DNA of 53,432 bases from an uncultured Verrucomicrobiota bacterium. Its GTDB lineage: Bacteria; Verrucomicrobiota; Kiritimatiellia; RFP12; UBA3636. The stretch is from contig CASEAR010000032.1 in NCBI GenBank assembly GCA_949285835.1, positions 1 to 53,432 of the forward strand, written 5' to 3'. Below the pieces are notes generated by a model, which saw only the letters and a program-made list of their open reading frames with translations, was not told the origin of the DNA and did not search any database. The position numbers and the translations under genes are program-made. Of the stretch, positions 1 to 53,432 are shown piece by piece (the first letter of the stretch is position 1; the number at the start of each line of letters is the position of its first letter).

Positions 1-272
1 ATCGTTACTCGTCAGCAATCCTGTAATCGGAACAACCGATTTCCGTCCACATCACTCATTTCATTCGGTGTCCATGCAAATGAACAATAGAAAACGGTCT
101 CTGAATGCTACGGTGTCTTTTCTATTTGACAAACTGCGGAGTGCAAGCCGTGTGTGCGAAGCGCGTTCACTGCGAAGCGCATAGAACAACAAACTTGAAG
201 GTAGTTTTTGTTTACCGTATAATCGGCGTGTTTTGTGTTGCGTTGTGTCGGATTCCTAAATGCGAGGCGATA
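1..272. other. Upstream region of purL, no gene recognised
   Basis: I see no coding region or RNA gene here. The purL reading frame is open from position 105, but the extra N-terminal residues are low-complexity and cysteine-rich, unlike the family. This stretch is therefore probably the purL leader and promoter region. No convincing -35/-10 pair was identified. Confidence 0.5.
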
Positions 273-3200
273 ATGTCAGTCCATTGTTTGAGAGGCGGGG
301 AGGCTTTCCCTGAGTTCAGGAGACGTATTCTTGAGAAATCTGTGGCGGATGCCGTTGGATTCGGCGTCGGCGTGGATGCTGTGTTTGTATACTTTCTCAA
401 TGTCGGAGCGGAACCGCCTGCCGGATATATGCGGATGGCATGCGAATTGCTTTCTGCTGGCGAGGACGTTGGGGCGGATGAGGATGCTTTTTATGTGTCT
501 CCGCGCAAGGGAACGATTTCTCCGTGGTCGTCGAAAGCTACCGATATTTTTCGAAATTGCGGTCTTGGGACGGTGCAGCGTGTGGAGAGGGCTGTGCGCA
601 TGGTTGTGCGGCGCAGATCAGATGGCGCTGCATTGACGGTTGAAGAGCTGCGGCCGGCTCTTGTCATCCTGCATGACAGGATGACAGAAGGCGTGTATTA
701 CGAGATGAGCGATTTGTTCGACATGCGCGAACCGGCGCCGGGGCGGGTTTTTGATGTTCTATCTCGCGGCGCAGACGCTCTCCGTGAGGCCAATATTTCT
801 ATGGGGCTTGCTCTTTCAGAGGATGAAATTGAGTATTTGCGTTCCGCCTATACGGAGGCAGGACGGAATCCCACTGACACGGAACTGGTGATGTTCGGAC
901 AGGTTAATTCGGAGCACTGCCGGCACAAAATATTCAATGCCGGATGGGTTGTGGACGGAAAACCGGAGGAGATGTCGCTCTTTTCAATGATAAGAAACAC
1001 ACATAAAGTGCACCCGGAAGGGACACTTGTTGCGTACGCGGATAATTCCGGTGTCGTTGAGGGGTTTGATTCGTTGAGTTTTGACTGTGATCCGGTTTCG
1101 CACAGGTATCGTTTCCGTCAGGATCGCATGGATATCCTGATGAAGGTGGAGACGCACAATCATCCCACTGCCATATCTCCATTCCCCGGTGCGGCCACAG
1201 GCGTTGGCGGAGAGATTCGCGATGAGGCGGCTACGGGGATCGGTTCGAAGTCGAAGGCCGGTATTTGCGGATTTATTGTTTCGCATTTACGTCTTCCCGG
1301 TTACCGGCTCCCGTGGGAGCGTGAAACATCCGCACCTTCGAGGCTTGCGTCGCCCTTGGCCATAATGACGGAAGGGCCGATCGGGGGAGCTTCCTTCGGC
1401 AATGAGTTTGGCCGTCCTCAGCTGTGCGGTTTTTTCAGAACGTATGAGGAGGAGCGCGGCGGCCGGTCATACGGATACAATAAGCCTGTTATGCTTGCCG
1501 GAGGGATGGGTTTTATCCGAAGGATGATGGTTTCCAAGAAGGATATTCCAGCGGGATCCCTTGTTGTGCAGATCGGCGGTCCTGCAATGCGCATTGGTCT
1601 GGGAGGAGGCGCGGCGTCGTCACTCGCTTCGGGCAACAATGCCGAGGAGCTGGATTTTGATTCCGTGCAGCGCGGAAATGCGGAAATGCAGAGGCGCTGT
1701 CAGGAGGTTATAGACGCGTGCGTGGCACTTGGAGACCGCAATCCGATTCTGTCCATACACGATATCGGAGCTGGAGGGCTTTCGAACGGGTGTCCGGAAC
1801 TGATAGAAAAGACAGGCGGGAAATTTGAATTGCGCGCGGTGCACAACGAGGAACCCTCGATGTCTCCCATGGAGATATGGTGCTGTGAGGCACAGGAACG
1901 GTACGTCCTTGCAGTCCGGCCGGAAGACAGATGCTTGTTTGAGAGTCTGTGCAGGAGGGAACGCTGCCCCGTTGCGTTTATAGGCGTGGCAACTGGTGAC
2001 CACAGACTTGTGCTTGAAGACAGCTTTTTCGGCAACAGGCCGATAGATATGGAGGTGGGCGTCCTCCTCGGCAAACCTCCCAGAATGACGCGAAATGTTT
2101 CGCACGTGAGTTCAAACCTTCCCCCGGTAAAAATTCCGGACGGGGTGACGGCTGCGGATGCATTCAAGCGTGTAATACAGCATCCAGCTGTCGCGGATAA
2201 GACATTTCTTGTCACGATTGCGGACAGAAGCATAACGGGGATGGTTTGCCGGGATCAGATGTGCGGCCCTTACCAGCTGCCGGTGGCGGATTATGCGCTT
2301 ACTGCTACGGGGTATACTGACTATACCGGCTCTGCCATGGCTTGCGGCGAGCGCCCACCGGTGGCGGCTGCAGATGCGCCTGCCTCCGGCAGGCTTGCGG
2401 TTACCGAGGCCATTTTAAATATTGCACCGGCCGGCATATCGCGCATAGGTGATATCAAACTTTCGGCTAACTGGATGTGTGCGTGCGGCGAGGACGGAGA
2501 GGATGCTGCGCTGTTCGATACTGTGAAAGCCGTGGGTATGGAGTTTTGTCCAGCCGTAGGAGTATCAATTCCGGTAGGCAAAGATTCGCTCTCCATGCGA
2601 ACCATGTGGAATGATGCGCAGACCGGGGTTCAGAAGAAGCAAATATCTCCGCTCACGCTTGTGGTAAGCGCATTCTCTCCGGTGTCTGATGTCCGCAAGT
2701 CGGTCACTCCGGATTTGAAGAAGGCAGAGTCTGATCTCGTCTTCGTGGATCTTTCTGCGGCAGGAAATCCGCTTGGCGGCAGTATTTTTGCGCAGACATG
2801 GAATCTGTCCGGCAATGATGTTCCTGACGTAAGCGATCCCGTAGAGGTTCGCACTTTTGTGGAGACGTTATGCACTCTTCTGGCGGAAAAAAAGATCCTC
2901 GCTGCGCACGACAGGTCGGATGGCGGGTTGGCGGCCGCGTTGGCGGAGATGGCGATTTCCGGCGGAGTGTCCTGCACCGCGTGTGTAGACAGCCCGGAGC
3001 GTGACGGCGCTCTGGCTGCGATGTTTACGGAGGGGCCGGGGATGGTTCTCCAGACGCCGGCCGGGTATACGGAGTCTGTTGTAGGCAGGTTGCGCGAGGC
3101 CGGGCTGCGTGTCCGCAGGATTGGACAGGTGATCCCGGAGGCGAAGGAAAAGCGTCTCGAAATAACGTATCCGGACGGCGCTTCATTGTTCTCAATGAAG

Positions 3201-4154
3201 CTCAATGAGATCCGGGCATTGTGGTCGGAAAATTCCGTTAACATGAGGATGCTGCGGGACAATCCTGCGTGCGGCGCGCAGGAGCGTGCAAACGCTGTGA
3301 GTGCGGACGATCCCGGGATGACCTTCAACCTGACGTATGATGCTTCACACCTGCCTTCAGTCTCCGGCTGTGCAAAGCCGGTCATGGCGATTCTCAGGGA
3401 GCAGGGGGTAAATGGGCAAGTTGAAATGGCTGCGGCTTTTTCTCTCGCCGGATTTGAGACGGTCGATGTACACATGACCGATTTACTGAACGGAGATGTC
3501 CGCCTGTCTGATTTTTGCGGACTTGTCGCGTGCGGCGGATTCAGTTACGGCGATGTGCTGGGCGCAGGCTCCGGCTGGGCGAGATCCATCCTGTTCAATG
3601 CCGGGCTGAGGGAGGAGTTTGAAAAATTCTTCAGGCGGCCTGATACGTTCACTCTGGGTGTGTGCAACGGCTGTCAAATGGTTTCGCAGCTGAAGGATAT
3701 CATTCCTGGGGCTGATGGCTGGCCGTCTTTTGCGCACAATCTTTCGGAGCAGTTTGAAGCGCGCTATGTTACTGTGGAGGTCATGGATTCGCCTTCTATT
3801 CTGCTTCGCGGGATGGCCGGATCTCGTATTCCTATCCCTGTTGCCCATGGCGAGGGGCGGGCGGTATTTGCCGCGGGAGACAGCGAACCGGCGCTGGAGG
3901 CGACCTCGCGCGTATGCGTTCGGTACGTGGATAACGGAGGATTCCCCACGGAGCGTTATCCGTTCAATCCCAATGGGTCTGAAGGTGGCGCAACAGGTTT
4001 TACCACGCGCGACGGCCGTGTGACGATAATGATGCCGCATGCCGAGAGGGCATTCCGTTCTGTGCAGCTTTCATGGCGTCCCAGCGGAATATTTGAGGGC
4101 GAAGAGGGACCGTGGATGCGCCTGTTCAGGAATGCAAGGGAGTTTGTCGGCTGA
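273..4154 (+). CDS. purL: Phosphoribosylformylglycinamidine synthase, large single-chain form
   Basis: This enzyme converts FGAR, glutamine and ATP to FGAM in purine biosynthesis, in the cytoplasm. The length (1,293 aa) matches the fused PurL of Gammaproteobacteria and eukaryotes rather than the split PurS/PurL/PurQ form. Domains in order are an N-terminal PurS-like part, a linker, two AIRS-type ATP-binding halves (motifs such as [11 protein letters not shown] and [10 protein letters not shown]-like runs), and a C-terminal glutaminase. The glutaminase nucleophile is Cys1131 in LGVCNGCQ, with His1256 and Glu1258 in PHAERAFR completing the triad. I chose ATG 273 because a GAGG ribosome-binding site lies five bases upstream and the family begins here; the frame is open further upstream from 105. 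The next gene follows after 22 bases. Confidence 0.96.
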
Positions 4155-4176
4155 ATTCAGCAAGGAGGCGGATCCA

Positions 4177-5577
4177 GTGTGCCTATGGCCGGAAAAAGAT
4201 TCTATATGGTTTCCGCTGACGGGCGGCGCTGTGCGTGAACCCCGTCTCGAGTTCCTTTCGGGAGCAAGGTGGACGGAGCGCCACGTGCAATGTGTTTGGG
4301 CGGATCCTGCGCTTCGTCCCCGTGTGCTGAAGGCGCAATCCGGGGAAGATGTTGAGGTGATATCGCCGGGGCGGTGGAATCTTTCCGCGGGGCCTGACTT
4401 TTTGGGCGCCGAACTGAAGATTTTATCGAGCGGAGTTATTATCAAGGGCGACGCCGAGGTGCATATCAGACCGTCGGATTGGTCCCGGCACAGGCATTCA
4501 GGCGATCCCGGGTATGCGGAAGTGGTTGCGCATATCACCTGGTTTGACGGATCGCGGCCTGAGGATCTCCCGGAGCATATAGTCTGCATTCCTCTGTGTA
4601 CGCCTGTTTCGTCGAATCGTGCTTTTTCGTTTGATTCCATCGACGTATCGTCGTATCCGCACAGGGACTGGCCAGATTCGGATACGCTGTGCCATTCGAT
4701 TTTGAGGAACGTCGGGGTGGGTGCGGCGCGCAAGCTGCTTGTGTCCGCCGGGGAAAGCCGTATGCGCAGAAAGTCGGCTGGCATGGCGGCGAAGTTGCTT
4801 GAAACTGGGGATGTACGGGAAGTTTTTTTTGAAGAATTCTGCTGTGCATTAGGATACAAAGACAATTCGCAGGCGTTCAGGGATACTGCACGCCGTATTT
4901 CTTTCCCGGCGTTTACAGGCTTTGCCTCTCCTATGGAGCGGTATGCTGCGTTTCTTGCTGCCGGAGGCCTGCTTGAACAGCTTCCGCAGAATGAAGCCGG
5001 CCGTGCCGTCTGGGATACGGCGTGGAGGCTCGGACTGACTTTCCCGGGCGGCGAATCTCCGCCCGAGTGGAAAATGCATGGCATGCGTCCTTCCAATATG
5101 CCTGTGCGCCGGGCTGCAGTTGCCGCTGCGGTTCTGGACGAGCGCATTTATGATGAGATCGTTTCGGTGCCCAGAAATGATTCAAAGGCGTGGTGGAAGC
5201 GCATAATGCGGATATTCCACGATCGTCTGGAACAGGCTGAAGAATTAAAAATATTCGGGCCGTCTCTTGGAAAAGAGCGCATGGCGGCCATCGCGGTCAA
5301 TGTCATATTGCCTCTGCTGATTCTTTCTGATCCTTCATGCGCGGAGTTGTCGGATGCAATTCCTGGTGAAACGTTTAATTCGGTTGCATCAGAAACGCTC
5401 TACCGCCTTTTCGGCCGTGACTTTAATAAATCTCAGATAGCAGATTCCTGTCTCTGTCAGCAGGGATTGTCGGAAATCTGGTCGTCTTTCTGTCTGCAGA
5501 CGCGCGGCGGATGTTTAGACTGCCGGCTTGCGGCGTGTCTTCCCGAACTATTGCATGCGGACTCAAGGGAGAAATAA
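4177..5577 (+). CDS. DUF2851 family protein
   Basis: The roughly 466-aa protein matches the DUF2851 family, whose function is not established. Recognisable family features lie in the first 150 residues: a V-x-x-P-G-x-W-N-x-x-x-G-P-D-F run, then GDAEVHIRPSDW followed by a histidine-rich segment (RHRHS), then a VVAHITW strand. These conserved acidic and histidine residues suggest a metal site, possibly nuclease-like, but that is inference. The start is GTG 4177, preceded by a strong AAGGAGG at 4162-4168 with ideal spacing. The frame is open further upstream inside purL, but nothing supports an earlier start. It lies between purL and the BatD-like gene with only two bases to the latter, so they are likely co-transcribed. 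Confidence 0.82.
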   Translation: MCLWPEKDSIWFPLTGGAVREPRLEFLSGARWTERHVQCVWADPALRPRVLKAQSGEDVEVISPGRWNLSAGPDFLGAELKILSSGVIIKGDAEVHIRPSDWSRHRHSGDPGYAEVVAHITWFDGSRPEDLPEHIVCIPLCTPVSSNRAFSFDSIDVSSYPHRDWPDSDTLCHSILRNVGVGAARKLLVSAGESRMRRKSAGMAAKLLETGDVREVFFEEFCCALGYKDNSQAFRDTARRISFPAFTGFASPMERYAAFLAAGGLLEQLPQNEAGRAVWDTAWRLGLTFPGGESPPEWKMHGMRPSNMPVRRAAVAAAVLDERIYDEIVSVPRNDSKAWWKRIMRIFHDRLEQAEELKIFGPSLGKERMAAIAVNVILPLLILSDPSCAELSDAIPGETFNSVASETLYRLFGRDFNKSQIADSCLCQQGLSEIWSSFCLQTRGGCLDCRLAACLPELLHADSREK

Positions 5578-5579
5578 CG

Positions 5580-6569
5580 GTGTATACGGTGTATAAAAAG
5601 TCTTTTAAATTGTTTTTGTCTCTTTTTAGTTTGTGTTTGGTGCTGTTCGCAGTTTGCGCATCGGCTTCGTTGTTTGCCGCTCCGCTTTCCCGGACAGTAT
5701 CGCAGGACGGTGTGGAAGTAACCGTGACCTTTACTGAAAATGAGGTGTCTCCGGGCAGGGACATCGAACTTGTAATAGACGTTTTCTCTGAGGACGGACC
5801 CGTTGTATCGCTTTCGGAAGACATCAGCGGCAAACTTGAGGGGTTCAGTATTGTCGGAAAGTATTCGGAAAAGCCGTCGTCGGACGGGAACTCAGTGCGG
5901 GAGATACGTCACTACAGACTTATGCCGGTACCGGGGTCCGTGAGATATCGGCTTCGCCCATTGGCCGTGACTGTATCCGGAGAGTCTGGCGGAAAATGGT
6001 TTGCCACGCCTTCCATTGTCCTGCCGCTGTCGCGCCTGCCGGAACTTCCCCATGGAGTGTCTGCCGATATTGATCCCGTTCGTATTGCACCATCTGTACG
6101 TGCGGTGTCTGTCGCCGTGTTTTATGTGGTTATGGCATTGTCAGCGGCAGTTTTGCTGTTTTACATAGTCAGGTATATCCGTTTTAGACGGAAGCTCGCG
6201 GCGATGTCTCCCAAAGAACGTGCCTTTTGGGAGCTTGACAGACTTTTGCAGAAGAAACTTCCTGAAAACGGCAGGATAAAAGAATTCTATTTTGAACTGA
6301 CCTTGGTTGTCCGGCGCTACATAGAGCGGGCATATGGCATTAGAGCGCCGGAGCGTACAACAGAGGAGTTCATTGCTGAGGCGTTGCAAACTGATTCCTT
6401 TAACAAGGCTCAAATACCCGCTTTAAAGAATTTTCTTTCTGCAGCTGATCTTGTTAAGTTTGCTAACGCAGCTGCCGACACTGCAGCAGTTTCCACGGCG
6501 GTTTCTGCTGCACGCAGTTACATTGAAGGTGACGTTCCTGTTTGCATTGTATCGGGAGGGAAAGTATGA
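5580..6569 (+). CDS. BatD/DUF4381-like membrane protein
   Basis: The ~329-aa protein has an N-terminal signal sequence (hydrophobic core about residues 10-30), a beta-rich extracytoplasmic region, one transmembrane helix (about 177-199), and a cytoplasmic C-terminal domain. That last domain carries the pattern YFELTLVVRRYIERAYGIRAPERTTEEF in two parts, typical of BatD and DUF4381 proteins. Such proteins occur beside vWA-domain BatA/BatB proteins, exactly as here, and may act in envelope stress or in assembly with MoxR ATPases. The start is GTG 5580 (AAGGGAGA just upstream); GTG 5589 is an alternative. The stop overlaps the ATG of the next gene. The usual MoxR ATPase and DUF58 genes are not in this window. 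Confidence 0.75.
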   Translation: MYTVYKKSFKLFLSLFSLCLVLFAVCASASLFAAPLSRTVSQDGVEVTVTFTENEVSPGRDIELVIDVFSEDGPVVSLSEDISGKLEGFSIVGKYSEKPSSDGNSVREIRHYRLMPVPGSVRYRLRPLAVTVSGESGGKWFATPSIVLPLSRLPELPHGVSADIDPVRIAPSVRAVSVAVFYVVMALSAAVLLFYIVRYIRFRRKLAAMSPKERAFWELDRLLQKKLPENGRIKEFYFELTLVVRRYIERAYGIRAPERTTEEFIAEALQTDSFNKAQIPALKNFLSAADLVKFANAAADTAAVSTAVSAARSYIEGDVPVCIVSGGKV

Positions 6570-7591
6570 ACCACCTTGTATTTGAAAGTCCCTGGGCTTT
6601 TGCATTTCTAGTTCCGCTTTTTTTTGCGATTTACCGGGTTTTCCGCAGGTCTCTGAGCGGAAAATTTCCAATTTTCCCTAGAGCGGCTGAACTATCTGGA
6701 AAAAAATCATACCGTCAGACGATGATTCCGCCGATTCTTTTTTTTGTTGGCATGTTGCTGCTTGTAATTGCCGCTGCGCGCCCGGTCACGCTGTTGTCGC
6801 AGACAAAGCGCACGGCGGACGCAATTGCCATAGAAATGACGATAGACATATCAGGATCAATGGAGTCCCTGGATTTTGCAACAGCAGTTAATCCCGGCAA
6901 AACAAGGCTTGACGTCGTCAAAGAAACTTTCTCGGAGTTCGTTTCAAAACGTCCCGACGACCTGATCGGCATTGTGACGTTCGGCGGATATGCAACTACC
7001 AGAGCGCCGCTTACTACGGACCACGAAGCTCTTGTGGAAATGCTCGAATCCGTGTACGTTCCGGGAGCTAGGAAGGGGGATATGGCTTCAAGAGAGGAAA
7101 CGCTTACTGCCATGGGCGATGGATTGGCAATGGCGTGCGCACGGCTTAATTCTGCCACGAATATGCAAAGCCGTATAGTCATACTGCTGAGCGATGGCGC
7201 GTCCAACTACGGTATTGTAAGTCCGGACGAAGCGTCATCTCTGGCACGACAGCTGGGCATAAAGGTGTACACCATAGGCATCGGGTCACCCGGCGGCATG
7301 TCGCCTGTTTCTTTCGGCGGGTTTCGTCTGAATATTCCGTCCCGCTCTGAATTTGATGAGGAGGGACTGCGAAAAATTGCGGATAATACGGGCGGACGCT
7401 ATTTTAACGTGACATCCGAACAAGAGATGGAAAAGGCGCTTGAAGAAATCGACGCTCTGCAGAAAACGCGAATTGAAGAGTCTGTGTATAAATCGGCGCA
7501 GGAATATTACGCCTCATTTCTGTGGCCAGGACTGCTTTGTGCGCTTGCAGGCACGCTTTTCCCGGTGAGGATTGCGAAGGGTGTCGTATGA
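6566..7591 (+). CDS. BatA-like von Willebrand factor A domain membrane protein
   Basis: The 341-aa inner-membrane protein has two N-terminal hydrophobic segments (about residues 9-24 and 53-71), a vWA domain, and a C-terminal hydrophobic segment. The metal-ion-dependent adhesion site is intact: Asp94, Ser96 and Ser98 in DISGS, plus downstream TT and SDGAS elements. Proteins of this type (BatA, Aerotolerance family) work with BatD-like partners and a MoxR AAA ATPase. The ATG at 6566 overlaps the previous stop (ATGA) and is preceded by GGGAGGG. The 3' end overlaps the next start in the same way, so translation of the three genes is probably coupled. Confidence 0.85.
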   Translation: MNHLVFESPWAFAFLVPLFFAIYRVFRRSLSGKFPIFPRAAELSGKKSYRQTMIPPILFFVGMLLLVIAAARPVTLLSQTKRTADAIAIEMTIDISGSMESLDFATAVNPGKTRLDVVKETFSEFVSKRPDDLIGIVTFGGYATTRAPLTTDHEALVEMLESVYVPGARKGDMASREETLTAMGDGLAMACARLNSATNMQSRIVILLSDGASNYGIVSPDEASSLARQLGIKVYTIGIGSPGGMSPVSFGGFRLNIPSRSEFDEEGLRKIADNTGGRYFNVTSEQEMEKALEEIDALQKTRIEESVYKSAQEYYASFLWPGLLCALAGTLFPVRIAKGVV

Positions 7592-8358
7592 CTGAGCCCG
7601 GTGTCGCGGCGGAACGCGACGGAATAAGGCTGCAAAAACTCCTTGAAAGAGCAGGGCTGTGTTCCCGAAGGGGTGCAGCCGAATTTCTCCGCGGCGGGAT
7701 TGTCACGGTGAACGGACAGGTCGTGCGCGAACCCGGATTCAGAGTGCTTGCCGGCGATCTTGTCGCTGTAGATGGCTTGTCGATTGACAGTATTTTAATT
7801 TCAACCAGGCCGCGTACGCTGATGTTGAACAAACCCCGGGGACTGCTGTGCTCTGTTTCATCCGGTCAGGGGGCAACTATCTATGAATGCCTGCATGGAA
7901 TAAAAGAACGCATCGTGCCAGCCGGGCGGCTTGATAAAGAATCGGAAGGACTGTTGATACTTTCCAACGACGGTGAACTCATAAACAGGATTACTCATCC
8001 GTCTTTCGGACACTGTAAGGAATATCTGGTTACCGCGTCTGGAAAACTTTCCTCGTCTATCCTGCGTAAGCTGAATTCTTCTTTTCAAATTGACGGATAC
8101 AGAACTCGTCCAGCAAATGTCATGATCGTCGGCGAATTACATGCAATGCGTGATATTCCGCGATTTCTGCTCAGCTTCACATTACATGAAGGCCGAAACA
8201 GACAAATACGAAAGATGTGCGAAATGTGCGGGCTCAGGGTGGAACGGCTGCTTCGAACGGCTATAAATTCCCTGCGGCTTCCCGCAGATCTTGGTTCCGG
8301 CCATTGGCGGGACCTGTCAAGGGATGACATGCTGGATCTTGAGAGGTTTCCGCAGTAG
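7588..8358 (+). CDS. rluB: 23S rRNA pseudouridine synthase, RluB/RsuA family
   Basis: The 256-aa protein has an S4 RNA-binding domain at residues 10-60 (RLQKLLERAGLCSRR), then the RsuA-type catalytic domain. The catalytic aspartate is Asp116 in GRLDKESEGLLILSNDG, and the C-terminal GRNRQIRKMCEMCG motif is typical of RluB/RluE/RluF/RsuA. RluB modifies position 2605 of 23S rRNA in E. coli; the exact target here cannot be read from the sequence. Normally the segment after the Asp reads D/T-T/S-x-G; Glu-Ser-Glu-Gly here is a mild variant. ATG 7588 overlaps the upstream stop. It is the last gene of this plus-strand run. Confidence 0.88.
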   Translation: MTEPGVAAERDGIRLQKLLERAGLCSRRGAAEFLRGGIVTVNGQVVREPGFRVLAGDLVAVDGLSIDSILISTRPRTLMLNKPRGLLCSVSSGQGATIYECLHGIKERIVPAGRLDKESEGLLILSNDGELINRITHPSFGHCKEYLVTASGKLSSSILRKLNSSFQIDGYRTRPANVMIVGELHAMRDIPRFLLSFTLHEGRNRQIRKMCEMCGLRVERLLRTAINSLRLPADLGSGHWRDLSRDDMLDLERFPQ

Positions 8359-8402
8359 ACCTGTTAGTCGATCCAGTCCTCTAAATTTCCGCATTATGAT
8401 AA

Positions 8403-8417
8403 GCGCCAGATTGGCGC
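8403..8417. terminator. Short hairpin 45 bases after rluB
   Basis: GCGCCA and TGGCGC form a 6-bp stem around a 3-base loop. It is the first stem-loop downstream of the rluB stop and may help end the plus-strand operon. No T-run follows, so intrinsic termination is not assured. Confidence 0.3.
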
Positions 8418-8510
8418 AGGATAGGGCGTATTGTACGTGGTGAGAAATAAACGGGCTTGCCGTAATCAATTATTCAGACGTTTTCGTTTCAGCTTGATAA
8501 GCGGAACTAT

Positions 8511-8527
8511 GCGGCAGAGCCTGCCGC
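8511..8527. repeat. Hairpin GCGGCAG-AGC-CTGCCGC
   Basis: A perfect 7-bp stem with a 3-base loop sits in the convergent intergenic space. The arms share the GCGGCAG/CTGCCGC core with the larger hairpin at 30507-30540. Both could belong to a REP-like family, although two copies do not prove that. Confidence 0.45.
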
Positions 8528-9017
8528 TATGCAAAATCTGCGGCTTGTTCATTTTGAGCTTGCGTGCATTTAAAAAATGTGCGTGCATTACATAAGGTTG
8601 TGCTGTAGTAAATCGAGACTTTTTTTCCTCGTGGCAAGTATCCGGCGGACATCTGAAAACAATTGGCATGGCAGGTCGAACAAGGCGGTGCCGCTTCTTG
8701 GCTCCCGCCACGCTACTGAGTTTTTTCATCGTGCAGTTCCGAGCTTCAACTTGCTCCATATGTCGTTCAAGAGAAGCTCCCACTTTCACTGGAAAACGAG
8801 TTTTTAGATGCCGTACGACTGTCTTCTGCATCGACATATTATGGCAACTTCCGTGCTCAGTTTATTATGTACTCATCTCCAGCCTTTTTACACACATCTG
8901 CTTGGGGAATAATAGAACATATGCGTTTGAGGATCGTCAGTGTTCTTTCAGCATCTGCTGTTCCTGCAGATGCGTCCTTTTCATGGCCGTTAAAATGCAA
9001 AAGCATGACACTTCGTT

Positions 9018-9728
9018 TCAGGGAAGATTCCAATCCGGCTGAGTTTTTTTCCATAAATCAGCATCAAACGGAGCGCGTCTGTTGGGACAGTGCTCACGGT
9101 GACACAAACGGCACGTAGCAAAGTCATGCTCTGCCGCGAATATGACGCCTGAAGTGCTTTTGTAGGGGAGCATAAGCATTGAATCAGTTAGAACGACGCC
9201 GATGTTCTCAGTTACGATACCGCCAAGAAGCTGTCCGAAAAGCTTTGTTTGTTCGTTAATCGGCCAAACCGACGCGTCGCCGGAACCTGGCGCCATCCAG
9301 GATATCTTTGGAATGCTGTACCGGCGTTTTATTTCGGAATGCATGAATTCGACGGCCTGGTGCAGCATAGAAAGGCGCAATTCTTCGAGCCAGAAACGTT
9401 CAAGCGGCTCTGCCGTATCTTCGAGATTTCTGGTCTCTGTTCCGCACGTCGCACAGTAGGCGAAAAGTCGTTTTCTTTCGCCAAGCTGATGTCCCATAAC
9501 CCTGCTCTTGAGAGGGACACCGTCAACGACTACGGTATCTTCAGTAATTTCGTCCACTGTGCAGTCTCGGTATATCGCCTTGGGCTGTCCGGATGATTCC
9601 ACTTTTGAAAGCAGGTTTTCCCACGATTTACAAAGTTCACGGTCATCCTTAGGCAAATGTATCCGCGCAGCCAGCTTATCGCCATCCAGATGGAATGGTA
9701 TCTTGTCAAGTACTATGCATTTACTCAT
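9018..9728 (-). CDS. Stand-alone homologue of the B12-dependent methionine synthase activation domain
   Basis: The 236-aa protein resembles the C-terminal activation (SAM-binding) domain of MetH and the free-standing versions often found with corrinoid methyltransferases. It shows a YCATCGTE run, an APGSGDASVWP loop in place of the usual SPG-gd-W-pl motif, then MLMLPYKSTSG. It ends with a cysteine-rich CRLCHREHCPNRRAPF segment that may bind metal or an Fe-S cluster. The likely role is reductive reactivation of a cobalamin protein, by inference from the family. No methyltransferase or corrinoid protein is adjacent. The start is ATG 9728, with a weak AGGTG upstream; the frame is open further upstream (to 9833), but the family motif ILDKIPF begins at 9728. 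Confidence 0.8.
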   Translation of the reverse strand: MSKCIVLDKIPFHLDGDKLAARIHLPKDDRELCKSWENLLSKVESSGQPKAIYRDCTVDEITEDTVVVDGVPLKSRVMGHQLGERKRLFAYCATCGTETRNLEDTAEPLERFWLEELRLSMLHQAVEFMHSEIKRRYSIPKISWMAPGSGDASVWPINEQTKLFGQLLGGIVTENIGVVLTDSMLMLPYKSTSGVIFAAEHDFATCRLCHREHCPNRRAPFDADLWKKTQPDWNLP

Positions 9729-10070
9729 TAAGCACCTGTTTCTTTTGTGCCTTGCTGTTTCTGAAAATTCTTTTATTTTATACATGCAGGACGGCAGTTG
9801 AACGCCTGCCGCCGCACACAACCGGCCACTCACCAGAGTACATGTACCACCTTATTTTTTCAATGAAATTAATTTGTTGTGCAGATATGCAGTGCATAAA
9901 GAAGAAAGAGGGGGGGTATATTTCTCTTGTGTTCAACATGTTAAAGCAGCCTTGATCTTGCTGTCGTGTTTAGTATGCCGAGGAATGGCATGAAGCTCGA
10001 AGTAGACATACAGGAGGTGCGCGGTCATGGAAGGACTTGCGAACAAATACTGAATTTTCGGGACGCGGCA
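9729..10070. other. Intergenic region between two minus-strand genes
   Basis: About 340 bases contain no supported gene. Upstream of the MetH-like gene there is a 10-bp palindrome (GTACATGTAC, 9838-9847), which could be an operator, but nothing else supports that. I saw no cobalamin riboswitch features such as a recognisable B12 box. Confidence 0.4.
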
Positions 10071-11948
10071 CTATGCAATCGGCGCGTTTTGGGTCTCGCA
10101 CATTTTGGCATAGACTCCGCCTGCAGCAATAAGTTCTTTGTGCGTCCCGTTTTCGACTATCCGTCCATTTTGCAGAACAATTATTCTGTCCGCATTGCGT
10201 ATTGTGGAGAGCCTGTGTGCGATTATTATGCCGGTACGTCCTTCCAGCAGCCGCATCATTGCTCGTTGAATGTGAAGTTCGGTGCGGGTATCAACATTTG
10301 ATGTCGCCTCATCCAGGATTAGTATCGGCGGATCCGCAAGTGCAGCTCTGGCTATGGACAACAATTGGCATTGACCCTGTGACAAGGCGGTATCGGTGCT
10401 GTTAATTTTTGTGTCGTACCCTTGAGGCATCCGTTTTATGAAAATGTCTATTCCTGCCAGTTTGGCGGCTGCTTCTATACTGGCGTTGTCGGCCTGCAGA
10501 GAACTGAAGGCGATGTTTTCACGTATGGTACCATTGAAAAGGCACACATCCTGCAGTACCGCGGTGAGACACGACCGCAGCGATTTTTTGCTTATACTGC
10601 GTATGTCAACGCCATCAAGGCATATTCTTCCCGAAGCCGGTTCATAGAATCGTGTGAGCAGATTGATAAGTGTGGTTTTCCCGGAGCCTGTTTCCCCAAC
10701 GATTGCAATTTTCGAGCCAGCCGGTATTTCCAGAGAGAAATCTTTGAGGACAGGTACTCCGGGCACATATTCAAACGACACATTATCGAATACAATCTTA
10801 CCGTGTATGCTGTCGCGTGTTATATCTATCGTACCGTCGTCAGGTTCGGACGGTTTGTCCATCAGTCTGAAAACCCGTTCAGCACCCGCTATGGCGGTTT
10901 GTATGGCGTTGAATTGATTGGCCAGTTCGTTTACCGGTCTGCCGAAATTCCTCGAATAGAGCATAAATGCCACGACTACGCCGATTGACACGTCGCCGGA
11001 GACGGCCAGCCATCCGCCGAAAGCCGCTACTATGATAAACGACAGGTTGTTCACCATGTTCATAACGGGACCCATTATACCCGCAAGAGTTTCTGCCTTT
11101 ACACCTATGTCGCGGAGGCCGTCTGAAAGCTTCATAAATTGTGCTTTCAGAATCTCCTCCCGGCAGAAGGCCTGAGATGTATGCTGGAATGAAACGGACT
11201 CTTCTACGAAACCGTTGAATTCTCCAAGCCGGCGCTGTCTTTCCCGGAAAATTTTTCTTGTCATTGCGACAACGGTACGGCCCATTATGAATGTGAGGGG
11301 CAATGTTGAGCAAGTGACAAGTGTCAGCAAGGGGCTGAGCCATATCATGTAAATGAGTATAAAAACCAGAGTGAGAATGGTTTCAAAAAACCGGGCAATT
11401 CCTTCTCCCAAAGTGTTTGCCACCATGTCAACATCGTTTGTCAGTCTGCTCATATATTCTCCGTGGGATGTCTCTCCGAAGTCTCCCACGGGAAGCGATT
11501 GAATGTGCGCGAAGAGGGCCGCCCTCATGTCCCTTACGGTTTCATTTGAGATATTGTTTGTGGAGAGTCCCCTTATTATTCCGCAAACCTGCTGTACGGC
11601 AAACACGGCCAGACCGATGCCGAGAAGGGATAGTATTTCGAAATATCTTACATGTCCCGTCGATGCCGAGGCTGATATGGCATCAATGACGTCACCTGTT
11701 ATTTTGGGCAGTGCCGCACCGCATGGTATGGCTGCGAGTACCGGAATCAAAAGCAGAAACACAGCTTTACGTCGGGATTTAAGTTCAGAAAGTAGACGTT
11801 TTACAGTTTGTACCGGGTCGTCGGCATGCTGCACTTCCGCAAAATGCCTTCCGCGTCCACCTCCGCCGTATCCCGGGGGGCGTTTTCTGTTTCCGGCATT
11901 GTTCCCTAGGCGATCCCCGGCAGTCGCGTGTGTGCGTTCAGTCGTCAT
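10071..11948 (-). CDS. ABC exporter half-transporter, catalytically complete subunit
   Basis: The 625-aa type IV (MsbA/LmrA-like) half transporter has a hydrophilic glycine/arginine-rich N-terminal extension of about 60 residues, a six-helix membrane domain (about 70-350), and a nucleotide-binding domain. The NBD has Walker A GETGSGKT, signature LSQGQ, Walker B LILDEATSNVD with the catalytic Glu, and the switch His in IIAHRLST. The start at 11948 overlaps the stop of its partner gene by ATGA, so the two are probably translated together and form a heterodimer. The partner has a degenerate ATP site. Substrate cannot be read from sequence; multidrug or lipid export is typical of the family. Confidence 0.9.
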   Translation of the reverse strand: MTTERTHATAGDRLGNNAGNRKRPPGYGGGGRGRHFAEVQHADDPVQTVKRLLSELKSRRKAVFLLLIPVLAAIPCGAALPKITGDVIDAISASASTGHVRYFEILSLLGIGLAVFAVQQVCGIIRGLSTNNISNETVRDMRAALFAHIQSLPVGDFGETSHGEYMSRLTNDVDMVANTLGEGIARFFETILTLVFILIYMIWLSPLLTLVTCSTLPLTFIMGRTVVAMTRKIFRERQRRLGEFNGFVEESVSFQHTSQAFCREEILKAQFMKLSDGLRDIGVKAETLAGIMGPVMNMVNNLSFIIVAAFGGWLAVSGDVSIGVVVAFMLYSRNFGRPVNELANQFNAIQTAIAGAERVFRLMDKPSEPDDGTIDITRDSIHGKIVFDNVSFEYVPGVPVLKDFSLEIPAGSKIAIVGETGSGKTTLINLLTRFYEPASGRICLDGVDIRSISKKSLRSCLTAVLQDVCLFNGTIRENIAFSSLQADNASIEAAAKLAGIDIFIKRMPQGYDTKINSTDTALSQGQCQLLSIARAALADPPILILDEATSNVDTRTELHIQRAMMRLLEGRTGIIIAHRLSTIRNADRIIVLQNGRIVENGTHKELIAAGGVYAKMCETQNAPIA

Positions 11949-13669
11949 GCGGCATCTCCGTTCTGCGTCTGGGAATCCAGAATTTCGCGGTATGCGCTGC
12001 ACGATTCCGACAGCGCGTTGTGAGTGCCTCTTGCGCAAATGCGGCCTTGTTCCATGACGAAAATGCAGTCAGCGTTTTTCACTGTGGAAATGCGCTGTGC
12101 AACTATTATTATTGTCGCTTTCGGATTGCCTGCCCTGACAGCGCGGAGCACTGCTTTCTCCGTTATAGAATCAAGCGCGGAAGTGGCGTCGTCAAGAATC
12201 AGTATCTCAGGCCGGCTGATAATGCTTCTGGCGATGGCAATGCGTTGACGCTGTCCGCCGGATAGCGTCGTGCCATCCTGCGCCACGGGAGTATCATATC
12301 CATCCGGCAGACTTTCAATAAAGCCGGAAGCGCACGATTCCTCCGCGGCCTGCCTTACCTCATCTTCGGCAGCATCTTCTTTGCCGACGCGGATATTCGA
12401 GGCGATTGTACCGGAAAGAAGTTTCGGGTTCTGCATTACGGTTCCTATCGCGGAGCGCAATGCGCGCAGCGTGTATTCCCTTATGTCCCTGCCTCCGATT
12501 GTTATACGGCCTGCTGTCGCGTCATAAAATCTCGGGATGAGAGATACGAGTGTGCTTTTCCCGGAGCCCGTTGCTCCTATGAATGCGTAAGTTCCTCCAG
12601 GTTTCAGACTGAAGGATATGTCTGACAGAACAGGTTCTCCGGAGGCTCCCGGATATGAAAATCCGACGGATTCAAAACACACGGATCCATCGCATGCCGG
12701 CTCGTCGACATCACCTGATTTTATTGGATTTTCCGATGAAAGTATGTCCGTTATGCGTTCGGCCGCCACCTGCGCTCTGGACAAATGCATTATGTCAAAA
12801 CTGATCATTACCAACGACATCATTACCTGCGTCGCATACTGAGTTACAGCAACCACTTCTCCAATTTTTATAAGTCTTTCGTTTACGTCCCTGGCGGCGA
12901 TCAGGAGTATGCCGATGGAGGCCATATGCTGCACGAATGCAAGCGATGGACCAAGAAAAATCATTATGCGTCCGGTCGCTATGCCGGTTTCTGCAAGCCC
13001 TGCATTGGCGATTGAGAACCGCTTGCATTCCGAATCTTGCATATTGTACGATTTTACGACGCGTATTCCCGAGAGGTTTTCTTCCATTATCGTGTTGACG
13101 TCATCTATGCGTTTTTGCATTTCGCCGAAATAGCGGCGCATTTTGAATACGCATTTGAGGACGAGAAGCGTGAGCACAGGCGCAGCGGCAAGCAGCGGCA
13201 CTGCAATGTGCGGGTCGCAGCTGAGGACGATTACGACGCTGCCTGCAAGCATAAGCGGCGCGCGAACCAGTTTGCGGGTAATCATGGTCACGACCATCTG
13301 CATCACCCGTACATCGTTCACCATGCGTGTAATAAGCGACCCGGCAGTGAATTTATCAGTTTCTGCAAAGGACATTGAGACAACTTTATCGAAAAGCGCC
13401 CTGCGCAAATCAAGCCCCATTCCGAGCGATGCCCTTGAAGAGAAATACGTGCAGCAAATGCCGCCGGCAAGGCCTGCAAAAGCAAAAACCATCATGATGG
13501 CGCCGGCGCTGAGAATTTCTGAGGTGTTTGTCTGGGTGACGCCTCGGTCTATTATGCGTCCCATCATAGACGGCTGCAAAAGATCCATAAGAACTTCCAC
13601 GACCATTGCCGCAGGAGCCAGGACTACCCATATTGTGTAAGGCTTGAGAAACCGCAGAAGCTTGATCAT
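11945..13669 (-). CDS. ABC exporter half-transporter, degenerate-site subunit
   Basis: The 574-aa half transporter has a membrane domain (about 1-310) followed by an NBD. Walker A is GATGSGKS and the signature is canonical LSGGQRQR. However, the Walker B Glu is replaced by Asp (LILDDATSALD) and the switch His by Gln (VAQRIST). Known heterodimeric exporters (TM287/288, LmrCD, BmrCD) show the same pattern of one consensus and one degenerate site. The sites are formed across the two chains, so this subunit's own Walker A/B site would be the degenerate one. It follows nadK after 12 bases, suggesting the operon zinc protein-kinase-nadK-ABC-ABC. Confidence 0.9.
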   Translation of the reverse strand: MIKLLRFLKPYTIWVVLAPAAMVVEVLMDLLQPSMMGRIIDRGVTQTNTSEILSAGAIMMVFAFAGLAGGICCTYFSSRASLGMGLDLRRALFDKVVSMSFAETDKFTAGSLITRMVNDVRVMQMVVTMITRKLVRAPLMLAGSVVIVLSCDPHIAVPLLAAAPVLTLLVLKCVFKMRRYFGEMQKRIDDVNTIMEENLSGIRVVKSYNMQDSECKRFSIANAGLAETGIATGRIMIFLGPSLAFVQHMASIGILLIAARDVNERLIKIGEVVAVTQYATQVMMSLVMISFDIMHLSRAQVAAERITDILSSENPIKSGDVDEPACDGSVCFESVGFSYPGASGEPVLSDISFSLKPGGTYAFIGATGSGKSTLVSLIPRFYDATAGRITIGGRDIREYTLRALRSAIGTVMQNPKLLSGTIASNIRVGKEDAAEDEVRQAAEESCASGFIESLPDGYDTPVAQDGTTLSGGQRQRIAIARSIISRPEILILDDATSALDSITEKAVLRAVRAGNPKATIIIVAQRISTVKNADCIFVMEQGRICARGTHNALSESCSAYREILDSQTQNGDAA

Positions 13670-13681
13670 GACGTCAAATGG

Positions 13682-14494
13682 TCAAATGAGTGCACCGCAC
13701 CAGTTCAGTTTTCTGCGAAGCTTGTCAAATGGCCCGGAATCCGGCAATGTTACAAGCCGTACGCGAACAGGTGATTTTTTCACGAAGAAGCAGTCTCCAG
13801 GTTCCAGCGAAAAAGCAACGTCGCCGTCACAGGAAAAACTTACCGGTGAATATGACTGGGTTATGCGTACGCGGATTTCAGAATCGTCAGGAAGCACGAG
13901 CGGACGGGAAGTCAGAGTGTGGGGACAGATTATGTTCACCAGAATGGCAGGTGTATCCGGCATAAGGATCGGCCCTCCCGCAGAAAGCGAATATGCGGTG
14001 CTTCCGGTTGGTGTGGCAATTATTATGCCGTCACACAGGAATGTGGTTACGCAGTCTCCGTTTACGCTCAGCTCCATTGCGGATATCCTGCCGGAATCCC
14101 CGCGCATTGCCACAATATCATTGAGCGCGTGGAAGGGAGCAGACTCTGCCGCGTCCTTTTTGCAAACTGCAGCTTCGAGTGTCGTTCGCTCTTCTATGCG
14201 GAAATCTCCTGTAATAATCCTGGCGAGAGCGGCGCGTGCGTCAAAGATGTGGGAGCACGTGAGGTACCCGAGTGAACCGGTGTTGATGTTTATAAAAGGT
14301 GCGTTGTCGCCGAAGGTCTTCCGTACGGCTCTTAGAACGGAACCATCTCCGCCAAGACAAATATGAAAATCGGGAACGGATCCTGCTTGAAACGGGACGA
14401 CGTCCACCCCAAGATCCTCCAGCGCGGCCGTAACCGCAAGGATTGCATCGGCATTTTGATTAATCGATGGGTTGGCAATTATGTCAATTCTCAT
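13682..14494 (-). CDS. nadK: NAD kinase
   Basis: The 270-aa cytoplasmic enzyme phosphorylates NAD to NADP. It carries the GGDGS catalytic motif (in CLGGDGSVLRAV), the substrate-binding NDIVAMRG segment (usually NDVVI/L), and the DGIIIATPTGSTAYSLSAGG motif. Length is normal for the family. The start at 14494 lies inside the last codons of the upstream kinase gene (11-base overlap) and is preceded by an AGGA ribosome-binding site. Confidence 0.93.
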   Translation of the reverse strand: MRIDIIANPSINQNADAILAVTAALEDLGVDVVPFQAGSVPDFHICLGGDGSVLRAVRKTFGDNAPFININTGSLGYLTCSHIFDARAALARIITGDFRIEERTTLEAAVCKKDAAESAPFHALNDIVAMRGDSGRISAMELSVNGDCVTTFLCDGIIIATPTGSTAYSLSAGGPILMPDTPAILVNIICPHTLTSRPLVLPDDSEIRVRITQSYSPVSFSCDGDVAFSLEPGDCFFVKKSPVRVRLVTLPDSGPFDKLRRKLNWCGALI

Positions 14495-16034
14495 TATTTT
14501 CCTGTCGCAATCGAAGTATGTATTGTTTAGCTTTTTTTTGCCTCAACCCTTCAGATTCGTTGGCAAATTCGCCATTATAGTTCAAGAGGACGTCTACGGC
14601 AGCACCGGTTTGTCCGGCGTTGTACAGTTTTGCGGCTTTTTTTGCCAGCGTATCAACCAGTGACGCCACCTTTGCCTGACATTCTTCCTCAAGCTGTTTT
14701 TTTCGTTTCCGAATGTTGTCTGTCATGCTTGGCGGAATTTCGGGAAGGTCAAGCAGTTCCTCGTATTCACTGACAGCCTGAGTATAGTCTCTGCTGGACG
14801 CAAATTTTTCTTCTATGCCCAGAACAATTTTTTCTGCATAAACTTCGGATGATGTATCCGGAGCGGTTTCAGACACGCGCCTGTTCAGAAGTACAGCGGC
14901 AACTGATAAACATACGAGCAGGGCGACCAGACCCGAGGCAGCAGCTCTGCGGAAGCCTGAGTCTCTATCAGTCCTCGACATTCTGCGCAACATGGCTCTC
15001 ATATGTTTCACGTTTCTGTAGATCGCTTTTTTTACCGTTTTTTTCAGGCTGTTGCCTGAAGTCGGGTAAATGGTCTGTTTCATCACGGGCATGGCAGACT
15101 TGATTTTACTGAATCTGCGAAGAGAAGCCCGCGCCCTGCCGACGGCGATTGTGCTTTCGCTGATGGTTCGATCAAGCGGGCCGTCTTCGAGTCCGAGTCC
15201 GGATGCTACTCTGCCGATGTCACGCATGAGGGATATCCAATCCGGGTAGCGTTCTTCGGGTTTCTTTGAAAGCAGCCGCTCCATAAAGTCGCAGAAGTTG
15301 AGTGAAAGGGACGGATTTATGTCCATAGGATCCGTGCAGCAGGACGTTACCTGCATTCGTATGGCATCATCGTCCGTTTCTTCCTTGAACAGCCGGACTC
15401 CAGTAGCCATGTGGTAAAGCGTTGCTCCGAGCGAGTACATATCCGTTTGTATGTGCAGGTCGGATGTCCCCATTGCCTGCTCCGGGGAGACGTACGAAGG
15501 CGTACCGTATACCATGATCTCTTCGCCCTGTTGTTCCCGTATTTTTCTGCGTGTTTGAATGCTTCCTATTCCACGGCTGAGTCCCATATCGGTTACTTTG
15601 ACAACACCATCCTTGTCGAGCATAATGTTGTCCGGCTTTATGTCGCAGTGGACTATCTGCTTTGTTTTCCATGCATAGTCCAATGCATCGGCAACAGCGC
15701 CGGCAATGCGGAGGCATTCATTTTCGGGCAGAAAGTGTTTTTTTACAATGTGCTGCGTAAGTGTCTCTCCGTCAATGTACTCCATGACGAAGCAAAAAAG
15801 GCCGTTCCTGTAAAATGCATCGTATATCTTTACGATGCCCTGATGATTGAGACTTCCTGCAATGCGGGCTTCAGACTGGATCTGGTCGATGCTCTCGTCA
15901 TCCGCTGTCATCGACTCTGTCATTATTTTGATGGCGACAGGCCGATCGAGCGAAATCTGTCTTGCTTTCCAAACAGTGGCAGTTCCGCCCACACCTATTC
16001 TTTCAAAGCTGTCGTATCCATCAATTTCTGGCAT
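14484..16034 (-). CDS. Membrane-anchored Ser/Thr protein kinase (Hanks type)
   Basis: The 516-aa protein has a kinase domain at about 7-275, a basic linker, one transmembrane helix (about 364-384), and an extracytoplasmic tail of about 130 residues rich in charged helices, perhaps TPR-like. The glycine loop is GVGGTATV, the ATP lysine is Lys36 in VAIK, and the catalytic loop reads HCDIKPDN at 129-136. Cys replaces the usual Arg of HRD. The metal motif is DMG instead of DFG, and the APE equivalent is SPE. Loss of the HRD Arg suggests activity without activation-loop phosphorylation, as in RD-negative kinases. It lies between a secreted zinc protein and nadK. Confidence 0.9.
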   Translation of the reverse strand: MPEIDGYDSFERIGVGGTATVWKARQISLDRPVAIKIMTESMTADDESIDQIQSEARIAGSLNHQGIVKIYDAFYRNGLFCFVMEYIDGETLTQHIVKKHFLPENECLRIAGAVADALDYAWKTKQIVHCDIKPDNIMLDKDGVVKVTDMGLSRGIGSIQTRRKIREQQGEEIMVYGTPSYVSPEQAMGTSDLHIQTDMYSLGATLYHMATGVRLFKEETDDDAIRMQVTSCCTDPMDINPSLSLNFCDFMERLLSKKPEERYPDWISLMRDIGRVASGLGLEDGPLDRTISESTIAVGRARASLRRFSKIKSAMPVMKQTIYPTSGNSLKKTVKKAIYRNVKHMRAMLRRMSRTDRDSGFRRAAASGLVALLVCLSVAAVLLNRRVSETAPDTSSEVYAEKIVLGIEEKFASSRDYTQAVSEYEELLDLPEIPPSMTDNIRKRKKQLEEECQAKVASLVDTLAKKAAKLYNAGQTGAAVDVLLNYNGEFANESEGLRQKKAKQYILRLRQENNEN

Positions 16035-16091
16035 GGTATTGCTTTCCCAATAATATACGGTGCTGTCCGATAGTGTTGCAGTATAACCGTC

Positions 16092-17237
16092 TTACCTTGA
16101 ATAACCCTCACCACCGCATTTTTTGCAGAGCTGCATGGTTTGCGAGGCTCCTCTGCGTTTAACGCCTCGAATTTCCTCCAGGCCGGTACCATGACAGGAT
16201 CTGCACTCCGGCCTGAGTCCTGAACCCCCACATTCGCGGCAAGTACAGGCTCCAGTTCCGGTGCATTCTGAACATCGGATCCAGCCGACCCCCCGGCATG
16301 CCGGGCACGGTTTGTTGGGATGAACCGATTCGATCCTCTTAATGTTCTTCGTACTGTCGGAATCCAGTACCGTAATCTTTCCGTTGCTGCAGTCCTTATT
16401 GGGGCATTTTATGTACCCGGTACCGTTGCATTCGGGACAGTCGGAACGCCTTGTCCCGAAGCAGAGACGGCACGGTTCGGCCGTGGCTTTTGCTATACGG
16501 TGCATCACGGCGAAAGGGAACTTGCCATCGAGTTCTGCCGGTATCCATGCCGAAGCCAGCGGGACGCGTGCAAGCGCCTGCATTTTGGCAGAAAAGCGCA
16601 TCTTGGCGTCGCCTGCGGAAGCGGCTAGAACAGAAACAGGAATGTGGGAGGTTATGACTTTGGCTCCGTTGCAGACGCTGCACGGCAATGCTCCTGACAT
16701 TACACCATATTGTCCGTCCATCATAGCGTAGCTGTGGTCTCTTTTGCCTTCTCCGCCGCATACAGGACATGTTCTCAGGCCGAACGTCATTTGAGACAAA
16801 GACTTCGATATCCCGGAATAGATTTTTGCCCGCTGTTTGCCGGAAAGTACATCAGGGTGTATTTGCGAAAGGGCAGCGGCGTTCTTGAGCGCCAGAACCG
16901 CGTAAGCATAAGCCTGAGAGTCCATCGCCTCAAATCCAAGTTTGGCGTCGTCTACGGCGGCGGCTCTGGCCGTCTCGATTATATACTCTTCCTGTTTGCC
17001 TGACTCTGCGGACACATTCTCTGAACCGAAATCGTTCAAGTCGGGACCGTAATCTGGTTTGATATCGGACTGGGCAGTGTGGCCCCCCCCACGCGCAGCT
17101 CCGCAGTGGCTGCAGAAACGTGCCATATCATCCGCAAACTCCCACCCGCATGATTCGCATACAGATACGGCATAAACGAGCATCTGCGCGCAAAACAGGA
17201 CGGCGCACGCCACCGACAGCTTTCTTGTTGTGGTCAT
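16092..17237 (-). CDS. Secreted zinc-ribbon and CxxCxGxG-repeat protein
   Basis: The 381-aa protein begins with a signal sequence (about residues 5-24), immediately followed by a double-CxxC zinc ribbon (CESCGWEF then CSHCGAARGGG). A helical middle part follows. The C-terminal half contains repeated DnaJ-type pairs: CPVCGGEG, CRLCFGTR, CPECNGTG, CPACRGVG, CSECTGTG, CRECGGSG, CRSCHGTG, CKKCGGEG. There is no J domain, so this is not DnaJ. The repeats resemble the zinc-binding thiol modules used for protein binding or disulfide chemistry. Its position directly upstream of the kinase hints at a shared pathway. The start ATG 17237 has GAGGAG upstream; the open frame extends further, to 17348, without support. 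Confidence 0.72.
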   Translation of the reverse strand: MTTTRKLSVACAVLFCAQMLVYAVSVCESCGWEFADDMARFCSHCGAARGGGHTAQSDIKPDYGPDLNDFGSENVSAESGKQEEYIIETARAAAVDDAKLGFEAMDSQAYAYAVLALKNAAALSQIHPDVLSGKQRAKIYSGISKSLSQMTFGLRTCPVCGGEGKRDHSYAMMDGQYGVMSGALPCSVCNGAKVITSHIPVSVLAASAGDAKMRFSAKMQALARVPLASAWIPAELDGKFPFAVMHRIAKATAEPCRLCFGTRRSDCPECNGTGYIKCPNKDCSNGKITVLDSDSTKNIKRIESVHPNKPCPACRGVGWIRCSECTGTGACTCRECGGSGLRPECRSCHGTGLEEIRGVKRRGASQTMQLCKKCGGEGYSR

Positions 17238-17692
17238 CAATATCTCCTCATCGCCGCGGAGCCGCGCCGATGCGCCAACGCACCGCAACGACATCCGCGC
17301 CTGTCTTCTACGGATGCTATCACAATGCTCTGCATTGTTAAAGAACAAATGCTTCCTGACTTCTGTATGGCGGCGGTACTGGGAATTCGATTACAGTGCC
17401 CGCATTACCAGAAAACATAATGCTTCGGGATCATACGGTCGAATATTTGTGCCGCACTCATCTAAAGCGTCTTGTGTGCGGTGCGCAATTGTCTGTAATG
17501 TGTCAAAATGTGCGAAAAATATGTAAGGTTTGGCAAATGCTTTGTATCTTGACCGTTTCGTAAGTGACGCTTAAAATCGGCGGCACAACCAAATAATGCT
17601 TGTACATAGATACTCCGGTGGTGTAAATTGTGACAAGATTAACGTGGCGTGGCTGGTGCGCAGTGTACCGCCATCAGGTAGGGCGTATTGAA
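17238..17692. other. Divergent promoter region
   Basis: About 455 bases separate the minus-strand zinc-protein operon from the plus-strand C2H2-like gene. A good plus-strand promoter is visible at 17549-17577. I did not find an equally clear promoter for the minus strand. No small gene is supported. Confidence 0.5.
17549..17577 (+). promoter_or_regulatory. Sigma-70-type promoter for the 17693 gene
   Basis: TTGACC (17549-17554) and TAAAAT (17572-17577) are separated by 17 bases, both one mismatch from consensus. Transcription would start near 17584, about 110 bases before the ATG. Confidence 0.6.
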
Positions 17693-19345
17693 ATGAGCGA
17701 AGGCGAAGAAAGAGATTTGTTGGAAGGATTTTCCATGGCTCCGGCGTGGGCAAGAAAATCTGCTGTCGAATATGCGTCGAAACAGAAAAAGTACGACGGG
17801 GAATACGAGGAACGCCCGGATCGGGTGCGCCGTGACAGGCGGAACAGGGATCCGGAGTTGCCAGGGAAGAGGGATCGTCCGTTTGATGAGCCTCGTATGC
17901 ATGGCAGGGGGAGGCCGCTGAAAACAGAAGTCCCCATGAACGGAGGCGGTTCGGCTGATTTTGCGCATTATCCTCGCAGGGAAAACCGTGCGCGTCTGGA
18001 GCCTCTTCCTTTTAACATAAGGTTCCTGCCCGAGCAGAAAGCACTCAATGTTATAGCAAGGAAGGTTCAGTCCAGTTGCCATGCTCTTCCTCTGCGCAAT
18101 GTTGTCCGTCTGTTCTTCGAAAATCCGGACAATACAGAGGTTCGCTTGGAAATGAACGAGCAGAACCGTGAAAAGCGATTTTATCAGTGTTCAAAATGCG
18201 GCTGGTTTTCGCTCTCTTCCGAGGATCTCGACAGGCATATCGTATCGGCGCATATGAGTGACGTGTTCGATACGGTGGAAGTCGACGATGAAAAACCGTC
18301 CGGCAATTTTGCATCTGTGGCGATTTGTGGCCTTACGGGAAAGCTGTTGGGGCCTCCAAATCACCACGGGTTTAATATTGCCGTAAGAAGAGCGATTTCG
18401 ACATATGCGTCCGGCATGAGCGAACAGGATTTCCGGTCTCATGTGAAAATTTCGCACGAGGCTGACGACGTTGAGCGTTGGAAGACGGAATTTGCGCATA
18501 GTACTAAGTATGTTCGTAAAGAGTCGGATGACAAAACGCAGATGACATTTGAACAGGCGGAAGACATTTTCAAGGCGGAATTTCTTCCGGGGATGCGGGT
18601 TGTGCAGTCGCATATAACAGTATCAAGAGAGGCTTCAAAGCGTATAGATGACAAACGCATTTTCAGCGCAATCGCCGCAGCTTGGGAACGTGAGCAGGAG
18701 ATGCATACGGGAACCCTTTTCATTTCGGTGCGCGGCGGACTGCGAAGCCGTAAGATATTTTTGTTCCGCGCTTCGGATGAAAGGCGTACGGATTTTGTTG
18801 TCCGCCGTGCTCCTGTTTTTCTCGACACTTCACATGCAATACCAGAACTGAAAAGTATTATGGAGTATGTTGGTGCTCATCCGGGCTGTACACGATCCGA
18901 GCTCCTGTCCGCTCTGATTACGGAAGGAACCCCCGACGACGTTGCGGAGCGGATTCGTAATCAGCTTGCCTGGACGACGGAGAGAGGCCACCTCGTCGAA
19001 TACTACAATGAAGTTATTGCTCTCCCTGAAGCGCATCCTTTTTTCCGCAGCGTGACCAATCGTACGAGACATGGAGGTTCTCAAGACTCTTCAGCAAAGG
19101 CTGTGACGCATTGCGAAAATGGTTTGGAGTCTACAGCTCAGGGAGGAGAGGGAAAACCTGCCGCTGATGCGTTGCCTGCGGATTCGGATCCGAATGCTGA
19201 TACTGAACCGGAGATTCGGCCTACAGAAGCTGAGATCGTAAGAGAGGTATCCGAGGAATTTCCCGGCAAGACAGATGTCTCTGATGGGGATATCGGTGTA
19301 CGAGATGAAGAACTGCCGCCGGTGGCTGGTTCGCCGGCCGACTGA
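17693..19345 (+). CDS. Conserved hypothetical protein with a C2H2-like zinc finger
   Basis: The 550-aa protein has a basic, low-complexity N-terminal region (residues 20-100, rich in Arg, Asp and Pro). At about 165-195 it has a C2H2-like finger (YQCSKCGWF ... DLDRHIVSAH). A conserved-looking core follows that includes LLGPPNHHGFN, and the tail after about 470 is acidic and disordered. I recall similar LGPPN-H core proteins of unknown function in Verrucomicrobia and Planctomycetes; that is memory, not a search. A nucleic-acid-binding role is plausible. The start ATG 17693 has an AGGTAGGG upstream at slightly long spacing. It stands 66 bases before fucI, with a short CGGCCG/CGGCCG inverted repeat spanning its stop. 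Confidence 0.6.
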   Translation: MSEGEERDLLEGFSMAPAWARKSAVEYASKQKKYDGEYEERPDRVRRDRRNRDPELPGKRDRPFDEPRMHGRGRPLKTEVPMNGGGSADFAHYPRRENRARLEPLPFNIRFLPEQKALNVIARKVQSSCHALPLRNVVRLFFENPDNTEVRLEMNEQNREKRFYQCSKCGWFSLSSEDLDRHIVSAHMSDVFDTVEVDDEKPSGNFASVAICGLTGKLLGPPNHHGFNIAVRRAISTYASGMSEQDFRSHVKISHEADDVERWKTEFAHSTKYVRKESDDKTQMTFEQAEDIFKAEFLPGMRVVQSHITVSREASKRIDDKRIFSAIAAAWEREQEMHTGTLFISVRGGLRSRKIFLFRASDERRTDFVVRRAPVFLDTSHAIPELKSIMEYVGAHPGCTRSELLSALITEGTPDDVAERIRNQLAWTTERGHLVEYYNEVIALPEAHPFFRSVTNRTRHGGSQDSSAKAVTHCENGLESTAQGGEGKPAADALPADSDPNADTEPEIRPTEAEIVREVSEEFPGKTDVSDGDIGVRDEELPPVAGSPAD

Positions 19346-19411
19346 GAACGGCCGACCGCTCATTTCAACAAGAATATGGTATGTTTACAACATCAGTGTG
19401 AGGAACCTGGT

Positions 19412-21280
19412 ATGATAAACGTGAATCCGCAAAGGCCTGATTTCGAAAAGTTGGCAAAAAGCGAACGTGTCTTCGCAGATGTGGGGACAGATCTTGTGGG
19501 GCATGGTCCGGTTATAGCGGTTACTCCGGTCGCCGACGGCAGACCGGGGGCATATGATGAGAATGTGGCGAAAACATGGCGTATGGCGGAAAAGGTTTAT
19601 GACCTCCTGACCTCAAATGTTTTTTTGCCGGACGGTTCCCCGGTTCGGGTCGTGGTTGCTCCGGAGATTGTCTATGGCGCAAGAACAGGTGCAATAGCAC
19701 AGGCTTATTACGCAACTCAGGGTGTATGCGCGAATATATGGGTATCGCGATCGTGGTGCTATAGCGACGAACTGATGTCCGCCTGTCAGGGGATTGGTTC
19801 CAGTGAATGGCAGCAGGCGGCTTGGGGGCTTAATCAGACAGACAGGCCTGGTGCGGTATGGCTGAAGGCCTTTTGTGCGGCAATGGATGAAAAGAAACGG
19901 CCTATTTTCTCGGTATACAGCCCCGATCTGGAGGATGAAGAAGGGCCTTTGTGTGCGTACGTGGCCGCACGATTGCTCCGTTTCGCGAGATGCGCCGCTG
20001 CTGTGGGGTATATGCGTGGTAAAAATTACCTCAGCATAGGCGGCGTGGCAATGGGTATCATTGGTTCGGATGTCAGGCGAAATGCGCTTCTGGACTATTT
20101 CGGTGTCGGTTCTGCTTCTTTTGACATGTCTGGAATCAATACACGGCTTAACGCGGGTTTTTATGACGCGGAAGAGGTTGCGCGCGCTGTAAAATGGATG
20201 AAGGACCACTTCCGTATGGATTTTGGATCGGGGAAACGTCCGCGAACTCCTGATGATCTTCTTGAAACATGCTGCAAGATGACGGTTATTGTCCGTGATC
20301 TTATGCGCGGCAATGCCTCCCTCGCGAAACGCTCCGTGGAGTGGGTGGACGGCTTTAAACATGTTGAATGGGCACAAGGGTACAATGCCGTAGGCGCGGG
20401 AACTCAGGGGCAGCGCCAGTGGACTGATGGCCATCCCAACTTTGATGTTACGGAGTCGATCCTAAATTCCATGTTTGATTGGAACGGCTTCCGTGCGCCT
20501 ATGCCGGTTGCGACTGAAAATGACTCAAAAAACGGCATCGGAATGATTGCCGCGTTTTTGCTCTCCGGCGGAATGTCCCAGATGTTTGCGGATATTCGGA
20601 CAAACTGGACTTGCGAATCAATCGAGAAGGCGACGGGCTGTAATGTTTCGGCCATATGTCCGCGCGGAATAATTGACAAGCGTAATTCCGGTGCGGCTGC
20701 GCTTGAGTACGCGATTGATTTGTACGACGTCTGCGGTTTGCCTAAAACCGCTCCAGTGTCGGATGTTGTCAACAAGCTTCGACGGAGTCCTGAGGCCAGA
20801 GAAAAAGCGCTGGCAGCCATCTCAAAGGCGGTTACATATATGGGTGCGGCACTTACATATTTCCCCGGGGATGGGCTTTCCAGCCATTTCCGTTCGCCGG
20901 GAGGTTTGCCAATGACTGCTTACAGGTATAATGTGGTAGGGGATAGATTCACTTGTTCGGTCGTAGAAGGTGAAACTGTGGACTTGCCGGAACCGGTGGC
21001 AGACGCGATTTCAAAACGTACTGATCCTACCTGGCCGGAAACGGCATGGACTCCTAGAGGAATGACTTCGTTTGACTATATGCGCAGGATTGGTCCAAAT
21101 CACGATGCAAATTGTCTTGGACTGATTGGTGCCGATTTCATAACGCTTAATTCTATGCTTCGTATTCCCGTTGACATGCACAATGTTCCGGATGGTGATA
21201 TTTTCAGGCCTACAATGTGGGATCGTTTCGGCGGTGATGACTTCAAGGCTTGCGACTTTTTGGGTCCGGTTTACGGATAA
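19412..21280 (+). CDS. fucI: L-fucose isomerase
   Basis: This enzyme converts L-fucose to L-fuculose in the cytoplasm (many homologues also act on D-arabinose). The 622-aa protein aligns by eye along its whole length with E. coli FucI (591 aa), from RPGAVWLKAF through YLSIGGVAMGI to HVGADF-like GLIGADFITLNSMLRIPV. Metal ligands equivalent to E. coli Glu337 and Asp361 are Glu369 in VATENDS and Asp394 in MFADIRT; the His ligand lies in GPNHDAN. The start ATG 19412 has GAGGA upstream; the open frame begins slightly earlier, at 19376. No fucose kinase or aldolase is adjacent; the lactaldehyde reductase fucO lies 9 kb away on the other strand. Confidence 0.95.
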   Translation: MINVNPQRPDFEKLAKSERVFADVGTDLVGHGPVIAVTPVADGRPGAYDENVAKTWRMAEKVYDLLTSNVFLPDGSPVRVVVAPEIVYGARTGAIAQAYYATQGVCANIWVSRSWCYSDELMSACQGIGSSEWQQAAWGLNQTDRPGAVWLKAFCAAMDEKKRPIFSVYSPDLEDEEGPLCAYVAARLLRFARCAAAVGYMRGKNYLSIGGVAMGIIGSDVRRNALLDYFGVGSASFDMSGINTRLNAGFYDAEEVARAVKWMKDHFRMDFGSGKRPRTPDDLLETCCKMTVIVRDLMRGNASLAKRSVEWVDGFKHVEWAQGYNAVGAGTQGQRQWTDGHPNFDVTESILNSMFDWNGFRAPMPVATENDSKNGIGMIAAFLLSGGMSQMFADIRTNWTCESIEKATGCNVSAICPRGIIDKRNSGAAALEYAIDLYDVCGLPKTAPVSDVVNKLRRSPEAREKALAAISKAVTYMGAALTYFPGDGLSSHFRSPGGLPMTAYRYNVVGDRFTCSVVEGETVDLPEPVADAISKRTDPTWPETAWTPRGMTSFDYMRRIGPNHDANCLGLIGADFITLNSMLRIPVDMHNVPDGDIFRPTMWDRFGGDDFKACDFLGPVYG

Positions 21281-21304
21281 CAGACAGCTTCTGAGTTTTT
21301 TCGT

Positions 21305-21333
21305 TTGACATATTTCGCGGTGTAATGTGTAAT
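21305..21333 (+). promoter_or_regulatory. Sigma-70-type promoter for thrS-infC
   Basis: A perfect TTGACA (21305-21310) is followed after 17 bases by TGTAAT (21328-21333). It lies in the 165-base gap after fucI and would give a leader of about 105 bases before thrS. No T-box-like structure was recognised. Confidence 0.65.
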
Positions 21334-21446
21334 AAGCGAAGTTGTAATGCCGCTTATCGCGCCGGATTGCGTATATGGATGTTCGGGCAGGTGCGGCATG
21401 GTGTGTCTGGCGGTTTGTTCCGGCGAGTATGAGAAGGGATCGGATT

Positions 21447-23159
21447 GTGAATATAGAACTGGTTCGCCATAGCGCAGCCCACGTGATGGCGGCGGCGGTT
21501 TGTGAATTGTTTCCTGATGTTAAATTGGACATTGGGCCGTCGACTGACGATGGGTTTTATTACGACTTTGACATGCCGCATCGTCTTGTCCCAGACGATT
21601 TCCCTCGGATTGAATCAAAAATGGCGGAGATAATAAAAAAGGACTTGCCGTTTGAGAGGTTTGAACTCCCAAGAGACGAGGCAAGGAAGCTTCTGCTTGA
21701 CAAAGGTCAGCCGTACAAGGTTGAGCGTCTGGACGACATCCCTGAGGGTGAGCCCGTAAGTTTCTATAAATGCGGTGACTTTGTTGATCTTTGCCGTGGA
21801 CCGCATGTGTCGAGCACAGGCGAAATAAAGGCTGTCAAAATAATGTCAATCGCTGGATCGTATTACCGCGGCGATGAAAAGAATCCGATGCTCCAGCGCA
21901 TATACGGCATTACGGCAGAAAGTGAAGATGAGCTCAACGCCTTGATTTCGCGTATAGAAGAGGCGAAAAAACGCGATCACCGCAAGCTCGGGCCGGAGTT
22001 GGACTTGTTCAGTATTCACGAAAATGTCGGTCCCGGACTTGTTCACTGGCATCCCAAAGGGGCTAGAATCCGCATAGCAATAGAGGACTTCTGGCGCAGG
22101 GAGCATTTTCGCGCCGGGTATGAGATGCTTTTCACTCCGCATATTGGCCGGGCCAATTTGTGGGAAACATCGGGGCATCTTGGTTTCTACAAGGAGAATA
22201 TGTATTCCTCCATGGACATAGACGGCCAGCCGTATTACGTAAAGCCGATGAATTGTCCGTTTCACATTCAGGTCTACAAGAGCCGAATGCGTTCGTACAA
22301 AGAGCTTCCGCTGCGGTGGGCTGAGCTTGGCACTGTGTACCGGTACGAGAAAAGCGGAGTGCTTCATGGATTGCTGAGGGTTCGCGGGTTCACTCAGGAT
22401 GATGCGCATATATTTTGTACGCCGGAGACCGTCGGCGAAGAGATTCGCAACACAGTGGAATTTGCCCTTCGGATTTTGCGTCGGTTCGGGTTCACGGATG
22501 TCGCTGCGTACCTCTCGACACGTCCGGAAAAGGCCGTAGGTGAGCTCGAACGCTGGAAGAAAGCAACAGAATCGCTTGAGTCGGCGCTTCAGTCTGAAGG
22601 CCTTGCATACAGTGTGGACGAAGGTGGCGGCGCATTTTATGGTCCGAAGATTGACCTTAAAATCAAAGATGCAATTGGACGTGAATGGCAGCTTGGCACG
22701 GTGCAGTTCGACTTTAATCTTCCTGAACGTTTTGATTTGACCTACATTGGCGCTGATGGACGGGAGCACAGACCATACATGGTTCATAGGGCTCTTCTTG
22801 GTTCAATTGAGCGATTTTTTGGAATTCTCATCGAACATTATGCAGGTGCGTTCCCGCTCTGGCTTGCTCCTGAGCAGGTGCGAATTCTTCCCCTTACCGA
22901 TGCGCAGCTTCCCAGAGCGCTTGAGTTGCGCGATTTGCTCAGATCCTGCGACATCCGCGTCGACATAGATGTGCGAGCCGACAAGCTTGGGGCAAAAATC
23001 AGACGTGCACAGGAGGAAAAAGTGTCGCTGATGCTTGTTATCGGAAAGCGGGAGTCGGAGAACGGAACGGTCTCTGTGCGTTCAAGGTTAGATGGGGATA
23101 TCGGCACAATGTCGCCTGAAGAGTTCCTTGATTACTTCAAGGATGCTGTTGAGAAGTGA
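21447..23159 (+). CDS. thrS: Threonyl-tRNA synthetase lacking the TGS domain
   Basis: This enzyme charges tRNA-Thr. The editing domain starts almost at the N-terminus: HSAAH and DLCRGPH supply the HxxxH/CxxxH metal motif. The class II core follows, with [10 protein letters not shown], motif 2 [23 protein letters not shown] and motif 3 [13 protein letters not shown]. The anticodon-binding domain is C-terminal. The ~60-residue TGS domain of E. coli ThrRS is absent; shortened forms like this exist in several phyla. I chose GTG 21447 because AGAAGGG lies eight bases upstream; ATG 21429 in the same frame is an alternative with no clear ribosome-binding site. infC follows, the classical thrS-infC order. 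Confidence 0.94.
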
Positions 23160-23164
23160 TTTGA

Positions 23165-23187
23165 GGACAGTACTGCAGGGACTGTCC
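23165..23187 (+). promoter_or_regulatory. Hairpin between thrS and infC
   Basis: GGACAGT and ACTGTCC form a 7-bp stem with a 9-base loop, just after the thrS stop and about 38 bases before the infC start. It might be a weak attenuator or a translational regulatory element. There is no T-tract. Confidence 0.35.
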
Positions 23188-23212
23188 AGTAAAATTATAC
23201 AAAATTAAACTT

Positions 23213-23227
23213 AAGGAGGTTGCTATC
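23213..23227 (+). promoter_or_regulatory. infC ribosome-binding site and ATC start codon
   Basis: AAGGAGGT (23213-23220) is a near-perfect Shine-Dalgarno sequence. It is followed at normal spacing by an in-frame ATC (23225-23227). No ATG, GTG or TTG start lies in frame before the conserved IF-3 N-terminal motif, so ATC is the best candidate. Confidence 0.7.
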
Positions 23228-23779
23228 AGCCCGACAGATAGACCGCAGGTCGGTAATTCCGTAAACAGGAATACCGTTTCATTTACAAGAATCAACCAGA
23301 AAATCCGAGCTCCGGAGGTGCGCTGTGTTATGCCGGATGGGAGTCAGGCCGGGATTCTCCCGACAAGAGAGGCTCTGAGGCGTGCTGCGGATCTCGGTCT
23401 TGATCTTGTGGAAATCAGTCCCAATGCAACCCCTCCGGTTTGCCGTATAATGGACTATGGCAAATTCAAATACGAAGAAGGGCAGAAAAGAAAACTTGCG
23501 CGCAAGAACCAGGTAAAGATTGTCGTGAAGGAGATCAAATTTCATCCAAATGTTGATGAAAATGATTTTCAGATTAAAATGCGCAACATAAGGTCTTTTA
23601 TTAAAGACGGCAACAAAGTGAAGCTTACGCTTCAGTATCGCGGTCGTGAAAATGCGCACCGTGAACTTGGCGAAGAAGTTATAAACAGGGTTTGCCGTGA
23701 GGTGGCGGAATTCGCAGTGATTGAACAGGAACCCAAGCTGATGGGTAAAATGATCAACGCTCTGATTGGCCCCAAATAA
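23225..23779 (+). CDS. infC: Translation initiation factor IF-3
   Basis: The 184-aa protein (E. coli IF-3 has 180) shows the N-terminal RINQKIRAPEVR motif, the LVEISPNATPPVCRIMDYGKF signature, and the C-terminal VKEIKFHP...YRGRENAH region. The factor keeps ribosomal subunits apart and discriminates against non-standard start codons. A rare ATC start would allow the same autoregulation known from the AUU start of E. coli infC. The first standard start in frame (GTG 23318) would delete the conserved N-terminal motif. rpmI and rplT, which usually follow infC, are not here; the next 1.4 kb has no intact gene. Confidence 0.93.
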   Translation: MSPTDRPQVGNSVNRNTVSFTRINQKIRAPEVRCVMPDGSQAGILPTREALRRAADLGLDLVEISPNATPPVCRIMDYGKFKYEEGQKRKLARKNQVKIVVKEIKFHPNVDENDFQIKMRNIRSFIKDGNKVKLTLQYRGRENAHRELGEEVINRVCREVAEFAVIEQEPKLMGKMINALIGPK

Positions 23780-24104
23780 TAGTTTTCCAAGATTTAAATC
23801 GTCCAGCATTTTGACGCATGGTCTGATGTTTTTCTTATGGCGGCATTCTTTGGGTGTCGTCTGCTCATGGTTCCGCAACCGCTTATTTACACGTATGTCT
23901 TATCCAGCAGTCTTCCTGACGGATCTGGTGCACTGCCTGTTTTCCCGGCTTGTTGACGAGAGGTTTTTTCGCTGGCTGTGTGAATGTATTTTGCGGTCAA
24001 AGAGGATTAGGATGGGGAGGGGAACGTTTCAAGCAAAGGTTTCCTTCTTTTTTTTATTCGGCATGACTACGGCTGGCGGATGAAAATTCCGAAGCAGTCT
24101 GGTA
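23780..24104. other. Intergenic region after infC, no supported gene
   Basis: A 105-codon frame runs through here (from 23766) but overlaps the end of infC, is Phe/Arg/Leu-rich, and shows no domain. I looked for ribosomal protein L35 motifs and did not see them. Nothing else is recognisable before the intron remnant. Confidence 0.45.
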
Positions 24105-24599
24105 TGGGGAGGGCGGCAGCATCCGGATAATGGCGCCATCCTTGAGGGTGAATCAGAAGGAAGTCCACAATGAAACGGCAGAAAGCCGGTACGTAGCATG
24201 AAACGCGTATGAGATGTCCTAAATTATCAAAGTCCGGAACCTGTCCGGAAACGCTTCATGCTGATCTGTCGAACACAACCGTGAAAGCCGTGAGCATTAC
24301 GCTGAGAGGTCTGCGTCCCCGCTTAAAGTGGCGCGGCAGAGGTGCCGTGTGATGAGTGAGCGCGTAGAAGCCTGTCAATGGCATAGAGGCGTGTTCAACT
24401 AGCGTGAAGTCTCAAACCGGCCATGAGCAACGGATCCATCGTTCCTATACAGTGAAAGAAGCAAAAAGTCGGTTAGAAATGACCTAATCCAATCTGGATG
24501 GAACAGCGCGGGACTCCGGGGACTTCAATGTGGTGGAGGCTGCTGTTATGGCACCGAAGGGATTTTCTGAGCGTTGCGGTCAGCTTTTGTCAAGGATAG

Positions 24600-24782
24600 T
24601 TACAGCAAGCTTATCATCGGTTTGGCCAGAATCGCGGTGTGGCCGGATCTGATGGCATGAGCACCGCGGAATTGAGAGACCATCTAGTGAAGACCTGCTT
24701 GCAAATCGAAGAATTGCTTTTACAGGAAATACGGCCTTCACGAAACGCTGATTTTCCGATTTTGGTCTGGCATCTTCATTGA
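24600..24782 (+). pseudogene. Fragment of a group II intron reverse transcriptase
   Basis: The 60 codons from 24600 include the run LQQAYHRFGQNRGVAGSDGM followed by STAELRDHL. This is the hallmark N-terminal region (NKGxAGxDGM-T-x-E-L-x-x-x-L) of group II intron-encoded proteins. The frame is closed on the left by TAG at 24597; the preceding bases in another frame (LLSRI) resemble the residues expected just before, suggesting a frameshift. Similarity fades after about 24735, and the frame stops at TGA 24780. The catalytic YADD domain and maturase region are absent. Confidence 0.78.
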
Positions 24783-24811
24783 ATGTGAAGTTGAAAAGTC
24801 TAATATGGAGC

Positions 24812-24853
24812 GGAACCGTTGGATACGAAGCCGTACATTTGGTGTCGTGAGAC
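24812..24853 (+). ncRNA. Possible degenerate group II intron domain V
   Basis: The sequence starting GGAACCG and running through GCCGTAC to GGTGTCGTGAGAC resembles the domain V and linker of bacterial IIB introns by eye. Pairing is imperfect and the catalytic AGC triad is not clearly kept, so it is probably inactive. The bases after it (AAGAT ... GTCTT) could form a domain VI-like stem. Confidence 0.45.
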
Positions 24854-24890
24854 TAAGATAATCTTTTGTTCGATTGAACGTCTTTACATG

Positions 24891-25226
24891 AAAACGGTAG
24901 TTATCCGGTCTAAAGCATAGAGTAATAAAAGCAGTGATTGTACATAGCGATATTGTTGCTAGAGATGGTCGGCATTAGAATGCAGAGGACGAACCGGGCA
25001 GGTATTTTTCCCTTTGAATGCCACACCGGCACGAGGACATGTTTAGCGTTTTTTGGGGGTATATCTTCGCGTCCAATGCGCAGTTATACCGTGAGATGAT
25101 TTGAGTGTGAGCTATTGTAATGTTTTTCTCATCTCAAACAAGTCAGGAATATATTTTTTGTTCGGTGGATTGATACTTGAATCCGGGAGGAGTATTTCAA
25201 TTGATGAGCATACGCTGCGGCTCTGC
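24891..25226. other. Intergenic region, nothing recognised
   Basis: About 335 bases between the intron remnant and the minus-strand BtuF-like gene. Small frames have no family features, and no clear hairpin terminator with a T-tract was found for the minus-strand operon ending at 25227. Confidence 0.4.
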
Positions 25227-26156
25227 TTATTGGGTTAAAATGGTATCAGCAAACGAATCCAGCAATCGGATTACACGTGGACCGGGGACTGCCGCCCAGC
25301 TTCCAGAAATGATTTTGATTTTTCGTTCGGATCCGTTTTTGCGAATTTTGAGATCAGACCATTGATCATAAAATGTTTTAATTTCTTCCGTTGCAAAGCC
25401 GTTTTCGTCTCCCGGAATGATGTCAAATATAATATCCGGGTCGATTTCGCATATTTTGCTCTTATCAAGTTCTGGGCAAACTATATCTCCGGTATAAGCG
25501 TTCGTTCCACCGGCTGCAGAAATGACGTCTGAATAAAAAAGCCCAGGACCGGAGAAAAAAGCTTTTTCAACTTTTTTCTTCTCACGTGCGACACAAACGA
25601 GCACGCGGGGTACAGTTTGAATTTCGTTACGCCGTAAATTTATCGTTTTTAATGACAGGTCAAGATTTGAAATCCACATCTCCGCCTTATCGTATGCTCC
25701 GAATATGTCGGCAATATTCCAAATTGCTGTGCATATTGCGTCAAGGGAAGATGATCCGCACAAAAGTGTTTTTATGTTTTTTTTTCTAAGTTCCGCACAC
25801 AGGGTCTCCTGTCCTGCGCCTGCTATCACGTAGTCCGGAGCGAGGTCAAGTATTTTTTTTATATCAGGACGCATTGCGGGACCGACTGAGCAGATCGAAG
25901 AAGCCTCTTGCGGGAATTTGCATGAATCTGTGACACCTACTAGGTTTGATCCCGCGCCAAGCATATAAACGGATTCGGTAAATGCAGGAGAAAGCGATAT
26001 AACTGAAGGCCGGAGAAATTCTGTCCGGACATGCCTTTCTGTATCTGGACCCGTTATGACGGATTCATCTTTGCTCTTTATGAGGAGCCAGACGATAATG
26101 CATATCATGCATATCGCAAAGGCCGCTATTGCTCTGAGTTTTTTTTTACTTTCCAT
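25227..26156 (-). CDS. BtuF/FecB-like periplasmic binding protein, membrane-anchored
   Basis: The 309-aa protein has one N-terminal hydrophobic segment (about residues 8-27) with no lipobox cysteine, so it is probably membrane-anchored or secreted. The periplasmic binding domain (PF01497 type) is clear: RPSVISLSPAFTESVYMLGA, then LVGVTDSCKFPQEA, VGPAMRPDIKKILDLAPDYVI, and a later AGGTNAY. Homologues bind vitamin B12 (BtuF) or ferric siderophores; the ligand here is unknown. It starts three bases after the stop of an ABC-2-type permease gene, not a BtuC/FecCD-type permease, which is unusual. Confidence 0.82.
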   Translation of the reverse strand: MESKKKLRAIAAFAICMICIIVWLLIKSKDESVITGPDTERHVRTEFLRPSVISLSPAFTESVYMLGAGSNLVGVTDSCKFPQEASSICSVGPAMRPDIKKILDLAPDYVIAGAGQETLCAELRKKNIKTLLCGSSSLDAICTAIWNIADIFGAYDKAEMWISNLDLSLKTINLRRNEIQTVPRVLVCVAREKKKVEKAFFSGPGLFYSDVISAAGGTNAYTGDIVCPELDKSKICEIDPDIIFDIIPGDENGFATEEIKTFYDQWSDLKIRKNGSERKIKIISGSWAAVPGPRVIRLLDSFADTILTQ

Positions 26157-26159
26157 TTT

Positions 26160-26888
26160 TCAGTTGTTTTTAACAACCCAGTCTCTAATCTGCAGCCGGT
26201 GTGCGGCGCAGAACAGAAAGAACCATGTAAGCGATATTGAGGCGAAAAAAACACGCGTATCAGCGATTCCTCTTGCTGCATCAGGAAGATTTGTCATTTC
26301 AATAACTGCTTGATTGTCGAAAATCAAAAACGTTCCCGAGAATAGAACTGCGCATATAAGGGTAACCGCGAACGAAATTACACCGGCTATAGCCTGATGG
26401 CGCGAAATCAAAGATATCAGACATCCAGCGGCACACCAGACAGTTGTGCTTAGAAACAATGTAAAAAGGCCTCCAGCAAGCGACAGCGGACTCCATGTGG
26501 GCGGAGGAGCCGCACATTTAAGATATATCGGCATTACAAGAAGAGAGATCAGCCATGACAAAGTAACCATTGTGAGCGAAGACAAAAATTTACCAATTAC
26601 GATGTTCCAATCCGAAACTGGTGTTGTAAGAAGGCCTTCAAGAGTTCCGGACTCAATCTCTTCAGGGAAAAGACTCATGGAGAAAAAAGACACTGGAAGG
26701 CAGATGACCAGAAGCAACTGCTTGCAGACAACTGCTGGAAGGTATTCAAAAGTATTATCCAGTTCTCTCAGTGAAAGACTGAAAAGCATGCCGGTAATTG
26801 CCGCTGTCACAGCGAATACACACCACGCGGAATTTGACTGCAGATATGACTTGCATTCCCGCGCCCATATTGCAAAAGAGGGACTCAT
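26160..26888 (-). CDS. ABC-2-type transporter permease (GldF/Nos-like)
   Basis: The 242-aa inner-membrane protein has about six hydrophobic segments. The pattern FPEEIESGTLEGLLTTPVSDWNIVIGKF (in two parts) is the conserved cytoplasmic loop of ABC-2 permeases such as GldF and NosY. Such permeases usually export or move large or lipid-linked substrates. It overlaps the ATPase stop by ATGA (26885-26888) and is followed by the binding-protein gene, so all three are likely one operon. Confidence 0.85.
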   Translation of the reverse strand: MSPSFAIWARECKSYLQSNSAWCVFAVTAAITGMLFSLSLRELDNTFEYLPAVVCKQLLLVICLPVSFFSMSLFPEEIESGTLEGLLTTPVSDWNIVIGKFLSSLTMVTLSWLISLLVMPIYLKCAAPPPTWSPLSLAGGLFTLFLSTTVWCAAGCLISLISRHQAIAGVISFAVTLICAVLFSGTFLIFDNQAVIEMTNLPDAARGIADTRVFFASISLTWFFLFCAAHRLQIRDWVVKNN

Positions 26889-27670
26889 TTTTCCAGATTC
26901 CTTTCCACAGCGGCATTTCCCTGTGGATCCGTATGCGGTTCATGTACTGTGGACCGTAGTCTTATTTCCGTCCAGGTTTTAAGTACATCCTGAAAATTCT
27001 TCTCGGAAAAAACAGACATATCTTTCAAGTCGGCAGCAAGTTCTCCCTTGTACAGACATATAACTCGAGTAGCAAGAGACAAAATTACGTCTTTATCGTG
27101 AGATGTGAAAAGAACAATGCGGTTCTCAAGTTTATTGATAGACTTGATATGACTCACGAGGGAGAGCTTTTGAAAGAGATCGCAGTCGCAGAACGGGTCG
27201 TCCAGAAGAAGCACGTCAGGATCATGCATTGTTGTTTCCGCCAATGCAACTCGTTTGCGTGTGCCCTTTGATAAAGTTGAAATCTTTTGCGTTGAGTACT
27301 TCACCAAATCGTATCCTGCGATCGCCTCATGCACTCGTATTCGTCTTTCAGGCTGAGGGATCCTTCTCAATCTTGCCATGTACTTCAAGTACTCAGAGAC
27401 ACGCATATTTTCGTAAAGCGGCGTCTTTTCCGGCATATATCCGCAGATGGATCTGATACATGGAGCCTCGCACACCAGATCGAACCCGCAGATTTCAACG
27501 TGTCCGGAGGTGGCGGGAAGAAATGTTGACAGGATACGGAGCAGCGTTGTCTTCCCTGCGCCGTTTTCTCCAACGATGGCCACACGTTCCCCCCTGCATA
27601 CCGTGAAGGAAACATTTTTAACGGCGACTGTGGAACCGAAAGCTTTCGTAAGATTTTCGGCAACTAACAT
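26885..27670 (-). CDS. ABC transporter ATP-binding protein with altered Walker B
   Basis: The 261-aa ATPase of the CcmA/GldA type has Walker A GENGAGKTT (41-aa region), Q-loop near CGYMPEKTPLY, signature LSKGTRKRV (GldA-like rather than LSGGQ), and an intact switch histidine in FTSHDKD. The Walker B reads VLLLDDPFCDCD: the catalytic Glu is Asp, and the D-loop is unusual. ATP hydrolysis may be slow. It is the first gene of the three-gene operon with the ABC-2 permease and BtuF-like protein, 166 bases downstream of the isomerase gene. Confidence 0.87.
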   Translation of the reverse strand: MLVAENLTKAFGSTVAVKNVSFTVCRGERVAIVGENGAGKTTLLRILSTFLPATSGHVEICGFDLVCEAPCIRSICGYMPEKTPLYENMRVSEYLKYMARLRRIPQPERRIRVHEAIAGYDLVKYSTQKISTLSKGTRKRVALAETTMHDPDVLLLDDPFCDCDLFQKLSLVSHIKSINKLENRIVLFTSHDKDVILSLATRVICLYKGELAADLKDMSVFSEKNFQDVLKTWTEIRLRSTVHEPHTDPQGNAAVERNLEK

Positions 27671-27836
27671 ATCATGCTACTTTTGTCATACGAAACTTAA
27701 TCCGGCGCTAACGACTCTGAAGCAGGCAACATGTTCTTAAACAAACGGCCGAGCATACAGAATTTATCTTGCACGCACGGCCGATCACCCGGCTTTACAG
27801 GTTGTTATCCGGCGTAGTTACTGTGGTGAAAGCAGA

Positions 27837-28586
27837 CTAAAGTCCCATATCGCGCAAAGCGTTAAGGGATTTTTCGACACTTTCAAGAGGTGAAACCGGG
27901 TAGTGCTCTATCTCTACGATGAACCAATCCGTACCGCATTCATTTCCCTCTTTAAACACTTCTTTCCATGGCACTTGATCATCGTTCAGGAGCGCAAGCG
28001 GATTATCTTTGTGATAAGGCTTTATATGTAGACTCTTCACACGGCCTCTGTGCTCGCGAATAAACGACACGCCATCGCATCCGGCGGCGTACAGCCATCC
28101 AACATCAAGCTGGAGTATGATGTCCGAGGTAAGTGTTCCTGCGATAATATCATATGGGATATGATTTTGGAGAAGTTTAAACTCATGATCGTGGTTATGA
28201 AAACCGACTTCGAAACCACGTTTGGATGCGCGCATTGCCGCTACATTAAGAACAGAGCATGCACGGCGGTATCCGTCCAGACTGGCGCTCCAGTCTCCCC
28301 AAAAACCGGGACATATAAGTCTTTTACAGCCAAGGGCTTCATATGTGTCCAGTGTCTTTTCAAGGTTTTTCGTCAGGAACTGGTCTATCTGTATGTGCGC
28401 TCCTGCAGGAAAAAGTCCTGCATCTGCTAGCATTTTGTTCCATTCTGACACGGATTTGTCGTATAGTCCGGCGAATTCGACTCCCTCATAACCCATCTTG
28501 CCAACGGCCTCGATTGTGGAAGCGAGGTTCTTCTGGCAGTCGTCATGCAAACTCCAAAGTTGAAGACCTATTTTATTCTTGCTCAT
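27837..28586 (-). CDS. Sugar phosphate isomerase/epimerase (AP endonuclease 2-type TIM barrel)
   Basis: The 249-aa TIM-barrel protein of the xylose isomerase-like superfamily has a start typical of the group (KIGLQLWSLHDD). Probable metal and substrate residues lie at strand ends: EGVEFAG, GFHNHDHEF, LQLDVGW, LHIKPY, and a terminal VEIEHY. These proteins isomerise or epimerise sugars, sugar phosphates or inositols; the substrate cannot be assigned. It follows the rfbD-like gene by 81 bases in the fucO operon, so a role in deoxy-sugar or inositol use is plausible. Confidence 0.85.
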   Translation of the reverse strand: MSKNKIGLQLWSLHDDCQKNLASTIEAVGKMGYEGVEFAGLYDKSVSEWNKMLADAGLFPAGAHIQIDQFLTKNLEKTLDTYEALGCKRLICPGFWGDWSASLDGYRRACSVLNVAAMRASKRGFEVGFHNHDHEFKLLQNHIPYDIIAGTLTSDIILQLDVGWLYAAGCDGVSFIREHRGRVKSLHIKPYHKDNPLALLNDDQVPWKEVFKEGNECGTDWFIVEIEHYPVSPLESVEKSLNALRDMGL

Positions 28587-28667
28587 ATTTGTGTTTCTCC
28601 ATTTCCCGTTGAGAAATTGTTAAAATTGTCAAAGTTGGAGCAGGACAGCAGAAATATTTCCGTGGAA

Positions 28668-29591
28668 CTATGCTGTTCCAGATTTATTCTGTTTTTTCTC
28701 CTCTATTTTTTTCTCCGCTTCATTCAGGATGAAATCCCTGTTTAAACTTACGAATTCGTTCAGAGCATCATCCCAGTCGCCCATCACGTTGAGACCGATT
28801 TTTTCCAATGCGGTGTTTTTAAGTATTGAGTTTTTGGGCCGTTTCGCCTGGGTGGGATACTCTTCTGTGGAACATGGCTCCAGACAATGGTCTATGTTCA
28901 TCAGTTCCAGAAATCTGGACGCGAAACCGAACCACGTCGTATATCCTCCGCATACGGTGTGATAAATGCCGTTAGGTATGTGCGGTGCGTCGATCATTGT
29001 TCGTATCTGTCCAGCGAGACGATGGGATGCCGTAGGGCACCCTGTCTGGTCGTTTACGATCTTGCGTGGTTTTGAGTGGTCCTCCAAAGCAAGACGAAGC
29101 ATTGTCTTGGGAAAGTTTGACCCGTTTCGTCCGTAAAGCCATGCTGTGCGCAGTATTGCGAAATGGCATCCGGATTCAATTACTGACCTTTCCCCTGCAA
29201 GTTTTGTTCTCCCATATGCTGTTGCTGGCGACGGGACGTCTTCTTCTGTCCAAGGGACAGGTACACTGCGTGATCCATCGAAAACATAATCAGTTGAGAT
29301 GTGAAACAGGAAAGCGCCTGTATGGGCGCATATGCGGCCGAGAACGCCGGGACCTTCTGCGTTCACACGCCAGGCAGCCTCCTCGTCTGATTCAGCCTTG
29401 TCCACGGCAGTGTAGGCGGCGCAGTTCAACACAATCTCCGGGGAAAAATCCTCAATTATCTTCCTTAACGATTTTTCGTCCGTTATATCAGCGCTGTCAG
29501 CATCAATGCCGTGAAGCTCATGTCCGCGAAGCGCACGCATGCAATCGCTGCCAAGTTGCCCACGGCATCCGGTTATCAGGATTCCTGACAT
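28668..29591 (-). CDS. rfbD: dTDP-4-dehydrorhamnose reductase-like (RmlD/RfbD) SDR protein
   Basis: The 307-aa extended short-chain dehydrogenase shows the NAD(P) loop GCRGQLG near the N-terminus, NCAAYTAVDKAE, STDYVFDG, and the catalytic YGRTK (Tyr-x-x-x-Lys). This is the RmlD subfamily, which reduces dTDP-4-keto-rhamnose. No rfbA, B or C genes are nearby, so it may act on another sugar nucleotide or serve a pathway encoded elsewhere. The C-terminal tail (about 20 residues, KK/EE-rich) is extra. The start lies one base after the stop of the isomerase gene, showing translational coupling. Confidence 0.85.
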   Translation of the reverse strand: MSGILITGCRGQLGSDCMRALRGHELHGIDADSADITDEKSLRKIIEDFSPEIVLNCAAYTAVDKAESDEEAAWRVNAEGPGVLGRICAHTGAFLFHISTDYVFDGSRSVPVPWTEEDVPSPATAYGRTKLAGERSVIESGCHFAILRTAWLYGRNGSNFPKTMLRLALEDHSKPRKIVNDQTGCPTASHRLAGQIRTMIDAPHIPNGIYHTVCGGYTTWFGFASRFLELMNIDHCLEPCSTEEYPTQAKRPKNSILKNTALEKIGLNVMGDWDDALNEFVSLNRDFILNEAEKKIEEKKQNKSGTA

Positions 29592-29592
29592 G

Positions 29593-30474
29593 TCAAATTG
29601 ATTTTGCGGACTTAATATCGTCTATGATTTTCATCATCCGTTTACCGTACTCAACGTACGTGGAGTACATCTTTTCCTCCTTTACGGCAACGTCCGCATC
29701 ATGGAACACAGATGCCAGATGCGGCTCAATGGAAAATCCGCCGTCATACCCGGAGGAGATCAGATCTGCCACAATTTCCCTGACATTTCCGTTCCCTTCG
29801 CCGGGGTATGTATAAACCGTGTTGCCGTTTGGATCTATGACGGCATCTTTGATGTGTACATACTCGACGTACTTTTTTACCGCCCTGTAAAATTCCAATG
29901 ACGACTGCTTAGGGTATGGAGGCTCTTTGGTCCGGTCGTCGGTAAACACCGGGTTGCCGGTATCGAAAACAAGTTTTAGTCCCGGAACATTGTCGATAAG
30001 TTCAAGAGTGTACGACCAACCCATACCGCCGAAATTCATGCAGTTTTCATGAAGCGGCTGAATTCCGGCAGATAAGAGCCTGTCCGTAATGATTCTCAAG
30101 CGTTCAAAACGTTCTTCCTTCATCTGGTCTTCGGGAGAGCGGTCCGGCAGGACGGCGTAGCTCATTATTCGAATGTATTTTGTGCCCAGCCGCTGCATCC
30201 TTGGTATGGCGCGGTTAAGCGACTCTATATCGGCTGTCATGGGCTTATCAATGTGTTTGCCCCAGTTCGCAATGGCTGAGCCAAAACAATTAATTTTTAC
30301 GCCAGACTCCTGCAGAGCTGCATAAACTGCTTCGAATTTATCGTCGTCCATGTCGTGGATATTCACTCCATCGACATTACGGCATTCGATATTTTCCCAT
30401 CCCAGTTCTTTTGTTGCTTTTATCTGCTTGGCGATATCTTTTGCGGCCTCATCCGCAAACCCGGTCATATACAT
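29593..30474 (-). CDS. Sugar phosphate isomerase/epimerase, second paralogue-like TIM barrel
   Basis: The 293-aa xylose isomerase-like TIM barrel starts TGFADEAAKD. Likely metal and substrate residues are His-Glu-Asn in QPLHENCMNFGG, FDTGNP, HIKDAVID, and GFSIEPHLAS near the C-terminus. It differs enough from the isomerase at 27837-28586 to expect a different substrate. Start choice: ATG 30474, with an in-frame ATG 30468 as an alternative and only weak ribosome-binding signals. It is downstream of fucO (86 bases, with a strong hairpin between) and one base before the rfbD-like gene. Confidence 0.85.
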   Translation of the reverse strand: MYMTGFADEAAKDIAKQIKATKELGWENIECRNVDGVNIHDMDDDKFEAVYAALQESGVKINCFGSAIANWGKHIDKPMTADIESLNRAIPRMQRLGTKYIRIMSYAVLPDRSPEDQMKEERFERLRIITDRLLSAGIQPLHENCMNFGGMGWSYTLELIDNVPGLKLVFDTGNPVFTDDRTKEPPYPKQSSLEFYRAVKKYVEYVHIKDAVIDPNGNTVYTYPGEGNGNVREIVADLISSGYDGGFSIEPHLASVFHDADVAVKEEKMYSTYVEYGKRMMKIIDDIKSAKSI

Positions 30475-30506
30475 TTTTTGACGCTTTCTTGGATGTCTTC
30501 CACGTA

Positions 30507-30540
30507 GCGGCAGGGAACGCGGTCTGCGCTTCCCTGCCGC
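30507..30540 (-). repeat. Strong hairpin between fucO and the isomerase gene
   Basis: GCGGCAGGGAA (30507-30517) and TTCCCTGCCGC (30530-30540) pair perfectly for 11 bp, and inner CGC/GCG bases extend the stem. No T-tract follows on either strand. It may stabilise or process the fucO mRNA and reduce expression of downstream genes. It shares its outer core with the hairpin at 8511-8527. Confidence 0.6.
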
Positions 30541-30560
30541 GGTTCTTATTTGGCGTTTTG

Positions 30561-31709
30561 TTACATCAGTGAGCGATATATTTCGGCGATTTCTTCAGCC
30601 GAAGTATCCCGGGGATTTCCCGGCCTGCAGGCATCGGCGAATGCAGACTCTGAAAGGAAGCCGATGTCCTCTTCTTTCACGATTCCTTTGAGGTTTTGGG
30701 GGATGCCGACGTCTTCCGACAGCTTCTGCACTGCTTCTATCGCGGCTTTGCGGTATTGAGCGGCAGTCATCTTTTCCGTACCCTCAATACCCATGGCAGC
30801 GGCGATATCCCTGTACTTGCTCCCTGTTGCCTTTGCGTTGTACTTCATTACGGCAGGAAGCAGTATAGCACATGCAACCCCGTGAGGTGTGTCATACAAT
30901 GCGCTGAGCGGATGGGCCATAGAGTGGGCTATACCCAGGCCTACGTTAGAGAATCCCTGTCCGGCAATGTACTGTGCCAGAGCCATGCCTTCACGTCCTT
31001 CCGGCTTGTTTGCGACAGCTCCGCGCAAATGTTTGGCTATTAACGAAATGGCTTTGATGTGGAACATGTCGGTCATTTCCCAGGCGCCTTTGGTTATATA
31101 GCCTTCGATTGCGTGAGTCAACGCATCCATTCCAGTCGATGCCGTCAAACCCTTCGGCATGCTTCCCATCATGTCAGGGTCTACAACAGCGACAACCGGA
31201 ATGTCGTGGGGATCGACACAGACGAATTTGCGGTTCTTACGAACGTCGGTTATCACGTAATTTATCGTTACCTCGGCAGCAGTTCCCGCCGTGGTCGGTA
31301 CTGCTATGATCGGGACGGACGGATTCTTTGTAGGTGCTACGCCTTCAAGGCTCCGGACGTTCGAAAATTTCGGATTTGACGCTATAATCCCGATCGCCTT
31401 TGCCGTGTCAATGGAAGAACCGCCACCTATGGCCACAATGCAGTCTGACTTTGACTTTTTGAATGCGTCAACTCCATTCTTGACATTTTCAATCGTAGGG
31501 TTGGCTTTTATTTCGGAGTAAATGGTGTATTTTATTCCGGCAGCATCAAGAGTGTCTGTCACCTTTGATGTGACACCGAATTTTATGAGGTCCGGATCAG
31601 AGCACACAAAAACTTTTCTGAAGCCGCGCTTCTTTATCTCTGGAGCGATTTCTGCAATTGCTCCCTTGCCGTGGTACGATGTTTCGTTGAGAACTATCCT
31701 GTTGACCAT
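30561..31709 (-). CDS. fucO: Lactaldehyde reductase (iron-containing alcohol dehydrogenase)
   Basis: The 382-aa protein aligns throughout with E. coli FucO, from NRIVLNETSYHGKGA through IAVPTTAGTAAEVTINYVI and FVCVDPHDIP to GNPRDTSAEEIAEIY. It reduces L-lactaldehyde, from fucose or rhamnose aldol cleavage, to 1,2-propanediol with NADH, in the cytoplasm. The nucleotide motif is GGGSSIDTAKAIG, and the metal ligands are Asp and His in DALTHAIE plus the two His of HSMAHPL and DTPHG. It is the first gene of a minus-strand operon with two sugar isomerases and an rfbD-like gene and has its own promoter. fucI lies separately on the plus strand. Confidence 0.95.
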   Translation of the reverse strand: MVNRIVLNETSYHGKGAIAEIAPEIKKRGFRKVFVCSDPDLIKFGVTSKVTDTLDAAGIKYTIYSEIKANPTIENVKNGVDAFKKSKSDCIVAIGGGSSIDTAKAIGIIASNPKFSNVRSLEGVAPTKNPSVPIIAVPTTAGTAAEVTINYVITDVRKNRKFVCVDPHDIPVVAVVDPDMMGSMPKGLTASTGMDALTHAIEGYITKGAWEMTDMFHIKAISLIAKHLRGAVANKPEGREGMALAQYIAGQGFSNVGLGIAHSMAHPLSALYDTPHGVACAILLPAVMKYNAKATGSKYRDIAAAMGIEGTEKMTAAQYRKAAIEAVQKLSEDVGIPQNLKGIVKEEDIGFLSESAFADACRPGNPRDTSAEEIAEIYRSLM

Positions 31710-31878
31710 ATTTCCTCCATATGATGAATTTTACAAGGCTGCAGTGTCTCGGGCCGTTCGGCAGTTCTCAAGGAGCAGACGGCACAAACCGCACATGCAG
31801 CCGAAACCCAAACCGCGACCGTACACAATTGCACGCACATGTTTTGACACGCGTGCAACACGTATCATTTACCCGGAA

Positions 31879-31907
31879 AATATATTATCTGTTGCACCTG
31901 TTGTCAA
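31879..31907 (-). promoter_or_regulatory. fucO: Sigma-70-type promoter of the fucO operon
   Basis: On the minus strand, TTGACA (31907-31902) is followed after 17 bases by TATATT (31884-31879). Transcription would begin near 31872, giving a leader of about 160 bases. An 8-bp palindrome CACGCGTG (31848-31855) lies about 20 bases inside the transcript and could be a LacI-type operator core; this last point is speculative. The rest of the 31710-32017 gap holds no gene. Confidence 0.65.
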
Positions 31908-32017
31908 CATTCAACTTAAAGAGTTATGAGAGAAAATGCAGGTTCCGAACTACCTAACGAGAATTACTCTTGAACAGAACCGCGCAACAATGGTACTATG
32001 GGCGCAACAGGTGTGAG

Positions 32018-32103
32018 GCCGGGGTGGCGAAATGGCAGACGCAGCAGACTCAAAATCTGCCGGTAGCAATACCGTGAGGGTTCGATCCCCTCTCCCGGCA
32101 CCA
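32018..32103 (+). tRNA. tRNA-Leu (anticodon CAA)
   Basis: The cloverleaf is clear: acceptor GCCGGGG pairs with TCCCGGC, followed by discriminator A and an encoded CCA. The anticodon stem GCAGA/TCTGC encloses the loop CTCAAAA with CAA at 32051-32053. The T-arm contains GGTTCGATCC. A long variable arm (CGGTAGCAATACCG) marks it as class II, as expected for leucine. It reads UUG codons. It stands alone, between the fucO promoter and hisC. Confidence 0.97.
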
Positions 32104-32468
32104 TTTTGTGCGCGGCAGAGGAGTCTGGCGCATGGTCTGGGTTTTCATGGGTTCTGTCCGCCGGCGCACTGTTCAGGTGTCGTCTGCGTGTTTTTTCCCT
32201 CACTCTGCATCCGGTTTCGGAGTGCTGTTTAGTTTTTTCTCGGTCTTGCTTTCCTTGTGCATGGCGGTTCTCAAGTAATTCTGCAGGTGGCGCCGGCGGA
32301 CGGCAGCAAGCAGACGAGTCCTGTTTGTGCGTTTAGTTCGCAGCATTTCTGCCAGCATGAAATATACTTCAAATGAAGCGGTGCGTGATGTTATAATCGG
32401 CGCTGTTCTTCGTTGCTTATGCTGCGGCATAAGCAACGGCCGTCAATAACGAGTCGCCAGATAGTGAA
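32104..32468. other. Gap between tRNA-Leu and hisC
   Basis: About 365 bases with no supported protein gene. Its main feature is the perfect 11-bp hairpin at 32412-32437 close to the hisC start. No clear promoter consensus pair was seen. Confidence 0.45.
32412..32437 (+). promoter_or_regulatory. Perfect hairpin 31 bases before hisC
   Basis: GTTGCTTATGC and GCATAAGCAAC pair over 11 bp around the tetraloop TGCG. No T-run follows, so it is not a standard terminator of the tRNA transcript. It might be a tRNA 3' processing boundary, a Rho-independent pause, or a regulator of hisC. There is no histidine-rich leader peptide visible. Confidence 0.5.
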
Positions 32469-33530
32469 ATGATAAGAAAGTCGATATATTCCCTTGATGC
32501 ATACACGCCGGGTGAACAGCCGGCGATAAAAAACATTATAAAATTGAACACCAACGAAAATCCGTATCCTCCGAGTCCTCTCGTTGTTGAGGCAATTTCC
32601 AAGGTGTCAGTCTCGGACTTGCGGCTTTATCCGGATCCAGTTTGTACAGAGGCACGGCGCATTGCCGCGATTCTTCACGGGTGTTCGCCTGATAATATAT
32701 TTTTCGGCAACGGTTCGGACGAGGTGCTTCGTCTTGCGATTGATGTGTTTGTTGAACACGGAGGGCTTGCTGGAGGATTTGTTCCCGGTTATTCTCTTTA
32801 TCCTGTGCTTGCTGCGATACATGAGTCAAGGTGGCGCGCATGGCCTCTGCCGCAGCCCGGCACTTTAGGCGCCTGTGCGGATGAAATATGCAAAGAGAGG
32901 GAATGTCCTTCGCTTTTTGTCATAATCAATCCGAACGCTCCGACTTCCACAGCCTTTTCTCGTGCTGAAATTGGTGAATTCGCTTCAAAGTATCCCGGGG
33001 TTGTGTTGGTAGACGAAGCTTATTCGGACTTCTCGGATTCTGGTTCAATGGCTGACATGGCGCTGACGCATCCAAATATCTTTGTTTGCAGAACGTTGTC
33101 AAAATCGTATTCGCTTGCTGGCATGAGGGTCGGTTACCTTGTGGGATCTGCTGAAATCGTTTCTGCATTTTACAAGGTGAAAGATTCGTATAACATGGAC
33201 CGATTCAGTCAGGCAGCCGCCTGTGCCGCGCTGACGGATCAGAACTGGATGCGAGCCAACTGCCGGCGTATAAGGAGCACGCGCGGACGCATCGCTCTGG
33301 AACTGATTTCCAGAGGGTGGAATGTGCCTGAGTCTCAGACCAATTTTTTGTGGGCAGAGCCGCCGTCTGGAGTCCGTGCAGAATTTGTAATGGGGGAACT
33401 GCGGAAGTCCGGCATAATCGTAAGGCATTTCCCAGAGGCATTGACAAGAAGCAGACTGCGGATTACAGTAGGGACAGATTCCCAGATGGATGAATTTCTT
33501 TCCGTGCTGGACAGTATTGCGTCTGTATGA
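32469..33530 (+). CDS. hisC: Histidinol-phosphate aminotransferase
   Basis: The 353-aa class I/II PLP aminotransferase catalyses the transamination step of histidine biosynthesis. It shows the HisC N-terminus (IIKLNTNENPYPPSP), GNGSDEVL, NPNAPTS in the substrate region, VLVDEAYSDF, and the PLP lysine Lys212 in RTLSKSYSLAGMRVGY. A C-terminal RLRITVGT is typical. No strong ribosome-binding site precedes ATG 32469. hisB follows immediately. The other histidine genes are not in the window. Confidence 0.93.
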   Translation: MIRKSIYSLDAYTPGEQPAIKNIIKLNTNENPYPPSPLVVEAISKVSVSDLRLYPDPVCTEARRIAAILHGCSPDNIFFGNGSDEVLRLAIDVFVEHGGLAGGFVPGYSLYPVLAAIHESRWRAWPLPQPGTLGACADEICKERECPSLFVIINPNAPTSTAFSRAEIGEFASKYPGVVLVDEAYSDFSDSGSMADMALTHPNIFVCRTLSKSYSLAGMRVGYLVGSAEIVSAFYKVKDSYNMDRFSQAAACAALTDQNWMRANCRRIRSTRGRIALELISRGWNVPESQTNFLWAEPPSGVRAEFVMGELRKSGIIVRHFPEALTRSRLRITVGTDSQMDEFLSVLDSIASV

Positions 33531-33553
33531 ATACAAAATGTGAAAGGTTGGAT

Positions 33554-34144
33554 ATGAGTGAAGGCAGACGAGCCCATATAGAGCGCAGAACCCTGGAGAC
33601 AGAGATTACTGTTGATATCGATTTGGATGGGACGGGTCGGTCTGAAATTTCCACAGGCATCCCATTCTTTGACCACATGCTTACCTTGTTTGCAAGACAT
33701 TCATTCACAGATCTCCGCCTCAGCTGCAGAGGCGACACGGAGGTGGACTATCACCATTCAGTTGAAGATACCGGGTTGTCTCTCGGCAAAGCGATTGATT
33801 CTGCGCTCGGAAGCCGGAAAGGAATAAGACGTTACGGTTTTTTCATACTTCCCATGGACGAGTCGCTGTGCATGACAGCGATAGACTTGGGCGGCAGGCC
33901 TTTTTTTTCATGTAAATCAGGCCTGCAGTCCTCTTTTGTGCGCGACTTTGATATTTCGCTTTTTGTTGAGTTTTTCAGGGCCTTGTCTGTAGAAGGCCGC
34001 ATGAACATTCATATTCAGCAAAGCGGGGCGGAGGCTCATCATGCGGCAGAGTCTGTTTTCAAATCATTTGCGCGATCGTTTCGTGCGGCTACAGAGATCG
34101 ATACAAGAGAAACAGGCATTCCATCCAGCAAGGGGATAATATAG
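33554..34144 (+). CDS. hisB: Imidazoleglycerol-phosphate dehydratase
   Basis: The 196-aa monofunctional IGP dehydratase carries the expected metal motifs: GIPFFDHML, DYHHSVEDTG and AEAHHAAESVFKSFARSF. It forms imidazole acetol phosphate, the substrate of the HisC encoded just before it. I preferred ATG 33554 because AAAGG lies upstream and the family starts near HIERRT; an in-frame ATG at 33527 overlaps the hisC stop and is possible. No phosphatase domain is fused, unlike E. coli HisB. Confidence 0.93.
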   Translation: MSEGRRAHIERRTLETEITVDIDLDGTGRSEISTGIPFFDHMLTLFARHSFTDLRLSCRGDTEVDYHHSVEDTGLSLGKAIDSALGSRKGIRRYGFFILPMDESLCMTAIDLGGRPFFSCKSGLQSSFVRDFDISLFVEFFRALSVEGRMNIHIQQSGAEAHHAAESVFKSFARSFRAATEIDTRETGIPSSKGII

Positions 34145-34154
34145 GACGCAGCTG

Positions 34155-34634
34155 ATGAAATTGCTTATTCAGCGTGTCGCTCGCGCGTCGGTCTCAATAG
34201 ACGGAGTTGTTTACGGGGAGATTGGAGGCGGCTGCATGGTACTGGCAGGATGCCGCAGTGGTGATACATTTCGTGACGCCTCTTATCTCGCAGCGCGGCT
34301 TGTGGCTTTACGCATTTTCAAAGATGAGCTCGGTAAAATGAATTTATCAGTTACTCAAACAGGAGGAGCACTGCTTGTCGTGTCGCAATTCACTCTGTAC
34401 GCCGATACCAGAAAGGGAAACAGACCGGGATTTACAGTGGGTGGAGATCCGGGCAAAGCCAGGGAAATTTACGATTTTTTTGTAAACGAAGTTTCCAGAT
34501 TTATCGGTTCGGATCGTGTGCGTACAGGGGTCTTCGGTGCAGATATGCAAGTGGAGCTCGTGAACGACGGTCCAGTTACGGTTGAGTTGTGTAGCGACAA
34601 TCAACCATGGCATAAGACCGATGTTAGCGGATGA
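34155..34634 (+). CDS. dtd: D-aminoacyl-tRNA deacylase
   Basis: The 159-aa protein removes D-amino acids (and glycine) mischarged on tRNA. It contains the SQFTLYADTRKGNRPGF motif and the NDGPVTVEL segment with the Gly-cisPro pair, and starts with the family's LLIQRVARASVS. Length is slightly above the usual 145-150 aa because of a short C-terminal tail. AGGA precedes the ATG. The stop overlaps a possible upstream ATG of the next gene. Confidence 0.94.
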   Translation: MKLLIQRVARASVSIDGVVYGEIGGGCMVLAGCRSGDTFRDASYLAARLVALRIFKDELGKMNLSVTQTGGALLVVSQFTLYADTRKGNRPGFTVGGDPGKAREIYDFFVNEVSRFIGSDRVRTGVFGADMQVELVNDGPVTVELCSDNQPWHKTDVSG

Positions 34635-34672
34635 CAGAGACAGGTTTGTTTTTGCCGTTTGAAAGGAGTTTT

Positions 34673-35179
34673 ATGGACTTGACTTACGCTAAAGTGGAGA
34701 CACCGGGAGACCGGGAAGTTGTGCGCGGTATCGTTAGCCTTGTTTGGCCAGTATGTTATAGCGGGATTTTGTCCAATGAGCAGATTTCGTATATGCTTGA
34801 TATGATGTACTCGGATGACGTTATCATTAAAGACACAGAAGGCGGAGTTCCTTTTTGGATTTGCTATTTGGACGGAACACCGGCTGCGATTATATCATAC
34901 GCTGAAGTGCCGGATGAGAAGAATACTGTTGAACTACATAAAATCTATCTGCTGCCTGATTTTTGGGGAAAAGGGATCGGGAACATGATTCTATCCCACG
35001 TGTGTGAAGTGGCGCGATCCTGCGGCGCTTCAGCCGTCGAGCTGCGTGTCAACAAACACAATGAACGGGCAATGAAAGCGTACGGGAGAGCTGGATTTTC
35101 CAAGGTGAAATCTGTTGTTTCCGACATCGGATGTGGTTTTGTTATGGACGACTATCTCATGCGAAAGGAACTTCTATGA
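34673..35179 (+). CDS. GNAT family N-acetyltransferase
   Basis: The ~168-aa protein shows the acetyl-CoA-binding motif A (VELHKIYLLPDFWGKGIGNMI) split over the Q/R-x-x-G-x-G turn as FWGKGIG. Motif B follows (VELRVNKHNERAMKAYGRAGF). The substrate is unknown. I chose ATG 34673 because GAAAGGAG lies just upstream; ATG 34631, overlapping the dtd stop, is in the same frame. Its stop overlaps the ATG of the next gene. Confidence 0.87.
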   Translation: MDLTYAKVETPGDREVVRGIVSLVWPVCYSGILSNEQISYMLDMMYSDDVIIKDTEGGVPFWICYLDGTPAAIISYAEVPDEKNTVELHKIYLLPDFWGKGIGNMILSHVCEVARSCGASAVELRVNKHNERAMKAYGRAGFSKVKSVVSDIGCGFVMDDYLMRKELL

Positions 35180-36432
35180 GTTGGAGAAACCGGTTGCTGA
35201 TTGTTTTTTTTGCGTTTTTCTGTCAGTTGTTTGCTTTCGCGGGACAGACTTTTTTTCTGTGCTCTGCCGCTTCCGGCAGTGTGTATGGTCCGTTTGAAAA
35301 GAAACCAGGTACGATTATTTCAATTCACGGCAGGGATTGGGCTATAATCGCTTCGGAACCCGGCAAGATAATTTTCGAGAGCTTTCCGGATCGGAATTCT
35401 TTTTTTGGGCCGTACGATTTTGTTGAGAATAGGATTGTGCGTCTTGGCGCTTCAGCGTTTACAATTGTTGACATATCAGAAGAAACGTCAGATGGAGACT
35501 CTGGCGGAACTGCTGACGTAAAATTTCCCGTGGATGCTGATGGCGGCATTGATGATAACGAAGAAGCGTTTATAGAGGACGTCCCGGTGCGTTGGGAGCG
35601 GACTCCTGTGCTCAACGTTATACCGGTGCAAAGCGAAAATGCAGAAGATATGTCCGCATTTTTCATCACTGTCCCTTCGCGAAATTCAGTAAGCATGTTC
35701 TATGATCCGGTTTATGAGTCTAGATATGACTGGTCAATCGGCGGTTTTCGCGGAAACCATAATTCTTCACTTGAACGCATGAGAATAGGCTTTTCCGGCA
35801 GCTACGGGAATTGGTTCGGAGAGGTTTCATATGCGTTCTCCGGGAAAACGTCGAAAAATATCGTTCCGGACGGCAGCATATTGTCAAATCTTGGACTGGA
35901 TAACGGGAGCGGATTTCATCTGACAGGCGGATATGAGCAGCGGCTTAAGATAGACGAGTTCTGGAACGCTTCTTTGGGCGCAGTACTAGCGTATTCTGCG
36001 GAAGACTATGATTTAAAAGCTCGGGCATTTACTTTACTGGACGAGTCCGGAGATGTTGTATCGTTTGATCTTATGGAAGATCAGACGGCAGCTTTGGAGG
36101 ATGTGCCAGACTTCTCTTACGGGTATAAGGACTCGAAAGCATCCCTTTCTTTTAATGAAACGGTATTTACTGTATATGGCGGTATAGACCGCACGGACGG
36201 GCAAAGCTGGAGCGTTGGGGTTTACGGACTTATAACTGTGTATTCGGACGCTGATGTAGATGGTTCCATAGCTGTAAGTGACGGCGTGTTTGATCTGTCT
36301 TCGGACAGAAGCCATCCGTTGACGCTTGTTTTTTCAGGATGGTATGCCCCGAATGAGAATTTTTACGTCACCGGCGGTTTTTCATTTGGATCCGATACTT
36401 TCGTCAGAATTGGGATTGGGAGGTTTCTCTGA
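35176..36432 (+). CDS. Putative secreted or outer-membrane beta-barrel protein
   Basis: The 418-aa protein has a signal sequence (about residues 5-22, FFAFFCQLFAFA) and no other transmembrane helix. The first third reads like a beta-rich soluble domain with an acidic linker. The rest has alternating hydrophobic and polar residues, Gly/Ser/Tyr-rich, and ends in Phe-Leu (RIGIGRFL), as many outer-membrane barrels end in an aromatic residue or near it. I do not recognise a family. ATG 35176 overlaps the upstream stop (AAAGGA upstream), and its stop overlaps the next start as TGATG. Confidence 0.65.
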   Translation: MSWRNRLLIVFFAFFCQLFAFAGQTFFLCSAASGSVYGPFEKKPGTIISIHGRDWAIIASEPGKIIFESFPDRNSFFGPYDFVENRIVRLGASAFTIVDISEETSDGDSGGTADVKFPVDADGGIDDNEEAFIEDVPVRWERTPVLNVIPVQSENAEDMSAFFITVPSRNSVSMFYDPVYESRYDWSIGGFRGNHNSSLERMRIGFSGSYGNWFGEVSYAFSGKTSKNIVPDGSILSNLGLDNGSGFHLTGGYEQRLKIDEFWNASLGAVLAYSAEDYDLKARAFTLLDESGDVVSFDLMEDQTAALEDVPDFSYGYKDSKASLSFNETVFTVYGGIDRTDGQSWSVGVYGLITVYSDADVDGSIAVSDGVFDLSSDRSHPLTLVFSGWYAPNENFYVTGGFSFGSDTFVRIGIGRFL

Positions 36433-37655
36433 TGGCATCTGGGGGAGGAGCGGACTGGAGAGAAGTTTCTCAGGAGATAATGCGTATGGTGTTTGAAAAC
36501 GCAGGCTTTTGTTCGGCTTCTGTTGTTTTCAAGGATCATGACCGTGTAAAAGTGTCTGTCAGACCGATAATTGTCCGAGGCACATGCCTCTGGCAGTTTG
36601 TCCGGGGAGGTCAAAGTTGCAATCTTTGCCTGAAAGATGCGCGTGCAGAGATGCTGTCGGTTTTAAACTCCGATGTATCTGAAGTACACGTAATGACGTC
36701 AGATGGCGATTTGCACTGCCGGATCGCCAAACGCGGTACGGTGCTTGTCTCCAGAGGACGGTCTCAAACCGGACGCAGTGTCAGCAAAGGTCATGATCAC
36801 GTTAAGGATTACCCTCTTGAGCGGTACGATTTTTCAAAACTGCTTCGTGTGCTTGGTTTTGCTGACGGTGCTTCGATAAAGCCTTCAATGTACGGTAAAT
36901 ACCGTCAGGTTAACGAATTTCTACGTATCTTGGATACAGCAATCGATGATGCGCCATCAGTCCTGAAAAACGGTGTGTTTTCAATTGTGGATGTCGGATG
37001 CGGCAAATCATACCTCTCCTTTGCGGCTAAAGCATATATTGAGAAGACGCGCGAGGTGACGGTTTCACTTACCGGCGTAGATATAAAAGAGCAGGTCGTT
37101 GATACTTGCGTGAAGACGGCGGAATTGATGGAATGGGAGGATACCGTCAAGTTCGTTCAGTCGGATATTGCGAAGTTCCGTCCGGATAGGAATGTGGACT
37201 TGGTTGTCAGCCTTCATGCATGCGACACGGCGACGGATGAAGCCATTGCGTTCGGCATTGAACTGGGCGCTAAACTGATTGTTTGTGCCCCATGCTGCCA
37301 GCATGAACTGCAGAAGAAGCTTGGCGGTAATTTGTGCCGTGCTGTAATGCGGAACGGAATTCTCCGGGAACGGATGGCGGACATTCTTGCGGATGCATTC
37401 CGCGCTGAAATACTCAGGGTTGCAGGATACAGAACATCGGTGATGGAATTTGTGGATCAGGAGGCTACGGCACGCAACGTGCTGATTCGTTCTGTCAAAA
37501 CTTCGAGACGTGGCCCTGAGGCTGTATTGACTGAGTATCAGGAATTGTGCGAAGAGTGGCACTGCATTCCATATTTGGCAGAGCGACTGTCTGAGACAAT
37601 GCCATGTCTTGCCGCCTGTAAGGAAGACAACGGACAGGAACGTTCGCAGAAATAA
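36432..37655 (+). CDS. SAM-dependent methyltransferase, METTL25/GSTCD-like
   Basis: The 407-aa protein has an unassigned N-terminal domain (about 1-150) and a Rossmann methyltransferase domain with motif I VDVGCGKSYLSFA, then GVDIKEQ, and SLHACDTATD, which is typical of the Methyltransf_32 group. A cysteine pair, CAPCCQHEL, follows and is also characteristic. Homologues are thought to act on RNA or protein; the substrate is unknown. It is the last gene of the hisC-to-here run, with a 1-base TGATG overlap with the barrel-like gene. Confidence 0.82.
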   Translation: MASGGGADWREVSQEIMRMVFENAGFCSASVVFKDHDRVKVSVRPIIVRGTCLWQFVRGGQSCNLCLKDARAEMLSVLNSDVSEVHVMTSDGDLHCRIAKRGTVLVSRGRSQTGRSVSKGHDHVKDYPLERYDFSKLLRVLGFADGASIKPSMYGKYRQVNEFLRILDTAIDDAPSVLKNGVFSIVDVGCGKSYLSFAAKAYIEKTREVTVSLTGVDIKEQVVDTCVKTAELMEWEDTVKFVQSDIAKFRPDRNVDLVVSLHACDTATDEAIAFGIELGAKLIVCAPCCQHELQKKLGGNLCRAVMRNGILRERMADILADAFRAEILRVAGYRTSVMEFVDQEATARNVLIRSVKTSRRGPEAVLTEYQELCEEWHCIPYLAERLSETMPCLAACKEDNGQERSQK

Positions 37656-38357
37656 ATGTTGTGCCTAATGGCCATGGGATTTTGATATTTGATGGTGAAA
37701 GTTTTTTTTGTACGTGATCACGGCATTAAATACGGGGAAAAAGACATTCGGAGGATGGATTTTTTTGCAAATTCTGTTGCAACGTTGCTTTTTCGCTGTC
37801 CGAGCAATTGTCAATTGCGGGGTTTATGTTTATGCGCATAGTGAATAGATAAGTCCGCAGTTAGCTAGTAGTGGCGGGAAAGTGTCATATTGATTTGTTT
37901 GATGGCATCTGTGATGCTCGGCACATAATTCCAGAAGTTTTAAACTATGCAAAAGGTCAGATTGAAACGGCGTAATTTTATTGAAGCATTCTGACGTTGG
38001 CGACAGCCCATGCCGTTAGTTTAACCAAACTATATGTATGTCAGTATCCTGTTTCATTTAATTTTTGACACCACGCTGTCGGCGTGAAGCTTCTGTCCTC
38101 CGCTGACGATGAAATTGCGTTTTGAAGACAGGTCGTCTGCGTCCAGTGCGCGGCTATGCACTACTCGGTTTATACAGTACAATATATGGCATTCCGATCC
38201 GTTCATTTCTGCATCACATGGTATATTGTGTCGACTAAGTTTCAAAGATATGGTACAAACATCAAAAAGGATGTTTGTAGCTAATGCTTAACCAAATCTT
38301 ATAGAACGGCAACAAAAATCTAATAATTCCAACTTAAAATACCGAGCGTGCATTTAG
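37656..38357. other. Gene-poor gap before the polyphosphate cluster
   Basis: About 700 AT-richer bases with no convincing gene. A 63-codon minus-strand frame (38054-38245) has a coding-like composition, but no domain or ribosome-binding site; it might be the 3' end of a decayed gene. A 10-bp hairpin lies at 38254-38279. No promoter for the ppx-ppk-pfk cluster was confidently placed, though it must lie here. Confidence 0.45.
38254..38279. repeat. 10-bp hairpin upstream of ppx
   Basis: TACAAACATC and GATGTTTGTA pair perfectly around a 6-base loop (AAAAAG), about 80 bases before the Ppx start. It could be a terminator-like or operator-like element; there is no T-tract. Confidence 0.45.
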
Positions 38358-39938
38358 ATGAGAGACATACTTAAAAGGCAGGCTGTTGTGAATGATAGGA
38401 AAATTATTGCCGTAATAGATGTTGGAAGTACGTTTATTCGTATGACCATCGCAGAGAATATTTCCGGTCAGGGAGCGCATATACTAGACAGGCTGTCTCA
38501 GTCCGTAACATTGGGAAGGGATATTATAAAGGACAGACTTGTCTCTCCGCGTACAGTAGACATATGTATAAGCGCTTTGTCGTCATATCTGGACGTGCTG
38601 GAGGAATATGGACTTACGCAAGAGGATGTTAAGGCATTTGCGGTGTCAGCGGTCAATGATGCGGAAAACGGCGAGATATTCTTGGATCGGCTGTATGGAG
38701 CGACTGGTGTAAGATTTGTACTTTTGGATCCAGGACAGGTGGGATACTATTATCACCTTGCATTCCGGTTTGCAGGTTCGGACGAAACATTTAACAAAAA
38801 GGGAGAAAACATCGTTTGCGAGGTGGGTGGTACCAATTGTATTGTGCTTGGACGTAAAGACGGCGAAATTCGGTTTGTGCAGACTTACAGTGTCGGTACA
38901 ATCCCGTTGCGCAAGCAGGTCGATTCAGCATCCCTGGGGGTCAGGCAGCTTCAAGATATAGCGGAAGGTCGTACGAGGGAAATCGCTGTTCAGATAAAAG
39001 AGAATTTCCGGGGCGTGAAGCTTTTATTTTTGGGGCGGGAAATTCGTCTGGCCGCAATTCGGCTCAGGCGTGGGCGCGCACTTCCGTCACTGGGAGACGC
39101 CTCTGTCAAAATTAAAGTTAATGACCTTCGTAAACTTCTCGCGGAAATCGGTGAAGAGTCAATAGAGGGTATTGCCACAGGGTGGCGCGTAACCTACTCC
39201 GATGCTGAACTTCTGGCTCCGGCGCTCAGTATTGTGATTGCGATAGCAGACTATCTCCATGTCGACGATGTTAGAGTAAGCGGGCTGTCATTTTGTGATG
39301 GACTTGTGGAAGAAGCTTTTTCGGAGGTTTGCGGTAATCCGGTTGAGAATGGAATGCGTAGGCATATAATACGCGTTGCTCGCGAGACTGGAGAGAAGTT
39401 TCACTACGATGAAAAACATGCAGTTAGAGTGGCTGAGATCTCCACGCAGATTTTTGATTTACTCTCCAATGAACACAATTTCGGAGCGAAGAGCCGTCTG
39501 CTATTGGAAACCGCTGCACTGCTCCATGATGTCGGTGTGTACGTAAGCGCCCATGGGCATCATAAGCACAGTATGTACCTTATCCGAAACACAGAATTTG
39601 CAGGTCTGAGTGCAACGGATATAGACATTGTCTCGCAGATTGCCCGTTATCACCGCAAGACAATGCCGAAAAAAACGCACACTGAATTTATGAATCTCAC
39701 TCTTGACAACAGGATGCTTGTATCGAAAATGGCGGCCATACTGCGTGTTGCCGATGCGTTGGATCGTGTGCACGATCAAAGCCTGGGACATATTCGATTC
39801 GAACTTGATTCTGAATCCATGCTTTGCATCCCGGAGCACCGTGTTTCAATAAATGCTGAAAAAATCAGTTTGAAAGAAAAAAGTGATCTCTTTGAACGCA
39901 TGTTCGGACGGCAGTGCTACATACAGAGTCCATCCTGA
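38358..39938 (+). CDS. ppx: Ppx/GppA phosphatase-like protein with HD domain
   Basis: The 526-aa protein has an N-terminal Ppx/GppA (ASKHA) domain beginning AVIDVGSTFIRM and a C-terminal HD domain with LLHDVG (His390-Asp391), GHHKHSMYLI and RVADALDR. The family hydrolyses polyphosphate or pppGpp. The second phosphate-binding motif, normally DIGGGSTE, reads EVGGTNCIV (from Glu155), so a key Gly/Ser and the catalytic acid context differ. Activity may be altered or switched to a binding role. It stands directly before ppk with a 39-base gap, supporting a polyphosphate function. Confidence 0.85.
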   Translation: MRDILKRQAVVNDRKIIAVIDVGSTFIRMTIAENISGQGAHILDRLSQSVTLGRDIIKDRLVSPRTVDICISALSSYLDVLEEYGLTQEDVKAFAVSAVNDAENGEIFLDRLYGATGVRFVLLDPGQVGYYYHLAFRFAGSDETFNKKGENIVCEVGGTNCIVLGRKDGEIRFVQTYSVGTIPLRKQVDSASLGVRQLQDIAEGRTREIAVQIKENFRGVKLLFLGREIRLAAIRLRRGRALPSLGDASVKIKVNDLRKLLAEIGEESIEGIATGWRVTYSDAELLAPALSIVIAIADYLHVDDVRVSGLSFCDGLVEEAFSEVCGNPVENGMRRHIIRVARETGEKFHYDEKHAVRVAEISTQIFDLLSNEHNFGAKSRLLLETAALLHDVGVYVSAHGHHKHSMYLIRNTEFAGLSATDIDIVSQIARYHRKTMPKKTHTEFMNLTLDNRMLVSKMAAILRVADALDRVHDQSLGHIRFELDSESMLCIPEHRVSINAEKISLKEKSDLFERMFGRQCYIQSPS

Positions 39939-39977
39939 TACAGTTGGTGAAAAACTATTGGTTTAACCGGAGTATTT

Positions 39978-42107
39978 ATGTCCAAGTTCGATAAAGTTTC
40001 ATACATAAACAGAGAGTTGAGCTGGTTGGAATTCAATCAGCGAGTGCTCAATGAGGCATCAAATGAATCAATTCCGATTCTTGAGCGGCTGAAGTTCCTG
40101 TCTATATCCGCATCTAATCTTGACGAATTTACAATGGTCAGGATAGGCGGTCTGAAAATTATGACTGCATTGCGCAGAATGAGGCGTGATGCGGCAGGAA
40201 TGACACCAGCACAGCAGCTTGACGCCGTGCTTCGCAGAGTTACGCGCATGGTGAGTGATCAATATGGAATTTACAGCAAAATCCGTGATAGTCTTGAGTC
40301 TTCCGGGTTATGCATTGTATCCGCGCCGGAAGAGATGAGCGCATCTGCGCGTGAGAAAGTTAAGGCAGATTTTGAGGAAAAAATATTTCCTGTAATTTCC
40401 GCTGTTCGAATGAATTCGCCGGATGAATTTCACCCACGCGGCCTTGTTCCTCATTGTGCATTTCTCTTGCAGTCGGGAAACAAGTTCGGGGAAAAGAAGC
40501 AGAACACAAAGTCTTTAGCAGTAGTACCGATAGACGGGATTGAAAGATTTTATGCGGTTACCTCTGCCGGAAAGACGTATTTTGTCCCTGTTGAAAAGAT
40601 AATTGAGTGGAATGCTGGACGAATTTTCGAAGGGATGAAAATCATTGAATGCTCACAGTTTCGTATAATCAGGAATGCTGATATAGAGCTGCGGGAGGAG
40701 TTCTCTGCGGATTTGGTCGCGGACATGCTTGAAGTGCTTGCAGATCGCGGAATGTCTGATTGCGTTCGTCTTGAAGTTGGCGCCGGGGCTTCCGTCGAGA
40801 TGCTTTCTGCACTCAGACGAGGTATTAATATGGGATATTCCGATGTCCATATCGTGGATGGCCCTCTGGCACTCAAATCTTTAATGTCGGTATACTCCAT
40901 GCCAGGATTTAACGAACTGCGATCAGAAGTACGGGAACCTGCGCCGTCCGCTGATATTGACCTTAAGACCTCACTTTTCTCGCAGATATCGCAAAGGGAC
41001 ATAGGACTTGTACACCCGTACGAGTCGTTCGACCCCGTTGTGATGTTTGTGCGGGAGGCTGCGTCTGATCCAAACGTTACGGCTATTAAGCAGGTTCTTT
41101 ACCGCACGTCTGGTAATAGTCCAATAGTGGAGGCTTTGTGCGATGCCGCTTTAGCGGGCAAACACGTCACGGTACTGGTCGAACTGAAAGCAAGATTTGA
41201 CGAGGCACGAAACATCGCGCAGGCACGGAGACTGGAGGAATCCGGAGCTCATGTTGTGTACGGGGTACGGGGGCTAAAGACGCATGCCAAAGTTTGTATG
41301 GCCGTTCGCAGGGAGAAACGAGGATTCGTGCGTTATGTTCATTTTGGTACTGGAAACTATAATGAAAAAACAGCAAAAATTTACAGTGATGCTGGTTTTT
41401 TTACGTGCCGTCCTGAATTTGGACGTGATGCATCGGATGTTTTTAACGCCATCACGGGATATTCCCAGCCAAATACACTTCGGTTTCTGGACATGGCTCC
41501 GTTCTCGATAAGAAACAAGCTTATCGAACGTATAGAGGCTGAGACTGAACGCGCGGCATGCGGTGACAAGGCGCAAATCATGATGAAAATGAATTCTCTG
41601 AGTGATACGGGCATAATAGACGCCCTGTACAACGCATCAAATTCCGGAGTGGAAATATTGCTGAATGTCCGTGGAATATGCTGTCTGCGTCCCGGTGTTC
41701 CGGGGTTGAGTGAAAACATTACAGTGATCAGCATTGTTGACATGTTTTTGGAACACGCTCGTATTTTCATGTTCCATGACGGAGGAAGAAACTTGCTTTA
41801 TATCTCAAGTGCAGACGCAATGCACAGGAATCTGGATCGTCGGGTAGAGTTAATGATTCCCGTATTGGACAGTGCTGTGAAACGCAAATTTATGGAAACT
41901 TTGAATTCGTACTTCAAAGATACAGAAAAAGCATATAAGCTTAATCCGGATGGAACGTATTCGCCCCGGAGGGCGGAAGCGAAGGGAAAGTCGCTTTTCA
42001 GATGTCAGGAGTACCTTTGGCAGAAAGCGCAGCGCGCCGCTTCGTCTGTAGAGCGCACGAAGCCGACTATGCTGGAGCCTTACAGGAAAATTTCCGAAGG
42101 GAGGTAG
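39978..42107 (+). CDS. ppk: Polyphosphate kinase 1
   Basis: The 709-aa enzyme reversibly makes polyphosphate from ATP, at the membrane or in the cytoplasm. It begins with the family motif YINRELSWLEFNQRVL. Both catalytic histidines are present: His436 in KTHAK (autophosphorylated) and His593 in EHARIF, the equivalents of E. coli His435 and His592. HFGTGNYNEKTAKIY is also intact. GGAG precedes the ATG. It forms a cluster with the Ppx-like gene upstream and pfkA nine bases downstream. Confidence 0.96.
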   Translation: MSKFDKVSYINRELSWLEFNQRVLNEASNESIPILERLKFLSISASNLDEFTMVRIGGLKIMTALRRMRRDAAGMTPAQQLDAVLRRVTRMVSDQYGIYSKIRDSLESSGLCIVSAPEEMSASAREKVKADFEEKIFPVISAVRMNSPDEFHPRGLVPHCAFLLQSGNKFGEKKQNTKSLAVVPIDGIERFYAVTSAGKTYFVPVEKIIEWNAGRIFEGMKIIECSQFRIIRNADIELREEFSADLVADMLEVLADRGMSDCVRLEVGAGASVEMLSALRRGINMGYSDVHIVDGPLALKSLMSVYSMPGFNELRSEVREPAPSADIDLKTSLFSQISQRDIGLVHPYESFDPVVMFVREAASDPNVTAIKQVLYRTSGNSPIVEALCDAALAGKHVTVLVELKARFDEARNIAQARRLEESGAHVVYGVRGLKTHAKVCMAVRREKRGFVRYVHFGTGNYNEKTAKIYSDAGFFTCRPEFGRDASDVFNAITGYSQPNTLRFLDMAPFSIRNKLIERIEAETERAACGDKAQIMMKMNSLSDTGIIDALYNASNSGVEILLNVRGICCLRPGVPGLSENITVISIVDMFLEHARIFMFHDGGRNLLYISSADAMHRNLDRRVELMIPVLDSAVKRKFMETLNSYFKDTEKAYKLNPDGTYSPRRAEAKGKSLFRCQEYLWQKAQRAASSVERTKPTMLEPYRKISEGR

Positions 42108-42115
42108 TTTAATAT

Positions 42116-43282
42116 ATGGGTGAGTCAAAAGAAAACTCCAAGCACAAGGCGTTAAAAAACGGCAAAAAGAAGATTGTTTGCGGGATCGGCATACTCACGG
42201 CCGGAGGCGATTGTCCCGGACTTAATGCCGCGATCAGGGCCGTGGCTAAATCTTCGCTTTATGCGGGACGTCCCGTAATTGGTTTCCTTGACGGGTTCCG
42301 TGGTTTAGTAGAAAACCGATATGTATCGATGGACGAACATATGGTCAGTGGAATCATAACGCTCGGAGGCACGATACTGGGGACGAGCCGGGATAAACCG
42401 CATAAAATGTCAATGGGCGGCAGGATAATGGACATGACAGATGTCGCCGCCGCTAATTTTCAACGGCTTAACCTTGAGTGTCTGGTATGTCTCGGCGGCA
42501 ATGGCACTCAGAAAAATGCGTATAGACTGGCAAGGAGCGGAATAAACGTGATAACCTTGCCTAAGACAATAGACAACGATGTTGTAATGACAGACACGTG
42601 TTTCGGATACGATACTGCAAAAGGCATAGCTACCGAGGCAATTGACAGACTTCACACAACAGCCAGCAGTCATCATCGAATCATTGCTGTTGAAGTAATG
42701 GGGCATTCGGCAGGTTGGCTTGCTCTGGGGGCGGGAATTGCCGGCGGTGCGGATGTGATCCTCATTCCGGAAATTCCTTACGATATTTCAGTGATAGCAG
42801 ATTTCCTTAACACTAGAAGGCAGGAAGGTAAACGTTTTTCAATTATAACCGTTGCTGAAGGGGCGATTTCAAAAAAAGAATTTAAAGATAAAATTGAGAA
42901 GAATAAGCCTGACGGGAAAAACATTAAGACACGGGAATCCGACGACGGTGACGCAAACTCATATCAGGTGCATGAGTCGCGTTCTTCAAAAATTGTCCGG
43001 GAACTGCAGCGTCTTACTGGAATGGAAGCTCGGATGACAGAGCTTGGACATGTACAGCGCGGAGGGACGCCAACCCCGGCCGACAGATTGCTTTGTACTC
43101 GTCTCGGTGCAGCAGTTGGCGAACTTCTTAACGACCATAAGTACAATGTAATGGTCGCCGTTAAGGGAGAAGAGTGCGTGCCTGTGCCGTTGGAATCGGT
43201 CGCAGGAAAGGTCAGATCCGTACCGATTGATCATCCGTGGATACGGGCGGCGCGTATGATGGAAACATGCATGGGTGACTGA
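42116..43282 (+). CDS. pfkA: 6-phosphofructokinase, mixed-signature (group III-like)
   Basis: The 388-aa glycolytic enzyme has a short Lys-rich N-terminal extension before GILTAGGDCPGLNAAIR. The phosphoryl-donor site reads GGNGT (Asn129-Gly130) where ATP enzymes have GGDGS and PPi enzymes have GGDDT. Lys150 in LPKTIDND is the residue seen in PPi and group III enzymes. Gly at 130 with Lys at 150 is the group III (ATP or mixed-substrate) combination; Asn in place of the Mg-binding Asp is unusual. An insertion of about 30 charged residues lies near position 260. GGGAGG precedes the ATG. Being next to ppk, phosphate-based donors are worth considering. Confidence 0.9.
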   Translation: MGESKENSKHKALKNGKKKIVCGIGILTAGGDCPGLNAAIRAVAKSSLYAGRPVIGFLDGFRGLVENRYVSMDEHMVSGIITLGGTILGTSRDKPHKMSMGGRIMDMTDVAAANFQRLNLECLVCLGGNGTQKNAYRLARSGINVITLPKTIDNDVVMTDTCFGYDTAKGIATEAIDRLHTTASSHHRIIAVEVMGHSAGWLALGAGIAGGADVILIPEIPYDISVIADFLNTRRQEGKRFSIITVAEGAISKKEFKDKIEKNKPDGKNIKTRESDDGDANSYQVHESRSSKIVRELQRLTGMEARMTELGHVQRGGTPTPADRLLCTRLGAAVGELLNDHKYNVMVAVKGEECVPVPLESVAGKVRSVPIDHPWIRAARMMETCMGD

Positions 43283-44002
43283 TGTGCGGAACCCGCAGCG
43301 TCATCCAGTATTCTTTCGCGCCAGTCCTTCACCAGGTTTATTTAAACGAATTTTGCCGCGTGATATAAGGCCGCCACTTTCCATTCGAACTCTTGCGCGA
43401 CTGGTTAACCCCGTACAAAAAAGGTGAGGTACACGTTTCACGGCAGCGTGTTTTAAAGTGCCGTACAGATATGCACAGGCGGGAACAAATTGGTATTCAT
43501 AATTTGGCAAACGGATTCTCTGTTTTCCCACGGAAGGCAATGAACATACATCTCTTGCGATCCTCTGCCTGATGAAAATTCATAATCAACACCTGCAAAC
43601 CGGCGGGTGAGACTGTTCCTGCCTGGATACGTTGACTTCGCCGCAGTTTTTTCAGGCCGTCGTGAACAACAACTGCCGGTTTCAAACTAATCGCGTTGAC
43701 GTAAGATGCTTTAATCTTCGGAATGGGTGCGGCGGACAGATGTGTACAGACTGATGGTGAGCTGCGCGAAGGTGGCAAGGACATAGGCGTCAGAATCAGG
43801 GAGTTTATTTCCCGGTAGAAAGATCTGTTACAGTAAACAAATGGCTTGAAAGCAAGAAAGAACAACCGGTTTTTCACAGAAAGGGATCGCATTCCACTCG
43901 AGATGAGGGGTCGCAGGCATTAGATCACCCGGTTTCCGCGCTGGGCGGTGAATCATAAATCGATGGGCGGAGTTGACAAGGAAAATGAATCCGACTCGGG
44001 TG
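43283..44002. other. Gap after pfkA, probably decayed accessory DNA
   Basis: About 720 bases with no gene I can support. A 131-codon minus-strand frame (43497-43892) lacks family features. Together with the adjoining IS30 remnants, this region is likely a graveyard of mobile DNA. Confidence 0.4.
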
Positions 44003-44231
44003 TTTGAAAGTTGCGGGATGCAACGTCCATACCCAAGGGAAGGTCAGGCGTCCTGAAAAGAAGCGTCTGAAAGGCGTACGTCCCATTGCCTTCATGCGGG
44101 CAGAGCATTCACGGGAAATAGTGATGTTTCGCTTTCTGATAGTGATGTTTCGCTTTCTGCTGAAATGGAACCCCAAACACAGTCCATGAAACATCATGGA
44201 AGCGTATACCAAGTATTATCATTCCCTGGCA
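44003..44231 (+). repeat. Left copy of the inverted repeat (IS30 5' end)
   Basis: It runs from a TTGAAAGTTGC segment through AACGTCCATACC and the GTGATGTTTCGC motif to a transposase-like start, ATG 44196 with codons reading MEAYTKYYHSLA. The right copy has TTEHSKYSHPRA at the equivalent place. Similarity ends at about 44231. Confidence 0.65.
44118..44159 (+). repeat. Perfect 21-bp tandem duplication
   Basis: Two identical 21-base units beginning ATAGTGATG and ending TTTCTG stand head to tail (44118-44138, 44139-44159). The right IS30 copy has this motif once at the equivalent place (inverted, 44886-44903), so the duplication arose in the left copy. Confidence 0.85.
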
Positions 44232-44841
44232 CTTTTCAAAAACCGCTCCCGGCGAAACAACATTGTCGGCCGGAGGCGACCGACAACCGGACATGTTTTG
44301 GTCGGATGCGGTATAATCCGAGGTTTCTTTTTCTTCCCGGGATGATATGGCGTGCCGCCATGTTTTGCCTTAAGAAGCCCCGCATCAATGAGGTTGTAAA
44401 TCGTACGAGGCGACGGAACGTATTTATTTTTGATCTTTTCTTTGAGTATCATAGAGACGCTGTAAGGTGACATTTTATCATTGAGAATAAGGTTGGAATT
44501 TGTTCTGTTGCGAAAGAAGGCGTCTTGATCCGCGGTCCTTTGTTTTTCATTTGCTGTTCAGCGTGGCGTTGTGCTGCCTTGGCGTCATATTCGATGCAGT
44601 CGAATCTTCGTTCATGTTTGCCTCGTCTTCGTATGTCAGGCGTTAAAATTGCCATGAGGTACACCTTTGCATCTCGCGTCTCCAAAGTGTCCGCGGGACG
44701 CCGTATGCATTTGTAAAGGCCAGGATGGAAATGCTGTCAGGCCTCGTTCTGAACCAGTTGTTTCCATGCCTTGTCCAGACATTCGCGGTCTTCAAACTTA
44801 AGATGTGCCCGAGGATGAGAGTATTTGCTATGCTCTGTCGT
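44219..44841 (-). pseudogene. IS30-family transposase, frameshifted and truncated
   Basis: Reading the minus strand, three frames give consecutive IS30-like pieces: KYSHPRAHLKFEDREC then AYGVPRTLWRREMQR; EYDAKAAQRHAEQQMKNKG; and MSPYSVSMILKEK...PSPRTIYNLIDAGLL with TPYHPGKKKKPR. The expected start aligns with ACG at 44841 where the left copy has ATG; a stop (after QNEA) and frameshifts break it. It ends at RRERF, just before the GHWEMD-like start of the DDE catalytic domain, which is lost. Confidence 0.72.
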
Positions 44842-45022
44842 GATGTTTCCTTTCTGCGTGGATCTTGTTGCAGCTTCCATTTTCGCAGAAAGCGAAACAT
44901 CACTGTTTTCCGGAAAAAATCTGTCCGCATGGCGGCAATGTGGATGCGCCTCTTTTGGGCGTTTCTCTTCATGTCTGTAACCCTTCCTTTGGTATGGACG
45001 TTACATTCTGTAACTTTTCACG
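44806..45022 (-). repeat. Right copy of the inverted repeat (IS30 5' end)
   Basis: On the minus strand it matches the left copy, with the hairpin GTTAC/GTAAC (45000-45014), then AACGTCCATACC, ATTGCCGCCATGCGG, and the GTGATGTTTCGC motif. Its edge lies only about 25 bases before the -35 box of the hydrolase promoter. Confidence 0.65.
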
Positions 45023-45046
45023 AAAAGCGGGATGGCAATATTCTGG

Positions 45047-45076
45047 TTGACAATGCTCCATTTTTTATGGTATAAC
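45047..45076 (+). promoter_or_regulatory. Strong promoter of the hydrolase operon
   Basis: Perfect TTGACA (45047-45052), an 18-base spacer, and TATAAC (45071-45076) place the start of transcription near 45083, exactly where the palindromic operator begins. The ATG of the first hydrolase lies about 40 bases downstream. Confidence 0.75.
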
Positions 45077-45082
45077 ATGATC

Positions 45083-45100
45083 AACAATGTTAACACTGTT
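45083..45100 (+). promoter_or_regulatory. Palindromic operator AACAATGTTAACACTGTT
   Basis: The 18-bp sequence is palindromic in 16 of 18 positions, centred on TGTTAACA. It overlaps the predicted transcription start, the classic position for a repressor such as a LacI- or GntR-family regulator. No regulator gene is next to it in this window. Confidence 0.62.
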
Positions 45101-45123
45101 TAACCGAGTCATGGAGTCACAAT

Positions 45124-48100
45124 ATGAAAGTCATACCACATAAGTTAGCAGTCGCGTTTTTTACATTTTCGCTTGTTCCAGCGTTATTCGGCTTGGATGT
45201 GTCAGTGAAGGAAGCGGAAGCGATCGATGGCGGGATAGTTATCAAATCACAGGATGCAGTCGCATTCGTACCGGTAACTGCCTGTACGTCTGTCGTTGCC
45301 CGTACCTCGTCAGAGATAAAAGTTGACGGAGACTTCTCTGATTGGATTAAAAGCGGAATTAAACCAATTATGCTGGATGGGGAAGAGCATATTACCTGGT
45401 ATGGCGGAGATGGATCCGGGGGGGATCTGTCTGCAGAATTGTTTCTGGGCGCAGATGACGTTTTTTTGTACACGGGAATAAAGGTGAAAGATGGCAAGGC
45501 TCCGGCTCCGCACAGTGTGGAAATAGCCATCGCAGATGCCGACAGTCCATTGATTACGACGTGGCGCGATGTGGGGAAACGCTACGGGATTGATGATCTT
45601 CACGCATCATTTTCTATTGGGGAATCGGGCGTAAATTCATTCCGGTGGATGCATGTGCAGGACCGTATGCAAAGCGATTTTGTTTCGAATGCGTTTGGAA
45701 CAGAGGAGGAACGCCGTGATTTTGTGGCGAATTCTGCTCCGGACGCTAAATTGGCAAAAGTATTTTCTGCGAGTCGTACTGTTACGCAGGAGGGCGGCGG
45801 GACAGAAACTTTCTTCGAATGCGCATTTCCATGGCGTATGCTTCTTCCATATTCTCCGGTTACATACAAGCCTTTGAAGTTCAACATTATTGTAAGAGAC
45901 CGCAATTCGGGAAGCGGAGCTGGTATGCTCGGCTGGATGCCCGGTTTGGCGGGAACGTACAGCGGCGCTCATTTTGCGACATTGGACTTTGAAGTTCCCG
46001 AGCGTAACGGGATTGAGATATTCGCCCAACTCCCGAAGTATCACTATCTTAACACCCGCATGGATGTTGAAGTCTCTGTTTATAATCACGGACCTGCAAT
46101 ATCAGGTATCTTCGAACTTCGTAACGCTTCCGCGGGGGCGACGAATGTTTATGCAAAATTGGAGGCGGACATACCGCACGGGTTATCGAAACAGACTCTC
46201 TCCATGCATTCGGAAGATGCCGGCGTAAGGTTGCTGCATTTGAATGCCACGTTGAAGTACGGCGGCGGGGAAGTGAGTGTACCGGTTAATGTCCCGAGTG
46301 CAAACGGAGCGGTTGAGATACAGCCTGTTCAGGACGTGTTGGAAGCGATTGAACGCGTGGCGGAAAACGCGGCTGTAATGTCAAATCTTTATGAAAGGGC
46401 AATTGCGGCGGGGGTCGACGATGCGTATCCGAGAGCTTATTGGACGCTGCAGCAAATGTTTATACAACGATGCAAACATGATTTGCGCGGTGGAGAATCA
46501 CAGCGAGTTCTAGACAACGCGGCATATCTTTCAAAGATTTTCAAACAACATAAGTCGCATTTGGAGAAGATGATAAACAATCCGAACGCACGTTTCTTCG
46601 TTCCGAAAATATCGTCACCGGAAAGCCTTGTCATAAAGGACGGGTTTTACTTTGAAAAAGACCGGCCTGTTTTTCTGTGGGGCCCATGTCTCTTCTGGTT
46701 TATGCGTAATGACCAGCACTACACATGGGAGCTGGGATTTAATTCGGCATGCCCGGAAATGCCGTCCGGAAAACCAGAACAGCATGCTGAGATAGGCAAA
46801 TACCTTGAAAATTTTTATACCAACGGCGTGTGTGTGAATGTGTCAGTCGGCAATTACGCGTTTGATGATCTTCGCAAGCAGCATCCAGAAACGGCCAACG
46901 TCGATCCAAACAATTTTCTTCCGGTTCTGATCCAGCACCCGCTTGTACGTGAGGAAGTTCGCAATCGCATACACAACGATTTGGAATTTTACAAGGAGTT
47001 TCCAGCTGTGCACAGCTACTGGCTGTGGAATGAGCCGGATTATGTGAATTTTTCGGAGTTTACGAGGCAGGATTTCATCAAATACTTGAAAAACACATAC
47101 GGCAGCATCGACAAGCTGAATGTACGCTGGAGAAGTTCTCTCAAGTCTTTTGACGATGTGCAGTTGCCAAGGGGACTGGATAACGGCAATCATGCTCCCT
47201 GGGTCGACTACAGGCGTTTTCTTGACGACATGCTTTACGACTTCTTTCTGTTTTTGAAAAATTCCGCGAAGGAGGTCGATCCTGCGCGTCCGACACATGT
47301 TAAGTATATGTGCATTTCTGCAGCTTTCTTTAACATGGAGAAGCTGCAGACGATAGGAGAAATTTGCGGGAATGACGGTAATGCAGGGGCAAGAGATTTG
47401 CTTTTTGTAGACTTGTGCCGTTCTATTTATCCAGACAAGCCTGTCGTCAATACGGAAGTGCACATATGGTACAAAGATTACTACTTGGTTTCTCTTGTCC
47501 CGTGGAGACTTGCATTGCATGGCGTTGCGGATGCAAATTGGTGGTGCTGGCACGCAAATCACAGGTTTTCCAACTCAGTGGGGAGCGCGGAGTCAATGCA
47601 TGCATTGAGCATTCCGAGTCTAGATATCCGTCGTCTTTTTTACCCCTATATTTATTCGTTAGTTACAAAAGAGAAGAAAGTGGCTACGCTCTATCAGGAT
47701 GTCATACGCGGCCGCACGGACGATGCGATAAACAGACTTAGATTCCATCTTTCACCGGCACAGCTCGCGCTTGGACTGCAGCCGTTTTACGCAACAGAAA
47801 AGAAAATAGGTGAGGGTATCCTTAACTCTGTTAAATTGCTTGTCGCAACGGAGTCAAAGTATGTCAGGGACACGACATACCGGGAAGTTGTCAATTTTGT
47901 AAAAGGCGGCGGTTGGGTAATTGTTGAGCCGGACAGTTTCCTGTTTGATGAATACGGTTGCAGCCGCGATGCTTCAGAACTTTTCTCGGAAAATGGGCGG
48001 AAAGAATTTATCCCTGGAGTCTCTGCGGTTACTGTCGGCAAAGGGTGCGTACTGCGCATTGGTGATTTGTCGGCTTTAAAACCAAATGAAATGACGGCGA

Positions 48101-48417
48101 ATTCTTTTAGAAAAAAAATGTATCGAGATGTAATATACAGCGCCATGGCGGACTTGAAGATTCTGGATCCAGTACGCTTGAGGCCGTCTGTAAACCAACC
48201 TGAGGCGCTTGATGAGTGGGACATTCGGTCAGCTCCTGTTGGAACAGGACATGTCATCTGCGCATTGCCTCTGGAACGTTGGGAGATGTCGGATCTGAAG
48301 TTGGAAACAGACAGACCGATAAAACGAATTGTTAACCTGATAACAGGAGAAGAGGTCCCTGTGGAACAGTTTAAATTGGAACTTGGTCCCAACCTGTTCT
48401 TTATAGAACTCTTATGA
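45124..48417 (+). CDS. Secreted clan GH-A-like glycoside hydrolase with CBM9-like domain (copy 1)
   Basis: The 1,097-aa protein has a signal peptide (about 1-22) and a CBM9-like or DOMON-like beta domain (about 60-300, with KVDGDFSDW and a WRDVGKRY loop). A linker follows, then a TIM-barrel hydrolase core (about 510-840), a glutamine amidotransferase-like segment as in GH42 enzymes (about 890-960), and a beta C-terminus. The core starts DRPVFLWGPC; its likely acid/base is Glu637 in YWLWNEP and its nucleophile Glu778 in VNTEVH. The fold resembles GH42 and other clan A retaining enzymes, but I cannot name a family or substrate. GGAG precedes the ATG. It has an operator-controlled promoter and a tandem paralogue 58 bases downstream. 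Confidence 0.75.
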   Translation: MKVIPHKLAVAFFTFSLVPALFGLDVSVKEAEAIDGGIVIKSQDAVAFVPVTACTSVVARTSSEIKVDGDFSDWIKSGIKPIMLDGEEHITWYGGDGSGGDLSAELFLGADDVFLYTGIKVKDGKAPAPHSVEIAIADADSPLITTWRDVGKRYGIDDLHASFSIGESGVNSFRWMHVQDRMQSDFVSNAFGTEEERRDFVANSAPDAKLAKVFSASRTVTQEGGGTETFFECAFPWRMLLPYSPVTYKPLKFNIIVRDRNSGSGAGMLGWMPGLAGTYSGAHFATLDFEVPERNGIEIFAQLPKYHYLNTRMDVEVSVYNHGPAISGIFELRNASAGATNVYAKLEADIPHGLSKQTLSMHSEDAGVRLLHLNATLKYGGGEVSVPVNVPSANGAVEIQPVQDVLEAIERVAENAAVMSNLYERAIAAGVDDAYPRAYWTLQQMFIQRCKHDLRGGESQRVLDNAAYLSKIFKQHKSHLEKMINNPNARFFVPKISSPESLVIKDGFYFEKDRPVFLWGPCLFWFMRNDQHYTWELGFNSACPEMPSGKPEQHAEIGKYLENFYTNGVCVNVSVGNYAFDDLRKQHPETANVDPNNFLPVLIQHPLVREEVRNRIHNDLEFYKEFPAVHSYWLWNEPDYVNFSEFTRQDFIKYLKNTYGSIDKLNVRWRSSLKSFDDVQLPRGLDNGNHAPWVDYRRFLDDMLYDFFLFLKNSAKEVDPARPTHVKYMCISAAFFNMEKLQTIGEICGNDGNAGARDLLFVDLCRSIYPDKPVVNTEVHIWYKDYYLVSLVPWRLALHGVADANWWCWHANHRFSNSVGSAESMHALSIPSLDIRRLFYPYIYSLVTKEKKVATLYQDVIRGRTDDAINRLRFHLSPAQLALGLQPFYATEKKIGEGILNSVKLLVATESKYVRDTTYREVVNFVKGGGWVIVEPDSFLFDEYGCSRDASELFSENGRKEFIPGVSAVTVGKGCVLRIGDLSALKPNEMTANSFRKKMYRDVIYSAMADLKILDPVRLRPSVNQPEALDEWDIRSAPVGTGHVICALPLERWEMSDLKLETDRPIKRIVNLITGEEVPVEQFKLELGPNLFFIELL

Positions 48418-48475
48418 CGTCATTGTTGTATACAAAAAGAATAATGGTGATGGCATATTAACCTTGGAGTAGAAA

Positions 48476-51400
48476 ATGAGGTGTACTATGAAAATTGGAT
48501 ACTATCTTGCAAGTGCTTTGGGCATATATATGTCAGTCTTGCAGTCCGCATGTCTGGCGGACATTTCGAATGCAATGGATGGTGCGATATTTATAAAATC
48601 GCAGGAATCCGTTACAGCTGTGCCGATCCGCAAAACTGAACATCACGTAAAGTGGCTGGATAAAGGCATTTCCGTAGATGGGAATCAGTCAGATTGGGAG
48701 AGTGCCGGGGTGCCGGCTGTAGATATTTCTGGCACTGACCATGCAACATGGTTTAAAGGCAGATATGGCGGAGCCGATGATTTTGCTTTAAAATTTTATG
48801 TTGCCCGCGATTATGACAATCTGTATTTTGCGGTCGAACTGAAGGATGATAAAGCTCCTGCAGCCAATCGTGTTGAGGTGGCGTTTACCGAAGCCAATAC
48901 GCCGGTGATTTCAGGATGGCGTGACGTGGGAGAACGTTATCTGGATGATGATCTCCATATTGTCTTTACTGTCGGTTCCAATGGTGTGGTCGGAATGCAT
49001 TTCCCTAAGATACAGGACAGAATGGACAGAGACACGGTTCAAAATTCTTACGGCAGTGAAGCGGAGCGTCGTGCGATTCTTGAACAGGACAGGCAATCTT
49101 CGACATCGTTTGATGTTGTGATTGCCAAAGCGGGTGTTAAGATCGCATCCGATGGCAGTTCTGTTACTTTTATGGAAGCAGCAGTGCCTTGGAAAAGCCT
49201 TTTGCCGTATGATCCTGTAAAAGGCGGTCCATTGGGAATAAATGTTGGGGCATACGATACAGACACAAATGCTTCAGTAACCACGGACGGAGCGCTCGCA
49301 TGGCGCCCTGGTTTGATAGGAACAATCAGCGGCGCCCATTTCCCTGTTCTGGTTTTTGATCCGCCTGCAGCGACAGAAGATTTGATGGCATACGCGCAGG
49401 TCGCCAAGCACCATTATGTTAACAGCATAATTAAAACGGATATCTCGATTTCCAATAATGGAAAAGAGGGAGAGTGCAAGCTTGAACTTTTCGACGTCGT
49501 GGACAAAACTAAACCTCTTGCATCCAAAACTGTGGAATTGAAGAAGGGTTACAATAGTACATCTCTGGAGATAAATTCGGAAGATGTTGGCAAGGGTGTC
49601 GTCAAGCTCATGTTGAAGCTGATCCCTCAAGGCGGAAAAACGGTGGAAATTCCGGTGTTTTCACCAGGCCCCGAGAACTTCATTTCCGTTATATCTGCAC
49701 ACGACATTGAATCCAGAATAGCCGCACTCAGGCAGAAGACTGAGGCGTTGTCAAATCTCTGTGCACGCGTTGAGGCCGCCGGTCTTGATACAACGTATCC
49801 GATAGCCTACAGAACCTTGTTCGAGATGTTTGTAGAACGCAGTCTCCTGGATTTCAAAATTGGAGACTCGGATCGTGTGTTCAGAAATACGGATTACCTT
49901 GACAAGGTTTACGCGCGCGCGACTGAATACATAAATGGAATCTTGCAGGATCCGTCCAAGCAACTTATTCCAGCGCCGGATTTTGACCCGGAAAAACTTA
50001 AGATTTCAGACGGATATTGGCGCGACGGCGACAGACCCGTATTTTTGTGGGGGCCTTGCGTTTTCTGGTACTTGATTAACGACACACCGAAGGTATCTTC
50101 CCTTGGGTTTAATTCCGTATGTCCAGAAGTTAGGACTGGAGAAAAAGAAAGGGAAAAGGCAGATGCTCACATGGAATTCTGGAGGACAAACAACATCCAT
50201 GTGAATGTTGCCGTAAGCGCTCCGGATTTAATGTTGACCGGCGCTGACGTAAAGGCATCCAAATTGCTTCGTGAACATCCGGAGCTGAAAAATATGGACC
50301 CGAATAATTTTATGAGTTTCGTTGTACAGATGCCTGTTGTCAGGACAACAATAGACGAGGAATTCAATAAACACATCGAATTCTGGAAGAGATATAAGGG
50401 TATTAACAGCTACTGGCTATGGAACGAACCCTGGTATACGAACTATTCCGAGACAACTAGACGTGATTTCATAAACGCGATGCGCAGAAAATACTCTGAT
50501 ATTTCGAATTTGAACGCACGTTGGAAAAGTTCTTACAAATCGTTTGATGAGATTCAACTTATAAAGTGGCCCGACCCGAAAAATTATGCTCCTTGGTACG
50601 ATTTTCAAAAATTCAGGGATGATCTTTTGTTTGATTTCTTTGACTTCCTGAATAAGACGTCCAAAAAGTATAATCCGCAGATGCCGACACATACAAAATT
50701 CATGGCGGCATCATTGCACTCGTTCGATATTGAACGACTGCAGAGCATATATGACATCGCAGGACATGACGGATCCCCGGGAGACCGTGATATCATCTTC
50801 CTTGATTTCTGCAAGTCGGTTTATCCGGAAAAACCGCTCTCGGACACAGAAGTGCATTTGTATTATGGAGGAAAAGATGTTCTTGAGAATTCGGTTTGGC
50901 GGCTTGCTCTTCACGGCCTTGCTAATGGAAACTGGTGGTGCTGGCATTCCAACCCAGGATTTTCCGATTCCATCGCTAACGCAATGTCTATGGACGCGCT
51001 CGCGTTTTCAGGGCTTGATATAAACCGTCTTTTTGTTCCCCATTTGATCTCTCTTATCAGACAGGAAAGCCCAATAGCAACACTTTTCCCAGAAGTCGTC
51101 GAGAGAATAAGCGATGTAAAAATGGTGCGTATGCGGTATGAGGCCGGCGTTTCTTTTTACATGCTTGGAATTAATCCTTTTTATGTTACGGCAAAGACAA
51201 TAGAAAATGGCGAATTGAACAAGCATAAGGTTTTGTTCGCGCCAGAGTCCAGGTTTGTGACGGACAAAACGTATAGGGATGTACTAGAATACGTGCGCGG
51301 CGGAGGCATGCTTGTTGTTACGAAAGGAGGGTTTTCAACCAATGAATATGGCGACCGTCGCGATGCTTCAGAATTGGTGCGAGAGGAAGGCGGAGATGAG

Positions 51401-51856
51401 TATTGCGAAGGTGCGCGTATTTATGAGGTTGGAAAGGGTAAAGTAATATGCATAGACGAGGTGGAGTGTCTGCCCGACCCGGTTCCGGATGGGGGAATTT
51501 GCATGCGTGGTTCCCCAACGGAGGAAAATGATATGCGCCGCCGAGTCTATGTGCGTGTGTTGTCTAAGATCATGAGCGATAACGGGTTGAATCGTGAAGT
51601 GCGGCTAATGCCTGCGAAAGGGTGGGAAGATGATGAGGATGCGCTTTACGGATACGACTGGCGTGTGGAACGTGTTGGAGATGCCTACACGATTTGCATC
51701 CTGCCGTACAGCGCTAAGGATGTGAATTCTGTGCGGCTGGAAACATCCCGTCCAATAAAGAGGATTGTCGATCTGATTACAGGAAAGGATGTCCCCATTG
51801 ATAAATTCTCAATAAAGAAAGGGGCAAACCTTTTCAGTATAGAACTTGAAAAATAG
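48476..51856 (+). CDS. Secreted clan GH-A-like glycoside hydrolase with CBM9-like domain (copy 2)
   Basis: The 1,126-aa paralogue of the preceding gene has the same order: signal peptide (about 1-28), CBM9-like domain (SVDGNQSDW, WRDVGERY), linker, hydrolase core starting DRPVFLWGPC, amidotransferase-like segment, and C-terminal beta domain. Catalytic candidates are Glu651 in YWLWNEP and Glu792 in SDTEVH. The C-terminus (SRPIKRIVDLITGKDVP) matches copy 1 closely. Divergence elsewhere suggests different specificity. Two in-frame ATGs exist, 48476 (GGAG upstream) and 48488 (GAGG upstream); I gave the first. It is likely co-transcribed with copy 1 and the beta-helix gene 43 bases on. Confidence 0.75.
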   Translation: MRCTMKIGYYLASALGIYMSVLQSACLADISNAMDGAIFIKSQESVTAVPIRKTEHHVKWLDKGISVDGNQSDWESAGVPAVDISGTDHATWFKGRYGGADDFALKFYVARDYDNLYFAVELKDDKAPAANRVEVAFTEANTPVISGWRDVGERYLDDDLHIVFTVGSNGVVGMHFPKIQDRMDRDTVQNSYGSEAERRAILEQDRQSSTSFDVVIAKAGVKIASDGSSVTFMEAAVPWKSLLPYDPVKGGPLGINVGAYDTDTNASVTTDGALAWRPGLIGTISGAHFPVLVFDPPAATEDLMAYAQVAKHHYVNSIIKTDISISNNGKEGECKLELFDVVDKTKPLASKTVELKKGYNSTSLEINSEDVGKGVVKLMLKLIPQGGKTVEIPVFSPGPENFISVISAHDIESRIAALRQKTEALSNLCARVEAAGLDTTYPIAYRTLFEMFVERSLLDFKIGDSDRVFRNTDYLDKVYARATEYINGILQDPSKQLIPAPDFDPEKLKISDGYWRDGDRPVFLWGPCVFWYLINDTPKVSSLGFNSVCPEVRTGEKEREKADAHMEFWRTNNIHVNVAVSAPDLMLTGADVKASKLLREHPELKNMDPNNFMSFVVQMPVVRTTIDEEFNKHIEFWKRYKGINSYWLWNEPWYTNYSETTRRDFINAMRRKYSDISNLNARWKSSYKSFDEIQLIKWPDPKNYAPWYDFQKFRDDLLFDFFDFLNKTSKKYNPQMPTHTKFMAASLHSFDIERLQSIYDIAGHDGSPGDRDIIFLDFCKSVYPEKPLSDTEVHLYYGGKDVLENSVWRLALHGLANGNWWCWHSNPGFSDSIANAMSMDALAFSGLDINRLFVPHLISLIRQESPIATLFPEVVERISDVKMVRMRYEAGVSFYMLGINPFYVTAKTIENGELNKHKVLFAPESRFVTDKTYRDVLEYVRGGGMLVVTKGGFSTNEYGDRRDASELVREEGGDEYCEGARIYEVGKGKVICIDEVECLPDPVPDGGICMRGSPTEENDMRRRVYVRVLSKIMSDNGLNREVRLMPAKGWEDDEDALYGYDWRVERVGDAYTICILPYSAKDVNSVRLETSRPIKRIVDLITGKDVPIDKFSIKKGANLFSIELEK

Positions 51857-51899
51857 TTTGCGGTATCACGATTGTTTAAGTGCATCGAAAGGGGTAGTC

Positions 51900-53432
51900 A
51901 TGAATGTAACGCGTTTTTGTTTTATCGGTATTGCAGTATTTGCGTTGTGCAAAATGTGTACGTATGGTGCGGTATTCGTCGATAGCAATGCGTCTGGAGC
52001 AGGGAATGGCACTAGTTGGTATGATGCATTCACAAGTCTTTCAGATGCGCTTGAACAATCGGATCCAGGTTCTGAAGTATGGGTTGCGTCCGGAGTTTAT
52101 ACGCCCGGAGATTCGAGGACGGACAGCTTCGTTCTAAAAGACGGTATGACTGTTTTCGGAGGTTTTCTTCCTGGTGCATCGTCTGTCTCTGAACGCAATC
52201 CAAAATTAGCGCCTACAATTTTTTCTGGAGAAATCCAGGGCGACGGGGAACTGGAAAATAATTCTTTTCATGTAGTTACCGGTGCGCCCGGAGCGGAACT
52301 TAACGGAGTCACAGTTGTCGATGGGTGCGCAAATGGCAATTATCCGAACGATAACGGCGGGGGACTTTGGTTATGTGATATTAAAACCTCTGCAATGACT
52401 GTCACAGACGTTACGTTTACAAATAATTTCGCCATAAACGGCGGCGCTTTGTACGTGACAAACAGCGGCTTTACCGCAAAGCAATGTATTTTTGACGGTA
52501 ACAAGGCAGATAAGAAAGGAGGAGCGGCTTTTCTTGTCAGGGTTTGTAATTTAGGCCCAAATACGCCTGATGTAACAATCTGCGACAGTACTTTTCGAGG
52601 AAATTCAGCCGGAGGAGACGCTGGCGGTGTGTATTATCACGCTATACAGAAGCCATCCATTACTTCATCGTTTTTTTTAGACAACATTGCCAATAGAGCC
52701 GGAGCTGTTAAGTTTGACTCATGTCAGTGGTCTTCCACCGACCAATACTGTGTGTCAAATTGTATTTTCGTGGGGAACAAAGGAACAGGGGGGAATGCAG
52801 GTGGTTTGTACTGTTACAACTCTTCAACGTCTACATATGGGTGCGACTTTGTCATGAATGCATCTGGCGTAAATGGCGGCGGTATCTATCTGGAGAGCAC
52901 TTCAAAACTGAAACATAAATGGAACCGCTACATTGGGAACTCCTCAGGTTCACGTTCACGCGGCGGCGGAGTTTATCAGTGCAGAGAAAGTCATTCTTTC
53001 CTCAACTGTTTGTTCGCCGGGAATTTTTCAGGACTGGACGGCGGCGGATATGGAAGGTATACTGCTGATGCTGTAAATTTCACAAACTGTACATTTGTGT
53101 ACAATACATGTGCAAATCTCGGCTCTGCCGCGTCGATTGCCGGCACAAAGCCGGCAACCATCACAAGTTGTATATTCTGGGGTAACGACACTCCCAGGGG
53201 TAAAGTTGTGGACGGCGGGACAACATTTGTGAGCTACTGTGTTTCGCAGGAAGGAATCGGGGAAGAGAACAACATTATTGTGGAGGATCCTCGTTTTGCT
53301 CCATCTAAATCAGGAATATTAACGTCGGTTGGCGAATATAACGGAACAACAGGTACAACCATTCTGACAGATGCGTCTGCAGTCTGGATTCCTGGAGAAT
53401 TTGCTGGAGCATGTCTTAACCCAAATTTGACG
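51900..53432 (+). CDS. Secreted right-handed beta-helix protein, incomplete at window end
   Basis: The open frame runs 511 codons from ATG 51900 (AAAGGGG upstream) to the end of the window. A signal peptide (about 1-23) leads to repeated short turns rich in N, G and T, such as GGGLWL, NGGALYV, GGVYYH, NGGGIYLES and RGGGVYQC, spaced about 20-50 residues. Recurrent phrases such as CIFDGNKA, CIFVGNK and CLFAGNFSG resemble polymorphic outer-membrane (Pmp) and parallel beta-helix proteins. Such proteins act as surface adhesins or as polysaccharide lyases and binding modules. No catalytic signature is visible in this part. It follows the two hydrolases and is probably part of the same locus. Confidence 0.75.
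   Translation, partial: MNVTRFCFIGIAVFALCKMCTYGAVFVDSNASGAGNGTSWYDAFTSLSDALEQSDPGSEVWVASGVYTPGDSRTDSFVLKDGMTVFGGFLPGASSVSERNPKLAPTIFSGEIQGDGELENNSFHVVTGAPGAELNGVTVVDGCANGNYPNDNGGGLWLCDIKTSAMTVTDVTFTNNFAINGGALYVTNSGFTAKQCIFDGNKADKKGGAAFLVRVCNLGPNTPDVTICDSTFRGNSAGGDAGGVYYHAIQKPSITSSFFLDNIANRAGAVKFDSCQWSSTDQYCVSNCIFVGNKGTGGNAGGLYCYNSSTSTYGCDFVMNASGVNGGGIYLESTSKLKHKWNRYIGNSSGSRSRGGGVYQCRESHSFLNCLFAGNFSGLDGGGYGRYTADAVNFTNCTFVYNTCANLGSAASIAGTKPATITSCIFWGNDTPRGKVVDGGTTFVSYCVSQEGIGEENNIIVEDPRFAPSKSGILTSVGEYNGTTGTTILTDASAVWIPGEFAGACLNPNLT

Follow-up and report, generated by a model that had tools for sequence, protein, structure and literature searches.

A decayed group IIC intron behind infC in an uncultured Verrucomicrobiota bacterium and the copies that share its reverse transcriptase deletion

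Group II introns without an open reading frame (ORF) were described as rare in bacteria in a 2015 review, which named one exception lacking a related protein gene (PMC4424553). In Thermosynechococcus elongatus the TeI3 introns arose by deletion of the ORF and then proliferated in the reduced form (PMC2882425), and a hallmark of group IIC introns is their insertion directly behind intrinsic terminators (PMC4424553, PMC8919778). We found no paper in the open-licence literature that ties these introns to Verrucomicrobia. We describe here a fossil intron of known type in a new setting, on a contig of 53,432 nucleotides (the window) from the draft genome of an uncultured member of the phylum, and compare it with its copies in that genome, with relatives in other genomes of the phylum, and with the systems described so far.

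The intron remnant behind infC

The initial annotation put a fossil group II intron at 24105-24890, beyond the 3' end of infC. A covariance-model match to the 5' ribozyme domains and a reverse transcriptase (RT) match both uphold the element, while its extent had to be corrected to about 24055-24874; this stretch, on the plus strand, is confirmed as a group IIC intron remnant lying 3' of infC, after a terminator-like hairpin. Its parts, with copies named by contig (C32 being the copy behind infC) and a full-length relative in another genome denoted G453, are as follows.

23228..23779, plus strand: infC (translation initiation factor IF-3), the upstream gene; identity read from the sequence, start putative
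24014..24055, plus strand: terminator-like hairpin (12 bp, wobble pairs included) with T-run, the insertion target, from a fold of the 60 nt upstream
24055..24874, plus strand: the entire fossil reduced group IIC intron C32, about 820 bp, delimited by the end of homology to C42, C41 and G453
24055..24062, plus strand: damaged 5' end, TATTCGGC, where C42, C57, C45 and C15 have GTGCGCCCGG (copy comparison)
24136..24295, plus strand: domain I core, covariance-model match to RF02001, with a 13-nt gap relative to other copies
24296..24550, plus strand: remainder of the 5' ribozyme part, ending where the ORF begins; aligned with C41, C42 and G453
24551..24728, plus strand: RT N-terminal remnant, from the start to about residue 60, its frame shifted by a 14-nt deletion near 24602
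24727..24728, plus strand: deletion junction common to C32, C41 and C42, from alignment to G453
24728..24805, plus strand: RT C-terminal remnant (..AFTKR*FSDFGLASSLNVKLKS..), from alignment and translation
24812..24851, plus strand: decayed domain V, triad CGC changed to CGT, recognised by homology and not by the Rfam domain V model
24852..24874, plus strand: collapsed domain VI and 3' end (..GTTCGAT; ..CTACTCGAT in active relatives), from alignment

In the ORF list infC spans 23318-23779, beginning at an internal GTG, and a convergent ORF on the minus strand (25227-26156) lies beyond the intron. The non-coding flanks, 23780-24013 (about 230 bp) and 24875-25226 (about 350 bp), have no other match in the genome. 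A partial match to the snoZ40 model (23728-23796) scores below the cut-off, overlaps the end of infC and was dismissed as chance.

The match to RF02001 (group II intron D1-D4-3) reaches 43.6 bits, above the Rfam gathering score of 32, with an E of 1.6e-7 across the draft genome, so that the Infernal check proposed for these domains came out in favour of the intron. The domain V-like sequence noticed at the outset holds by homology, with 79% identity in a 42-nt alignment to the domain V, itself slightly under the Rfam cut-off, of an intact intron in genome G172, and not by model, since RF00029 has no match across the window even at E<=5. As to the protein, the N-terminal fragment first read from the sequence does lie in frame at 24600-24727, and tblastn with the RT of the full-length relative aligns residues 17-60 to 24597-24728 (50% identity, genome-wide E 7.1e-5). 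Pairwise BLASTP of the fragment gives 45% over 56 amino acids (E 3e-11), TIGR04416 matches it at positions 4-45 (E 0.006), and a PDB search up to E 10 matches nothing but four group II-type RTs, among them the GsI-IIC RT, all at their N-terminal residues and the best at E 0.017; tblastn against plasmids gave weak matches only, many of them to annotated group II RTs. The 27-residue C-terminal remnant has no match in the PDB search, and its version in C41 aligns pairwise to the C-terminus of the G453 RT (55% over 22 amino acids, E 6e-6). C32 thus holds N- and C-terminal remnants only, in place of a complete intron-encoded RT/maturase, and its ribozyme, RT N-terminus and domain V-like pieces follow one another in order on the plus strand, as had been claimed.

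Eight copies, their insertion sites and a common deletion

The initial annotation concerned this one locus; the analysis added a family of eight copies, the terminator-targeting IIC type and a shared deletion. RF02001 has six matches in the genome, and searching with a model based on these six brings the number of copies to eight (C42, C45, C57, C32, C41, C15, C88 and C62), of which C41, C42 and C32 alone are matched by a model of the 3' part. Pairwise identity among the copies is about 62-84%, C32 sharing 67-68% of its DNA sequence with two others over about 800 bp, and homology between copies stops at the intron ends, which rules out segmental duplication. Their tree is star-like, with terminal branches of 0.06-0.27 (most 0.15-0.27) and mostly very short internal ones (0.01-0.03) whose nodes are weakly supported, and it reads as the probable trace of a burst after which each copy would have decayed on its own. 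An order-wide search covered the 18 further genomes of this taxonomic family, and none matched the model built from the copies; one of them (G005) has a weak RF02001 match.

The truncated copies C57, C45, C15, C88 and C62, like those at L125 in genome G480 and L127 in genome G420, keep the 5' end and have lost the 3' part. Incomplete reverse transcription predicts the opposite, and protection by the adjoining terminator may explain the pattern, which within this genome stands at five 5'-retaining truncations to none retaining the 3' end and is statistically not firm. A second dispersed repeat, with about 67% identity between copies, occurs at L062 152-545, at L065 ~1838-2247 (minus strand) and in part of C57, and on C41 and C45 it lies close to fragments of the intron.

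A 5' end can be recognised in seven of the eight copies; it reads GTGCGCCC in C42, C57, C45, C15 and C62 and ATGCGCCC in C88, and all seven, as well as five relatives, have a hairpin and/or T-run immediately 5' of the intron. The upstream genes, whose protein products are named from their sequences, include infC, tsf, clpB and a tRNA gene. By chance, four consecutive T within the last 12 nt are expected at 6% of random positions. The 60 nt upstream of C32 fold at -15.5 kcal/mol, nearly equal to the random mean of -14.6, and its hairpin is absent from the terminator scan, which permits loops of up to 8 nt; the C32 target is marked by position and a run of eight T rather than by folding energy. 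At C45, as at C32, the upstream folding energy does not exceed random expectation, so the argument at these two sites depends on the T-run and on position.

The parent type is represented by the full-length relative, G453:C158, which a phylum-wide search located in another class of the phylum. Its 5' end is GTGCGCCCGG, its domain V scores 45.9 bits (above the Rfam cut-off), and its RT is a 438-residue stretch with RVT_1 and GIIM domains and a TIGR04416 score of 427 bits. Positions 85-781 of C42 align to 3-702 of G453 and positions 780-908 to 1715-1845, and the same gap, about 1.0 kb of RT sequence, is found in C42, C41 and C32, in keeping with the claim that nearly all of the protein gene had been deleted. 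The junction, which rests on the three of eight copies that keep their 3' half (C32, C41 and C42, the other five being without it), fuses RT residue ~60 to the C-terminal ..QAFPKRFFDVLGLISLFD, and in an independent tblastn search the match to the G453 RT ends at residue 58 in C41, 68 in C42 and 60 in C32. One deletion in three copies at unrelated sites indicates that the reduced intron itself spread; descent of the other five copies from the reduced form is presumed.

Decay of the copies and competing explanations

The domain V triad has a catalytic role. It is altered in all three surviving 3' ends (CGT in C32, CTC in C41, CTG in C42; CGC in intact relatives), and RF02001 scores are 29-86 bits in the copies of this genome against 123-149 in several intact relatives. 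C42 retains both the 5' GUGYG and the 3' AY ends; C32 begins with TATTC and keeps the 3' ..CGAT. To judge from its sequence C32 looks dead, with its 5' GUGYG lost, its triad changed from CGC to CGU, its domain VI collapsed to about 23 nt and its frame broken by the 14-nt deletion and further changes, and no copy of the family looks active today. Against a random placement of the changes from the inferred ancestor, ancestral base pairs are kept no better than expected in four of five copies, which we read as neutral decay. C32 kept 33 pairs in domain I against 28.2+-2.1 (P 0.02) in an alignment that leans on structure, an excess that may reflect mutations in part older than its death, or weak constraint. 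A conserved function of the fossils is not supported by this test.

A cognate RT was not found in the draft genome, which is 91% complete. Its sole above-cut-off RT match, on C36, is 29% identical to the parent-type RT, and the C36 intron was rejected as the parent because of this low identity, its position at a contig end and the phage-like genes beside it. That contig (L067, G000:C36, 4325 bases) begins with a group II intron RT and an intact domain V; phage-like genes (peptidoglycan-binding, NlpC-like) come next, and the contig may be foreign to the assembly.

In our assessment these observations are very probably explained by a single deletion of the ORF, after which the reduced IIC intron spread behind terminators, with mobilisation in trans, and its copies decayed. 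A group IIC intron with its maturase/RT would have entered an ancestor of this genome; in one copy an internal deletion of about 1.0 kb from the ORF would have joined the N-terminus of the RT to its C-terminus, leaving D1-D3, DV and DVI; and the reduced intron, spliced and mobilised by the RT of another intron, would have retrotransposed to sites immediately behind the intrinsic terminators of genes with housekeeping roles, infC, tsf, clpB and a tRNA gene among them. Later the driver RT would have been lost, or it is missing from the assembly, while the copies would have decayed independently through point mutations and 3' deletions, C32 ending in its catalytically dead-looking state. Family membership, the common deletion, the position behind terminators and the decay are observed directly; movement by the protein of another intron, as in TeI3, is presumed by analogy, and we infer the loss of the driver RT and the present inactivity of the copies.

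An origin in which full-length introns first occupied each site and lost the RT region independently, with no spread of the reduced form, would accord with the truncated or inactivated state of most intron copies in bacteria (PMC4424553) and with the varied truncation points of the five other copies, but we regard it as improbable: the junction in C32, C41 and C42 is identical within alignment error, the tblastn ends concur, and it is very unlikely that the same 1-kb deletion arose three times independently. A common junction could otherwise come only from gene conversion, which would also have homogenised copies that are now about 70% identical. It is hardly conceivable that the resemblance is fortuitous and that there is no intron here; the failure of Rfam to detect domain V and the weakness of the RT fragment by itself against general models might suggest so, yet chance is excluded by independent matches to D1, to both RT termini and to DV, in the correct order on one strand, and by the DNA identity of C32 to two other copies over most of its length.

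The initial annotation had also raised the prospect that the reduced intron, if still structured, may depend on a maturase in trans. That the remnant still functions, by splicing or as a structured RNA with such a maturase, is very improbable. In its favour are a D1 score that remains above the gathering score, the slight surplus of kept pairs in C32 and the diverged group II RT on C36; but C32 lacks the GUGYG 5' end, its DV goes unrecognised by Rfam and bears the CGT triad, its DVI is down to a few nucleotides, ancestral pairs survive at random levels in four of five copies, and the RT on C36 has just 29% identity to the parent type. The proposal does not suit C32, with its 5' end, DV triad and DVI lost. 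It does suit the ancestor of C32, since the RT deletion common to three copies shows that the reduced form itself spread. A single deletion followed by spread of the reduced intron remains our preferred reading.

ORF-less relatives and described systems

Intact-looking ORF-less relatives occur elsewhere in the phylum. Behind a terminator in genome G172 (99% complete) lies a 611-nt ORF-less IIC intron whose DV and DVI look intact, and the search for an RT in that genome found none (best E 0.11); G374 (86% complete) has two ORF-less IIC copies at different sites, with 94.7% identity across 656 bp, and its assembly shows RT only as broken remnants (C25, C68). Homology between the two G374 copies stops near the intron ends, so they were probably recently mobile. 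The copies in G480 and G420 are 3'-truncated. The positions of the intact-looking introns are:

L222 689-1299 (G172:C2:32188-32798), minus strand: ORF-less intron of G172
L217 from 472 and L218 from 426 (G374:C3 and C113): ORF-less copies of G374

Tentatively, ORF-less IIC introns may represent a recurrent lifestyle in the phylum, marked by RT deletion, spread behind terminators, and persistence or movement without an intact RT of their own; if so, the fossils described here would be the extinct end of such a cycle. The route of ORF deletion followed by spread, described for cyanobacterial introns, is indicated for terminator-targeting IIC introns too, the record here being an extinct, decayed family. 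The intact ORF-less relatives offer systems for testing the splicing and movement of a IIC ribozyme without its own protein, a question that bears on models of protein loss by group II introns on the way to spliceosomal introns.

Compared with bacterial group IIC introns such as B.h.I1 (bacterial-C class), the family shares the D1-D4-3 type of domain I, a related RT, insertion directly behind intrinsic terminators (PMC4424553, PMC8919778) and, in the intact relatives of C32, the GUGCG 5' end and the CGC triad of DV; C32 differs in that its RT is down to about 60 plus 25 residues and that it has neither the 5' end nor an intact DV or DVI. The likeness to TeI3 lies in one ancestral internal ORF deletion with identical breakpoints, flanked by N- and C-terminal RT remnants, and in proliferation of the reduced form, which in TeI3 is mobilised by the protein of a related intron. 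Unlike the present family, TeI3 is mobile today with driver proteins and is not of the terminator-targeting IIC type, whereas the copies of this genome differ from one another by about 30% and have decayed, with no driver found in the draft. C.te.I1 of Clostridium tetani is likewise an ORF-less bacterial group II intron in a genome without a related protein gene (PMC4424553), but it self-splices in vitro where C32 looks dead, and its better parallels are the intact ORF-less introns of G172 and G374.
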